Shown here in pieces: positions 1-64,000 of a stretch of DNA of 64,000 nucleotides. The notes beneath the pieces are model-generated. The model did no database searches, was not told the origin of the DNA, and saw only the letters and a list, made by a program, of their open reading frames with translations. Within the stretch, counting starts at the first letter, position 1; every line of letters begins with the position of its first letter. The DNA comes from Rhizoclosmatium globosum. Lineage: Eukaryota > Chytridiomycota > Chytridiomycetes > Chytridiales > Chytriomycetaceae. A program made the position numbers and the translations under genes. Where the stretch lies: NCBI GenBank assembly GCA_002104985.1, contig MCGO01000171.1, positions 17,529 through 81,528 on the forward strand. Direction: 5' to 3'.

Positions 1-1
1 C

Positions 2-1120
2 TCCACTGACGCTGTTTCCACTGACGCGGCTTCAAGCGATGCCACAGTCACTACTGATACAACTGATGCTGTTTCAACTGACTCAGCGTCAACCAATGCC
101 GGTTCCATGGATGTCACTGCCACCACAGATGCTGTATTCACCGCAACTACTGATGCCGCGTCTTCTGCCACCACAGATGCAGCTTCCACTGATGCTGTTT
201 CCACAGATGGTGCTTCGACGGATTCAACTGCTACCACGGATGCTACGTCAACCGCCACCACTGATGTCGCGTCATCTGCAACAACAGATGCTGCCTCGAC
301 TGACGTAGCTTCCACTGATGCTGCTTCCACCGATGCCACTGCTACAACTGATGCTGCTTCCACCGATGCTACGTCAACCGCCACCACTGATGTCGCATCG
401 GCTTCAACAACAGATGCTGCCTCGACTGACGTAGCTTCCACTGATGCTGCTTCCACCGATGCCACTGCCACAACTGATGCTGCTTCCACCGATGCTACGT
501 CAACCGCAACCACCGATATCGCGTCTTCTGCCACCACCGATGCTGCCTCGACTGCCGTAGCTTCCACTGATGCTGCTTCCACCGATGCCACTGCCACCAC
601 GGACGCTACTGTTACTGCAACTACAAACGTCGAATCCTCTGCCACCACAAATGCTGCGTCAACTGATGTGACTTCAACAGATGCTGCTTCAACGGATGTT
701 ACTGCGTCCACTGACATCGCGTCCTCTGTCACCACGAACGTTGCTTCCACTGACGTTTCATCAACCGAAGCTGCTTCCACGGATACAACTACCACCACAG
801 ATGCTGCTTCTACCGCCACCACTGATGATATGTCTTCTGTAACAACAGATGTTGCCTCAACCGACGCGGCTTCAACTAATGCTGCTGCAACTGAAGCTAC
901 GGCCACCACAGAAGCTGCTTCTACTGATGCCACTGCCACTTCGGATGCTGCTCCAACTGCAACCACCGACATCGCGTCTTCTGCAACCACCGATGCTGTT
1001 TCAACTGACGCTACTGCCACTACTGATGCCGTTTCCACCGATGCCACTACCACCACAGACGCAGCTTCCACGGATTCTCCATCTACAACTGACGGCCCAG
1101 TTACAACAGATGCTCCAGCT
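2..1120 (+). repeat. Imperfect tandem repeat encoding Thr/Ser/Asp/Ala stalk
   Basis: Codons for (T/S)TDA(A/V)STDA recur throughout in units of about 12-54 bases. Larger near-identical blocks are visible, for example around 300-420 and 420-540. The frame is maintained across all copies, so the repeat is part of the coding sequence of a surface stalk. Length variation between strains would be expected. Confidence 0.85.
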
Positions 1121-2287
1121 ACAACTGATCCAGCAACAACAACAACAGTCCCAACAGCAACAACATCTCCAGCCGTCCTTGTCACCCCAACCGTCGCACC
1201 TGTTCCAGCCAACGTTATTGATCTCGGAAACCAAGGTCCATCAACGGCTTTGACCCCTGTTGACGATTCCACTGCTGCTCTTCTTGTCACGTCCCTCGAA
1301 ATTGTCACTTCCGGCGGCGTTTCTCCGGACTTTGCGAAGACACTTGTGCAAACAACAGCCCTCATTAGCCGGGACGGAAAGCCATTCTCATTTAACGCGT
1401 CAACTGTGACTCCAGATTCAACTGGAGAGTTTGTGAATCGCGCAGTTTTGCAGGTAACTGCCGCGGGATACAAGGTAAATATGTCTTTTACGAGATTCTG
1501 CTTTCTTCTGAAACTAATACCGTGAACTCTCTCTATAACAATCTAGTTTGCGAAAAACCCTTCCTCATTTGTTTTGTATGATGACGTGTCTATCAACGCC
1601 TCGTCCATTCTGTACAGTACTGTAACAACTGGATTCGCTACATCCTTCCGTCTCGCAAACAATGTGACGGAGTTGTGGTACGCGCTCAGCCTCCTCCAAT
1701 CTTCAACCGTTGTTCACATTGATATTTTCTCTGGAAAACAACCACTTGGATCTTTCAATGTTGACATCACGCCATTGGGCCGTAAAAAGAGAGACAATGC
1801 CACATTTGTCATCACTTCTGGAACGGATAAAGTCAGAGCTGACGCTGGAAACAATGTTGTGACAACTGGAACATCTGCTAGCACGGTTTCCTCTGTGTCT
1901 ACTGCTACTGCTTCCTCTGTCAGTGCTTCTTCTTCTACCTCTATTAGTGCTACTGCTTCTGCTTCTGCTTCTGCATCGGTGTCTGCACTGGCTTCTTCCT
2001 CTATTGCAACTAAACCAGTTGTTAAAGTTGTTACCACAACTGTAATTATCCAACAACAAACCCCAACTGCGGATGGAAAGCCAGCGACTGGATCTGCGGT
2101 GCCTTCTTATGTTGTCCCACCATCCGTTCCAAGCACTTCTTTCATCTATGGAGGGGGTGTGGCACCAACTGGTAACAACGATTCCAAATACACTCCGATT
2201 GCCAAACCAACCATCAACGTCAGTGGAGCAACTTCTACTGCCATTTCTATCGTTGCTGTTGCCATGTCTGCTCTTTTCTTGTTTTAG
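2..2287 (+). CDS. Repeat-rich cell-surface protein, 5' end missing
   Basis: The reading frame is open to the first base of the window, so the start lies outside. Exons are 2-1474 and 1547-2287, giving 737 visible residues. About 370 residues are an imperfect Ser/Thr/Asp/Ala repeat of the TDAASTDATATT type. A globular part follows at about residues 400-590, then a Ser-rich stretch, and the protein ends in a short hydrophobic tail with no charged residues after it, as in GPI-anchor signals. The globular part resembles the duplicated domain of the gene at 18452-21805: both have a WYA(L/V)SL segment followed by VxxxxFS and a F(D/N)xxL strand. Both are also split by a phase-0 intron at the same place, just after a Tyr-containing strand. 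I infer a wall-anchored or surface protein with a long O-glycosylated stalk. The function of the domain is unknown to me. Confidence 0.75.
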
Positions 2288-2554
2288 ACGTAATCATTTC
2301 CTAGTTTTCTTATCCTCATTCACCTCTTTTTTTTCATTTTGAACCCTCATTGATCTATCAAACTTAAACCCATTGAAATTAAAAAAAGACCTCACGATGA
2401 TATCCAAATTGATTCTGCTAAAAAAGACACACAGGCAAATTGGGTGGCCCTACTCTGTACTCAAAATTACGGGTGGCAGCGATGGATGCATGCTTCCCCA
2501 AATTGGATAGTAAACATTTTTTCACTCACACACAGAACAAACAACAACCAGTGA

Positions 2555-4555
2555 ATGAGCGACAAGGCACCGCACCGGGCACAGCCACTGTACACGCATG
2601 TCAACATGTATTCAGCGGGACCTTCCTCACCACACAAACCATTAACATTTGGCGGGTCGTCTTCAAATGCACCAAAGAAGACCACGTTTCCATTTGGGAT
2701 CTTTGCAGCGATCCAGTTGTACCTGTCGATTCCGTGGAAGATGCGAGGTGCATTTGCGGTGTCGAAGAAGGCCAAGTTGGGTGTTGGAGCGGGAGTTGTG
2801 ATGCTTCTGTTTGTGGTTCTCAGACTTACTTTGCTGCGGAGACCTGTCTGCCACCATAACTCTGCTTCGTGTGAGTAGTTAGTTATTTACTTGCTTGTTT
2901 CGAGGGAGTGGATGCTAGGAGGCTAGGAGGCGGCGAGGGCGATACTAGGGCCTGGGAACCTTAAGGAGGCGCTATTAATAGACTGTGCTAACCTTCTCAT
3001 GCACTCAGGCCTTATCGTACCCGATGACAACCAGGACGCTGTAGCCATGCCCGTGCACCCAACAGGTTCTATCTTGTTATGCCCTGTCAACAATGTCGCT
3101 ATCACTAACAATCTCCATTCCATCACCACCAATCAACCATACCAACCCCTTCCACCACCCAAATCAACAACGACACAGTTCTCTACTACAACACACACGG
3201 AGGATGCAACCAAAACATTCGTGGTGTCATGCGTTCCCTCGGCGTCAAAGTCGATCTCTTCAACCCAAAACAAGTCTCGGGATACGGAATGACTGCATCC
3301 CGTGCCCGTTACCTCATCGACTCGGGCCACGTCGACTTTGTCTGCTCAAAATACGATATCATTATCATTGGTGACACTATCCCTCATGGTCGTGCTCTCT
3401 TGGAGTCTCTACTCGAAAAAGATCCAATGAAGCAATGTCGCTCGAAACTCGTCGTTGAAATGACAAACCGTTTCGATTGGGATATCACGGATAAATCTGC
3501 CTACTACAATACTATTTCGGAACTCGTTCAACTTTCAAAGACGAGTCTTAAGGAGAAACTCTTTTGGGTTGCCAACAACAATGTCGAGAAGGCCTGGTTG
3601 GAGCACAAGGTAATACTTATTTTTAATTGAGACGCGAATGAGCTTGCGAGGGAATTTGGGAGGATTTAGGAGGTGTCTTGACCGAGTGGAAACGAATTAG
3701 CTTCAGTAATGGTCAAGACACATTTACTAATCTTTCTTGACAACAGGTCGGCGTATCCATGCCACATGTCCGAGTACTTCGTCCACTCGGAGTTGCCCCT
3801 GAATATCCATACCCTCTCGATCTCCCTGAGCCAAATGCAAACGACTTTGCAGCACGTGCCCACTACTCCTCAGTGTACACAGTAATGTCCCGAAAATACA
3901 ATGTCCCAGTCTCTGTGTTTCCCTTTGGTCACAAATACGGCGGTCCAAAGAACTTGGCCCGTTTCAAAGCATTCATTGACATTCCATACGAGTACAGTAC
4001 TATGAAGTTATACGAAAACATTGCATTTGGTATCCCAATGGTGATTCCAACCCCTCGTTTCCTTCAAGAACTCTACGATGTAAGAACTGTACCTTATTTG
4101 CCAACCACTGGTTTCTAATTCGAAAACCACAGACTGGCGTTCACAAACTCCTCAACCCATACATCCTCGAACGTTTCCCTCTCGGCACAGACCTTCCATT
4201 TGCGCACATTCCAGAATTTCCAGAATGGTCTGCCTACATGGACTGTACGTATATTCCCACTTCGCCTCTCCTCAATCTAACGATAACAAACCCCTCAGAC
4301 TACGCCCCCGAATTCGAGCCATACCTATACTACGTCGACTCTTTCGAAGACCTGAAAACTTTATCAAGCATGTCACCCCAAGAACTCGACTTCAAGAACG
4401 TTCGCGTGAAGGGACCCGAGTTCTACACCGAGTACCGAAAGGAAATCTTGGGTGGATGGGTTGGACTCTTTGAAGAGATGGGGTACGGATACAAAGTGAT
4501 TCCTGGGGGTACTGTGAATGGGGAAGGACAGGGGAAAGTCATGATGGAGTTGTGA
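2555..4555 (+). CDS. Membrane-anchored glycosyltransferase-like protein, family copy 1
   Basis: Proposed exons are 2555-2870, 3009-3065, 3179-3609, 3747-4079, 4133-4244 and 4299-4555 (501 residues). The 3066-3178 intron has a weak donor and is the least certain. The N-terminus is cytosolic-looking with one TM segment near residues 75-95, then a Cys pair (CHHNSASC), giving type II topology. The lumenal part carries the family blocks LYYNTHGG, GDTIPHGR, EMTNRFDWD, VANNN, LRPLG, FPFGHKYGGP and MKLYENIAFGIP. The last of these resembles the donor-nucleotide-binding region of GT-B-fold family 1-like transferases. Four paralogs lie in the window, one directly downstream in the same orientation. A Golgi glycosyltransferase is the likely role; sugar and acceptor are unknown. 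Confidence 0.75.
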
Positions 4556-4721
4556 GTTGTAAGAGTTGGATTATGAAGTATGAAGTGGGGAGTGTATTTA
4601 TTTGCCAGATCGTTGTAGTTGTTGTCTTGTTCATCCTCTTTTCGTTCTGTGAGTACAAAAATATAGAGTATTCTTTTTGGTTGCATTGATATCTACTTGA
4701 CTGGTTTTGTTTGATCCAAAA

Positions 4722-6106
4722 ATGGCAGCGCGAACAAGAACCCTCATCGTTGCTTTACTGTCTCTATTTGCCATTTATTTTCTACTGCCGTCCGCTCCCT
4801 CAAATCCATCATTAAATCCATGCAACAAACCGTCATCAATATGGTACAAAGCCTGATCCCTTTCCCTTCAACTAACTTGAACACTTTGACAGCACAATAA
4901 ACCACATCTACAGCACGAAATCACCACCTGCAACCTCCAAACCATTAAAAGTACTCTACTACAACACGCACGGAGGAACAACGTCAAACCTTCTCTCCCT
5001 CCTCCCCCTCCTCACAAAACCAACCAACATCCACCTCTCCCACTTCAATCCATCCCAAATCTCAGGCTACGGAATGCCCCACTCCCGCGCAAAGTCACTC
5101 ATCGAATCAGGCCACGTTTCCTGGATCTGTTCCCACGCAGACATCCTCATCATCGGCGACACAACACCGCACGGCCGCGCGATCCTCGAAAGCTTGCTCT
5201 TAGACCCTACGCATCAATGTACCGCAAGGAAAGTTGTTGTGGAACTGACGAACCGGTTTGATTGGGATGTGCAGTGGGGACAAGACATGGATGCGTATTA
5301 CACGCTCTTTAGAGAGCTTGTGAGGCAGAGTGAGAGGGGTGGGCGGTTGGAGGGGCGGATAGAGTTTGTTGCGAATAACCTTGCGGAGGGGAGGTGGATT
5401 GAAGGGCGGATTGGTGTTTCGATGGAAGGGAGGGTGAGAATTGTTCGACCGCTTGGGATTGTGAAGGGAGGTGGGTATGAGTATCCAAACGACTTGGTAA
5501 GTTCTTTCTTATTTAATATCGACGACGTAGTTGAATTGACATGGGATATAAATACAGCCTCCACAAAACAAATCCCTCGTCGCAACACAACGCCATAAAT
5601 CAAACATCCACAGTTACCTCTTGCACGAACTAAACCTCTCCGACTCACTTGCACTATTCCCATTCGGACATAAATACGGCGGCCCACAAAACCTGCTCAA
5701 GTTCAAAGCATTCCTCGAAATCCCATACCAATTCAGTACAATGAAGTTCTACGAAAACATTGCATCCGGCGTCCCACAATTAATACCCACGCCTCGATTC
5801 CTTCTTGAACTCTATTACAGCGGGTTGCATGGCCTTCCGATTTGGGATCCTGCGTATTCTCTTGCGACACTGGATCCAGGACTATTGACGAACCGATACT
5901 CACTTGAGTGGGCGAAATATGTTGACTATTATGCCCCTGAATTCGAGCCGTTTGTTTATTTGTTTGATTCGTTTGATGAGTTGGTGGCGTTGTTGGGGAT
6001 GGAGGACTTAGATGTAGAAAAGAAGGTGCGAGTGAAAGGGCCGGTGTTTTATGAGACGTATCGGAAAGAGATTGTGAGAGAGTGGGAGTTGATCCTTATG
6101 AAATAG
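4722..6106 (+). CDS. Membrane-anchored glycosyltransferase-like protein, family copy 2
   Basis: Exons are 4722-4843, 4893-5496 and 5558-6106 (424 residues). It has a very short N-terminus, a signal-anchor TM at about residues 8-25, then the Cys pair C...SSIWC; the second Cys codon is split by intron 1. Family blocks are all present: LYYNTHGG, GDTTPHGR, ELTNRFDWD, VANN, FPFGHKYGGP, MKFYENIASGVP and a C-terminal KGPVFYETYRKEI. It lacks two introns that copy 1 has downstream of the PTPRF motif, so intron positions differ inside an otherwise collinear family. It is tandem with copy 1 (166 bp gap). Likely a Golgi glycosyltransferase of unknown specificity. Confidence 0.8.
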
Positions 6107-6287
6107 AAAACTGAGCATACCTTCGTTTTACTGGATTCAACAGACCACCTTGTCTTTCTAAATGATCAAAGAGCCTACCTTCCTCTTCAACTATTTAATT
6201 ATCTTTCAGAATTGATTGAAATGGAAGGTTCATGATGTGATTCGTCCTTATTCAAACCTCATCTTTTTTTTGTTCCAGAAGGCCAAG

Positions 6288-7939
6288 ATGGGACACAGCA
6301 CTCGCAACAACCTCTGCTTCGCACTATTCTGGTGCAAAGTACTTCTCGCGCTTCTCATTTCTCTTGGGTACACTAAAACCCTAACCCTCTTCCTCCTCCT
6401 TTAACTAAACTGCCACCGATAACCAACACAGCGGCCTCTTTTACCTCGCGGCCCGAGTCGCAGACCTCCATTCAAAAGCCGCAAACGCCGGACCCGGAAA
6501 CGCCCGTCCGCCAACAAACTTTACCGACGCAACAACCGGCGCACCAAAAGCATCCTGTGCATTCGACAGCTCAAAGGGCCTCGCTCGGCTCGAACCGGCG
6601 ATAACGAACAAGCTGCTGGCCGGGTATTCCCTGGACTGGTCCTATGAAGTCCCTAGGACACTTGAATCGAAGATGGACGGTATCTCGGCGCCGGTCTTGT
6701 AAGTCGGTCTTGTACCCTGAAAGCCTTGGTTAACGTGTCTTGTTCACCAGTAATGCCTTCATGCAGATTCGTTACAACTATACTGTAACTAATGATTTCA
6801 ATGGCTACGCTTTTGATTATAACACTCTCAACTGGTTTGGCTCAGAATGTGGAAAGACTGGTGCAATGCTCTTGTTCACCCTTGAACCAGACGAGGGTTT
6901 CGATGGACTCACGGATGTCCACTATGCCCAAGTCGCTGATGCCCTCACAATGATTAACCAAAAGTACTCTGTCCCGGTCTTGTTGCGTTTTGCTCATGAA
7001 ATGAATGGTGACTAATTTCAGCCACCACCACTGATTTTAAACTTGATGTCCAATTCATAGGAAACTGGTGCACGTACTGCCTTAAGCCAACTGCTTTCAA
7101 AGATAATTTCAGAAGAATGGCAAACCTTATTAGAGCCCGAACCAATATGACTGGTATTATTTGCATGCTCTAAGCTTCTCCAAGTATTAATTATTTCATA
7201 CGTAGCCATGGTCTGGGGTCCAAATGTTGGAATCGCGTATCCATTTTCTGATGTTCGTCCTGATATTCCAACACCTACTGCTGCCAACAATCCCGACTTT
7301 GCTATCCTTGACACCAATGCCAATGGAATTATTGATCCTTTAGATGATCCCTACACTCCGTTCTATCCAGGAGATGATGTGGTGGATTGGGTAGCGCTCT
7401 CCGTCTATAACTATCCTCTGAAAGGCTGTTATAACTGTGCCGTCCCACCAACATTTTTCCATGATTATCTTACGGGAACTGGTGATGTCCTCCAGTATGT
7501 TGTTGGGAATGATTGGAACAACCCAGCCTTTGCGAAAGTACACGACTTCTACGCAATGTTTTCAGCAGATACAGTGCACCAGAAACCGCTTATGATTCCT
7601 GAGTCTGGAGCTCCATACGGTCCCCTCTGGACCGCGAATCAAGCGGGTGCAACAAAACCGGTTGTTGACGAGAACACAATCAAGGCTGGATGGTGGAATC
7701 AAATCTTGTCGCAAACGACTCTCCAATCGTATCCGAAATTGAAGCTTGTCACAAACTACGAGGACCAGAAGGTGCAAGATGTTTTCCAGACAAATCAGCC
7801 AACTATTCAGGATTGGAAAGTCACCAACACTTCAAGTCAGTTGAGTATGTGGAAGCCACTTATTAAGGGCTTCAGCGCATACTTACCACAGAGTAACGAT
7901 TTGAAGTATGGTTGTGATGGGTCTGTGACATTGAGTTGA
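6288..7939 (+). CDS. GH26-like beta-mannanase family protein, membrane-anchored
   Basis: Exons are 6288-6367, 6432-6698, 6751-7007, 7061-7153 and 7206-7939 (476 residues). The start was chosen at the ATG giving a short N-terminus before a TM segment (about residues 14-33); an in-frame ATG at 6216 is possible. The lumenal domain is a TIM-barrel hydrolase resembling GH26. The motif FAHEMNG carries the expected acid/base Glu, followed by NWCTYC, then MVWGPN, and MIPESGAPYG carries the expected nucleophile Glu. Known GH26 enzymes cleave beta-1,4-mannan or beta-1,3-xylan; the actual substrate here is unknown. A signal-anchor rather than a cleaved signal suggests a Golgi or surface-bound enzyme. 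It sits between the glycosyltransferase pair and a chitinase, which fits wall-polysaccharide work. Confidence 0.75.
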
Positions 7940-8144
7940 TTTGGATTTATTTGCATATATGAACTTTGAATTCCCTTCCCCTTCCCTTTTCTTTTAGTTA
8001 TCTTTTATATTGCTTTTGGATAATAAAGTCAGTATTTATTCCAACTCCAAGTTAAGAATTAGAGAGAACTCATTTATTTGTATTAGTCTAACAGAGAAAA
8101 TCACAGAATATCCGCCACGCATCACTCGATCATTCACTACATCT

Positions 8145-9737
8145 TTACAAAGCAGCACCAACAGTTTGCATCCAAGTACCAATTGGGTTGTCCAAGTTCA
8201 ATTGCCAACCCATGATTCCAGCATCCCAGCCCTTTCCTCTAGCCTGAGCAACACAAGTCGCTAACAAGCTTGGAGCCATGTAACCAGTGTTAGTCGCGCC
8301 AGCTGGAGTAATTGGCTTTCCAATAACAAGCTTGTTCAATGGAACACCCTGAGCCGCAATCTCGAACAAAGCCGTTCCGTTAAAGAAGCCAATCGACTTG
8401 TTCAAAAGCCCATCGCAGTCTGCGTAATCCGTGCTGCCTTGGTTGTAAAACTGCACGTTGTAGAAGTCAATCAAGTTTCCGACTTGCTGATCGACAGTGA
8501 GATAAGCGCCGTTCGGGTACTGCTTTGTGTTCTTGACAAAGTAGGGAGCTTGTGGGGCGTGTGAGATGATATACTGTGGCGAAGGAAGACGAAGACGAAG
8601 CTGAGTGGTGAACTTGATCAGCCAAGCCTCGCCAGTTCCGTTCTCCATCGCCGCGTTATCCTCCCAATCGATATCAGCACCGTCAAGAAGGTTCGCAACA
8701 ACATAGTCGGCAAGCTGGTTCGCAATGGCAACCGGGTCCGAACCAGTTGGCATGTCCGTGGCTCCAAATGCACTGACAATAAGCGCCTTTCCAGCATTGT
8801 GGAACGCGTTCACGTAAGTCTGCTTCGTGTTCACATCCAACTGGGTCCAGTAGTAAGCTGTATCGTAAGGCCCGTTACGCAACCAGAACGCAAGGTTGAA
8901 CACATTGTAAGCACCTGCGCTAGCTGGCGCGTATCCAGGAACACCAATCGAAGCCGGATAAGCTGCATCCTGCACGTACTGCGTGTTATCGTTATACACA
9001 ACCTTCTTAGGACCCGTGATTGGCTTGAATGGAATAGGCGTGACACTTGGCTTCACGACTCCAGTTGGCTGGGGAGGGGTAACACAGTTTCCAGAGGCGC
9101 CAGAGATCTGACAGACGGTGTTGGATGTGTTGCAGTTGAGAAGGACGCCCCAGAAGAGAGAGTTTCCAGTGTATGAACATTGGAGGAGCTGGTTGTTGGA
9201 GTCACAGGCGTATGCAGCGAATGCGGAACAGGAAGCGCCGGAGGATGGACCTGTGGATGATCCAGCTGTAGTGGTGGTTTGGACAACAACTGCACTGGTG
9301 GTGGTTTGGACCGGAGCAGCAGTTGTAGTTGTAGTAGTAGTGGTGGTGGTGGTGGTGGTAGAAGTGGTGGAGGATGTTGTAGTTTTCACAGGGGCTGCAG
9401 TAGTAGTTACGACCGCAGCAGCAGTAGTTGTAGTTGTAGTAGTAGTGGTAGTGGTAGTGGATGTCTTGGCAGCCGCAGCAGTAGTCGAAACAACAGTTCC
9501 ACAAGGTCCAAGAATAGTCCACTGCTTATAGTCACTTGGAGCTCCAGCATTTCCCGCAAGGTTGGGCGCCTGACTCGCAAGCGCGTCTACATACCAATTC
9601 GCTTTGTAATTCACATTGGCAACGCTAACTTGATCACCACCCTGATAGATCTTTGTCGAAGTGTATGCTGGTGCACAAGCAGTTTGAGCGTTGGCAAGGA
9701 GTGCAGAGAGGGAAGCAACAAGGAAGGCAAGCTGCAT
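8145..9737 (-). CDS. Secreted modular GH18 chitinase
   Basis: Single exon, 530 residues. The start is the ATG that opens a classical signal peptide (MQLAFLVASLSALLANA). Next comes a small CBM5/12-like chitin-binding module (about residues 20-85; YKANWYVDALASQAPN and YKQWTILGPC). A long Thr/Ser linker follows, then a Cys-rich CBM19-like module (about 175-225, six Cys), and the GH18 catalytic domain from about 250 to the end. The catalytic signature LDGADIDWED matches DxxDxDxE with the Glu acid present. The domain resembles class III/endochitinase-type fungal enzymes. It probably acts on chitin in the wall or in substrate exoskeletons. Two different binding modules on one short enzyme are notable but not unprecedented. 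Confidence 0.92.
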   Translation of the reverse strand: MQLAFLVASLSALLANAQTACAPAYTSTKIYQGGDQVSVANVNYKANWYVDALASQAPNLAGNAGAPSDYKQWTILGPCGTVVSTTAAAAKTSTTTTTTTTTTTTAAAVVTTTAAPVKTTTSSTTSTTTTTTTTTTTTTAAPVQTTTSAVVVQTTTTAGSSTGPSSGASCSAFAAYACDSNNQLLQCSYTGNSLFWGVLLNCNTSNTVCQISGASGNCVTPPQPTGVVKPSVTPIPFKPITGPKKVVYNDNTQYVQDAAYPASIGVPGYAPASAGAYNVFNLAFWLRNGPYDTAYYWTQLDVNTKQTYVNAFHNAGKALIVSAFGATDMPTGSDPVAIANQLADYVVANLLDGADIDWEDNAAMENGTGEAWLIKFTTQLRLRLPSPQYIISHAPQAPYFVKNTKQYPNGAYLTVDQQVGNLIDFYNVQFYNQGSTDYADCDGLLNKSIGFFNGTALFEIAAQGVPLNKLVIGKPITPAGATNTGYMAPSLLATCVAQARGKGWDAGIMGWQLNLDNPIGTWMQTVGAAL

Positions 9738-10884
9738 CGTGACGGACGTGATCTGAAGATAGTGGATAGGTTGGCATGGCTCATTTAAACTTGCTGTCTG
9801 CTTTCCCAGCACCTGCTGATCAGTCCATCTGACCAGTCACATGGAAGCGGTGCCTCCGCGACTAATCACGAAAAAATTGCCAAGGACAGATGAGTGCTGA
9901 TAGTGGATCGTCGATTCTTGTCTTAGACGTTACCAATAGCGTTGATATTGGTCGTCTGTTTCATGGATGAGAGCCATTAGTCACTCTGACTAGAAGTCGA
10001 CTTATCTAAGAAACGTCCCATCTTCTCTCTCTCTGTGAAGTAAAGTCTCACCACTGCTGTTCACATATGTTTATTCTGATATAACAATCAAAAATTGCCT
10101 CGGGCATTTTCGCTTTGTTGGACAAGGTGATTGTGTTGGTTGCAATGCAAAACGAAAAAACATCCTCCAAACATCACTTCCCTCGAATTCCTCAACTGTG
10201 CAGCTCCGCTCTCGTCCTGTATGACAGCGCAGACTGTACTGGTTATGCCTCCTTGTCACCTATCTCACTTCTGTGACAGAAAAGTGTCAACGTGCTTCTC
10301 CTTTCAATCATTCCCCCGATCTTTCTCTTCCCCTGTTGCGAACCACCATATGCATAAGATGAAATCTTGACAATTTGCACGTCAGTAATAGGAGCTACTA
10401 CTCCGTTGATTGTACAAAATATACCCAAGTTTCTGATTCATTTGGTAGCAACTTCCATTCCGTTTCCCTTCCCTGCTCTACTCTATACCCTCAATCAGCT
10501 TTACGATTTGACGGTACGGTTATGAGTCTCGCCTGTTTCCTAATAAAATAATTGGCAACACACATCCCTTTTTTCCTTTCAGGTCTCTGCCTCATCTCTC
10601 TTGGCCGATACACTAGCCGTCGATATTATTCCGTTTCTTCAAATCCTTATCGGTTTGAGTATTATCCTGCATATATCCGTTTTTCAAAAGTATAACTTTT
10701 TACTCTTGTCTAATTAGTTCGTTCCAAATAATAAAATAATAAGAAAAAAGATTGGGTCATGGGTTTTCTATGTAGTTGTTGGCCTTCTTGACAAATCGGT
10801 TTCCAACTGTACAACCCAATCACTGAGCATAACGCCACCCATGCATATCAATAAAAGAACCCTTATAAATAGTCATATTTAGTT
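9738..10884 (-). other. Intergenic region, 1.15 kb
   Basis: It contains the presumptive promoter of the chitinase (toward 9738) and the 3' region of the glycosyltransferase gene (toward 10884). Short open frames here have no recognisable protein character or splice logic. I see a CT-rich tract near 10020 and A/T-rich sequence near 10730, and nothing else that I can support. Confidence 0.5.
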
Positions 10885-12486
10885 TTAATTACTCAACCCA
10901 ACAACCTTCACCCCATCAAACCCCATATCCCTAAACAACAAAGCCCACCCCTCCAAAATCCGGCCCCGATACTCTCCATAAAACAAAGGCCCCCTCTCCC
11001 GAACCTTCTTCCAATCAACCTCCGCACCCGTCCGCTTCTCCGCAACACTCTGCAACTCCTGCACATTATCAAAGTAATACACATACGGTGCAAACAACGG
11101 ATCATAATAATCCATATACGCACTCCACGCGGGGAACCCGGGAACAAGCATAACCGCTTCATCCGCGTCCTTTGTCCCCGGCGCGGGAAACTCCTTCACA
11201 AGGCGTGGGTAGATGCAATGCGTGAAGTGGAGGTTTGCAGCGAGGAGGGACTCGAAGAGACGCGGTGTGGGTATGAATTGGGGGACTCCGTAGGCGATGT
11301 TTTCGTAGAACTTCATTACGGAGTATTGGTAGGGGACGTCGATGAAGCCTTTGAATGCGAGGAGGTTTTGTGGGCCGCCGTATTTGTGGCCGAAGGGGAA
11401 GATTGTGAGGGGGATTTTGTGGATGTCGCGGAGGATGTGGAAGATGTTTGTTGTGTCGTGGGTGCGGGATGCGAAGGTTTCGTTGCTTGGAGGAGGCTAT
11501 TTTGTTGACCGTGATTGGGAGGTTTGGTTAGTAATGCCTCAGTGTGTGGTATATCTGTTTTCGGCGATATCTTGTCACCCTCAAACTCACTCTCTATCGA
11601 TATCGTTCTCGCTCTCGCTCTCCATCAATTCAAATTAAAAACTCATAACGACACATACCAAATCGGAAGGATACGGAAAATCGCCAGAAATCCCAATCGG
11701 CCTCAACAACCTCACATCCTTCATTTTCGTCTGCGTAAAGAACTCGACATACGGTTTCTCCAAGTTATTATTCGCAACCCAAAAGACGTCCTGACTTCGT
11801 TCCTTAATCAGTCGCCTCACAAGACCATAATATGCATTCCTGTCCTTGATATCCCAATCAAATCGATTGGTCATTTCCACAACCAATTTCGACCGACACC
11901 GACGAGCAGGAGATCTCTCGACCATACTTTGCAGTAACGCCCTTCCATGAGGAACAGTGTCCCCAATAATGATCACGTCATATTGCGAACAGATCCACTC
12001 AACATGGCCAGCCTGTATAAGTTTCTTTGCTCGTTTCGCCGTCATTCCGTAGTTTGTAATCAGTTTTGGGTTGAAGATGTCAAGATTGAGGTTGAGGGAT
12101 TGCATGATGCCCTTCATGTTTTCGTTTGTGCCGCCGTGGGTGTTGTAGTAGAGAACTGAGGGGCGTGTTGAAGAAGATGAGGTATTGAGGGCATGTTTGA
12201 TGGCGCCTGGTTGTTGTTTGAGGAAGGAAGGAAGGAAGGGTAGGATATCAGTTATTTTGGACATGACCAGCGGGTATTTGTATTTACAGTTTTCCTTCGA
12301 ATTGCAAACCAGTTTCGGATCAGGTTTCAAGTCCGGCGGATAATCAGCGAAGTGGATGCCTCGTCTCCCGACAAAGAGCGAGACAGTTGCCAGCACAAGC
12401 CCAGCTGCCAAACTGCCAAAAAGAACTATCTTCAGCCTTCGCGGAACACTTTGGAAGTGGGAAGCAAGATTCAGCAACGGGATCAT
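10885..12486 (-). CDS. Membrane-anchored glycosyltransferase-like protein, family copy 3
   Basis: Two exons, 12486-11659 and 11496-10885 (479 residues), joined by a phase-0 intron of 162 bases. It has an N-terminal TM (about residues 18-42) and a Cys pair CNSKENC. A stem of about 50 residues follows, then the family core: LYYNTHGG, GDTVPHGR, EMTNRFDWD, VANNN, LRPIG, FPFGHKYGG, MKFYENIAYGVP and PTPRLF. The intron after YPSDL sits at the same site as in copies 2, 4 and 5, while other family introns are absent. It is head-to-head with copy 4, whose ATG is only 94 bases away, so the two probably share a promoter. Likely a Golgi transferase of unknown specificity. Confidence 0.82.
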
Positions 12487-12580
12487 GATTAGTCAATTGG
12501 TTTTGTTAGAAGTTTCGTTCTAAAGAAAGAAACTGAATCAAAATATCAATTTCATTAGCAATATCGATATCAATTCCAAT
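12487..12580. promoter_or_regulatory. Shared divergent promoter between two glycosyltransferase paralogs
   Basis: The two start codons face away from each other across 94 bases of A/T-rich sequence, which contains an inverted CCAAT (ATTGG) near 12496. Any promoter must therefore overlap both genes. I see no other defined element, and function is inferred from position only. Confidence 0.45.
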
Positions 12581-14175
12581 ATGGACATTGAACTGATCAA
12601 GGCTACTATCTTGTCGCTTTGGACACGGACCCCCAAGAGGTTTAAGGCAATGGCAGTGGGTCTGGTAGCCCTGCTGTTAGTTGTATCACTTGTGTGGGAC
12701 TCAATTGAACTGTTTGAACCTCCGCTGACTAATCAATGCAATCAACACACTCCAGACTGTTTGTTTTCCCCCTTCCATTATCTTGCATGAATCTGACATT
12801 GATCCAGGCATTGTATCACACCAGAGCCTGTCACCCACAACCTCAAACCCACCCAAACCACCCACAAAACCATCAATTCTCTACTACAACACACACTCAG
12901 GCGCCGCAGACAACATCGCCCACGTCGCATCGTCCCTGTCCCTGCCCCTCTCCCACTTCAACCCATCCCAAGTAACTTCCTACGGAACATCCCACTCCCG
13001 CGCAAAGGCACTCATCAATTCTGGACACGTTAAATGGATCTGCTCACTTACGGACGTCATCGTTATTGGTGACACCATCCCACACGGCCGGGCTATCCTC
13101 CTCTCCTTCCTCGACACGGACCCGTCAAAATGGTGTTCCGCGCGTGTTGTGGTGGAAATGACGAATCGGTTTGATTGGGATGTGAAGGATAGGCGGAGGT
13201 ATTATCGGATGGTGAGGGAACTGGTGAGACGGTCGGAATTGGATTTGAAGGGACGTCTTGTTTGGGTGGCGAATAATAATGTGGAGCAGGCGTTTGTTGA
13301 GTGGAAGGTGAGGGATTTTTATTTATGTTTTGAAGGATCGTTCATTGGGTTTTACATAACTTTCCTGTGACAGATTGGTGCCAAGTTCCCAAAACCGATT
13401 CGCGTTCTTCGTCCAGTCGGACTTGCAGAAGATTACGAATACCCAAGCGATTTGGTATGTATTTTGCATCGGCCCCCCGTACCCGAAGTTTCTAATAATC
13501 AAAATAGCCAAACCCATCCATTGACCATTTCGCATCCCGAACTCACGACACAACCCACATTTTCGAGGAAATCCGCGATAAACACAAGATCCCACTCACA
13601 ATATTCCCTTTCGGTCATAAATATGGCGGCCCCAAGAATCTACTCAGATTCAAGGGATTCATTGACATTCCCTACCAATACTCTGTCATGAAGTTCTACG
13701 AAAACATTGCCTACGGAGTCCCTCAATTCGTTCCAACCCCTCAGTTTTACGAGAAACTAGTAAACGTGAGTGTTTTCATGTCTTTCACCTGCACCAGATC
13801 TCATACCTCCTATTCCAATCCAAATAACAGACCAAACACCATTTCACACATTGCATCAAAGTGCCCGACTTGCTCCACTTCCCAACGTTGGACGAGCTTG
13901 AAAAGACGAAACCAAATTCACAAACAATCGGCATCATCCGTGATTTCCCCGAATGGAGCGGATACATGGACTATTACGATCCTCTCTTTGCGCCGTACGT
14001 GTACTATTTCAATTCATGGGAAGAGTTGCGCGAGATTGCAGGGAGGGAGAGAGTCAAAGATGTAGATTGGAAGAGGGTACGTGAATCCGGCCCCGCATTC
14101 TACAATGCGTATCGGAAATCAATTCTGGATGGATGGAAGGATGTATTTGTGAATGAGTTTGGATTTACTCCATAA
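12581..14175 (+). CDS. Membrane-anchored glycosyltransferase-like protein, family copy 4
   Basis: Exons are 12581-12758, 12808-13307, 13374-13454, 13508-13765 and 13831-14175 (453 residues). TM at about residues 24-42, then the Cys pair CNQHTPDC, whose second Cys codon is split by intron 1 in phase 1, as in copy 1. Core blocks present: LYYNTHSG, GDTIPHGR, EMTNRFDWD, VANNN, LRPVG, FPFGHKYGGP, MKFYENIAYGVP, PTPQFY and a C-terminal SGPAFYNAYRKSI. It has the most introns after copy 1. It is divergent from copy 3 and ends 52 bases before ISA1. Probably a Golgi transferase; specificity unknown. Confidence 0.82.
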
Positions 14176-14227
14176 ATAATAAACTGAGTAATAATGATTT
14201 GATTTGGATCCCAAAAAAAGGGAAGAA

Positions 14228-14922
14228 ATGCAACGCCTCTTCACTTCATCAGCATCTTCTGGCCTAACGCACCTCACCCGATCGGCCTCATTCTCCGCCA
14301 TCCACAGTTTGCGGGTGTGTCGAACAGCCTCAATTAGTCATCATCAAGCATCACCGATTTCAATGACAAGACAGTTCTCAACACCGTCTTCCGCACCTTC
14401 GTCAAAGCCACTGAACATGGACGCAATTGTCACTCAAAAGAAACCAAGTCGTCTTTCGAGGAAAGCTGCCCTGACTCTGGTTGGTTCTCTTTCTCTTCTT
14501 TCTGACTAGCTAGGGTTATTAAACCCACACAACATCTAGACGCCGGCTGCTGTAGCTCGTCTCAGAGAACTCTACAGCGACGATCCCTCAACGCCAAAGC
14601 TGCTCAAGGTATGTTCCACCTTAATACATTACGTAATGTAATAACCCAAACACTCTCTCTTTTCTTTAAACAGGTCGGAACTCGGAAAAAGGGCTGCTCA
14701 GGCCAAACATACTCCCTCGAATACGTGTCCCCTTCAACACTTTCAAAGCTCGATGAAATCGTAGAACAGGATGGCGTGAAGGTGCTGATTGACTCGAAGG
14801 CGCTGTTTTCGTTGATTGGGAGTGAGATGGACTTTACGCAGGACGAATTGAGCAGTACTTTTGTGTTTAATAACCCGAATGTGAAGGAAATGTGTGGGTG
14901 CGGGCAGTCGTTTATGGTGTAG
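14228..14922 (+). CDS. isa1: Mitochondrial iron-sulfur cluster assembly protein ISA1
   Basis: Exons are 14228-14479, 14540-14608 and 14674-14922 (189 residues). The chosen ATG opens a Ser/Arg-rich, acid-free N-terminus typical of a mitochondrial presequence; an in-frame ATG at 14204 is less presequence-like. The C-terminal 105 residues are an A-type (HesB/IscA) domain. It has a conserved first Cys in GTRKKGCSGQTY and the terminal Cys pair in CGCGQSF, the three cluster-binding ligands. It acts in the mitochondrial matrix with ISA2 and IBA57 to mature 4Fe-4S proteins, as known for the family. All ligands are intact. Confidence 0.93.
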
Positions 14923-15126
14923 ATTTTAAATGGAAGTGGACAGAGAGAGGGGCTCTATGGCTTTTGCAATATATCAACACTATTTGGCAACTGAAATAAA
15001 AAGAACCAAGTTACTTCATTGAAATAGCAAGTAATGTGGAAAAGGGAACATCGGGTGATTTTCTGGTGAATCAAAGTCCTCAAAACCTATCCTCTTTTCC
15101 TTTTTTTTCATCACCTGAAACAAAGG

Positions 15127-15876
15127 ATGTCAGGACTGCAAAAGTACGCCTCCCCTCCCTTTCCACTTCCCCTTCATACTATCAAACATCTGGTCTAACG
15201 GTCCGTCTTCCCCCCACTAGCAAAGTCTTATCGCCAAAGACCCGTTTGCCGACCTCGGTGACGACAATGAGTTAGAAGTACAACAAGGCTACATCCGTGA
15301 GTATTCAACCTCCCTTTCACCCTCCTACCACATCCCTTTAGCTTGTTAGTCGACTATCGTTACTTTATGTATCGAGCTAGCTTGAAACAAGAAGGAAGTC
15401 GCTGGGACTTGATGATTCAATTCCAATCACACTGAAAATCCTGAGTGGCTCGCGCGGGACCCTCGTTTTGAGAGTCTCCCCACGTTGATTTTTAAATAGT
15501 CATAGTTACACTGATCCCAGCACTCTTCGTCCTCCTTCGCTTTGAGAAACTTTTCACTTTTTCCCCCTTACCACACACACCCCTTCCACATCCATAACAA
15601 ACTTAACTGACCCTTTCACCTCTTTCAGACGTCCGTATTCAACAACGTAACGGTCGTAAAACTCTTACAACGGTACAAGGAATTCCATACGAGATTGACC
15701 CCAAGAAGGTTCTCAAGGCGTTCAAGAAGCAGTTTGCGTGTAACGGAAACATTATTGAGGATGAGGAGCATGGAGAGTGTATTCAGCTGCAGGGTGACCA
15801 GAGAGCCAAGGTCTTGCAGTTTTTGACGGAGCAGGAGATTAGTACGAAGGAGAAGGTTAAGATTCACGGTTTCTAA
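15127..15876 (+). CDS. sui1: Translation initiation factor eIF1 (SUI1)
   Basis: Exons are 15127-15143, 15226-15296 and 15629-15876 (111 residues, the normal length for eIF1). The first exon is only 17 bases. Using the acceptor ending at 15225 yields MSGLQNLIAKDPFAD, matching the known SUI1 N-terminus. The core carries IQQRNGRKTLTTVQG, FACNGNI and IQLQGDQR and ends in KIHGF. It governs start-codon selection in the 43S complex. Intron 2 is 332 bases, long for this locus; the second intron interrupts the His codon before VRIQQRNG. Confidence 0.94.
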
Positions 15877-16405
15877 ACTGTTTGAGTCTTGGTTCGTCTT
15901 CATTCTATATCTTTCTATTTCATATTTCTCACTTTTGCTTGCTGTATTATAATACATGATTGTATTTGACCCTATTTGTTTTGATGAACCAGCATCACGG
16001 TATATGATGAAATTTCCATTAAGTCGCATGGATTGGTTAGAACAATGGATCATTCCGAAGCTCTTGCGTTGTTCAAATTATTCCGAGGACTTATTGTGAT
16101 ACTCTGTGTCGAATCGTTGGCTACAACGAATCTTCTGACTTTTCATTACTCAATAATAATATGAAAAATAACGACGTGAATCTTAACTGGACGTCTATTC
16201 AACTATTGGATGTAAGCCAATATTGTACAGATCAGATATGGGAAAGCAATTTTTTGCATTTAAAAACCTCCGCTGACTGCACTCTTGTCCGATCATGGTT
16301 TGTTTGCCGCAAAGAGGCAGAAGAATTTATATCAGAAGGAGCGAGTCCTATTTTGGGATAAAGACTTCGACGACCATCCTGTTCAAACCATGACGAGGTT
16401 GCCCC

Positions 16406-16482
16406 CAAGGGAATAAGATACAGGGAGGGTCACGACTCCTTTTTTGGCTTTTTCCGATGTTCGATGTCAGGCCATTTTGCTC
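16406..16482 (+). repeat. Inverted repeat, left arm
   Basis: About 77 bases starting CAAGGGAATAAGATACAGGG and ending in TTTTGCTC. They recur as the reverse complement at 17646-17722 with only a few mismatches. The arms flank about 1.16 kb. Similarity stops sharply on both sides. Confidence 0.8.
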
Positions 16483-16635
16483 ACCTGAACTTTGAGGAAA
16501 TCAAGGATACGTCACGGAAAGCGCTCTCACCTCACCTACAACAACAACAGCGTCGATCCGAATACACAGGTGTGTAGCTTAGACGGTATACTATCGATTG
16601 ATGTTTGATTTGGGCTGATTGGGTTTGGTTTAAAG

Positions 16636-16874
16636 CAGCTACCTTCTCTTCTACACTTGCAACACTCTACAAGAAGCTGGCCGGTATGGTTCTCCGTGTA
16701 AGTCCGCTCATATCTTTTTGTCACTTATTTAAAGCTCTCTATAAAGTTTGATAGAAGGAACTCTTCTAATCGTTTCGTTTTACTCTCTAGTGTCTCCGCT
16801 GCAAAACTGGCTCTCGTGTCCGAGCTACCCGTTACTGTCGCCGCTGTGAACTTCGTGGAATCCACATTAATTGA
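16636..16874 (+). pseudogene. Possible remnant of a small zinc-ribbon protein gene
   Basis: A canonical-looking intron (16698-16790, GTAAGT...CTCTAG) joins two short coding pieces. The product has the pattern MVLR-CLRCKT-x(11)-CRRCELRG and then a TGA; the same frame continues for 22 codons beyond the TGA. Spacing of the Cys pairs and the VLR...CKT...C..CEL order recall the C-terminus of ribosomal protein eL42/L44, but similarity is weak and most of the protein is missing. It lies between the inverted repeats. It could be a decayed copy or chance. Confidence 0.25.
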
Positions 16875-17645
16875 CATTCTTGCTCTCACTCTCAATATGC
16901 TGCTGAAAAGGGCATTCTTATCACTTTCAGTCAAGTTCCAAGTCCAAACCATCCACATTAGGAACCTGCCAAGCAATCCAATCGTCACCACGCCATGTCA
17001 ATAATCAGTACTTAAGAAGATCATTCGAAGGAAATGAGGGCTATGCGTCTTCTGGTAGGAATGTGTGGAAAATGGCGTTACTAGGAAAGAGGCCGATATT
17101 AATTTCTACGCTGATTGCAGATGATGCGCGTGACATTGTACAGGAAGAAGGGGAAGTTTTGGATAATCAGACCAGTATTGTGACAGAAGGAGCAGTTGTT
17201 TCACGAAAGACGAAGTAAGAAGAAGGAATATAAGGTTTTGTTTATTTGCGCATATTGGGTATAATAAACAGCTAGAAGAAAACCCTAAACAGTTAGAAGA
17301 AAACATGGAACAAGGAGAGAGAGACACGTCGACGACAGACTCGGACAACTGAAGTCCTTCAATTTTAAAGTTCCCTTGATGCCCCTTTGTATTCAATATA
17401 TTTCACATTATTATATACCGTAGATTAAGTTTCAGCCAATTCTGTACAGGCCTGCACTTCCTCTCGTTTGAAGATGGGCCAACAGCGATCTAGTCGCAAC
17501 AGCTCAACATCCATTGCCGTGGCTCTTTCCATACATTAGCTTACCTAATTCCAATCGATGGTCAAAGGATGAGCTGACGAGATGGTGGTGCTATGGTGTA
17601 ATGGGCTGGAGAAGCCGTTCCTCACGCTTTTGGTGAGAAATGGGG

Positions 17646-17722
17646 GAGCAAAAGGGCCTGACATCGAACATCGGAAATAGCAAAAAAAGGAGTCGTGACC
17701 CTCCCTGTATCTTATTCCCTTG
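17646..17722 (-). repeat. Inverted repeat, right arm
   Basis: Reverse-complement partner of 16406-16482. It is nearly identical apart from a short run near the TTTTTTGGCTTTTT segment. See the left arm. Confidence 0.8.
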
Positions 17723-17879
17723 GTTGCCCCGCCATGCATTTAAGTTGCATGACTCTTTCAATGGGAGAGCAGCTGTTTTTGGTGCCAAACCACTGAGCAA
17801 TTCAGACGCATTTAGCCTGCGATTGCAGCAATGACACCAAACGTTGGTATAAGGTTAATAGAGCTGAGTTTTCACTGGA

Positions 17880-18152
17880 TTGCTGGAAGACTTGTCTTCA
17901 ACTCAGTTTCCTCAAGATTATGCATCCTACACGTTTGTTGAGGCGGACTTGGGTTGGGCGTTAAAGATTCCAGCCAAAGTATACGGTGCCAATGATGAAA
18001 TGGTGAAGCAGTTCAAGTTTGCTGGGACTGCACTTCTGGATACACGGAAGCCGGAAAATCAGTGCCACGAAGTATTTCTGTATTAGGGAGAAGCTAAAGG
18101 TGTTTGCACTGATGGTTATTTTGTGCCAGTTCCTTGTGAGAAATTGCCGTAA
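17880..18152 (+). pseudogene. Stop-interrupted protein fragment of unknown family
   Basis: About 68 codons of protein-like sequence (PQDYASYTFVEADLGWALK...FAGTALLDTRKPENQCHEVF) run into a TAG. They then continue in the same frame for 21 codons with GVCTDGYFVPVPCEKLP before TAA. There is no ATG at the front. Composition with three Cys in the second half looks like a decayed secreted protein. I do not recognise the family. Confidence 0.35.
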
Positions 18153-18451
18153 AATGTCACTCACGTTGCTGTATTTGGAACCACTGCATATCTAATCCAG
18201 TTTATGAATGAAACAGAGGTGTGCTTGGGGCCGCTGCAAAGGATTACTGTCAATGAATGAACAACCTTATATTGAAATAAATATTATAATTTTTTTGAGG
18301 AATAGATTCTATCACTAAGATAATTTACCCTAAAGGATAGATAACATTCAATCGGACTCGGACTGCCCTAACAAAGCCTCCTTATGCTTTTCGCACTCTC
18401 ACACTCAATGATTGAAAAATTTCACAAAAGAGTCCTCAAACTTGATCCAAA

Positions 18452-21400
18452 ATGCGATTGATTTTGGGTGTCCTTCTCCTAGCTGCTGCTTCTCTTAACG
18501 TCTTTGCGATTCCTACAGCAACAACCTTGATCGCCAAGCAAGTACCAACAGCCGTCTTCAACAGCGTGCCAACCACCACTTTAGTACCCTTAAACAACAA
18601 AAAATCATCGATCCTACTAGATGCCAGAGCTCAACCCGACTTCCCACAGCCAGTCCTATTCACGACAACCAAAACGACTGGTGCATCTCAGTTCGTGGAA
18701 ACCATGGGAGACAGGCCAATTTCGCCTGCAGCCACCCTTGCTCCAGTCAATGACCCCGATCTCCCATACCAGTTTCTTTTCGCCGCTGGTACTCTCGGTG
18801 TGTATGATGATATTCGATCCACACTCGCCTCGTCAAAAGTACCCCTTTCTCTGATTCCTTTCACGTTGGATCATGTATTTGATCCGACGATTTTTAATGG
18901 CGCATTTTTGTTCACCCCTTTGACTGGTACAATGGTTAATAATCCTGTTTTTGCAATTCAAGGGAACGGATATTACCAGGTATTTACTTTTAAACTTTCG
19001 TAATATAGATGTGATTAAATTTAAGTTTTGTCGAAAGGTTGGCAACTTGAGATCATTCTCGTACTTGACTTTCCCAAACACTGGGTGGTTTACTGGGAAT
19101 GTAACTGGTGGTGTTTATAACACACTCACGTCTGTCGGAAATGCGGTATCTTTTTCGCTTTATAGCAGTACGAAAGTTGGGCCAGTTGTATCTATTTGGT
19201 ATGCCGTGACACTCGTTCAAGATGTAAACCCTTTTATTCGCGTGGACGTTTACTCCAAGACTAACATCGTGGCCGAATTTGATTACTCACTGTCAGTGAA
19301 CAATGCCTTTTCTCCTTCTGGTCCATTCCCGTTTACTGTTACTATCGCAACCGTCCGAAAGGACTCTGCGAAAGACAGTCAAAACCCAACTCCTTCTTTA
19401 ACAACCACATCCACAACAACAACAACGACATACAGCACAACAACTTCTGCATCTACAACTTCAACTTCCACAACGTCTGCAACAACCTCAACAATGTACG
19501 GCTACTTTGTCTTTGTACCAACACAATTCCCATCAACCACCACTGCCGAAGCTCCAAAACCAGTGCAAAGTCAAGCAGCAGTGTTCTCGCCTGGCCCAAA
19601 ATCATCACTTTCCCCTTCTTCCTCCATTTCAGCTCATCAATTTATGGAAATATGTGGGACGCAATGTATTTACAACGATATCCAGTCTACGTTGGCAGCT
19701 GGATTCATGTCACTACCCTTCGTGGATCCAAGCAACGTAAACGATCCCGGTTATTCAATTTTCCAAGGCGCTTCTCTTCTTACGCCAGTGTCTGACACGT
19801 TGGTGAACAACCCAATCTTCACTCTCACAGGAACTGATAAATATACAGTACATCTTCCCCATTTTTTAGGCATCCGATTAATATTAATAATGATCTACAG
19901 GTTGATAGCTTAAAGTCATTTACCTATTTGACTGACGCAACTGGACTTTACAGTGCAAATACTACTGGTGGAGTATTTTACACTATTTCCCAATCCTCCG
20001 GATTATATCTCTCCTTCTCCGTATACAACAACGTATCATCAATCTGGTATGCAGTCTCACTACAAAAAGACACCGCTCCATTTGTACACGTTAATGTGTT
20101 TAGTGGTAACACAGCAATTGCCGCGTTTGATGTTGGTTTGAAGGACAACAGTCAAGTTCAGACGCGACAGTTCTTCGTGATTCTTGCGACGACGAGGAAG
20201 CATACAGATTGGCCGGTTGTTCAACCACAGCCAAGTAAAACTTTGACAAGAAATTCATTGACACCTACGACTACTACTGTGTATGCTGTGACTACTTCAT
20301 CTACTACCACGTCTTCTCCAACGTCTTCCACAAGTACGTCAACAAGCTCTACTACCAGCTCTTTCACCACTTCTTCAACTACCACTTCGTCGACAACTTC
20401 CACATCTTCCAAAACTACCTCTTCCACCAGCTCGACAACAAGTTCAACAACAAGCACAACCACTCAGTCCACAAGGCTCCCATCTCCTACACCAATCCCC
20501 AATACGGAACTCCTCGGAATCGCGCCTGACACAACATTCTGGAAAAAAGCATACCCAGCAGCAACTTGGACACCCACTTTCGGAGCAAAAGGAATAGACG
20601 TGATTCAACTCCCAGGTGCGAGTTTCGTAGTCGTAGCCGCAGAAAACACACTTTGGACTTGTCCAAAAATCTCCATCTGGTCAAGTTGCAGCCTCGTTCC
20701 AGAATCCGGCGCAGTAAAAAGTATTGACGTCTTGAGTGACGGTAATACGTTCATCGGTGTTGGAATGGATAACCAATTGTACACGCGAAATGGATTGGGT
20801 GGGTCCTGGCAATATGTCCCTAACTCCGGGTATGTTGTTGACATAACTGTTTTGATGAGTGGAGTTATTGTTGGGACGGGGCCTGATCACCAGCTCTACA
20901 CGAAACAGAGCTTGAATGCGCCGTGGGTGTTTCTTTCTGGGTCTTGTTGCGTGACACGTACCGCTGCGTATTCCAACTCATATTATATACATTTCATTCC
21001 GTATAAGGAATCTCTGGTTGGTGTTGGCATGGATGGAGAGTTGTATGTTACAAACAGCTTGAATCCGATCCAATGGTTTAAGCTTCCAAATTCAGGAACT
21101 GTTAGCTCAGTTTCTGTGGTACTGCCGTCTACACCTACACGTGTTCTTCTTGGAGTCGGAATGGATAACTTACTTTATGGAAAGCCGTTGGCAGCTGTTG
21201 CTGGACCTTGGACTCAACAAATTCAAGGACCAAAGGTGATTGATATTATCCAGACTTCAAACGTGGAGACCATTATTGTCGGTATAGACAATCGCCTCTA
21301 CTCGTGTCCAACACTTCCAACTGATGCATCGTCGTGCAAATTGCTGGCTGATCCAGCTGATGTAAAAATCAAGAGTATTGGGTATCTTCCTGGGACCAAC

Positions 21401-21805
21401 TTGGCTCATAAGGATATTTACATCGGTCTTGGATTGAATAACCAGTTGTACACTCGAGAATATCTTTCTGCGGCCTGGGTTCTTGTTCCAAACTCGGGAT
21501 CTGTAATTGACATTACTGTCTTGACCAACAGAGTGATTCTCGGAACAGCTCCTGATGGACACTTGTACACCAAGAAAAGCCTTGACTCTCCATGGGAATG
21601 GGTTCCCAACTCTTGTTGCGTTTCGCGCACAGCTCAATTTGATCTTGACGGACCTGTGGGCGGCGATAATGGTGGTCCAATTTATGGAGTCGGAAGCGAT
21701 AACGCGATTTACCAGAAGCCAAAGGAGGACTTGACTGCGAATTGGGTGTTGATTCCCAACTCCAAGGCTGTTGTTAACATTGCGGCAGTATACCTGCAAA
21801 ATTGA
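18452..21805 (+). CDS. Secreted two-domain plus beta-propeller lectin-like protein
   Basis: Exons are 18452-18979, 19038-19847 and 19901-21805 (1080 residues). A signal peptide (MRLILGVLLLAAASLNVFA) is followed by two copies of an unrecognised domain of about 190 residues (about 95-290 and 374-545), separated by Thr/Ser linkers. Each copy has YDDIRSTLA / YNDIQSTLA, TP...VNNPxF and SFxYLT...GNVTGGV / ANTTGGV, then WYAV(T/S)L. Each is interrupted by a phase-0 intron at the identical site. After a 90-residue Thr/Ser linker, residues about 650-1080 form repeats of about 45 residues with GVGMDNQLYT, W..VPNSG and V.DITVL. These resemble tachylectin-2/TECPR-type beta-propellers that bind carbohydrates. 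I infer extracellular glycan binding. A decayed copy lies at 51855-53625. Confidence 0.85.
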
Positions 21806-22070
21806 TGACGATAGTGGGTTTAGCGTATTTCAAAAATTGGTTTGCGTTTTTTTGGGTTTTATTTCTTAAATACAGTTTTGATGTTTACTTTTGTACATAT
21901 GGCTGTCGCTGTAGATTCAAACCAATAAACAAGTGGACCAACTCTAAGAAACCTGTGTAGTTGGATAAGTAGCCAAGTTGTAGAGACAATCGATGTTCCT
22001 ATAATGCTCATTTCTTTTTCTGTAATTTAACTACACACAAAGTTTGAGTTCATTTCAAAACTCAGAGAAA

Positions 22071-25000
22071 TCACTCCTCAATCAAACCAGCACGATCCTT
22101 CCATGCCGGAATAACAACAACCAAAACCGCAGAACTATACACATAATCAACCGACGCCTCATTCCCATAATACGCATACTCATGCTGATTAATACTCTTC
22201 GCCTTCCCAAACCAAACAACATTGTCTCCACCCTGCTTCACCTGCACACCTCCAAGCCTATTAGTCAAGAAATCGAGTTTGGCATCGTACTGGTCAGAAT
22301 CCCCGCCGTGCACGAATTTGTTTCCGATAAAGTATACAGGTCCGTCGTTGTTACTGAATCCACCATAAACAGGCTTCAAGAATACTTGAAGATCGCATGC
22401 GACTGCGGACTGGAATAGCTGCATGTCTGTACCCTTTAACATGTGCAAGATTGGGTGACGAAGCGATGGGTCTGGGTTGGCAGGGATTTGGTATGCGTGT
22501 TCACAGTGGAACAGGAAGATGGCGCCTGTTTCAAAGAACTTTGGGTTCGCGATGGACGTCTTCAAGTAGGAGTAGAACAAGTTGTCTTGTGTTGTCAAGT
22601 CGGTGAATAGGAACTGAGTTGGAGCCGTTTTGAACAGGTTATACGTCAATGTGATGCGATAGCCTGACTGGACAGGAGAAATCTCATGAGGACAGTCAGA
22701 GAAGAAAGCCGCCCATTGAATCCAACTAGCGCCTGAAATATCCTTCGTCGAAGACCCCCAATTGAAAGTTTTGGTGTTGTGCTCCTTATTCACCTTCAAA
22801 ACTCCTCCTTCAAACTCAACAGGCAGACAAACAACTAACGATCCAAACATATCATCGGAAATAGGCGTGTCAACGTGTGACTTGAAGAACCCCTCAGGAC
22901 CATAAACGTTCAGTTTATGCAATTCGGCACGAACTCCTGCACCCGACGCTAACAAAGTCTTTTGAATCTGTTCAACAATTCCAGACCCATACACATCAAA
23001 CGTGGTAGAAATATTCGATCCATCGATTTTCCAAGCCTTGCGATAGGTATTGTCGACAACAGTCTCCGATTTGTATCCAAATGCAGCAGGAGATGAAGCT
23101 TCCAAAACATCATTCACCGCAAAAAAGGCTGCTTCTGACGGAAAAGTGATGTTCTTGCTTCCCATCACAGATGATTCCTTGTTGTCGCGATCAACCTCGA
23201 AGAAGACGGAAACAGGGGCTTGCGACGTCACTTGAACGCGACCACCCACACAGAATGGCGCCTGCATTTCAACCAATACATTTCGAAGACCTTTGACAAT
23301 GTTGTCTTGACTCAACTTGTGCAATGATGGTACGCCTGCTTTCTCCTTCCGAGTTTGTTTGTCCACATCCATCGCATCATTGCCTTCCTCATCCGCGTCC
23401 TCCTCCTCCTCCTCCTCTTCCGTCTCTTCTTCATCGTCATTCTTCATCTTTTTGCGAGGAGCCAAAGGCCCAGTCACAAGCTCATTCCACCCATCATCTG
23501 CAACCAGTTCATACGCAGCCCGCGGGTCCTTCATGACTCCACACCCAACTTTATAGCAATGTGCTAACTTACGTTTTCCCTGCGCACCAGCTGCTTTGTA
23601 GCACTTGACCGCCTCGTCCCACGATTGCTCCAACCCGCCTTCACCATTCGCAAAACAATCTCCCAAACCCACAAATGCCTCCAACACACCACCTTCACTT
23701 GCAAGACGGTAATGTTTCACGGCTTCCTGTTTATCCACGTCCGTGCCAATACCGTTGTACAAAGCAAGCGCGTATTGGTATTGAGCTTGGGAATGGCCGT
23801 TTTCAGCAGCCAACTTGAAATAACAGGTTGACTTTACGGCGTCTTTCGCAGAAGAAGACTCGTCAGAAAGCAAGAGGGATGCCAAACGGTATTGAGCTTC
23901 AGGTAGATTCTGTTCAGCAGCCATCTGGTAATAGCGTGCAGAAATTTTAGGTTCAGTTTTATAGATGTCTCCTATTTTCAGTTGGCATTCGGCATCACCT
24001 AAAGGAAGAGCATTTTGTTTAGTTTCAGTGTGATGGAAACAATCAATCACAGCTGTACCCATCAAATCAGCCATGATTTGGAATTCAACTCTTTCGATGT
24101 CTTTCTCATCTGTACTCTTTGTAATAATTTTTGGAATACTCCCACCACAGTCGTTCATCATTTTCAGCAACGGTTCTATTTCCGGGTGAGTTTTTGCGAG
24201 GTTGGATCCAGCAGTTGCGAATCTTGTCCCGCTTGGAACGTGAACAACAATCAGTTTTCGTCCATTCTCTTTGGAGAGCGCAATCGCCTGCTTCCACGAT
24301 TCCATAAACTCATCTTTTACGCCTGCATTCAGCCTGCGTAACATCAGAGACAAGGAGTATACTGAAATAATGATGATGATCGCCTTTTTCGCTTTCTTCA
24401 TGGCATCCATATCATCATGGTGAAGCGGTTTCGAGAAAATAGTTGGGAGTCCTTCTGTAGCGTCAAGTTCTTTCGTAAAGTTCGGTTTCAAGCTTAAATT
24501 ATCAAACACTTCACCCTCTCCGCAAGATTGGTCTGTGTACACGGCGAGATTATGAGACCCAAGCTTGTTCCGAAGAATACTTGAGACTCGTGCATCTCCA
24601 GCTTCTTGCGAATACAATATCATAATTTCATGCTCGCCAGAGTGGTTTGATAAGCAGAGTGGACCGTTTGGATTCTTTTCAAGCTGTTTTAATAGGTCTT
24701 GGCTGAAAGCTCTATCTTCGGATGACTCGGACTTGGCCGACAGCTCCAAATAACGTTTTGTTTCGAGTAAATTCTTTGGTACAGCTTCATTGCCACGCGC
24801 GTACCTTGTTTATACGTGAAGCATCAGTATTGATAAAAGAAAGGTTTTTAACAAACACATACCACTTGGCCAAAGCAATCTGCGCCAAAGAATCCCCAGC
24901 CTCAGCAGCCATCTTATAATATTTCGCCGCTTCAACAATATTCTTTTCCACTCCTTTACCCTCAGCCAACAACTTTGCATATTTCCTCTGTCCTTCACTG

Positions 25001-25851
25001 GAACCCGCGTTTGCAGCCATCTTGTACCATCGAGCAGCTTGCACGAAATCAAGTGGACGCACATTCATTTTCCTGTCGCCCAACACCAGTTGCAGTTTCA
25101 CGTTTCCGAAATACTCCGCAACAACCGACACCACATCGACGCTGTCCTTTTCAACAACAGCAACCGCCGCGTTCATCAACGACTCCCAAACGTCTTTCGC
25201 CGGTGAAGAAAGAGGAACAAACGCGCGAGGAATCGTATCATCGTACGCGCTGTGGCCTGCATTGACAACGACGATGGGCGTTCCCTTTTCGTGGTTCAGG
25301 GTCACGGCATGGATCCACTCGTCGATTTGGTAGTCGCGAATTCCGAGTTCTTGACGGCGGGCGACCAGGGCGCGGCTTGGATCTGAGGTGATGACGATGA
25401 TGGCGGAGGCGGAGTGTCTGGCGTTGCGGGCGAGGAGGAGCGCGTTGTCTGTGTTTGTTTTCAATGGATGTCTTAGTTAGTTAGTGCCTGGTAGAAAGCA
25501 GTGCCTAGTTAGAAACAAGAAACAAGTAGATCAAGTACCGTCCAAGTGAACCAAGGGCGGTGGTGGTGGAACAGCGCCCGGTGGTCCGCGGCCGCCGTGG
25601 ATTGCGATGCTTTCATCTCGGGAAAGCGAAGGGGCGCCGCGCGTCAGATCGAGGCCACGTGCGCACGTTGAAAGAAAGAAGGTTTCGGTATTGGAATTGG
25701 AATTGGAATTGGAATTGGTTTGGTCAAGTTGTGCCTGGAACGAGGCTGCGATCGTCACGTCTCGAGGTACTTCAATCGACGAAATGATGGCGATTGCGTG
25801 CGAGGAATGTGGTTTGCATTGGTGGTTGTACTTGTACTTGCACTGAAGCAT
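22071..25851 (-). CDS. TIR/SEL1/TIR/SEL1/2-oxoglutarate dioxygenase fusion protein
   Basis: Exons are 25851-25539, 25448-24863 and 24804-22071 (1210 residues). Residues 15-170 are a divergent TIR-like domain with the strand SASAIIVITS, the helix YQIDEWIHAV (candidate Glu148) and the strand TPIVVVNAG. Residues 240-315 are SEL1 repeats (AARWYKMAANAG, AAKYYKMAAEAGD). Residues 358-490 are a second TIR-like domain: EIMILYSQEAGD, AVYTDQSCGEG, KAIIIIISVYS, VKDEFMESWKQA, RKLIVVHV. SEL1 repeats resume at about 560-725, then a Glu/Asp tract (about 757-772). The C-terminus is a fungal prolyl-4-hydroxylase-like 2OG-Fe(II) oxygenase: KLNVYGPEGFF, H943 and D945, distal H1006 (SDCPHEI), R1016 (SGYRITLTYNL). 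There is no signal peptide, so it is probably cytosolic or nuclear. The exon 2/3 junction restores a perfect SEL1 repeat, arguing it is one gene. Biochemical role unknown. Confidence 0.8.
25691..25718 (+). repeat. TTGGAA hexanucleotide microsatellite inside coding sequence
   Basis: About 4.7 copies of TTGGAA, read on the minus strand as alternating Asn-Ser codons (residues about 46-54) in the first TIR-like domain of the fusion protein. In-frame length changes would be tolerated. Confidence 0.85.
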
Positions 25852-26091
25852 CCTGTTTGAATTAAATAGTGTGTGTTTTTTGAGTTGGATCCAACTGATT
25901 TAACACTGGAAAGGGTGATCAACTGCCCCGAACTTAACCAGAATTACCTGTTAAATAAACCTTCCTGCTGCTGAAATTACTATATTTATTCAACTCTATT
26001 TCTTTGTCGCACTAATCTGATGGGATTGTCAGCCCCAACTCACAATACCAAAGAATCCTATGTGCCATTATCTATTCAAATGCACTTTCGT

Positions 26092-27096
26092 TTATTTTCT
26101 ATACTGTTCCACACATCTGGCAGCCCATTCCTCCATCTCTCTTTTGGTTAATCCCAGAATATCCATAGCAATCAAATACTCATGACTCAACTCATTCAAA
26201 AAGATACCACGATCGTCGGTGCAAAGTACCAAATTCCTGTACCCTCTCTCCTTCCACAATTCAATCAAATGATGTCTTTCGTATGCCGACACAGTACCTC
26301 CAACAACGTTACTCGACAAACAGATTTCCATAGTAATTTCTCTCTTGATGATTTCATCCATGAGGTGAGAGGGCACGAAAGTACAGTGCCCCAATCTGTC
26401 TGGATTCAAGGAAAGAATAGTTTCTAGTTCATCTTGTTCCGGACACTCAGCCACTTCCGCAAAATGCACCACAAGTTTCAGCGCAGCTGGCTTCACTTTT
26501 TGCAGAGCAGGCACCAAGTGTCTTATACCTCCAACTGTAGGATCACCACACACATCAACACCAACAATACACGTATGCAACGGCGCATACTTTACAGCAA
26601 GATCCACAATCTGATTCGCTTGTTCCACCGAATGCCGTCTATCCACCGACAGCAGAAGCCGCACATGCATCAACCCCTCCTGTGAACCAGCCCTCCCCAA
26701 AAGCCATTCTTCAATCGCCCCAACGACAACCATGACATACTCATCCATATCCATCGCCTCATTCTTCTTTGGCGTCGTCCTCAGTTCCAAGTACACACAC
26801 CCATCAGCCTGAAACGCATCAAGCACCTTACCAACCACGAATCGCAGGGCATCCTGGTCGCGCACAACGCCGTAAATCGTGGTTGAAAAGAGAGTGAACA
26901 CGTCTTTGATGTCGAAGCCGGGATCACCAGGAAGCGCCAGCGTTGCAGGAAAGGGAAGGTTCTTTGAAAGGGCGAGGGAGCGGAGGTCGTCCAGGGACAC
27001 GGATCCATTAATGTGTGCGTGCAGTTCGACTTTGGGAAGGGAGCGGGCCCAGGAAAGGTCTTCCTGTGTGTACTTTGAGATGTGTTTCAGAGACAT
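26092..27096 (-). CDS. Adenosine deaminase-like protein (N6-methyl-AMP deaminase type)
   Basis: Intron-free, 334 residues, full family length. It opens with LPKVELHAHINGS, the metal-binding HxH of the adenosine/AMP deaminase superfamily in the variant typical of ADAL/MAPDA. Next are DVCGDP, KLVVHFAEV (the Zn-ligand His and catalytic Glu region), DRLGHCTFV, ICLSSNV and LCTDDRGIF (the Asp-Asp pair). Members of this subfamily hydrolyse N6-methyl-AMP to IMP in the cytosol, clearing modified nucleotides from RNA turnover. The gene is 240 bases from the TIR-2OG gene and in the same orientation; any link is speculative. Confidence 0.9.
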   Translation of the reverse strand: MSLKHISKYTQEDLSWARSLPKVELHAHINGSVSLDDLRSLALSKNLPFPATLALPGDPGFDIKDVFTLFSTTIYGVVRDQDALRFVVGKVLDAFQADGCVYLELRTTPKKNEAMDMDEYVMVVVGAIEEWLLGRAGSQEGLMHVRLLLSVDRRHSVEQANQIVDLAVKYAPLHTCIVGVDVCGDPTVGGIRHLVPALQKVKPAALKLVVHFAEVAECPEQDELETILSLNPDRLGHCTFVPSHLMDEIIKREITMEICLSSNVVGGTVSAYERHHLIELWKERGYRNLVLCTDDRGIFLNELSHEYLIAMDILGLTKREMEEWAARCVEQYRK

Positions 27097-27240
27097 TCTT
27101 TTTTGTTTGTTTTCAATGAGAAGAGATTATGAAAAGAGAAGAGAGTGGAGATTTTACAGAAAGTAGTATCGCAAAAACACCTCACCTTCCTTCCTTCCTT
27201 CCTTCACCTTCGACCTACTCTCTTCCAAGCAACCCACCAA

Positions 27241-27717
27241 ATGAGTCACTCACACGGGTCTAGCAGTAGCAGCACTGGTTCAAGTGGCAGCATGGCAATG
27301 GCGCTTCATTGGAGCCTTGGCGACTCGGTTCTCTTTGAATCCTTTGCCCCGTCGTCAAACGCAGGTCTTCTCGGCGCCGCGGTCTTTGTCTTTGCCTTGG
27401 CGATTGTCGGCGAATCAATTGGTGCGGCAAAGAGGGCGATTGTGAAACACAGGATCAAGTCGGTGCAATCAGGTCACTTGAAAGACGATGCAAACAAGTC
27501 GCTGATCAGTACAAATAAAAGGAGGCCTCGGTCGTTGGACTCGGCGTTTATTGTGCATCAAGTGACAAAGTTTGTGCTTGAAGTTGCTCAGACTCTTGTT
27601 TCGTTTTTGGTCATGCTCATTGTTATGCAGTTTAATATTGTTTATCTTTTGGCTGCCAGCTTGGGCTATGGTGTCGCCGCATGGTTGTTTGAATCAACAG
27701 ATGGCGAACGTCTGTGA
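27241..27717 (+). CDS. Ctr-type copper transporter
   Basis: Intron-free, 158 residues. The N-terminus is short, His/Ser-rich with Met (MSHSHGS, SGSMAMALHW). TM1 is about residues 40-60, then a basic cytosolic loop. TM2 carries the family signature VMLIVMQFN (MxxxM pore ring), and TM3 has GYGVAAWLFE in place of the usual GxxxG packing motif. Homotrimeric Ctr proteins import Cu(I) across the plasma or vacuolar membrane. The short ectodomain with few Mets suggests a vacuolar (Ctr2-like) or low-affinity form. A larger paralog is at 36658-38035; the TM2-TM3 segments are nearly the same in both. Confidence 0.92.
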   Translation: MSHSHGSSSSSTGSSGSMAMALHWSLGDSVLFESFAPSSNAGLLGAAVFVFALAIVGESIGAAKRAIVKHRIKSVQSGHLKDDANKSLISTNKRRPRSLDSAFIVHQVTKFVLEVAQTLVSFLVMLIVMQFNIVYLLAASLGYGVAAWLFESTDGERL

Positions 27718-28046
27718 AATTCCCTTTCCTTTATCATTCCAACTGTTCCAATAAATGTTCATAATTTAGTTATATGTTGTCTTGTTGTGTTGATAGTTGG
27801 CTCCATACAACAAGATTCATACCAACACCAAAATGCGGTATTAAACCCGACTATTTAGTTGACGGTGCAACTCACCCACCATGTCAATTTTCAAGGCCTC
27901 TAACCCATAATTTATACTATGTTTCCCCCTTTCTCAGAGTCCAGAGATCGACATTCAAACAATTCTCTCACGCCCAACCTCCTCCAAACCTCCGCCTTCT
28001 TAAACAGATCAAAACCACCACAAACACGAGAGGGAAACAAAAAAAA

Positions 28047-30055
28047 ATGGGCCCAACAAACGATAAAGAGAAGCCTCTCAGAGAATCAAGCACGTCCAAA
28101 GTCCTTCGCACCTCCGAAATCAGAATACCACCAATCCCATCCAGCGAAACCCACCTCCCCGCCCCAACAAGATCCGGAAACCTCCTCGCACCAACCCACC
28201 ACAGCGGCGCAAACCTACCCCCAAACAAATCCGGAAACCTCCAAGCCGGCACAATCGGCCGCCCCTCCAAATCCTTCATCTCCCTCGCCGCCGAAAAGGC
28301 GTTCGCAGTAACATACGAAACAAAAGACGAAAAGTACTTTGAAGACCGTATTCTCACAAAATCAGATCTCGGTGTATACCACATCTTCTCCGTGTGCATT
28401 GTATGTCTTGCGTCTGGGTTGGGGACCGGGTGGTGGGGGAATATATCTGGGGAAGGGTGGGGTAGTATGATTACTGCGACGGCTGTGATGACGGTGTGGC
28501 AGATTTCGATCGCGGTTATTCTTGCGGAGCTTATGACAATGTTGCCGTTTATTGGTGGGCTTGCGACGTTTACACGCGCGGCTTTTGGACCGTATTTGGG
28601 GTATATGATTGGACAATGTGAACTTGCAGAGTATACAATCTTTCTGGCGGGGAATATCAACGGGTTGGCTACAAACCTTAATAACCTTGCGCAGTGGGAT
28701 CAGAAGTACATTCCGGCTTGGTGGTTCATCATCTTTACAATCTGCTTTGGTATCCAAATCATTCGGAACAAGCTCTTTTTCGGCTGCTTTTGCGTTCTCT
28801 GTGTTTTATGTCTTGGTGTAAGCTTTTCTCACCTCATACATTACGTCATCCTTTGCTCTTACATCATAAACCGTACAAAAAAAAATAGGTCGTGCTCGCA
28901 TTTACACTACCCCAAATCAGCGTTGCAAACTCATACTTCTGGGCCGACCACCAATACTTTCAAGAAACATTCAACTCAGATGTTAATTCCACCACCATTC
29001 CATACAACCAAGTTCAAGCTCTCTTTCCTCTTGGAATCACTGGTGCCGTTAATAGTGTCCCTTTTGTTATGGGTGACTTCCAGGGTCTCGAAATTATTCC
29101 TCTTATGGCTGAGGAATGTAGAGACTTTATTACTGACGGGCCTCGCGCTATGTTCGCAACGTCTGCAACATTTATAAGTTTATACTGGTTGTTGATTCTA
29201 GTGATCGCGTCTGTTCCACCGGGATTATATGGGAACGAATCGTTTTGGTATCCCATGATCAATACATTTGCTGGATTTCTTGGTTTGGACCCCGAAGGAC
29301 AAACCTATAATACCTTGTGTTATTGGATTGGAGCTCTTTATGTAGGTTCCATACATATTCTGGTTAATCAAAAGATTTTAAACAACAACCTCTCTAAGGC
29401 AACTGCAACGACCCTCTCCCTATTCTACGCTTTTAGTCGTCTTTGCTTCGCGGTACTTTATCCCACTCCTCCCTTTTTGTTTTCAAATTATTAAAAAAAA
29501 AAGGTTTCGTCACAGCTCTCTCGCTCTGGACTTATGCCCCAATTCCTTTCCATCACCACCCTCCCTTACAAAACTGAACGCGTCCCATGGGCTTCGTATC
29601 TCTTCGGCTGTCTTATGGCCCTTTTCTTCATCCTCCTCAGCTACTTTGAACCGTCCGTCTCCGGCTCCCTTGCAGTTATCACAAACGCACTCGGACCCGC
29701 TGGGTTCCTTTACCTCACGTTAATGTACGGTTCGACGTGCGTGTCCTTTGTGTATCTTCGATACAAATACCCGTCGTTTAAACGTCCGTTCAAGTCTGCG
29801 TTGGGTATTCCATGTGCAGTGTACGCACTTGCAGTTTGTGTGTTTGTGTTTGTTGCGATTGTGATGAATGAAGCGAATTATGTCGCAGTATCCATCTGTG
29901 CTGGGAAGCTTGTGTTGGGGATGATTCATATGTGGTTTCACAGAAAGCATTTGGTGATGAGTCCGGAGGAGGAGGCCATTCAAAAAGTCGAGGAAGAAGT
30001 TTATTTGAAGAGTCTAGGTCAATTGGATCCTGTTGTTGAGGTACAGGAGGCGTGA
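28047..30055 (+). CDS. APC-superfamily amino acid permease
   Basis: Exons are 28047-28817, 28889-29452 and 29504-30055 (628 residues). The ATG follows a run of A's and begins MGPTNDKEK; upstream in-frame sequence is not protein-like. About 100 cytosolic residues with three repeats of a SGNLxA motif precede roughly 12 TM segments. The core contains GLGTGWWGN in TM1, where APC transporters bind substrate, and VMGDFQGLEIIPLMAEE in TM6, then a charged C-terminus. The Glu in TM6 and overall sequence resemble ethanolamine/amino-acid permeases of the APC family. Substrate not determinable from sequence. Confidence 0.87.
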
Positions 30056-30196
30056 AGGTCAAGAGATCAGGGTCATTGGACACAGAAGGCCACCGTTATA
30101 GACAATTCCATTCAATAAGATCCCCCACGTTTATTTTGACTTTTCATGTACATTATTTTTTAAGTACAAGGTAGTAAAAGAGTAAAATACAGAGTC

Positions 30197-31641
30197 TCAA
30201 TGATCAACAGATTGCACAGCCTCAAACGCCTTCAAGATAGAGGTATCCGTAAATCCAAACATCTGCTTCGAATCCAACCGACTCTTGACATGCTTTCCCT
30301 GCGGGTTCTCCGCCAGGTATTCACGCATCGCGTCATCAAACTCCTTTGTAACCGGCATCCCAAAGTGCTTATACACAGCATGAACAGTTTCAACCGGCCT
30401 CGTCACCAAATCATCATACTCAACGTTAATAAATTGCGACGCCGAAACTTGATGATCCTTCATGGGCGGATCCGTCGCAACATTCGGCATGAGCTTGACT
30501 TGTCGTGCAGCAACAAGACCACAAAACGACACAATCGATTTATGCATGGAAACCATTCGATCCAGTGTTTGCTGACCAAATTCGCGGGCATCGATTTTAC
30601 CAGGCTTGATTTTAGACGATATCATTCGCGATGTCAGTAGCGTTGCAGAAGGCACAACCTGCGTTGAGCTCCTGTTCATAATCACGACACGAGCGTCTGG
30701 AAACACGGAGAGCAGTGCGTGTAAGCTGTCCGAATGGATAGGCGATTTAAGGACAATGTGGGAGACGTTTGTGAAACCTGAAACCAGCATTTGAATGTAT
30801 CGCTTCATGTACACGTATACTTGGAGCATATAGCTTTGGTTTCGATACATTTCTAGAACGGAGGGGTGGTTCACAAAGTTGTAGCCTTGGTGCATGGCAA
30901 TCAAAACCTCCTCCTCATACTCATCGGCAGCAGTGAAGTGTGATTCCCGGTATTCAGATAACCAGTTTGGAAATAGAAGTTCAAGACGCGTCATTCCCTT
31001 CTCGATGGTTGTGATATTCCTGTGGTTAGTGTAGTTTGTCTTGTTGGGTGGTGGAACAAGGTCGCTGCCCAGAGACGCCAGCATCTCAAAAGTTTTGAAC
31101 CCTCTTGCAACGGGATCACAAGCCAACAAGCGATGTATCAGAGTCGTTCCGGAGCGAGGAAGGCCAAGAACGACCAATGGAGACTTGATTTTCACATCTT
31201 GGATTGACGGGTTTGAAACAATGTATTCCATTACTACTCGTCTGATGGTTTTTAGGGAGGCCCGAAGAGTTATTATCATTTCAGATTTGTAATAGCTATT
31301 TTGTAATATTACCTCGCTTCAGCGGCCATCTTCATCTCCTGCTGATGAACCACACGTCCAAGAGCAGTATAAGGTGCTTCATTAACAGCCCTCGCAGTGA
31401 GCGCAATCATCCTTCGGACCTGATCTTGAGGTCCAAAGACAGCTTCAATGTCCGAAGAGGTTCCAAACAGCTTTGTAATCTTGACTTCATTGATCTGACA
31501 AATGGGGCGTCCCAGAATCGTTCGTCCAAGCGGGGACATGACGTGCGTGAAGACCTTGGCGCCAACTGACAGTCGCGTTGGAACGAGCGTTTCAGTGGAC
31601 GTGGAATCGCCTGGGGAACTGTGTTTCACCGGCCCATTCAT
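30197..31641 (-). CDS. Sulfotransferase family protein
   Basis: Exons are 31641-31313 and 31241-30197 (457 residues). A 71-base intron restores the frame at AEARRVVMEY. The P-loop-like 5'-phosphosulfate site GLPRSGTTLIHRLLA is present, followed by KSPIHSDSL and the 3'-phosphate-binding Arg/Ser region IMNRSSTQ. The layout fits the Sulfotransfer_3-type group common in bacteria and fungi. There is no signal peptide or TM in the visible start, so it is probably cytosolic. It would transfer sulfate from PAPS to an unknown acceptor. The donor GTAATA is weak-standard; the 17-base alternative is too short to be an intron. Confidence 0.85.
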
Positions 31642-32222
31642 CTTTTAGAGTAATCTTTTTTTTTGCTTCCTTCTTTGTTCCAGAATATCTTGTCATATTG
31701 CGCCATCTCCACAAACAAATTAGTATTGAGTTATCTCTCACAGTTCTTCAGTGGTATTTTAAATACGTACAGAATCGAGGGGCAGGTCGTGGTTGAAATT
31801 GTTGGGAGGTCAAATTGCCAAGACCTTTCCAAAAATTGAATGTCATATTTCTTGGCATGTTGACGTTTGATGACAATTACGTATAACGCCTGATAGTATC
31901 AATAGTTTGTCTGGTGTAAAAGCGAAAAAGACACTACCGCGTTTGTCGCATTTGTAAATCCTTACAAATACGTTTTATGTTGCTTGCCGTATTTTTAATG
32001 AGAAAGGAAAAGCATTTGTAAGTAGTTGCATATATATTATCTTAAGTAATTCATTCTTATTCATGCCAAATGAATGATTTCAGAACTTGCAACAATAGTA
32101 TTCCTGTTTTTCTTGGCATGTTCAAACCCAAACACATTTATGTTGCGAATCTCAAGTGGATTTTATCAGGGTTTTTATTTGAACTAATCGTCAATTACAA
32201 CAAAGTACTTTACTTGACATCT
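31642..32222. other. Intergenic region, 580 bases
   Basis: A/T-rich spacer holding the sulfotransferase promoter and the 3' end of the tetraspan gene. No coding or structured RNA signal seen. Confidence 0.5.
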
Positions 32223-32921
32223 TTACTTGACATCACTTAAAGCAATCTCTGCCATTTGATCATGAGAATAAACATGCCCCTCCGCAGCCAGCACGTTTCT
32301 CGCCTTTCGAAAGTTAAAGCAATACGAAATTGCAAGAAAGAGTCCTATAACAACCAAAGGGCCATACGCAAGCGCCGCAGATACAGGGAGAGATGGATTC
32401 ACCGGACCAAATACAAATGTGAATCCAACAAGAATAGCATTCACCAACATTCCAACCATGAAACTAACCAGCACGACTCGATACGGGACTGGCATGTACG
32501 TGAACCATGGAATACGAGGGCAATCCCCGTATCTCTTCCGGCGAACATAAAAGTACGTTCCTAATACACCAGACAGAACCACAAAAAACGCCTGGATTCC
32601 AAGTACAACACGAGGCAAGACTTGAAAGAAATCGATATTGTACCCTTCTCTGTTGTCATGCGGCTGATACTCTTTCCACCAAAAAGTGTAGACGACAGAA
32701 ACCGAAACGACAAGAGTTCCAAGAAAGACACCGAGATACATATGCCAAGACGATCTCATCTTTGCAAAGGACTCTGCTCCTGCTTCCAAGTTATGGTTGG
32801 CAAGCTTGACGGCTTCGATTTCGGCAAGGATACCGCCTTGAACAGGAACAAGACCTCTTGTTTCTCGAATGGGGGAAGTGCCCACAGCATCAGGAGCACT
32901 TAGTCCTATAGTAGAAGCCAT
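32223..32921 (-). CDS. Four-TM membrane protein of unknown function
   Basis: Single exon, 232 residues, starting at the first ATG (MASTIGLSAPDAVG). About 60 soluble residues are followed by four hydrophobic segments (about 63-83, 104-126, 150-172 and 182-203). Then comes a short cytosolic tail with FNFRKARNVLAAEGHVYSHD. Between TM1 and TM2 is a polar loop (EYQPHDNREGYN), and a Cys-containing basic loop (RRKRYGDCPRIPWF) precedes TM3. I do not recognise a family. Both ends cytosolic is the simplest topology. Confidence 0.7.
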   Translation of the reverse strand: MASTIGLSAPDAVGTSPIRETRGLVPVQGGILAEIEAVKLANHNLEAGAESFAKMRSSWHMYLGVFLGTLVVSVSVVYTFWWKEYQPHDNREGYNIDFFQVLPRVVLGIQAFFVVLSGVLGTYFYVRRKRYGDCPRIPWFTYMPVPYRVVLVSFMVGMLVNAILVGFTFVFGPVNPSLPVSAALAYGPLVVIGLFLAISYCFNFRKARNVLAAEGHVYSHDQMAEIALSDVK

Positions 32922-33283
32922 AAATCCCGGAGGCAAATATGATACCGTTCAAGAAAACGTGTTTCTATTCAAATTGGAGACCCACGATTTCTCAATTTGA
33001 AGAGCACGATGCATCCAGAAATTCTAATCTTTAAATTAAGTCGATTTTTGGTTGTATTTGATCTTTCGCCTTTTTGATACTTTAATAACATCATAAAAGC
33101 AGAACTAGATGTAGTTTAACTTGCCTTGTGGCTATATTGAAATTTACTGGATGGATCGTGACTATTTGGACTGTTGCCGTGTAGGTTGCCGTGGTTATGG
33201 GTTTCTATGCCCCCATGTGCATAGCCAAAATATCTGGGAACGTCACATGTGACTCAAAGTTTATTCTAACGACATTCATGATT
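32922..33283. other. Intergenic region, 360 bases
   Basis: Spacer between two minus-strand genes: the promoter of the tetraspan gene and the terminator region of the DUF3429 gene must overlap here. Nothing else seen. Confidence 0.45.
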
Positions 33284-33924
33284 TTATGCACTCTTTCCCT
33301 CAACAACTTCCTTGTCCTTCTGATCTTTTGTGTATCCCAAGTACAACATTCCACCAATACTGGCTGAGACGATCCCTGTCAACCAAATTCGCATTCCCGG
33401 GTACCAAGATGGAACCAGTCCCTTCCTTGCAGCAACTAAATCAGCCCACAGAAGAGCGTTGTAACTGACAAGGTGGACGGCAAGGGCAGTGGGGACATTT
33501 CCAAGGATAGTAGCAAAGAAGGCAACAAGGGCCGGGGTCACAGACAACGAGTACCGCACGGCATTTGACTGGTTCAGGCCTGGGAAGAACACGTTAGATC
33601 ACTCTGACTCACAACTACCACTCCTAGGAAACTATCCAAAGATAACCAACCAATGTTCCCGTACTCAGCCATCGCAAGGCCATAGTGAACCGCACCCATA
33701 AAAGACAGGATCGTTGTTGAGTAAACGCTCTGCACTTCCATCGCAAGAAACGTGAACTCTGGCGCAACGATCGCAGCGGCTGTCGTCCCAACGAACGGCG
33801 CCAAGCCCAGAAAGCCAAGCACGCGCGGCGACGGTGGCCCAGGCGCAAACGGCGAAACGGAAAAGTGGCGCCGGCTTTGGCGTGTGAAAACTTGCTTGGA
33901 AAGGTTGCGTGCGAGGAGAGACAT
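33284..33924 (-). CDS. DUF3429/TMEM69-like mitochondrial membrane protein
   Basis: Two exons, best placed at 33924-33613 and 33568-33284 (198 residues). The 44-base intron uses GTGAGT, but an alternative junction two codons away (giving DSLNQSNAVRY) is also in frame. The N-terminus is Arg/Ser-rich with FTRQSRRHFS, typical of a mitochondrial presequence. Then hydrophobic segments appear with LGFLGLAPFVG and ILSFMGAVHYGLAMAEYG, the DUF3429 hallmark, and RYSLSVTPALVAF. The last TM ends in a charged tail. Function of the family is unknown. Confidence 0.75.
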
Positions 33925-33998
33925 TGGTTTGGTGGTGATGTGGTTTGGAAAAGGAAAAAGTGGAGATGGATCAAACAGAACTGTTTTACTAGTAAATA

Positions 33999-34959
33999 CT
34001 AAACTAATGATCCACTATGCCGTGATTTTTCCAGTGCGGCAACAGTTGCTGGGCCGCAGCTACTTCTCCCTACTACGCTCTTTGGTTCGACCGCAGTCGC
34101 CGTCCCCGTGACCGTGAACGTCTTGGGCTCATACGAAGATAGGTACAATAACAGCTGACAGAATGTAAATATCAAACTGTTCATGGGAACCCAATACTGA
34201 AAAAAACAAAGTATCAGTATTTTAAAGAAACGACAGCTAACTAACCGAAGCCCCGGTAACCAATTTGCCAACACTTAATACAGTATTCACACACATGAAG
34301 AGTGAAGTGAAAACCAACCTCCCAGACTCTCTCCTCAAAACCTCATTCACGTTCCCAGAACGCCCACTCCTCTGCATCTTTAGTGCAACTGCCGTACTCT
34401 CCTGCCTCGCGCGTCGAAGATGCCGTATCAAGAGCGCAGAAGGAATTATATCCGAAATGGAAAACCAGGCATACATTGCTAGATTAAGAGCAGTATATGT
34501 GCTCTCTGAGTATGCCGGCACACAGCCCACCGTCGCAAATGAATACCGAAACGCGAAAAACAGCCAAGACAACAATGTCGACACCCCTCCAAACACTGTC
34601 GGCCCAATCAGCCGATCCTGAAACCCACATATCACCCAACACCGGTGTGTCAAATACGCGTATTTGAATCCATCTTTCAAGCTCCAGAATATCTGAGAAA
34701 GAACAGAGAATATTTGACGTTGACAGGGTTGTGTTGCCGTTGTTATCAACGAGCTTCCCGTGAACGAGATCCCAAACGCGATTGTGTCTAGCCAGACCAT
34801 AGCCCGGACCATGTGGTTTGGATTGTCGTACGAAATAGCCGCGTGTCCATTGTGTTGCATGACCATGAACGTTGAGAAAGTTACTAGAGCTGAATATGAG
34901 TTTGCGTTGGCCCAAAATGTGACCAAATTATTGGCGAACGGAGAAAGGCCTGTCGACAT
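33999..34959 (-). CDS. Seven-TM membrane protein, tandem copy A
   Basis: Exons are 34959-34246 and 34196-33999 (303 residues). Seven hydrophobic segments can be counted. Landmarks are MVMQHNGHA, NHMVRAMVW, PCQRQIFS, DGFKYAYL, CWVICGFQDR, FFAFRYSF, DIIPSALLIRHLRR and YWVPMN. The loop after TM5 and the tail are basic, consistent with cytosolic faces. The architecture would fit a fungal GPCR-like protein, but no conserved receptor motif is obvious, so I call it only a 7TM family. The neighbour at 35161-36229 is a paralog of equal length, about 60% alike by eye, in the same orientation. Copy A lacks the first intron of copy B. Confidence 0.78.
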
Positions 34960-35160
34960 GGTTTGGTAATGGCTGTGACTGATGGACTGGCCTGGATATA
35001 AAGATGGATGGAACAGCGTTTATAAAATCACTGCCAATCTTGGTGATCTTTTCAATACCTTTCATATGCGGCATTTTTTATAATGTAGTTTAAAGTTTAT
35101 TCTGAAGAAACTACTGAATTTATTGAGAATCGAAAGAGAAAGAAACAACAATGAATACAC

Positions 35161-36229
35161 TCAAGCAACAGAGGAAGTCTTTGCAAGTTTAAAAGAGTAC
35201 TCTTCCGTTGAAATGATATCTTTCCTGACATCGTTGCCTTTTTTTTGATGTCCAACACTCACAATATGACCGCCACCGCTCGTGTTTCCAGCCACACCTT
35301 TAGGCTCATACGAAGATAGGTACAAAAGCAACTGACAGAACGTGAAAATCAAAGCGTTCATAGGAACCCAGTACTAAGTAAACCACACATATTAATAATT
35401 AAAATTCTAGTTTGCAGTTTCTTTACCGAAGCTCCAGTAATCAACTTCCCCGCACTCAACACTGTATTCAATCCCATAAGCACAGCAGTCAACAACAACC
35501 GATGCGACTCCCTCTTCAACACTTCGTCGACTTTATTCACCCCTCCCGCAGCAGTCAACCCCTCGCTCTGTTTCGACGCGAAATGGAGTTTCCGGATCAA
35601 AAGCGCGGAGGGAATGATATCTGCAAGCGCAAAGTGGAAGTAGAGAGCAAGGTTTATGCCATTGTAAATAGACGAAGGGAAGAAGGCTGTACAGTTTTCT
35701 GTTGTGAAGGAATATCGCGTCGCGAAAAAGAGCCAGGAGAGGAGCGTTGCTGTTCCGCCAAAGAAGACTGGACCTATGATCTACATTGTTTTATGCAATA
35801 TATTAGAGCTTACGGGGGCGGGACTTTCAAGGACAATGGTTGGGGCAAAATAGGGGCGTAGAAGAGAAAAAGGCTTACACGGTCCTGGAAATTACAAATG
35901 ACCCAGCATCGATACGTCAAGTATGCGTACTTGAACCCGTCTTTTGCTGACCAAAAGATGTTGGACACAATGGAAAAGATTTGGCGTTGGCAGGGTTGCG
36001 TGGGTAACAGGAATGTGTTTGAAATGTAGGAAAGTGTGAAGGCGATTGTGTCGCACCAGACCATGGCTCTAACCATGTGGTTTGGGTTTCTGCATGAGAT
36101 GGATGCATGGCCGTTGTGTTGCATAACCATAAAAGTGGAAAACGTGACCAAAGCAGAATAAGAGTTCACGTTGGACCAAAAAGTTACCATTTGACTTGCC
36201 ATGGGGGACATTCCGGCAATTGTTGACAT
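35161..36229 (-). CDS. Seven-TM membrane protein, tandem copy B
   Basis: Exons are 36229-35879, 35780-35427 and 35373-35161 (305 residues). Start at MSTIAGMSP, aligned with MSTGLSP of copy A. The same landmarks appear: FMVMQHNGHA, NHMVRAMVW, TQPCQRQIFS, DGFKYAYL, CWVICNFQDR, GPVFFGG, DIIPSALLIRKL, ITGAS and YWVPMNALIFTF. The two proteins diverge most in the third cytosolic loop and the C-tail. The extra intron follows FQDR; the last intron follows TGAS in both copies. It is divergent from the copper transporter gene at 36658. Function unknown. Confidence 0.78.
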
Positions 36230-36657
36230 TTTCTTGTTGGTTTTTTTGGTTTGAAAAGAAGACACAACGAAGGCAAAATCCTTGTCGGTGGTTGAAGTTG
36301 ACTCAAACAAAGCCGACACAACAATCTGAGACACGTGAAAAGGTCGAATGAACAAAGGAATGCACCGGTAATAGTTGAAAAATAGAGGAAGGGTCGGAAT
36401 GCAAACAATGACGATAGTAATGATAAGTTAACCGAACAATTGTTTGTCACTCTATTGTTTCAGTGAAGTCTTGAAGAATTCGATAACAGAAGTACTCTTG
36501 TATATGCTCTTGCTTGCAACCTGGTTTGCAACTAAGTACTCGTTCTGTTCAAACGCAAGAAAAAATCCGCTGATTCTGCTCTCAACCATACTTCAAACAA
36601 GTTTCCAGTCATTCACTAATCTCGCAGCTCTAAAGAGGAACATGAACATCACATAAA
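36230..36657. other. Divergent intergenic region, 428 bases
   Basis: Contains the promoters of the 7TM copy B gene (minus) and the larger Ctr gene (plus). I could not identify a copper-response element with confidence. Confidence 0.45.
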
Positions 36658-38035
36658 ATGAGGGGTTTTTGCGTCTTGAGGCCTTTTTGCCGTTTTTCCT
36701 CCATCAAAACCAATTTCACACCAATGAGCGCAACATCTGCATCATCATCATCATCGTTCGCAACTCCTCTTCTGACAGGTATTTGTACCAAGAACGGAAC
36801 AGTAGACTTGTCCGTGGTGCCGTGCGGGTTCCAGGCAACGCAGTGTTCAGGAGCGGGTGTCTCATTGGCCCAGTGTTCTCCGGTGTATCTACTCCGGGTT
36901 CTGTGTGCCACGGATGTATCATCGACCACTGACTCGTGCGTGGCAGTCAAGAGCTTCTGTGGTGAGTACGAGGCATCCTGTCAACTAGTGCGGAGATTTA
37001 ACACATTAGTAAATAGCTTCCTCTTCTGATTCGGGCTGCACGACCACGCTTCCCACCACACTTCCAACATCGAAAGCCCTTGAATCCGCAGCAAGTCCGA
37101 GCTGCGACGCCTTCCCCGCCCCAGCCATCTGCAAAACAAGTGGATGCACAGCTCTGACACCTGTTCCCGGAAACGCAACTCTGAAAGAATGCAATATTGG
37201 TTCACTTGTTGCTTCGGTGTGCTCAAGTTCGACTTCTTCCTGTGCCGCTTCTTATTCCCAATTATGCTCGGTATTCCCTTCATGGTGTCCTACTCCATCT
37301 ACTTCCTCGGGTTCTACTTCTGGCTCTACTACCTCTAATTCAATGTGTGCTTCAATGCCGTCAATGCCAGGCTGTTCATCTACCTCAACCATGTCCTCTT
37401 CAATGGGGTTAATGTTCCTCCACTCTTCAATCAACGACCTTGTCCTTTTCCAGACATTCGTACCCTCCACTCCCGCACAATACACTGGTGCCCTTGTCTT
37501 TACATTCGGTCTTGCTCTTCTAACAGCCTGGTTCAAACACTTACACTCCCTCGTCGTCGCCTCCAGAATCGTCTATGTCTCTCGCGTGAAGGCGATTCTT
37601 GCAAAGACGGATACGTCTCCTTCGTCTGCACCCAAAGACTCAACAGTGGAATTATCGGAAATGAATCCCACAAAGGCACCAGTAGATTCTTGTTGCTCGA
37701 CCACCATCACCGCCGTTCAACCAGCAAAGGCTCTGTCTCCTTCTCACGCGCATCTCCTCACGAAACAAAGACTTCAATACACGGCCCGCAGTCCCCTCCA
37801 ATCCCTCCTTCACTCTCTCTTTGGAATCTCAGACACGTCGTATATTACTCATCAGTTCTACAAGTTTTGTTTGAAAACCACGAACGTGTTCCTTGGGTTT
37901 CTTGTCATGTTGATTGTTATGCAGTTTAATATTGGATACCTTCTTGCTGCGTGTGCTGGGTATGGTGTTGGTGCTCTCTTGTTCGAAGGCACCGTGGATG
38001 AGAGGGGTGTGGATGAGTGTTGTGTGTCAGAATAG
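36658..38035 (+). CDS. Ctr copper transporter with Cys-rich N-terminal ectodomain
   Basis: Exons are 36658-36961 and 37017-38035 (440 residues); a start at the ATG at 36724 is an alternative. Residues about 40-200 carry about 16 Cys in short spacings (GICTKNGTV, VPCGF, TQCSG, SFCA, SGCTTT, PSCDAF, SGCTAL). A Met/Cys/Ser-rich stretch follows (MCASMPSMPGCSST, MSSSMGLMF). The C-terminal 200 residues are a Ctr core with VMLIVMQFN in TM2 and GYGVGALLFEG in TM3, and a terminal DECC. The Met motifs resemble Cu(I)-capturing Ctr N-termini. The Cys-rich module is an addition of unknown function, perhaps copper capture. Paralog at 27241. Confidence 0.88.
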
Positions 38036-38631
38036 CCTGTTTGGCTTCGATAATAGACTGTGATATCAGTAGTTTTCATGGTCAAGTATTGATTAGAAAT
38101 ATAGTTTTTTAACTCTTGTATGCTTCATTTCATTTATATACGAGAAAGGGGGGAATTTATTGCATCATCAATCTCTCTAATAATATGTGTAGCCAAAAAC
38201 CAAAAATACTTCTGCCAAGGATGAGAAAGGGAGAGAGAAAGCGAGGTAGGAGAATACAAAACAACTGATAAAAAAAATGGATGAATAAATAACTGCCAAG
38301 ATAAAAGAATGGAGAGAGGGAGGGGGGCGATAAAAAGAAACTGTAAATACAAAACAACAATCAGCAGCAACATGAGCAGCAGCAGTAAGCAGAAGAGAAA
38401 CTAATCACAAAAACTAATAAGCAATAATACACAAAAAGGAGGGGATGACTGAAAAGGCGGGGGTATAACTCCCGCAATAAACAACAATCATGCGAGTATA
38501 AGCAAAAACAGAAAGGAGTGTCAGGGGAACCCACCCTCTACAAAACATACAAAACGAAAGACAAACACAAGGTGGGTCCCGATAAATAAAACTGAAAAAA
38601 TGAAAGCAATACTACCCAAAGTCCCATGTCA
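38036..38631. other. Convergent 3' intergenic region, 600 bases
   Basis: Both flanking genes end here. The sequence is purine-rich on the plus strand (GGAGAGAGGGAGGGG, AAAAA runs). No gene seen; the pyrimidine-rich minus strand explains long spurious open frames. Confidence 0.5.
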
Positions 38632-39542
38632 TCAGTATCCGATCCCACCGGCACGTCTACTATTACGGCCAACGCTATTCATCTTTCTATCCATTGCTGA
38701 AACCAAGCCTTGATATTTATAAAACGTGTACAAGAACCCAGAGCTGCCTCCAAACGGAGAATACTCGTCCGCCTGCGGAACGACAGTATTCTCCTTCGCC
38801 ACAGAGGGACGCGACGAACCAATAGCTCCAAATCCCTTCTTGACGGCTGGAACTGGAACTTGTGCAGTAGAACCCGAAGGTGGGGCAGGTGGGGGGAGAA
38901 TATCATCAAACAAGGCGGACTCATGAGAAAAACTGGTTTCAGAGTCTGGGTAGCCTGTGTCCACGAACGCAGAAGTAATACTCGAGACACTGTCTGCGGA
39001 AGGGGAGCTTGGAGCTGATGAGAGGTACGGAGTTCTGTCGCCACTGAACGACGAAGTGTCTTGGTGGTGGTGGTTGTCTGTGGGGATATTGCTGTATGAG
39101 CGCGGAGGAGAACGCGTCATGCAAGTCAAGTCGACAGGTTTACGACGTGGCCATTGTGCGTCATTGTGACGTGGCGGTGAAGTGGATTGGTGGTATGAAG
39201 GGGGCGATGGAGGGCGAATGCGGTTTTGAGGTTGACGAATTGGGAGGAAAGAAGAAGGTGCCGATTGCGCTCGAAGAATGGCAGCTTGGCGTTCAATTGC
39301 CATTCGTTTTGAGTTGAGAAGAGCTGTGATTTGGTTCATTCTTGCTCGCATCATGAATAGCTCGCCCATTTCATTTGGAGTTAAACTGCGTGGTGGCGTT
39401 GAGGTTCGGTCGTAGTTGTCGGCATCGTGCGTGTGGCCTACAACTACAATCTGGAAGGGTTATGAAGGTTATAACTGATTGTCTGATTGATGTGGATACC
39501 ACAGTGAAAACATACATTATCAAAGGATACACTCTTGCGCAT
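38632..39542 (-). CDS. Fungal YDRT-motif protein, low complexity, copy A
   Basis: Two exons, 39542-39516 and 39450-38632 (281 residues). The first exon is only nine codons (MRKSVSFDN) and joins IVVVGHTHDADNYDRTS. The N-terminal 60 residues match a pattern I associate with fungal regulatory-type proteins: a short VSF start, a YDRT/YDRS motif, then LTPNEMGELFMMRARMNQI as an amphipathic helix. The rest is Pro/Ser-rich, probably disordered, ending in FYKYQGLVSAMDRKMNS and an Arg-rich tail. The gene at 54037-55435 shares the same N-terminal block. Molecular function is not known to me. Confidence 0.7.
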
Positions 39543-40169
39543 GTTAATGGAATAGAATTGAGAGAAATGTTCGGATGTAGACTTTAAAGCAAGGTTTTCT
39601 GAAGGGTGGTCCACGTGTGAGCAAACGGAATGAAGGCAAAGCACAGAAACGAAACACCCCAGCATTCCCAACAAAACTTACGCACCTTTATCAAAAGGAA
39701 TATGTCCGAATTCGTTGAATTGATGTTAAATAGCAAAAGAGGCAGGGTTGTTTTGATGGATTTCGTGGATGAGTTCAGAGTGGATTCAGAGGATGAAAGT
39801 GGGAGTGAAATGGAAGTGGGATGAAGAAGAGGTCTCGGCAGAGGCTAGTTGAGTATAGTTTTTCTGGCGTATTCGTTGGTTGCTTCAGACTGGGCGGCCA
39901 CGGTCCGTTGGTGGAAGCTGGGCGAAGGTGGATGGGTGGCCGGTGTCTGGTTTCGGTTCCAGGTCAACTTTCTTTTCGAATCGGTCGGAACCAAGCACAA
40001 ACCCAAGCATTACGCGAAACAGAAAGAAAACAAAGCAGGTGTTTATAACAAGTAGTATTCCATTTGGAGTAATATATAGAGATAAGAAAGAGAAAAAAAT
40101 CAAAACAAGGAAAGTAAACACATCCACCACTTCACACTCAGTACAAAACCACCTTCAACAATATCCACT
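39543..40169. other. Intergenic region, 627 bases
   Basis: Promoter side of the YDRT-motif gene and 3' side of the cyclophilin gene. Overlapping open frames here lack protein-like composition. Nothing else supported. Confidence 0.45.
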
Positions 40170-41500
40170 TCAAGAGAACATCTTGGCATACATCTTTTTC
40201 TCCTTCTCAGCACGGTCCTTGATAGCCTTTTGTCCGACAGCCAACTCTCTGGCAATCAACTTGTCTTCTGGTGCAAGAGCAACAGCTTCAGTCAGGTCCT
40301 TGACAGCGTTTTCGTACTCCTTCAACGCGTTCTTGGCCTGTCCACGTCTGAACAAAGCCTTAGTTTTATCACTGGCCGAGACAGCAGCCTCCAATCCATC
40401 AGTACGACCCTTCAACTTCTGCTCAATAGCCAAAACCTTGGAGGTCTCCTTGACGGTCTGCGCCCACGCGTTCAACTTCAATCCACACATGGAAATGTTG
40501 AGCAAGCAAGACACCTTCAAGGAATAGTAGAGCTTCTTCTGCTCAATCGACAACTCGGCAATATCCTCAGGGTCAGGGTGCAATTCCATCAAGTATCGAA
40601 CCGCCTTCTCGTATTTAGCAGCTGCAGTTGCATAATCCTGCTTCTTGAAGTAGTCTGTTCCAATCTGCTTTACGGCACCAGCAATCGCAAGCAACTCATC
40701 AGGCTTCAAGCCGTCTGCAGATCCGTCAGCTGGCAACTGGTCCTCTGGGTATTCCTCGTACACATCTCCGTCGGCTGAGGCGGCAGCAATGGCAGCGGCT
40801 TCCTGCTTGGCGTCGTAGTCTCCACAGTCCGCAATGATCACGGGTTGGTATGGCTTGTCGTTGTCGTTGGTTTCAGTGTTTTCAATACGACGGACGACAC
40901 CCATTCCCTTGATGACACGACCAAACACAACGTGCTTTCCGTCCAAGTGTGGAGTGGCGACAGTGGTAATGAAGAACTGACTATAAAGCAAATAATCAGA
41001 TATCTTTCGAGGAAATAGCCAGAATTAACTTGATTGTACCTTCCGTTTGTGTTGGGTCCCGCATTTGCCATTGAAAGCAAACCAGCCTTTTCATGCTTCA
41101 CCTCAAAAGTCTCATCCTCAAACTTTTCACCGTAAATTGAGACACCTCCAGTTCCGTTGTGGTTGGTAAAGTCTGCAAGAAACAGGTCAGAAGCCAAGCA
41201 AACAACACTCCCAAAAAGCGCAAATAACCTCCTCCTTGAAGCATAAAGTTCTTGATCACTCGGTGGAATGAGCATCCCTTGTATGTCAGCTTAATTCCAT
41301 CCTCAGAGACAGTGTTTCCCTGGCACAGAACTCGGAAGTTCTTGGTTGTTCTTGGGGCAATGTCATCGTAAAGCTGCCAGAACCTTAGCGAAACAGTCAC
41401 TAAAAACCGACGCATTTACCTCCATAACAATCTTGCCCGCTGGGACATCTCCAATAGTGATGGAGAAGAAGACTTGTGGTCTCGTTGCTTCAGTGGCCAT
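40170..41500 (-). CDS. Cyclophilin-40 type peptidyl-prolyl isomerase
   Basis: Exons are 41500-41420, 41373-41229, 41172-41040 and 40980-40170 (389 residues). The cyclophilin domain (1-170) has [15 protein letters not shown] with the catalytic Arg, [17 protein letters not shown] and [12 protein letters not shown]. Trp121 of cyclophilin A is replaced by His, as usual in Cyp40, which lowers cyclosporin binding. A linker is followed by three TPR units (about 210-370) including [21 protein letters not shown] and [18 protein letters not shown] segments. These bind the C-terminal MEEVD of Hsp90. It acts as an Hsp90 co-chaperone in the cytosol. An adjacent ATG at 41503 is an alternative start. Confidence 0.94.
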
Positions 41501-41612
41501 CATCTCTCTTTGTTTTTTCGAAGAGTTTCTGAAGATTTCCTTTCCAGCTTTCACAACAAATACCACTTGGAATTGAGAAGAACATCAGCGAAAAATCTTT
41601 TATTTCTACTGA

Positions 41613-42128
41613 TCAATAATTATACATACGTTTGAATAGAATTCCCTTTTTACGGTTTCTGCGGGGATCATCACCTCGACAGTGAGCAGCGGGGATCTGA
41701 CACGACGACTCACACATGGTTTTTAAAACATCGTTCGTACCAGGAAGATAATTTCCAGGATTAAAGCATCCGTTCAAAGGCACTCGATTCATGCTCAAAA
41801 ATGCAATTGAATGCTTGGAAAAAGCAAGTGGAACATCATCGTCAGAATCAGAATCTGTATCATCGTTATTTGCACTCACTGCGGAATTTGAACTGAGGAT
41901 GCTTGAACAGCTGGTATCTGTTAGTTTTCCTTGATTCAGACTAGTAGCTTGATCCCTTCCGCTTGAAATCCTTGACTGAATCGATTCATTCAATCGCCTA
42001 TGTTTTGACGCATCTTGACTAGTAGTAGCTTTAATTTCATGGAGAGAAACGATACAGGCCGAGACGTCAACAGGTCGTGGCAAGATCACCACAGTATACA
42101 ACTCGCTTTCATTGAGCTGAAGCTTCAT
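41613..42128 (-). CDS. Hypothetical small acidic protein
   Basis: 171 residues from the first ATG (MKLQLNESELYTVVILPRP). A hydrophobic start with beta-like pattern is followed by a Ser-rich middle and an Asp/Ser run (NNDDTDSDSDDDVPLAF). The Cys-containing end finishes with NRKKGILFKRMYNY. No family recognised. It is divergent from the GH18 gene at 42224, with 95 bases between ATGs, and its 3' end lies 113 bases from the cyclophilin ATG. Coding-like composition supports a real gene, but an intron upstream cannot be excluded. Confidence 0.5.
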   Translation of the reverse strand: MKLQLNESELYTVVILPRPVDVSACIVSLHEIKATTSQDASKHRRLNESIQSRISSGRDQATSLNQGKLTDTSCSSILSSNSAVSANNDDTDSDSDDDVPLAFSKHSIAFLSMNRVPLNGCFNPGNYLPGTNDVLKTMCESSCQIPAAHCRGDDPRRNRKKGILFKRMYNY

Positions 42129-42223
42129 TTTCAAGAAAAGATTCGTTGCCACTGAAATGAATATTAATGTGTCTTTCTTTTGACGCGAATCTATGTTCTT
42201 TTTCCCAACTTCTGTGAATAAAA

Positions 42224-43669
42224 ATGAGTTCGAAACGCCTTATTCTCTACCACACGAACTGGGCATGCTACGGCCGTAGCTTCCAAGTGAAAGACCTTCC
42301 CATTGATTATATTACCGATATCAACTACTCCTTCTTTGACCTGCGTGAGAAGGGAGGCTTCCTTGTGCCTACCTCCTCGGATCCTTGGGCTGATACAGAC
42401 AAGCGATACGGGCCTGGAGAAGGTGTTGCACCTGCGGATTCGGATGCTGATGGGTACTTTGGACAGTTTGGACAGTTTATGAAGTTGAAAAGGTGAGGCT
42501 TTGTTTCATGGACTCCTAATTACATTGAATCATCTGTTGAAATGTTATTCTAACACGAAGTATCAGGCAGGGTAAACGGTTCCGCTTTGGATTGAGTATT
42601 GGGGGTTGGACCTTCTCCAAACACTTTTCATCCTCAGTGCGAACACCAGAAGCGCGATCTGCCTTTCTTAATGAGATTATTGCGATTCTGTCAAAATATC
42701 CTGGTCTATTTGATCGCATTGACTTGTGAGTGGCGATGTGTCATGATACCCAACCTAACCAACTGACTCTATGATAACACCAGTGACTGGGAATACATTT
42801 CACCGGTCGGAAAGAACTTTGGAGACCCAGGAAACGAAACGCATCCTGAAGACGCCAACAACTTTTCCCTGCTCCTCCAACTTCTCCGTCAATGTCTTGA
42901 TTCCACAAACAACTCCAACATTGAATTGTCCGCGTGTGTTGTTGGAGACCCTGCTAAAATGGATGCACTTCCACTGGGTGCAATGTGTCAATATCTTGCC
43001 ACAATCAACATCATGACATACGATTTCGCTTCATCTGCGTGGGGTTCGTGTCTCGCAGGGCATCAGACGAACCTGAAATCAACTCCATACGCTCCATTGT
43101 CAATTGAGCGTGGCGTGGATTTCTTGATTGGAAAAGGGGTTCCGCCCTCAAAACTGATTATTGGTGTCGCCTACTATTCTCGCGCATTTGCAAACACGGC
43201 GGGATTGGGTCAACCTTCCTCGGGAAGTTCACCTGACAAGTCTTGGGAAGATGGGGTTGTAGATTATAAGGCCCTTCCTGTCGCAGGTGCAACGGAATAT
43301 TGGGATGACTTGGCAAAAGCTACATATTCGTATGATCCTGTAAAGCGCGTGTTGAGCTCTTATGACTCTGTGGAATCCGTTCGTGCAAAGTGCGCATATG
43401 TTCATGAAAAGGGGTTGGCAGGAATTATTGTTTGGGAGAGTAGTGCTGATTTCCCTATTTCGCATCCAAGGAGTTTGACTGCTGCTTTACATGCCGGTTT
43501 GATTGGAGCCAGCGCTGGTTCAGTTGGAGCGACAGGAGGACGTGAAGCTAATTCGACCACGGGAGGATTACAAAGCGTGAATGGCCACCCACAATTAGCT
43601 CCATGGTTGAGTGGAGGTCAGCAACAACAACCACAGTTCCAATCGAGCCAAAAAGCACCGTGGCTCTAG
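42224..43669 (+). CDS. GH18 chitinase-like protein without signal peptide
   Basis: Exons are 42224-42492, 42567-42725 and 42784-43669 (437 residues). It begins directly with the first beta-strand (KRLILYHTNWACYGRSF). The barrel motifs are all present: INYSFFDL, FGLSIGGWT, FDRIDFDWEY (DxxDxDxE with catalytic Glu), INIMTYDF, IGVAYYSR and GIIVWESSADF. This resembles the class V/bacterial-like ChiA-type subgroup. With no signal peptide it is either intracellular or exported by another route. The C-terminus is a Gly/Gln tail carrying APWL twice. Intron 2 interrupts the catalytic motif between DF and DWE. Confidence 0.9.
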
Positions 43670-43775
43670 TATATCTTTTTCGTGTATATATTATTTCTCT
43701 TCTCTTCCAAATGAAATCAAATCAATATCACCGTTTCAGTCCGCCTCCCATCTCCCTCCAAAAAATCCTCCAGAA

Positions 43776-46700
43776 ATGGCTGACGAGGAGAACAAGAAGC
43801 AGTTCCACATCTTCATGTGAGTAACCCAGTCCGAAGCTATCCATGCTATGCTAACAAGGTACATCGTAAGCTCGTACCGGGTCAACACAGATGCGGATCT
43901 GGCCGAGAAGCTGTGCGACAAGTTGCAGGCCTTGACAATCCTGAACGAACAAAGAGAAGTGCGGATCAAGTGCTTTTTAGACAAACAGAACCTGAAAGAA
44001 GGCGTGGACTACACGTCGCAGTTTATGACTGGTTTGTTGTAATTGGATTCGAAATGGTGTTGGTTCTTATGTCATAAAAATCAATTGGATGTAGCTCTGA
44101 CTGGATCCTGTTTGGTGCTTCCAATTGTTTCGGAAGCCTGTCTCAAGTCGATGCTGAATCTGCAGGCGGGCTGGACTGATAATGTGCTGAAGGAGTGGCA
44201 GACGGCTCTCCACTTCCAAAGTATGGACAAATTGACAATTATTCCTATCCTTGTTGGAGCAAATGAGGTTGTTGGTGGGAGCAAAGTGTATCGCAAGTTT
44301 GAAGGGTTCACAATGGTTGGCCAACTGCCAGGTACATATTTCCATCCAGCCACACAAATGCCACCCAATATTAATAACTGATTACCCTATTTTCTCCATA
44401 AGACCTCGTTCTCCCAGACGCAATTAATGACCACACTGTCAAACAAGTCATTGGAAACCTTTTCAAGCTACAAGGAATCTTCCTCAACCCCTTGGAACTC
44501 ACAGACAAACTGGCTGTCATCCAATCTCGATTCAGCTCTGAAGTTTGGCCTTCGTACCGTACCTTGTGGTCTAACGTCGCAGAGCTCGGTCCAGAGCCTC
44601 AACTCACCTGTGTCCAATGTCTCCAGCCATACACAGAAAGTTCAAACGGCGATGGCGCGTGTCGTTTCCACTTGACCGATGGTCCCATTCAAGAGTACGG
44701 CAGAACTTATGCCTGCTGCCAACTTAAAGACCCACTCCTCGGCTGCCACAGAAACAGACATAACCCAAAGCACCACAACAGGTTCAAGTACGGTTCATTC
44801 GTTAACTGGCGTGCAGGCATCATGTGGAACACACTCATGAGTAGAACACACGCTAAAATATCTGCTGATGATTACTCTGAGGAATACGCTGACGAAACTG
44901 CCTGGATTCGTGTCGGGGCAACAACCAGTAACGCTGGCAAAGATCAAAACAAGCTCATGATTGCAAGCGCGATCCCTTATGAATCGTGGTTCATGCTCTT
45001 TGAAAAGGAAGAACTCATCGGAGTTGACACTCGTCTCCCAGTATTTTCTCTCAAAGGCCAACGCGACGAGTATGCAATTGGACGTTGGATTGTTTCCGAC
45101 GAAGGCCATGAAGTCATTGGAATTAACATCGAATGCGGAACACGTACAAGCGTTTCCCCTTCCTCTGCCAAAGTCCACTTTGCATGGCCTGAAATCAATG
45201 ATTTTAATGGTCCCGAAGCAACTTTAATCGAATTCTGTAAATCTGCAGCTTTTGGCGAACGTCCGCTCCCAAAAGCCCTCCAAAACATCAAGAACCCCTA
45301 CAACCTCCCTACAACCCTCTTGCGAAAGGCGAACCTCTCCGTACATTCATCCCCCGTAAACCTGACTCGCTCCCCGCTTGGAAGTCTCCCGCCAGTCCCT
45401 TGAAAGTTAAAGTTGGAGAACAAACAATGCGTCATGACGCATACCGCAAGAAGGACTACCTCGGTTCGACCCTTAAAATTCTCAACACAAGTCAAGACCC
45501 CGTTTCAATCGTCGAGGGCCGCATTTACGCACGTCTTCGGAACCCAGGTCCTTTTGTTGTTCCTGAAACTGGGGATGAAGAAAAGGATGCAACGATTTTG
45601 ACGAACGAGTGGAAGCAGTTGGATGAAAAGTGTACATACTTTTCGATTGGGAATAATAACGGGCTTCCGACGAATAATTTGCCGATTCTCGTGCCTGCTG
45701 GTGGGTCGGTCACTATCGAAGCGTATGCGCATTTGATGTGTGATGCTTATTTGCCGGAAGGTGGACCGGACGGAGGTCGCAAGAACTATTCGTGGGTTGC
45801 GTTGACGGCGCAGTCTCCAGTCGTCATTGATGTTGAGTTGGAGGATGTAAAGGGAGAAGTGTTTGGAACATTGTTGGAGTTCTGTATGCCAAACATGTAT
45901 TTGAAGGAGCCCGAGAAGAATGCATTGTTTTCGTTACAATGTGATGATACAAGCACTGCGAACCGCGACTTCTACAACTTGAGCATACCTGTTGCATCAA
46001 AAGACTTTGAAAATTGCGATCCTGTTGTCAAGAGAGACTTATCGACTCTATTTCAATGTGAGTATTCGTCTTATATTCCTATATTTCGGTGCCTAATTTA
46101 TTTTACGACAATATTGTAGTCAGATCCGGTGGTGGCAGAGACATGCATGTAGCTACTTTGCGTCACGTTGTTCTCGAAGCTGAAAAACAACACGGTGACA
46201 AAAGTCACGATATTCTCGCTTCCTATGACGTTACGCCGCTGATTGGATACGGATACCCGTACAACGATTTCAACAGCCAAAATTTCCATTGGTACACGAC
46301 AGCCCTTGTTGACTTGAAGCGCCGTATTGTCGTTGGTTTGCGTGTCAAAGGTGTCAGCTATAGAATGACGACTGTTGGGTACTTTCCTTTCCCAGAATAC
46401 GGAGACGTCTTGCCTGTCGAGGGGGGCCAAGTGATGGAATCTGTTGACTCAATTGCATTGCTTGATGAACATGATCCAGTTGTGGCAGAGTGGAAGAAGG
46501 AGGAGAGTGAGTTGGAGGAAGTCAAGGGTCATCCTGAACCAGTCAAGCAAGAAAAGTTGCCAATTGACTTGCGTGTCAAGTTTGGTTCCTCCAGTGCTCT
46601 TGCTGTGGCTGGGGTTGCTGGTGGAGCAAGTATTGATGTCAAGGCTTTGGCTGAAGCGTTGGGTCCAGTTATCAAAGGAGAAATTGGGTTGGCAATTCCA

Positions 46701-46985
46701 GAGATTGTCAAGCAAGTCGAAGCGGCAGTTCAGCATCAATACAAGTCAGCCATTGATCAGTTGTTGGTCCGCATTCAGCAGTTGGAGGAGGAGAGAGACA
46801 ATGCACGTGAATATGTTGAGTTGAGACAGGCTGCTTTGGGTGAAGAAGTGAAGGATGTAGCACCAAAAGCTGCGCCCTTTGTTCCTGAGACTGGCGCGTC
46901 AAGCAGCAGCACCCGAGTGTCACACCATAGTGATGGCAAGAACAAGTTCTGGAGCCGCCTCTTTGGATCCCTTTCTGAGAATTGA
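43776..46985 (+). CDS. TIR-domain protein with CHORD-like zinc module
   Basis: Exons are 43776-43816, 43871-44031, 44095-44331, 44403-45340, 45385-46057 and 46120-46985 (971 residues). TIR domain at about residues 8-175: FHIFISYRVNTDADLAEKL, IKCFLDKQNLKEGVDY, CLVLPIVSEACL, VLKEWQTAL (candidate catalytic Glu101) and LTIIPILVG. Residues 216-266 have C-x2-C-x13-C-x2-H-x14-CC-x8-C-x4-H, the ligand order and spacing of a CHORD zinc module. Beta-rich segments (about 440-640) and a conserved-looking region follow. Near the C-terminus is a coiled coil (AIDQLLVRIQQLEEERDNAR) and a Ser-rich, basic tail. The 44-base intron at 45341-45384 is inferred only from a frame change; a frameshift is the alternative. 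No signal peptide. I infer a cytosolic signalling protein. Confidence 0.8.
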
Positions 46986-47225
46986 TTTTCTTCGTTGGAG
47001 ATTTTATCCATTGAGAATAGAACATTGATGTATTAAATATTTGGTTTTCCGTTCCAGTAGAGTTCTACTTCCCGTTTCACCTTTTCTTTTGTGGTTCCAC
47101 CCAAACTTTTTCCCTCTCCCTTTCACCACCCAACCAGTTGACACACTTTCATCCACTTCAACGACATTACCCATTTCCTTCCCCTCCACCGCCTCCAATC
47201 GAACACACACGCACTTCAAATTTAA

Positions 47226-49247
47226 ATGCAAGGCAATTCGACAAATACGAATGAAAAGGAGAGTTCAGCGTTGTTTCGGGTGTTGGGCGTTTCACTTGCG
47301 CTTGCCTCGGCAGCGTTCATTGGCGCCTCGTTCATTCTGAAGAAGCGCGGGCTTCTCGATTCGAATGCGCTCGACGGACGACGGCCGGGCTCGGGCCACG
47401 GGTACTTGAAGAACACGCTTTGGTGGACGGGCATGATCATGAGTGCGTACCTTCCTCTTTGGTTGTTTGTTTAGCTGTCCGAAGTAGTGGCGGCATTAGT
47501 GGTGTGCTGGGAGTAGTTGGCAGGAGTAGTAGGGCTGTGGGAGTAGGATTAGGGCTCTGGAGAGAGGGACGGACTCTGGGCTCAATTAGTCCCGCCTCAA
47601 TCCATCTCACACAGCTTCAACCTGCTGCTCAAATCCTACCATCAAATTGTAGAGTGATGTCAGCAGTCGAATGAATCAGTCAATCAATCAAAGCTGAAGC
47701 ACTGGATTTAGAATTGGATGATTGGGGCTGCCCATAATGAGACACACCGCCACCATTCACACTTTCCCCTTTCTCCCATCATCCTCAAACAATTCTAACG
47801 AGATTTTATTCTCTTATCACAGTGCTGGTTGGAGAACTCTGTAATGTTGCTGCATATGCCTTCCAACCTGCCATTATCGTTACCCCGCTTGGAGCCATCT
47901 CCGTCGTCATTTCAGCCGTCATGAGTGACATTTTTCTGAAAGAGAAGCTGAATCTAAGTGGAAAGATTGGATGTGCTCAATGTGTGCTTGGGGCTACTCT
48001 ATTGGTTGTTAATTCTCCGCCCGGTTCCGTCACGGGCAGTCTAGCTTCTTTCTGGGTCAAAGTCTGGGATTGGGGTGCGTTTAATTCATCCTTATTCACT
48101 AGTAATGGGTCGTGGTTCTGACTGCGAACGGATTACCTTAATCCTTTCAACTGTTTGTATGCTGATTTGCTCGATCAAACAGGCTTCATGACATATCTCG
48201 TCGCAAACGTCAGTGGATTGACATATTTAATGGTTTACGCATCACCGCGATGGGGTGAGAAAACGCCTATGGTTTACATCTCAATATGTTCTCTTCTTGG
48301 ATCATTCGTAGTCGTCGTCCTCCAAGGTACGTTCCCCAACTAAATCCTCCAAAAAATGCGCATTCTCTAAAAATACTCGTATAGTTGTTGGAAGTGCCAT
48401 CGTCTACAGTGCCGAAAACCCTTCCGACTCCCAATTCAAAGACTGGACACTATACCTCCTCATCGTCTTTGTCTGCTGCTGCGGTGTCACACAAATCAAC
48501 TTCCTAAACAAAGCTCTCAACATCTTCAGTACAGCAATTGTAACGCCAATCTACTTTGTCTGCTTCACAACAGCAACCCTGATTTGTAGTGCCGTCCTCT
48601 TCAGAGACTTTGCATTCAACAGCGCAGTGCAACTCGTCAGTGCACTAATCGGGTTCCTCGTCATTGTACGTTCCCTCCCCCTCTCCTCCACTCACTTTGT
48701 AACGCTGTACTCACCCAACATTCAGGTCGGCGGTGTCGCCCTCCTCTTCGCCTACAACGCCAAAATCGTCAGCTCAAAGGCAAGCGACGCAGACGGAACA
48801 ACCTCCAAATCAATGGACGGCGTCGTAACCGACGACAACACGCCACACACATCCGGATCCGCGAGCCCAAACTTGACTGAAGCGCTTCTCAGCCCGAACT
48901 CGTATACCGGGGGGAGTAGTAGCGGTGGCGTTGTTGGGGAGAGTATCTCGTTGAGTCGGTTACGAGGTACTGGGTCGGGTCCGCGGTCGAGTCCTACGAC
49001 GGCGCTGGGTGGACAGCAGCAGCGTGGGTATTGGGAGGAAGAGGATGGGCCTGTTGGGGCGCCTTTGAAGGGGAGTATGCTGGGAGTTGCAAGGGGAACA
49101 TATCATACACCTCAGCCATCGCTGGGACTTGTTGTAGGAAGTGTAGGAAGCATTGGGATAAATGGAGTGCGGGAGCGGGATGTGGGACTGTTGCAGGATA
49201 TGGGGCCAGCAGGAGGTCGAGCTGGGTGGGGTGAAGACGATGTTTGA
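47226..49247 (+). CDS. NIPA-type magnesium transporter (DUF803)
   Basis: Exons are 47226-47442, 47823-48074, 48183-48326, 48385-48665 and 48726-49247 (471 residues). Family landmarks: ASAAFIGASFILKKRGL at TM1, YLKNTLWWTGMIMM, GELCNVAAYAF, PLGAISVVISAV and QINFLNKALNIFSTAIVTPIYF, then nine TM segments in all. The cytosolic C-terminus (about 150 residues) is Gly/Ser-rich and ends in EDDV. NIPA proteins carry Mg2+ and other divalent cations at the plasma membrane or endosomes. Intron 1 is 380 bases, the longest in the window. Confidence 0.92.
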
Positions 49248-49654
49248 GCCTAAATATCCTTTATTTTCTGTGTGGGATACGTTGAAGGAGTTTGGTTTTT
49301 TGTTTTATGGGGTTCTATAGTACTTTCGGTTGGATATTGTTTTTGTGGCTTTTTGCAGAATGAATCATATCTTTCGCCTTTTTTGTTATATTACAGTAAG
49401 GATGTATTATTTTTTGTTTTATTTATATCTACAAGAATAAGTGAAAATGTCCCCTTTTTAAACCTTTATTATTTAATATCCATCATGAACTGCACAACTA
49501 TAAGGACACAACATGACAAGCGTCCGTAAATATATAGTAAAGACTGAAGCTATTCCAAAAAGTGTTAGAATGGCATGAAGAGAATCTAAATTTAGCTACT
49601 TTATTTTAGTCGAATATATCACAATGCTGTATGTACATTCAAAACGTTGCCTTT
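49248..49654. other. Convergent 3' intergenic region, 407 bases
   Basis: Both neighbours end here. T-rich on the plus strand downstream of the NIPA gene. No further feature seen. Confidence 0.5.
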
Positions 49655-51300
49655 CTAGCCCAAAACTTCTCCGAAAACGTTCCGCCAACCGTCTAAAATT
49701 TCCTTTCGATATGAATGATAAAATTGGGGGCCCTTTTCCCTCACACGCTTCCAGTCTGCATCTAGCCAAGACATCCCATCAATTCTTTCCAACTCTTTAA
49801 AACTGTCAAAGTAGTACACAAAGGGTTCAAACAACGGGTCGTAAAAGTCCATGAAGCCACTCCATCTGTCAAGGGTTCTCACAGGTATATCAAAACGACC
49901 AACAAATCCCTCCAATGCTTCAACTCGCGCACAGTGGGAGCAGGCTCGTTTACCACCATTCAGTATTTGCTTTAGCAGCCTTGACGAGGGAATGTACTGA
50001 GGAACGCCATAGGCAATATTTTCGTAAAACTTCATCACAGAATATTGGTATGGGAACTCGAGGAAGCCTTTGAATTGCAATAGAGTGGCGGGACCACCGT
50101 ATTTCCGTTCATGTTCTGGAATGAGTGTCAAGGAGAGATTATAGTCTTTTTCCATAGTCTTGTAGAGGTGCGGAAAGTATTCGGATTTGGAGAGGAGTGC
50201 CGATTTTGATGGTGCCGGCTATTAACTTCATTAGCGAAAGAAGCCATGCAACAAACGACGTACCAAGAAAGAAGGATATTCGTAACTCTTGCTTAGGCCT
50301 AAGGGTCGAAGAATGTGCTTCAAGCCAGATACTTTGATTCCCAATTTATCTTGCAACCATGCGAATTCTGCATTGTTGTTTGAGACAAAGTACAGTCGAT
50401 TATGTGTTGTTGCGATTATCTTTCGCAAATTCGCGTAGTATGTGAATTTATCCGACACATCCCAATCAAATCGGTTGGTCATCTCCAAAATGATTTTTGA
50501 GCCACAATGTTTCCGAGGATCTGGATGAAGCCAAGATTCAAAAAGCTGACGACCATGAGGAATAGTATCGGCAATTATAACCTGTTGTTTGAGTGGGGTC
50601 AACAATGGAGTGGAGATGGGATATTGACGGAGATTTGATCCAATCCTGAATTCATTCCACAGGAGCTGAGATGCGTCATTTATGACTTTAGCGCATAAAG
50701 ATGGGACAATAATCCGAGAGAGATGATGTGACATGTCTGAGACAGAGTGGCAAACGTGGTTGTTATCTACTTACAACGTCATAATTTCGACAAACCCAGG
50801 CGGCATGACCCTCACGGATCAACTGTCCAGATCGACGACCAGTGTTTCCAACATGCGCAACAATATCTGAGTTGAACTCGTCCAAGTGCATCCCCAAACT
50901 CTGCATTACACCTTTCATGTTTTCCCGTGTTCCCGCATGTGTATTGTAATACAATACTCGGGGTGAAGAATGCGTGGTATTCTTGTGAAGGCTAGTAAAT
51001 CGACAAGCGCCAGATTTGTCTCCCCTTGATTGGGAGAACCCTATGAATGGGACCAATCAATACTTAAATATCTAAATGAATGGATCACACACCTTCATAA
51101 CGATGTGTATCATCGCATCGGTTCAATGAGACTCCGATTTCATCGACCCACACTTTCATCTCATGAAAGAGCAAACTCAGGATCACAAGGACAATCCCAA
51201 GTGTTCCCATGACTGCCAAGACTTGCTTCTTGATGCTTGCAGATGAGAGAGTTACGCTTTTCAGCTTTGGCGTTGCTTTGAGGAGGTTATATGGATTCAT
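49655..51300 (-). CDS. Membrane-anchored glycosyltransferase-like protein, family copy 5
   Basis: Exons are 51300-51093, 51040-50775, 50581-50264 and 50218-49655 (451 residues, frame intact throughout). TM at about residues 28-48, then a short stem with C...C around intron 1. Core blocks: LYYNTHAG, ADTIPHGR, EMTNRFDWD, VSNNN, LRPLG, HERKYGGP, MKFYENIAYGVP and KGPQFYHSYRKEILDGW. The usual FPFGHKYGGP is changed to IPEHERKYGGP, and PTPRF to PSSRL. A 193-base intron splits the block before GDTxPHGR, which is continuous in every other copy. It is the most divergent member and lies 35 kb from the others. Likely still a transferase, perhaps with altered specificity. Confidence 0.78.
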
Positions 51301-51854
51301 CTGGTCTTCTGTCCTGATGCTAGTCACAGTTAATTCGGGTCAACATCTATGAATTCAATTACCTACAGCTACTAAGTTTGATATTGAGTTGGTATACTAA
51401 GTGACTGTCAGCGCTGAAAGTGTCTGTCTCTCTTGGTCTTTCTTGGGAGGCGCTTTTGGTTGTGTTGAATTGGCGCGGCGCTGATGCTAAAAAAAATTTG
51501 GTTAAGGGGCCCTCACTTCATGACAAGGGGTAAATCAAGGTTTGAAAAGATTAAATAGAATACTCCATTTGCATGCGGAAACTTAGTTACAAGAAGGGAT
51601 ATTAGTTCATGAAAAAGTGGCCACCAAAATTATGGACTTTGGTGGCGTCACAGAAAATTTCTTGGAGAGGTGGCTGTTCATCTGTGATTGTGCTGTTTTT
51701 ATGAACTCAGTTATAGCGTAGAAAAGCAAGAACAGCTTCCGTCAAGGAAAGGAATAGCGTTGACAAATGTGGGGTAATATGAACTTCACTTGACGTTTAA
51801 AAACGTGGTCAAATTAGATAGAATAGAGCTTTAATTGAAAATACATAAATGAGC
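51301..51854. other. Intergenic region, 555 bases
   Basis: Promoter of glycosyltransferase copy 5 and decayed flank of the propeller pseudogene. No coding signal. Confidence 0.45.
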
Positions 51855-53625
51855 ATACAGTAACGGTGATGTCGAAGACAGATCCCGAGTTAGAACCCAA
51901 GGTGGAAATACGAATCACAATTGTATAGCTGATTGTCCAGCCCGACACTGATTAAGATATTCTTGGGAACAAGGCTTTTACGTCAGCTGGATTCGCCTGC
52001 ACTTTGCATAAAGAAGCACAAGAAGAACACGCGTAATTGGAGAAGGTGATATCAGAAAAACATAGCTGACTGCTCCTGAGTTCGGAAGCTGGGACCATTG
52101 GATCGGGTTCAAACTGAATGTAATATACAACACTCCATCCATGCCAACGCCAACAAGAGATTCTTTATGCGTTATGAACTGTGTATAATATGCATTGGTA
52201 TACGCAGCGGCACGGGTCAACAAGACCCGTAACAAATACCCACGGCGCGTTCAAGCTCCGTGATCAGGCCTTGTCCCGACAATAACTCCACTCATCAAAA
52301 CAGTTATGTCAACAACGTACCCGGAGTTAGGGACATATTGCCAGGACCCACCCAATCCATTTCGCGTGTACAATTGGTTATCCATTCCAACCCCAATAAA
52401 CGTATTACCGTCACTCAAGACGTCGATACTCTTGACTGAACCGGAACCTGGAACAAGAGTGCAGCTTGTCCAGATGGAGATTTTTGGACAAGTCCAAAGT
52501 GCGTTGACTGCGGCTACAACTACGAAACTCGCGTCTGGGAGTTGGATCACGTCTATTCCTTTTGCTCCGAAGGTGGGTGTCCAGGTTGCTGTTGGATATG
52601 CTTTTTTCCAGAATGTTGTGTCGGGCGCGATTGTCATTCTGAGGAGTTCCATTTCGCGGGATGGTGTGGGACTTGGGAGCCTTGGTGATTGAGTGGTTGT
52701 GCTTGTTGTGCTTGTTGTGGAACTGGTGGAGGTCGAGGACTCGGAGGTTGAAGATGTGGAAGAGGTAGTAGCTGTCGTAATTGAAGACGGCTGAATAGGG
52801 CCAAAAACGGGTCTTTGGCTGCAGTTACAATGGTGATGGTGAATGGATCATTGAATGTACTGGCAGAGTTAACTGTGAGACCAATGTCAAATGCTGCAAT
52901 AGGTATCTTGCTTGAAAATACGTTCACATGAAAGAAGGGACTTGGGTTTTATTGGATAGACACGGCATACCAGATGGAACTCATGCTACCAGTCTTGACT
53001 GAATCGATAAGGGAAAACGATACCGTAAGACATAATTGAGTATTGGAATAAAAGACTCAGGCAGTAATGTTTGCCAAAGAAGTCCCTTTTGTTGGAGAAA
53101 GTCAAGAACGAAAAGGACTTCAACGTGCCACTGGCAAGCTTGATTGCAAAAGTGAGACTATGTTAAAGCCAAGAATCAACTTCACCTTGTAATAACCGTT
53201 TCCATAGATGTGCAAAGACTGGATTATTGATCCAATCATCATCGTTAACAGGAGCTGTCAGGCGTGCACCTTGGATGTACTTAAAAGCAGTGAAGCCTTT
53301 AAGAAAAGATACGAGATTGAGCGACACTTGATCCGACGCACGGAGCCCCTTAACGTCATCTAAAACCCCAATGTCCCCAATTTGCATACACGAGTTGCAT
53401 TGCTACATTTTTTGTGGGTTGACAACAGAGTTGCGGCGGGTGAACTTGGATGAATACGATTAAGCTCGCTTCAGCGGTTGTAGTTGCTTGAAAAATGTTT
53501 GGTCGACCAGTCGGGTCCTTTGTCACGGCTGCATTGATAACGACAGGTTTTACTGGAGTGATCGGATCGTTCACGGCTGCTCCTACAATGACAGCACTGG
53601 CAAAAATTAAGATCGTCAGAAGGCT
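51855..53625 (-). pseudogene. Decayed copy of the secreted propeller protein gene
   Basis: Read on the minus strand, the segment follows the gene at 18452-21805 in order. A signal-peptide remnant (LLTILIFASAVIVGAA, no ATG) lies near 53600. The first half of the novel domain follows (GVLDDV..., INNPVF near 53200), then a frame-broken second half (near 52990-52880). A shortened linker and a well-preserved start of the propeller come next (52630-52260, over 90% of residues alike). At about 52255 a 17-base deletion destroys the frame. Near 52020 about 190 bases are missing relative to the parent, and similarity fades out near 51860. The two-domain duplication of the parent is reduced to one copy. 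Not expected to make a protein. Confidence 0.85.
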
Positions 53626-54036
53626 TTGTTATTCTGGCGATTTCATTGATCAAAAGTTTAATGTGCAAATTTTGGAAACCTATCTGCTGGGTGCAAAGCA
53701 TCCAAAGTCCGAGTCATATACGAAAAGCATAAATTAAATGCAGTTAATCTCTTTCTTTCATTCTCTGAGGTAATAAAGCAACTCTTCTTATTCTTTTTGA
53801 ACCGAAATGATGACAAATATACAATAATGATTTTCGAGACAATTATCAAGCTACTTATATATATGCTTTACAAGCAGCAATACTCGCGGATAACGAGAAG
53901 AAGCTGATGAAACACACTGTTTGGAACGATGTTGATACGAACCTGAAACACAAAAGTGGCAGGAATCCAAACCCGCCACCCACAACCACCCACCCACTCA
54001 CCTTCAGACAACCTTCTCAATCGCTGGCAAGCTTGA
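53626..54036. other. Intergenic region, 410 bases
   Basis: Upstream region of the YDRT-motif gene at 54037 and of the pseudogene. Nothing further supported. Confidence 0.45.
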
Positions 54037-55435
54037 ATGACTGTTGAAAGCGAGATCCCAACTCCGGTTCCAACACCACCACCGTCAAGCGACTCCGGGT
54101 CACTGCCACCACGGCCGTCCAAGGAAGCTGTCGATTCAGTGCTTTCGAAGGATGAAGTAGCCAAGGTGAAGAAGGTGAACTTGTGAGTAGCAACGCCCTC
54201 TCCTGTTCCTGCCAGTCTGTGCTATACACTGCCAGACCAACCAATGCCCTACAGCCACTACTCCTCCCAATTCAACCATGAATCCAATGTACCTACTAAC
54301 TACTTCACCCACGCAAAAGCTGGGGCTGGGTCGATGTCGGCTTCTCGCACGGCGTTGACGACTACGACCGCACTCCAATCGAAACCGATCCACTGACCCG
54401 CGAAGGTGCAATCGAAGTGCTGCACATGCGAATGGAAATGCGGAAAGTGACAAACGAATTGCAGCGATGGAGGGAGGAATACGAACTTGCAATCAACGGC
54501 GCTCTTCAGAGTGGTGCGTTTCGTTTAAACCATGTTCAACTACTACATAATCACTAATACGAATACTGTCCTACTCGTATTGCAGATACGCTTACGGATG
54601 CTCCTGCCACTCTGTCTCCAACTACCCATGAGTCGTTTGACTTCCCTGAGAAGCCTGACATTGCCCTGAGAAGGGCTCAGTCAACAGCCGCCCTTGCCTC
54701 CTCCTTCGGTGCTGATGATGCTGCTCCAGGTTCTCAATCTTCGAATACTGCTGCTGCAATGGCCCAACTCTTGCGCCGTTACCCTCCAGTCGCCCCATCA
54801 TCAACTTCCTCACTCAAAGACTCAACTCCTGCAACTTCTATGTACCCAAAACCACAGTACCCAACTCATCTTCTTCCCCGTCGCAAACAATCTTCCCCGC
54901 AACTCACAACCCCATCTTCCCCATCTTCCCCATCATCAACCACCCCTCAACGTGCAAACTCAATGCCAACAGCTGCCCTCTCCATCACAACCCACCACCA
55001 ACAATCTCAACCCCTTCCTCAGAACCACCAGTCCCACGCCCCCGCCCACGCCCTCAAAAGTCAGGCTCCGGCCTCCTCTCCGGCTGGAACGTCCTCGACC
55101 GTCCACACTCCCACGCAGGAACATCCGTCCTCAAACCATCCGCAACTCCACCAATCACCCCTTCCTCCCTCAAACAATCCGCTACAGCAGGATCAGACGC
55201 ACCCGTCCCAGTTCCTCGAAAACGGGACCCTTCGTTCGTCGCAGGTGTTGCGGCGGCCGCGGCGGCTGGTGCTAGATGGACTTGGAACGAAGCGCTTGCT
55301 CGTGAACACCAGAAAGAGGTTGAGGGACAGGAGGAGTTGACGGAGGAGGAACGAAAGAGTGGGATTAGTGGGCTTGTTGGGTTTTGGAAGAGTGAATCGG
55401 CTGGCAAAAAGGGTAATAATGGCGAAGACAAGTGA
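54037..55435 (+). CDS. Fungal YDRT-motif protein, low complexity, copy B
   Basis: Exons are 54037-54182, 54320-54513, 54586-54951 and 55023-55435 (372 residues). The last intron (71 bases, GTGCAA...CCTCAG) is required to reach the acidic, charged C-terminus (RTW-free WTWNEALAREHQKEVE). After a Pro-rich start, residues 45-105 contain VKKVNFWGWVDVGFSHG, DDYDRTPIETDPLTREG and EVLHMRMEMRKVTNELQRW. This is the same YDRT plus LT...MRxxM arrangement as in the gene at 38632-39542. The middle is Pro/Ser/Gln-rich and probably disordered; an Ala run (AGVAAAAAAGAR) precedes the C-terminal helix. Function unknown to me. Confidence 0.72.
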
Positions 55436-55708
55436 GAAAGGCGTTATTTTGGGGGGGTTTTTAATGGATGGATTCTAATTATTCGTTGTGCACACTTTGT
55501 GGGGCTTTTTTTCTTTTGGATTGTTTGATGTTTCTTGGTTTCACACGGTTGCACTGACTCTCTTCTTTTTAACTCCATCGTTTGTTTTTTCTTTCTATTC
55601 TTTGATTTGGGTTGTTATCTTATCATGCAAGAAATGTGTCTCATGTTTTTCATAATGTGTCTTTGAATTTCATTCTATTTTATTTCGAGATTCTAAATAC
55701 CACAAACA

Positions 55709-57636
55709 TTAAAACATAATCACAGCGGAGAGAAAAGCAAGTAAAAGCCCAAAATGGAAAGGCATAACTACACTTGTAGTTCCTGAATTTTTGGAATTTG
55801 TTTTGGGGGAAGCTACAATAATGCCAGCAGCACCATTTGCAGCAATGGGTCCTACTCCGGCAACTGAAATTGTGGCAGAAGCTTGTGGTAAAAGTAGTGT
55901 TTTCAAGAGAGCGGATCCAGATACAGGTTGATCAGCCGGAACCATGTGTCCTGAATCAAACACTCGAATATAAGTAAGGCCTCGTTCATTCCAGAAATAG
56001 CCCGCATTAACTCCGTTAACCATCCACGGAACCTTATCATTTTGAAAACCCATGTTCCCAGCCCAGCTGTTAAACCATGTTAAAATCGTACTTGGGAAAT
56101 ATAGAATGGTACGAACGTGAGATTTCCCAAACACTCCTCGACTCCGACGTAATTAATGACAAAGTCTCGATCACCATTAAAAATCACTACTTTCACACCT
56201 GCAGTGATTAAATCTGGGATGAGGGTTTGACTGCTAGGTCCGCTTGCCATGTCTCCTGCATCCGTGATGGTGATGTCGTTACATTCTTGCCATGTATAGG
56301 ACGTGATTGATTGCTGAAGTGTAGGGTCAACGTGCACTGCAGATCTAAACGCTGGAGTCTATAACCAGGTCATTTCATCAAAAAAAAACTCTTCCAATAT
56401 CCATAATGTTTTAAATCCACTTACGTTGAAATACACACCCAAGAAATTTTCACTTGCAAAGTAATGATCCACGCTATCCCCACATGGAACAATATAATCC
56501 ACGTTGTACATGTCAAGACACGTATTACCAGCCCCGTAATCGCTATGTCTTGGGGTTACATACGAGTTTATCATTCCAAACATATCGCATTCGAACGGGA
56601 TTTGAGCCAACACAGCGTTTGAAGACACGGAGCGACATTGTTCCGCCATTGACGCGACCTGTTCGCGAAACGTGTCGTTTGTGAACCATTTCGTTTGGAC
56701 GAGGTAGTCGAACATGTTGATTGCGCTTGAGAGTGTTAATTGGATTTTGAAGTTGAGAACTCCATCGCCGATTCCAATTCCTTTGAGGTTTATCTATTGA
56801 GATTAGTTTTTTTAAGCTTGTTTGTTTTTCTTTTGAAGAGATGGTGTTGAAGAAAAAACTCAACTGGTGTACCGTCGACAAGCGTCTTGCACGTTTCGAT
56901 CGCGGTCGCTATATATGGGATATACGTTCCCGCGTATGATTCTCCAGTCAGATACAAATTCCACGGCTTCGCTTCTGGAAACACGGAATAAAACCCGTTC
57001 AAAAACGTGACCATCTGTGATCCGACTTGATATTCCGTCATTGGACTCGAATTCTGGTTCTGCACGGCGCTCCATCCGGTTCCTAATGGTTGTTCGACTG
57101 TTTGGGTATTTTTCATTAGTAATCATTTTTTGTGGTGGTAGAAGAAATGCGATTAACTGTAAACCAAGTTGGCTTGCTTGTGCCAGCTATTTTGATTCAC
57201 TACAAGCGTTCCGTTTGCGAGTGCTCGAACGGGGCCGTTTTCAATGAAGCTTCCAAAGAGAGATGAGCATCCTGGTCCACCGTTGAACCAGACGACGAAA
57301 TCAGTAGATGAAGTGTTCATAGATGGGAAATACCTATTTTCCAACGCGCGTTAGTTGGGCGATTAGAACATTAGAAATCTCGAATCCGACGTACCAAAAG
57401 AATAACCCATCCCCTGCAACAGCTCCTGGACTCGCTGTAACTATTGGCATATACCCCGCATATTGACCATTGAGAGCTGCAGTAAGAGATTCCGTCTCGT
57501 TCGGAAGGTTTGTGACTTTGTAAGAGTCTTTGGTCATTTTGTTGGGAGGGACTGTCGATGTGCAAGTGAATCTGTCGCTTTGGGCGGAGACAGCCACGAC
57601 CATAACCCATGTAGCTAGGAGATACATCGCAGACAT
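55709..57636 (-). CDS. Serine carboxypeptidase (S10), tandem copy A
   Basis: Exons are 57636-57395, 57333-57158, 57097-56865, 56793-56425, 56358-56117 and 56066-55709 (539 residues). Signal peptide MSAMYLLATWVMVVAVSAQ. The S10 fold is marked by WFNGGPGCSSLFG (oxyanion hole), LTGESYAGTYIPY (catalytic Ser), VVIFNGDRDFVINYVG (catalytic Asp) and VFDSGHMVPADQPVSG (catalytic His). A hydrophobic C-terminal tail (FHFGLLLAFLSAVIMF) suggests GPI anchoring. It would release C-terminal residues at the cell surface or in the vacuole. All catalytic residues are intact. Paralog directly upstream in the same orientation. Confidence 0.93.
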
Positions 57637-57842
57637 TTGGTCGCTTTTGTTTTTTCTGGGGAGTTAGACGCCGAGAGCCTTTCCTCTTTCGATTGTACAA
57701 GATCTTCGTGTCAATCACACAAAAACAACAAATGCGCACTGTTACAAGATTTACTTTATTTTTTTCTTGGAAGCTACACACTCCTCGTTCTTCCCGTATT
57801 ACTTTCTAATAGTCTTAAAAATGCAACTGAGATTTTCTGATT

Positions 57843-59892
57843 TCATCGATGTACTTTCTGATTTTGGAAATGCAGCGCCCTCATCGTAAAATCCATCATA
57901 CTTCGTTTCCGACGAAACCCCACAGATTTCTCAAGTGGTCCATTCAAAGCAAGCCACCCATACGCACTGTCCACAAACACGGTGGAACTCGGAGTCTCCG
58001 CCAACAACTCTTTCAAGACAGCCGACCCGGAAATAGGTTGATCCTTTTCATATACCAAAAAAAAATAAAAAAAAATCAGTTATTCTCATTCTCGAATATT
58101 TGGAGAATAAAAAAAACTTACAGCAGACACCATATGTCCTGCATCCCACACGCGGATATACGTCAACCCACGGTCATACCAATACTCCCCCGCATTCACA
58201 GCATTCACGAGCCAATCGCGTCGCGGCGTGGTGAACCCGGTTGCTCCGCCCCAAGTTAGGTTCGCGAGGACTTGTTCAACGCCAATGTAGTTGATCATGA
58301 AGTCTCTGTCGCCGTTGAAGATGAGGACTTTTAGGCCGGCGGTTATGAGCGTTGGGATGAACTATGGGTGGAGGATGAGGGTTGAGTGAACAGGGTGTGT
58401 GGGGCCAAAATGGGTATATATTTTACACTGTCGCTTGATGGGTATGATTGATCGCGGTTCAGTGTGATTGTGGTATCCTGACATTGTCCCCACACGTGGA
58501 AGGGTTGGTCTGCGAGAAGATTTGGGTCGGTTGGGTCAACATGGAGTGCTTGTCGCACTGATAACGTCTATAAAATTGAACGGCATAAATTAAAAGACGG
58601 ATCAGCTACAGAAATCTTCTGCTTACATTCAGGTAATTCGTGATGGCTCCGTTTCGAGCTGTGAATGTGTCGGAATCACCACAGGGGATTGTCTTTTCAA
58701 TGTTGTACAAGTCGAGACACGTGCTGGTGTTGAAAAAGTCGTTGCGAGAGTCTTGGATCCATGTGTTTGCGATGCTCCATGGGTCACATTTATATGGCAA
58801 GGCGTGATATTCCGACGCGTTTTGGGTAGAAAGGCACATATCGCGCAGTTCAGAGACCCATTTTTTGTCTTGTGGGTGTGAGTCGAACAGGTTTGTCGCG
58901 GAGAGGTATGCAAACTTGTTTTGGATGCTGGGGAGACCCGTTTGGATGTTGTAGTCCATGAATCCGTTTCCGATCCCGATTCCTTTCAGGGGGAGAGGGG
59001 TTATACCGTCGAAGAGAGTTTTGTTGCAGTATATTATGGCGGTGGCCATGTATGGGATGTAAGTTCCTGCGTAACTTTCGCCGGTGATGTAGAGATCCCA
59101 GGATTGTGTGTTTGGGAATACGGCGTAGAATCCGTTGATGAAGGAGAGGAATTGGGAGGCGACTTGGTATTCTGTGAAGGGCCCAATGTCGGGGTTGTTG
59201 TTGAAACTGAATCCTGTTCCAAGAGGTTGTTCAAGGTATAAGAGGTTGGCTTGATTGTGCCAACTATTCAAGTTTGCTATCAGCTGTCCTTGATCGGACA
59301 TGGTGAGAGGACCGTTTTCTTCGAAACTTCCAAATAACGAAGAGCTGTAGGTTGGGATTAGTTCGAATGTTGGCTAATGGGAATATTGGTACCATCCTGG
59401 ACCTCCATTCAACCAAATAACAAGATTTGTTGATGATTCGTTCAGTGAAGGGAAGTACCTACAAGCTTACGTTATTAGAAAGTGAAATTCTATATAAGGT
59501 CAATGAGATCTCATACCAAAAGAACAAGCTTGCAGTATTATCGGAATCATTGGACTAAATAAAGAGGAGTTGAATCCTACGACGCGTGTTTATGGCAATC
59601 TTCCTTACGGTAGGCATAAAGCCAGCATATTGGCCTCTCAATGAGGAAAGGAGAGATTCCGTTTCATTTGGTAGATTTGAAACAACATAGTTTTGAGCTG
59701 TATTTGAGTTGTAGGTGGATGGATGGTTGGTTTGTGTGTTTGAAGGAGTTGTCAGCCAGAAAGAATCAACTGACCAGTCTGATTATTGAAGGGCACAGAG
59801 GAAGGACAGGAGAAGCGATCAAGGGGAAGAGGAGGCACGTAAGCCATGATCGTATTTGCCAAGAGAAGAAGGAACAGGAATATTATCCTCAT
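57843..59892 (-). CDS. Serine carboxypeptidase (S10), tandem copy B
   Basis: Exons are 59892-59775, 59697-59609, 59554-59517, 59458-59393, 59344-58627, 58567-58427, 58361-58122 and 58043-57843 (536 residues). Signal peptide MRIIFLFLLLLANTIMA. Motifs: WLNGGPGCSSLFG, ITGESYAGTYIPY, LIFNGDRDFMINYIG and VWDAGHMVSADQPISG, so the Ser-Asp-His triad is complete. It lacks the hydrophobic C-terminus of copy A and ends in basic residues, so it is probably soluble (secreted or vacuolar). The two copies differ in intron number (seven against five). It is divergent from TRS120, with 81 bases between start codons. Confidence 0.92.
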
Positions 59893-59973
59893 ATTGGACA
59901 GAGTACTCTCTTTTCCAGCACAAGATTTTCTCTTGACAACCACCACCAACAACAAGACCAACAACATCAAAAG

Positions 59974-62900
59974 ATGGAAGCAACGACAGGCGGGCCCGGC
60001 ACCGGCACTGACTTCTTCCCTCTTTTGTCGCCCGCCAAGATCCGAATTCTAGTTGTTCCAGTGTCACCGAAGCAGGGTACTTTGTTTGTTTGTTTCTTCT
60101 TATTAACCAACCAATCAACCAAACCAACCAAAAAAGAACCAATGAGTCGCGACCGATTCCGGCGCAGTGTCGATCTTCTTTCTCAGTTTGGAGTTGTGGC
60201 CGTGCGCGATGCAACACCGGCGGACCAGCGAGCCCAACTGTCGCCTGAGAATGTGAATGTGGGAAACAGTTGCGTCGTCTCCTTCTGCTTCTACTTCTCT
60301 TTCTCTTTATTAAGCTCCTAAAAAACTATCGCCAGAAACTATGTTCCATCCGGGCGTCCTCTTTCTCGACTTCACCACCGAGTACAACAGAGACCACGTC
60401 TTTCTCGAGGACTTTCAAATGCACTCGCGAATCATGGGCGTTGTTGGTATTGCGGACTGTGCTCAGGTCGACAACGAAGACGAACAGCGCCGGTACTTGG
60501 CCGAATGTGTCACTGTCTTTGATGAACAAGTGAAGAGGGTAAATTGACTACCCACTCACTCCTCAAAATACTCAAATACTCACTATGGGGAAACTATTAG
60601 TATCCTTCCTCGCTTGTTCATCAATGCATCGCTTTCAATCCGTCAAAGGATCTTGTCGCAGCGCCACTGAAGGAAATCACTCTCATTCCCAATGAAGGCC
60701 AGCAACTCTCCTTCTACCTTGCCACATTCATCAACTCTTTCACAAGCGAATTACTCAGAGGTTTCACGAATTTGGTTCGTGGCCCCCGTTTTAGTGCGAT
60801 CCACCAAAGAGACTCTGATAGATTCAAAACCCCAAATGCAGGTCAAACAAATAGAATCCCGACCCATTATTTCCGGCCCCACTCCTCCAAATTACAGTGT
60901 CAATGCACACAGAGGATCCACTGCCAATCTGAATAGTAGTGGAACCTCGAAAGACGATGCTATTTCTCCTACGAGTGGTGCTGCTATCAGTAATGCGGAT
61001 CGAAACAAGAAGAGAACTCCGGCGCGTGCCATGAAATTGGTTACGGATCTTTATTTGATGGCTGGGCGTATTGATCTTGCTATTCCTTCGTATGTTTCAC
61101 TGACGAGTGAGATCATGACAAAGCGAGGAACGAAGCGAAGGAATGTCGAACGGGCGGATGGAAAAACTGGATGAGCGAAGCGAGCAAAGAAAATAAAGAA
61201 GTGGGAGCGCAGCGACGCAACGATTTTTCGCGAAGCGAATCTGTGCAGCGAGTTCACGAGCGGAGCTCATTATGATTATAGCGGAGATACACGAAGGCTG
61301 TGAGCGAAGTGAAGGCTGTGAGCGTAGCGAACGACCTTTTTACGGAACGAGCCGTATAACGAGGGCAGTGCTATCTCACTGGAAACTGACGTTCTATAGG
61401 TACGAAACCTGTCTGGCGGCTATGAAACAAAACTCAGACTTTGTATGGTGGGGAGCCACTTTGGAATCCTTTCAAGCAGCGATCCTCCTGTTCATCATGA
61501 ATTCAGCCAACATTGGAGTAAGTTAATTAATTTGCTTAGTTATCTAACAACGTCAACAGCCTCTTTTCATCCTCCAAAGCACGCCAACCACTAAACAAGG
61601 CGAAATCCTCCTCCACTTTCCTACAATCACCTCCATCCTTACATCCCAGCGCTTCTCACGCATAGACCCCTTCGCGCCTTCCTGGCAGAAACTCCAGACC
61701 GTCACCGCGAAATCCTCCAAGTTTACGATTATGCTCTAACAACAGCCCCCTCCCAAAACCTCTCCCCAATCCCCATCCTCTCCGCCGCACTCTGCATCCG
61801 CGTCGCAAAAGTCTTGAAAGGAATGGTCCAATTCGGGTTCGCCGAATACCTCGTAAAAGGCGCCGCCTTGCCCTTCATCTCCGGGCTCGACCCCGACGCG
61901 TCAACAACCACCTCCACAACATCCAGCGGAGGCGCACCCACCGGCTCCGGCGCGCAACCGAACGCCCCCGCCGCGGCGCAGGCTGCATCCGGGACAGGAT
62001 CCAGTTCAACAACGGAATTGGGGCGAATAAACTCGACGTTCATACGTGGTTGATGAAGGCGAATCAGTTTGTGAGTACAATGGGTCGTGACTATATGGCG
62101 TTGAGTGATCGTGTGTGGGTGTATGCGAATATCGCGGCTGTGTATGGAGCTATGGGGTTCAGAAGGTAAACTGTTTTTGTTTTGTTTTGTTTTGGGGGAA
62201 TTGAATGGGTATGGTATAGGAAACATGCCTTCTTTTTGAGGGAGATGAATCTTGTTGTTTCGGAAACGTTGCGTCCGAGTTTGTATAACGGTCTTTCGGG
62301 GACGAGGAGAGGTCGTGGGCGGGTGAGTGATCGAGATCAGGCTGATGGAGATGCCGTGGTTCCACCTGTTATGGACTCTTGGAAACGGGACTCGACAATC
62401 AACTTGGAGGAAGGGGAGGGGGAGTTGCGGTTCGCGACTGAAATGGATAATACACGAGGAAAGATGGATGATCAAAAGGAGGACGGTATCCTTGGTAAAC
62501 AAATCTTGCCGCCGAATGGTGTGATTCAGAGCTATAAACGCGTTTGTGAAGTATTTGGATTGAAGATTCGATGTAAGAGCGTTCGTTTTCATTGCCCGTT
62601 TTTTATATTGATATATTAAGTTCTGCCCTTCAGCCTACAAAGCCCGTGTACCAAACACAGGATTTTTACACCCTGCGTTCTCAGACGATGAAGACGAGTG
62701 GCTTGATGAATTTGATAATGAGGACGATTTGCAGAAAGACTCCAAAAAGAATCAAGTTGCCAAGGCTGTTGTCACCGCTGCTCCTGTTGCCGCAAAGGTG
62801 TCTCAGCAGAACTTGAAACCAGCTGTAACTTCAAATACACCAGCGAGTCGTACCACTTCGTTAAAGAATCTAGCTGTTGTGAATAGTAGTGTGCCCCTCC

Positions 62901-64000
62901 AGTCTGATTTAGTGCCTACGCGAATTGGAGGTTCTCGTATTCGATATGGATGGCCTGTTTTGCAGATTCAAGTGTTGAAAGAATGTATTCACGTTGCTGA
63001 GGCGGTTGACGGTATGATTTTTGCATCCCTTCTTCAATGTTTCTTACACTTTTGTGAACAGACCATCCGTACACTATTTACTTCATCATTCGTCTTTTGA
63101 GGCGGTTAAACGCCACCTGCCACCATCTGATCAACACGATCTCGCGGATCGCTTGGAAGCTGTTATTTTGAAGACTCTTGCTGTCTCGGCGCATAGGAAT
63201 CAGCCAGAGATGCTTTCACCTGTGAGTGGAGATTCACCACGGCGAATTGATCGGGTTGGAGGTAGCAGTGAAGATGCGACTATGTTGCCTGTGATGGTTC
63301 GTGGGGTTGCTGGAGGTGTTGCTGGAATTCCTGTCTTGCGAAAGATGGAAATTGTTGGGTGAGTAGCGGTTTACACTTATTGGTGCATTTAACGCGTGTT
63401 CTTGTTCAAGACAACCACAACGTCTAGTCCCACTCACACACCCAATGTCATGGCTCCAAAGTGGACGCGACTCAAAGGCAACACCCAAAGAATTGTTCCT
63501 CTACAACCCAACCGCGGAAAAGGGTAAAAAGAAAAAAGTTACCCTCGTCGTCAATGAACTCGCATACGTCGACCTCGTTTTCGCAAACCCTTTTGCTTTT
63601 GAGCTTGACCTGAAAAGCGTCACACTCACCACAACCGGAATCAACTTCAAACCAAAACCCATTTCGACCGTGATTCCACCCTTCTCGCGGTCTCACATTG
63701 TCCGTGTTTATGGAACGCCTCTTGAGTCCGGGAACCTTGAAGTCCATGGATGTACAAGTCAAGATGTTTGGAGGGTGTTTAGAGAAGAAGAACTGTACCC
63801 GCTCAAGAAAGCGTTGGACGATCCAAAGAGGAAACAAAAAGATGGGAAGAGGAAGAAGCAAGATGAGCGGGAACGGTTTGGAAAGAGACCTGTTCATGCA
63901 CATGTTGTGAAACATGATGTGAAGCCTGCAGCTCCTGGACCAGATCGATCGTGGTCTGTTCCGATGGAAGTTGTGCCGCAACTTCCGTTTGTTGAATGTT
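59974..64000 (+). CDS. trs120: TRAPP II subunit Trs120/TRAPPC9, 3' end outside window
   Basis: Best exons: 59974-60076, 60137-60268, 60336-60538, 60601-60774, 60842-61089, 61400-61517, about 61560-61852, 62005-62165, 62220-62572, 62634-63011, 63062-63358 and 63411 onward. Recognisable Trs120 features: IRILVVPVSP at the start, HPGVLFLDFTTEYNRDHVF, MGVVGIADC, EITLIPNEGQQLSFYLATFIN, MKLVTDLYLMAGRIDLAI, VWWGATLESFQAA, VWVYANIAAVYGAMGFRRKHAFFLRE, then KELFLYNP and VDLVFANPFAFELDLKSV. Trs120 is a TRAPP II subunit that helps activate Ypt31/32-Rab11 at the trans-Golgi. The frame changes without a valid intron between about 61560 and 61720, and again near 63105. Each could be explained by one missing base, so sequencing error or early decay is possible. 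One intron is 310 bases and repeat-filled. Confidence 0.82.
61090..61399 (+). repeat. Intron packed with AGCGA(A/G)-type short repeats
   Basis: The 310-base intron of TRS120 (GTATGT...TATAG) contains more than ten variants of a GAGCGAAGCGAG/GCGAAGCGAA/GAGCGCAGCGAC word between about 61110 and 61350. Two near-identical copies of GAAGGCTGTGAGCG(A/T)AG lie around 61290-61330. Composition (G/A-rich, many GCGA) differs from all other introns here. It looks like a mobile or expanding short repeat that inserted into an ordinary intron. Confidence 0.75.

Follow-up and report, generated by a model that had tools for sequence, protein, structure and literature searches.

Does the TIR gene at this locus of the chytrid fungus Rhizoclosmatium globosum encode a parallel to the RAR1 co-chaperone system, as suggested by a sequence-only reading that placed a CHORD-like zinc module beside the TIR domain, or does the module serve another end? 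The question is considered here for a window of 64,000 nucleotides, which is part of contig C81, within a searched genome of 56.9 Mb in 420 contigs. The answer depends on whether the gene is real, on what kind of TIR it encodes, on how closely its zinc module is related to CHORD and on whether the residues by which CHORDs touch Hsp90 have been kept.

Gene structure and the two gene copies

The interval proposed by the sequence-only reading (43776..46985) holds a real gene with the features described for it (Table 1). Spliced translation gives a protein of ~970 residues interrupted by four introns, the exons being 43776-43816, 43871-44031, 44095-44331, 44403-~45310, ~45400-46057 and 46120-46985. 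A second copy on contig C290 is 97.8% identical in DNA over 4,108 columns, and comparison of the copies in frame-checked blocks reveals 42 silent and 4 replacing codons among 927, which supports a real gene in that frame. Each copy has one break of its open frame; that of the window copy lies where C290 is open, and that of C290 lies elsewhere, near window position 46420. Both breaks are taken as sequence errors or allelic defects. A real fifth intron near 45341 was ruled out, since the C290 copy is open through this stretch and the alignment of the relatives runs across it. The 971-aa translation used here bridges the break by a pseudo-intron of 44 bases, and its residues ~452-462 are not real. 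It matches the deposited protein of the other copy (P0144, 463 aa) to residue 451 with one difference; as P0144 ends soon past the site where the frame of the window copy breaks, the latter half of the gene is missing from the deposited model. About 16 kb from the TIR gene, the window has a further stretch that matches C290 (100%) and C199 (97%), and judged by these shared stretches the contigs seem to be alternative versions of the same region.

Table 1. Features of the TIR/zinc-module gene, in window positions
Feature	Position	Strand	Basis or remark
Whole gene, start to stop codon	43776..46985	+	Spliced translation; introns 43817-43870, 44032-44094, 44332-44402, 46058-46119
TIR domain, residues ~9-165	43800..44458	+	Over exons 1-4
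Glu101 codon, putative NADase catalytic glutamate	44193..44195	+	E in 23/23 relatives; aligned with Cat1 TIR
Helical linker, residues ~166-214, with conserved LFKLQGIFLNP	44459..44605	+	Helices 171-179 and 192-213 in P0001 model; alignment A1
CHORD-like zinc module, residues 216-272	44609..44779	+	Alignments A1 and A4; CHORD profile comparison with shuffles; Pfam and PDB profile searches
Beta-rich domain 1, residues ~285-440	44816..45283	+	No solved fold recognised
Single open-frame break of the window copy	45300..45410	+	Comparison of the two copies; contig C290 open here
Beta-rich segments 2 and 3, across intron 46058-46119	45409..46450	+	Strands of P0001 model, transferred through alignment A1
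Predicted long helix, likely coiled coil, near the C-terminus	46635..46841	+	Helix 883-940 in P0001 model, via alignment A1

Directly upstream of the gene lies a GH18 chitinase-like frame (42926-43669, + strand, E 4.7e-30), and a second such frame, below the cut-off, is found at 8145-9812 (- strand, E 2.4e-6). The window also encodes a cyclophilin-TPR protein of the CYP40 kind (40170-40991, - strand, E 1.9e-17). CYP40 is an Hsp90 co-chaperone; the closeness of this gene to the TIR gene is probably due to chance.

The TIR domain

The motifs on which a TIR had been proposed (FHIFISYR, CFLDKQNLKEG and VLPIVSEACL) are all present, and the proposal is borne out by Pfam, where TIR_2 (PF13676) matches residues 12-123 over its cut-off (E=3.4e-10; 40.9 bits against 28) and the second TIR model, PF01582, falls slightly under its own (20.2 bits against 21.3). 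The N-terminal domain is predicted to adopt a TIR fold, and SARM1 is among the folds closest to the model. By phmmer, the TIR part matches no PDB sequence at E<=1, and the NCBIfam matches of the window protein all lie far under their cut-offs, the best being Retron_TIR_antiphage (22.9 bits against 600). The putative catalytic residue, Glu101, is Glu in 23/23 aligned relatives and corresponds, in the Cat1 TIR, to the first Glu of ELEQA, which we take to be the catalytic one of that domain. In SARM1/TIR-1 NADases the TIR is C-terminal, whereas here it is N-terminal, and the zinc module and beta segments stand in place of ARM/SAM; neither ARM nor tandem SAM domains are among the Pfam families listed for the window protein at E<=10. 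An immune-kind N-terminal TIR is common to the protein and to TIR-NLRs (plant TNLs and the TIR-NB-ARC genes of this genome); NB-ARC, NACHT or repeats are absent from the same list at E<=10.

Elsewhere in the genome, TIR_2 has 92 matches at E<=0.001, exons and duplicate contigs being counted apart, and six of the listed rows fall under Pfam's cut-off. NB-ARC has six matches, five of which directly adjoin a TIR_2 match, some of them being duplicate-contig copies. TIR-NB-ARC genes, which resemble TIR-NLR receptors, are found at L046 (C62), L047 (C92) and L048 (C59), and also on C146 and C31. In L046, a TIR, an NB-ARC (3.8e-6) and numerous TPRs lie in adjacent frames of one strand. At L049 (C190), L050 (C387) and L051 (C86) the TIR ends a long open frame, and L049 has on that strand a further open frame with similarity to leucine-rich repeats (2.4e-9). 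At L056 (C46:159000-168999) a TIR exon is followed by a same-strand frame with a match to the Nephrocystin-3 N-terminal family (2.1e-11). In the 14 TIR regions L046-L059, no complete ligand pattern of the zinc module was found in six frames, where introns could hide one.

Many animal TIRs are adaptors. The TIR of the window protein might accordingly be non-enzymatic and recruit other TIR proteins through contact between TIR domains, the zinc module and beta domains forming a scaffold, and the numerous TIR_2 matches, even if counted by exon and by duplicate contig, would supply many possible partners. This reading is nevertheless judged unlikely: SARM1 is among the closest folds, and the uniform retention of Glu101 counts against a pure adaptor, which would have less reason to keep a catalytic glutamate.

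The zinc module and its relation to CHORD

Residues 216-266 read C-x2-C-x13-C-x2-H-x14-CC-x8-C-x4-H, the putative ligands being C216, C219, C233, H236, C251, C252, C261 and H266, plus H270 and H271. A loose form of the ligand pattern never arises when the protein is shuffled (0/20,000) and has a single occurrence in the six-frame reading of the window, at the module itself; no second match was found within the window protein, which has one module only. Twenty of 27 sequences have the whole family pattern C-x2-C-x13-C-x2-H-x(6-15)-CC-x(6-8)-C-x4-H; they include both copies of the R. globosum gene and are drawn from 12 of 15 genera, and each of these complete modules carries an extra x3-HH after the pattern (H-x3-HH). 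The C-x2-C of the window module was read directly and is invariant in alignment A4. Part or all of the module is missing from the other seven sequences: five of them (P0006, P0011, P0019, P0020 and P0023) keep CVQC and have lost later ligands, P0020 lacking the CC pair alone, while P0022 and P0146 have no CVQC. Skipped exons or faults of the gene models likely explain several of these incomplete modules.

The CHORD ligand spacing claimed earlier for residues 216-266 holds for C-x2-H, CC and GC-x4-H and fails at the first pair (C-x2-C) and at the CC-to-C gap (8). For comparison, 209 CHORD domains were collected by ligand pattern from the best-listed 120 of 756 proteins, which had been found with the genome's own CHORD protein as query and whose named members are mostly fungal. 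The module and CHORD (PF04968; RAR1, CHP1/morgana, melusin) have in common the eight ligands in the order C-C-C-H-CC-C-H, the GC-x4-H end and, in 20/20 modules and 139/209 CHORDs, x13 between the second and third Cys; H-x14-CC is found in 11/20 modules and 209/209 CHORDs. They differ in the first pair, which is C-x2-C in 20/20 modules and C-x4-C in CHORD (counts by construction, as both spacings belonged to the collection patterns), in the CC-to-C gap, which is x6-8 in 20/20 modules against x15 in 203/209 CHORDs, and in the extra H-x3-HH of the module.

With the Pfam CHORD model, the window module scores 15.6 bits in the whole protein and 18.8 bits when cut out, and so misses the gathering cut-off of 24.6. 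Alignment of module and CHORD profiles by hhalign gives a probability of 96.7 and a score of 50.9-51.4 over 51 columns. In 100 ligand-fixed shuffles, in which the ten Cys/His columns were kept, the score averages 13.8 (sd 4.5, maximum 32.3) and the probability 5.2 (maximum 86.4, in one shuffle), and in 100 shuffles of all columns the score reaches 21.9 at most. A score of 51.4 against a shuffle maximum of 32.3 indicates that the likeness to CHORD exceeds ligand spacing. A profile of 16 modules run against 177,635 distinct PDB sequences finds first 2yrt (CHORD of CHP1, E 0.0011) and then 2xcm (RAR1, E 0.01), the next match having E 0.81. Taken singly against Pfam at E<=1, the modules match CHORD in 9/16 cases (best E 0.0019) and, weakly, zf-LYAR in 4/16 (best E 0.0062), with no third family. 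The expected profile match of the Cys/His region to CHORD has thus been obtained in part: similarity beyond the ligands is found and the top PDB matches are CHORDs, but the Pfam cut-off is missed. In both structure models, built from alignments of 20 and 23 rows, the module lies mostly at pLDDT 38-50, its first part reaching 63, so that neither model gives its fold with confidence.

The module might instead be a Rex3/REXO1-type, LYAR-type or convergent independent zinc fold with no close tie to CHORD co-chaperones. Such an origin would suit the C-x2-C (itself in the collection pattern) and the shorter CC-to-C gap, both unlike the compared CHORDs, as well as the weak LYAR matches and the low-confidence model of the module, yet it is improbable in view of the contrast with the ligand-fixed shuffles, of the excess of CHORD over LYAR matches and of the two leading PDB matches, both CHORDs. 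The comparisons rather support the preferred reading, in which the Cys/His module is a divergent relative of CHORD, akin to it beyond the ligand spacing.

A viral origin of the module was rejected, as 197 pattern matches in viral contigs contain no relative. A bacterial origin was likewise rejected: nine pattern matches in genome contigs gave one relative, a 39-residue Chloroflexi stretch (L060), which was dismissed since the ligand pattern is missing from all five ORFs listed in its surroundings.

Loss of the Hsp90-contact residues

As described in the structural report (PMC2935968), the RAR1 crystal structure has zinc one bound by C159, C164, C178 and H218 and zinc two by H181, C196, C197 and C213, and RAR1 His188 and Asp189, highly conserved in CHORDs, touch the nucleotide/magnesium site in Hsp90. 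The Hsp90-facing loop is nearly constant in the 209 CHORDs (Phe in 209, His in 207, Glu/Asp in 209, Lys in 209 and Trp in 199); in the 11 modules with a loop of equal length the same positions hold Phe 0, His 0, Glu 3, Lys 1 and Trp 0 times (Tyr 10). The contact His, at +7 in 207/209 CHORDs, occurs there in 0/11 of these modules, and a histidine anywhere in the loop before CC is found in 2/20 modules. With these residues lost, Hsp90 binding in the manner of RAR1 is not expected. Co-chaperones such as RAR1 and CHP1 moreover have tandem CHORDs or a CS domain, whereas the window protein has one such module only, and the Pfam families listed for it at E<=10 include no CS domain.

The parallel with RAR1 drawn by the sequence-only reading is not supported in view of these differences, to which the altered spacing, the extra H-x3-HH and the missed Pfam cut-off add, and the loss of the contact residues led to the rejection of RAR1-type Hsp90 docking as the favoured explanation. 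That a working CHORD should dock the TIR protein or TIR-NLR partners to Hsp90 and SGT1, in the way RAR1 serves plant NLRs, is very unlikely on this evidence, even though the module is related to CHORD and the same genome has SGT1 (SGS domain, three matches), a true CHORD gene (on two contigs) and the TIR-NB-ARC genes. The CHORD protein spliced from this genome matches the R. globosum protein P0024 without a difference over 333 residues. Judged from its residues, the module appears to be CHORD-related while not being expected to bind Hsp90 as RAR1 does.

Rex3/REXO1 nucleases, according to a published description (PMC12129344), also carry a lone CHORD domain, which there has no chaperone setting, so that kinship with CHORD is by itself no sign of Hsp90 or NLR chaperoning. 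By that description, Rex3/REXO1 (in fungi too) and the window protein each have one CHORD-type zinc module beside an enzyme domain; they are set apart by the partner, which is a DEDDh nuclease in the former and the TIR, a putative enzyme, in the latter. Three 1.2-kb stretches beside RNase_T matches (of 12 listed) show no Rex3-type CHORD module, and the sub-threshold CHORD loci L038, L041, L042 and L043 have no complete ligand pattern in six frames, where introns could hide one.

The rest of the chain

In agreement with the sequence-only reading, no Pfam family exceeds its cut-off in the other ~700 residues. The model of a relative (P0001) shows them as beta-rich and ending in a long helix, in line with the beta-rich segments and coiled coil noticed by that reading. 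Beta domain 1 finds no solved structure at Foldseek E<=0.001. A short basic-aromatic tail, for instance KKKGFWN or KNKFWSRLF, ends the window protein and P0005, P0009, P0012, P0014, P0016 and P0019, and is absent in others; it is possibly a membrane or partner contact.

Relatives and distribution

A total of 26 relatives was obtained when 5.8 billion proteins were searched twice, and 13 of the 23 from the first search align over >=90% of the query. The joining of TIR and zinc module in one chain is seen in the gene models of the relatives and in the deposited P0144. Twenty-five of the 26 come from 15 genera, including Rhizoclosmatium. Placement in Chytridiomycota was checked for Rhizoclosmatium (Chytridiales), Quaeritorhiza, Polychytrium, Blyttiomyces and Cladochytrium; the other ten genera are presumably chytrids, and the Siphonaria record is flagged unverified in its source. 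Spizellomyces, Batrachochytrium, Synchytrium and Gonapodya have CHORD proteins in the same database and gave no relative of the family in a weak search by shared words and similar length. The relatives are recorded in their sources as hypothetical, uncharacterized or TIR domain-containing proteins. Four of the 26, compared with PADLOC, have no match there at E<=0.01, and no description of a TIR joined to a CHORD-like module was found in the open-licence PMC literature.

One relative, P0146, is receptor-like and has no zinc module: a GCC2/GCC3 cysteine-rich part (PF07699) and an apparent membrane span precede a related TIR, whose extension LFRIQGVFVNP resembles the LFKLQGIFLNP of the family. 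In Chytriomyces sp. MP71, the gene numbers of P0005 and P0007 are close and the longest contig of both measures 45,969 bases, which suggests a tandem pair.

A possible mode of action

The reading of the whole chain as a TIR enzyme with a divergent CHORD-like two-zinc module, beta partner-binding segments and an assembly coiled coil is about evenly balanced between right and wrong. The protein, so far chytrid-only, would probably be intracellular. Its N-terminal TIR would most likely be an NAD-consuming signalling or cell-death enzyme, possibly with an immune role, kept inactive until the chains cluster. As a divergent CHORD relative, the zinc module may bind two zinc ions and serve the TIR as an element of protein interaction or of positioning, and not as an Hsp90 dock of the RAR1 kind. 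Sensing or binding of a partner may fall to the beta-rich segments, and the long helix at the C-terminus could join chains as a coiled coil and so control oligomer formation, whereby TIR domains can pack.

A wider scenario is rather doubtful: chytrids would have evolved their own TIR executor of cell death or immunity, in which a CHORD-derived module was captured beside the TIR and, having given up Hsp90 binding and acquired extra histidines, came to work as a metal-dependent switch or dock of the NADase, acting beside TIR-NB-ARC receptors in a TIR-rich genome.

Significance

TIR in NLRs of Chytridiomycota has already been reported, according to an earlier study (PMC9815663). In a 2026 preprint survey (PMC13142454), fungal TIRs are said to be almost absent, R. 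globosum alone having any and the STIR clan of InterPro holding none. For a fungus, the TIR repertoire of R. globosum is large, and the relatives in 15 chytrid genera indicate that fungal TIR proteins are more widespread than that survey found. The family described here, in which a TIR is paired with a module related to CHORD, a domain with a known part in the chaperoning of plant immunity, is conserved but unstudied. It offers a test case for a CHORD-like module that may act as a metal-dependent element outside Hsp90 complexes.
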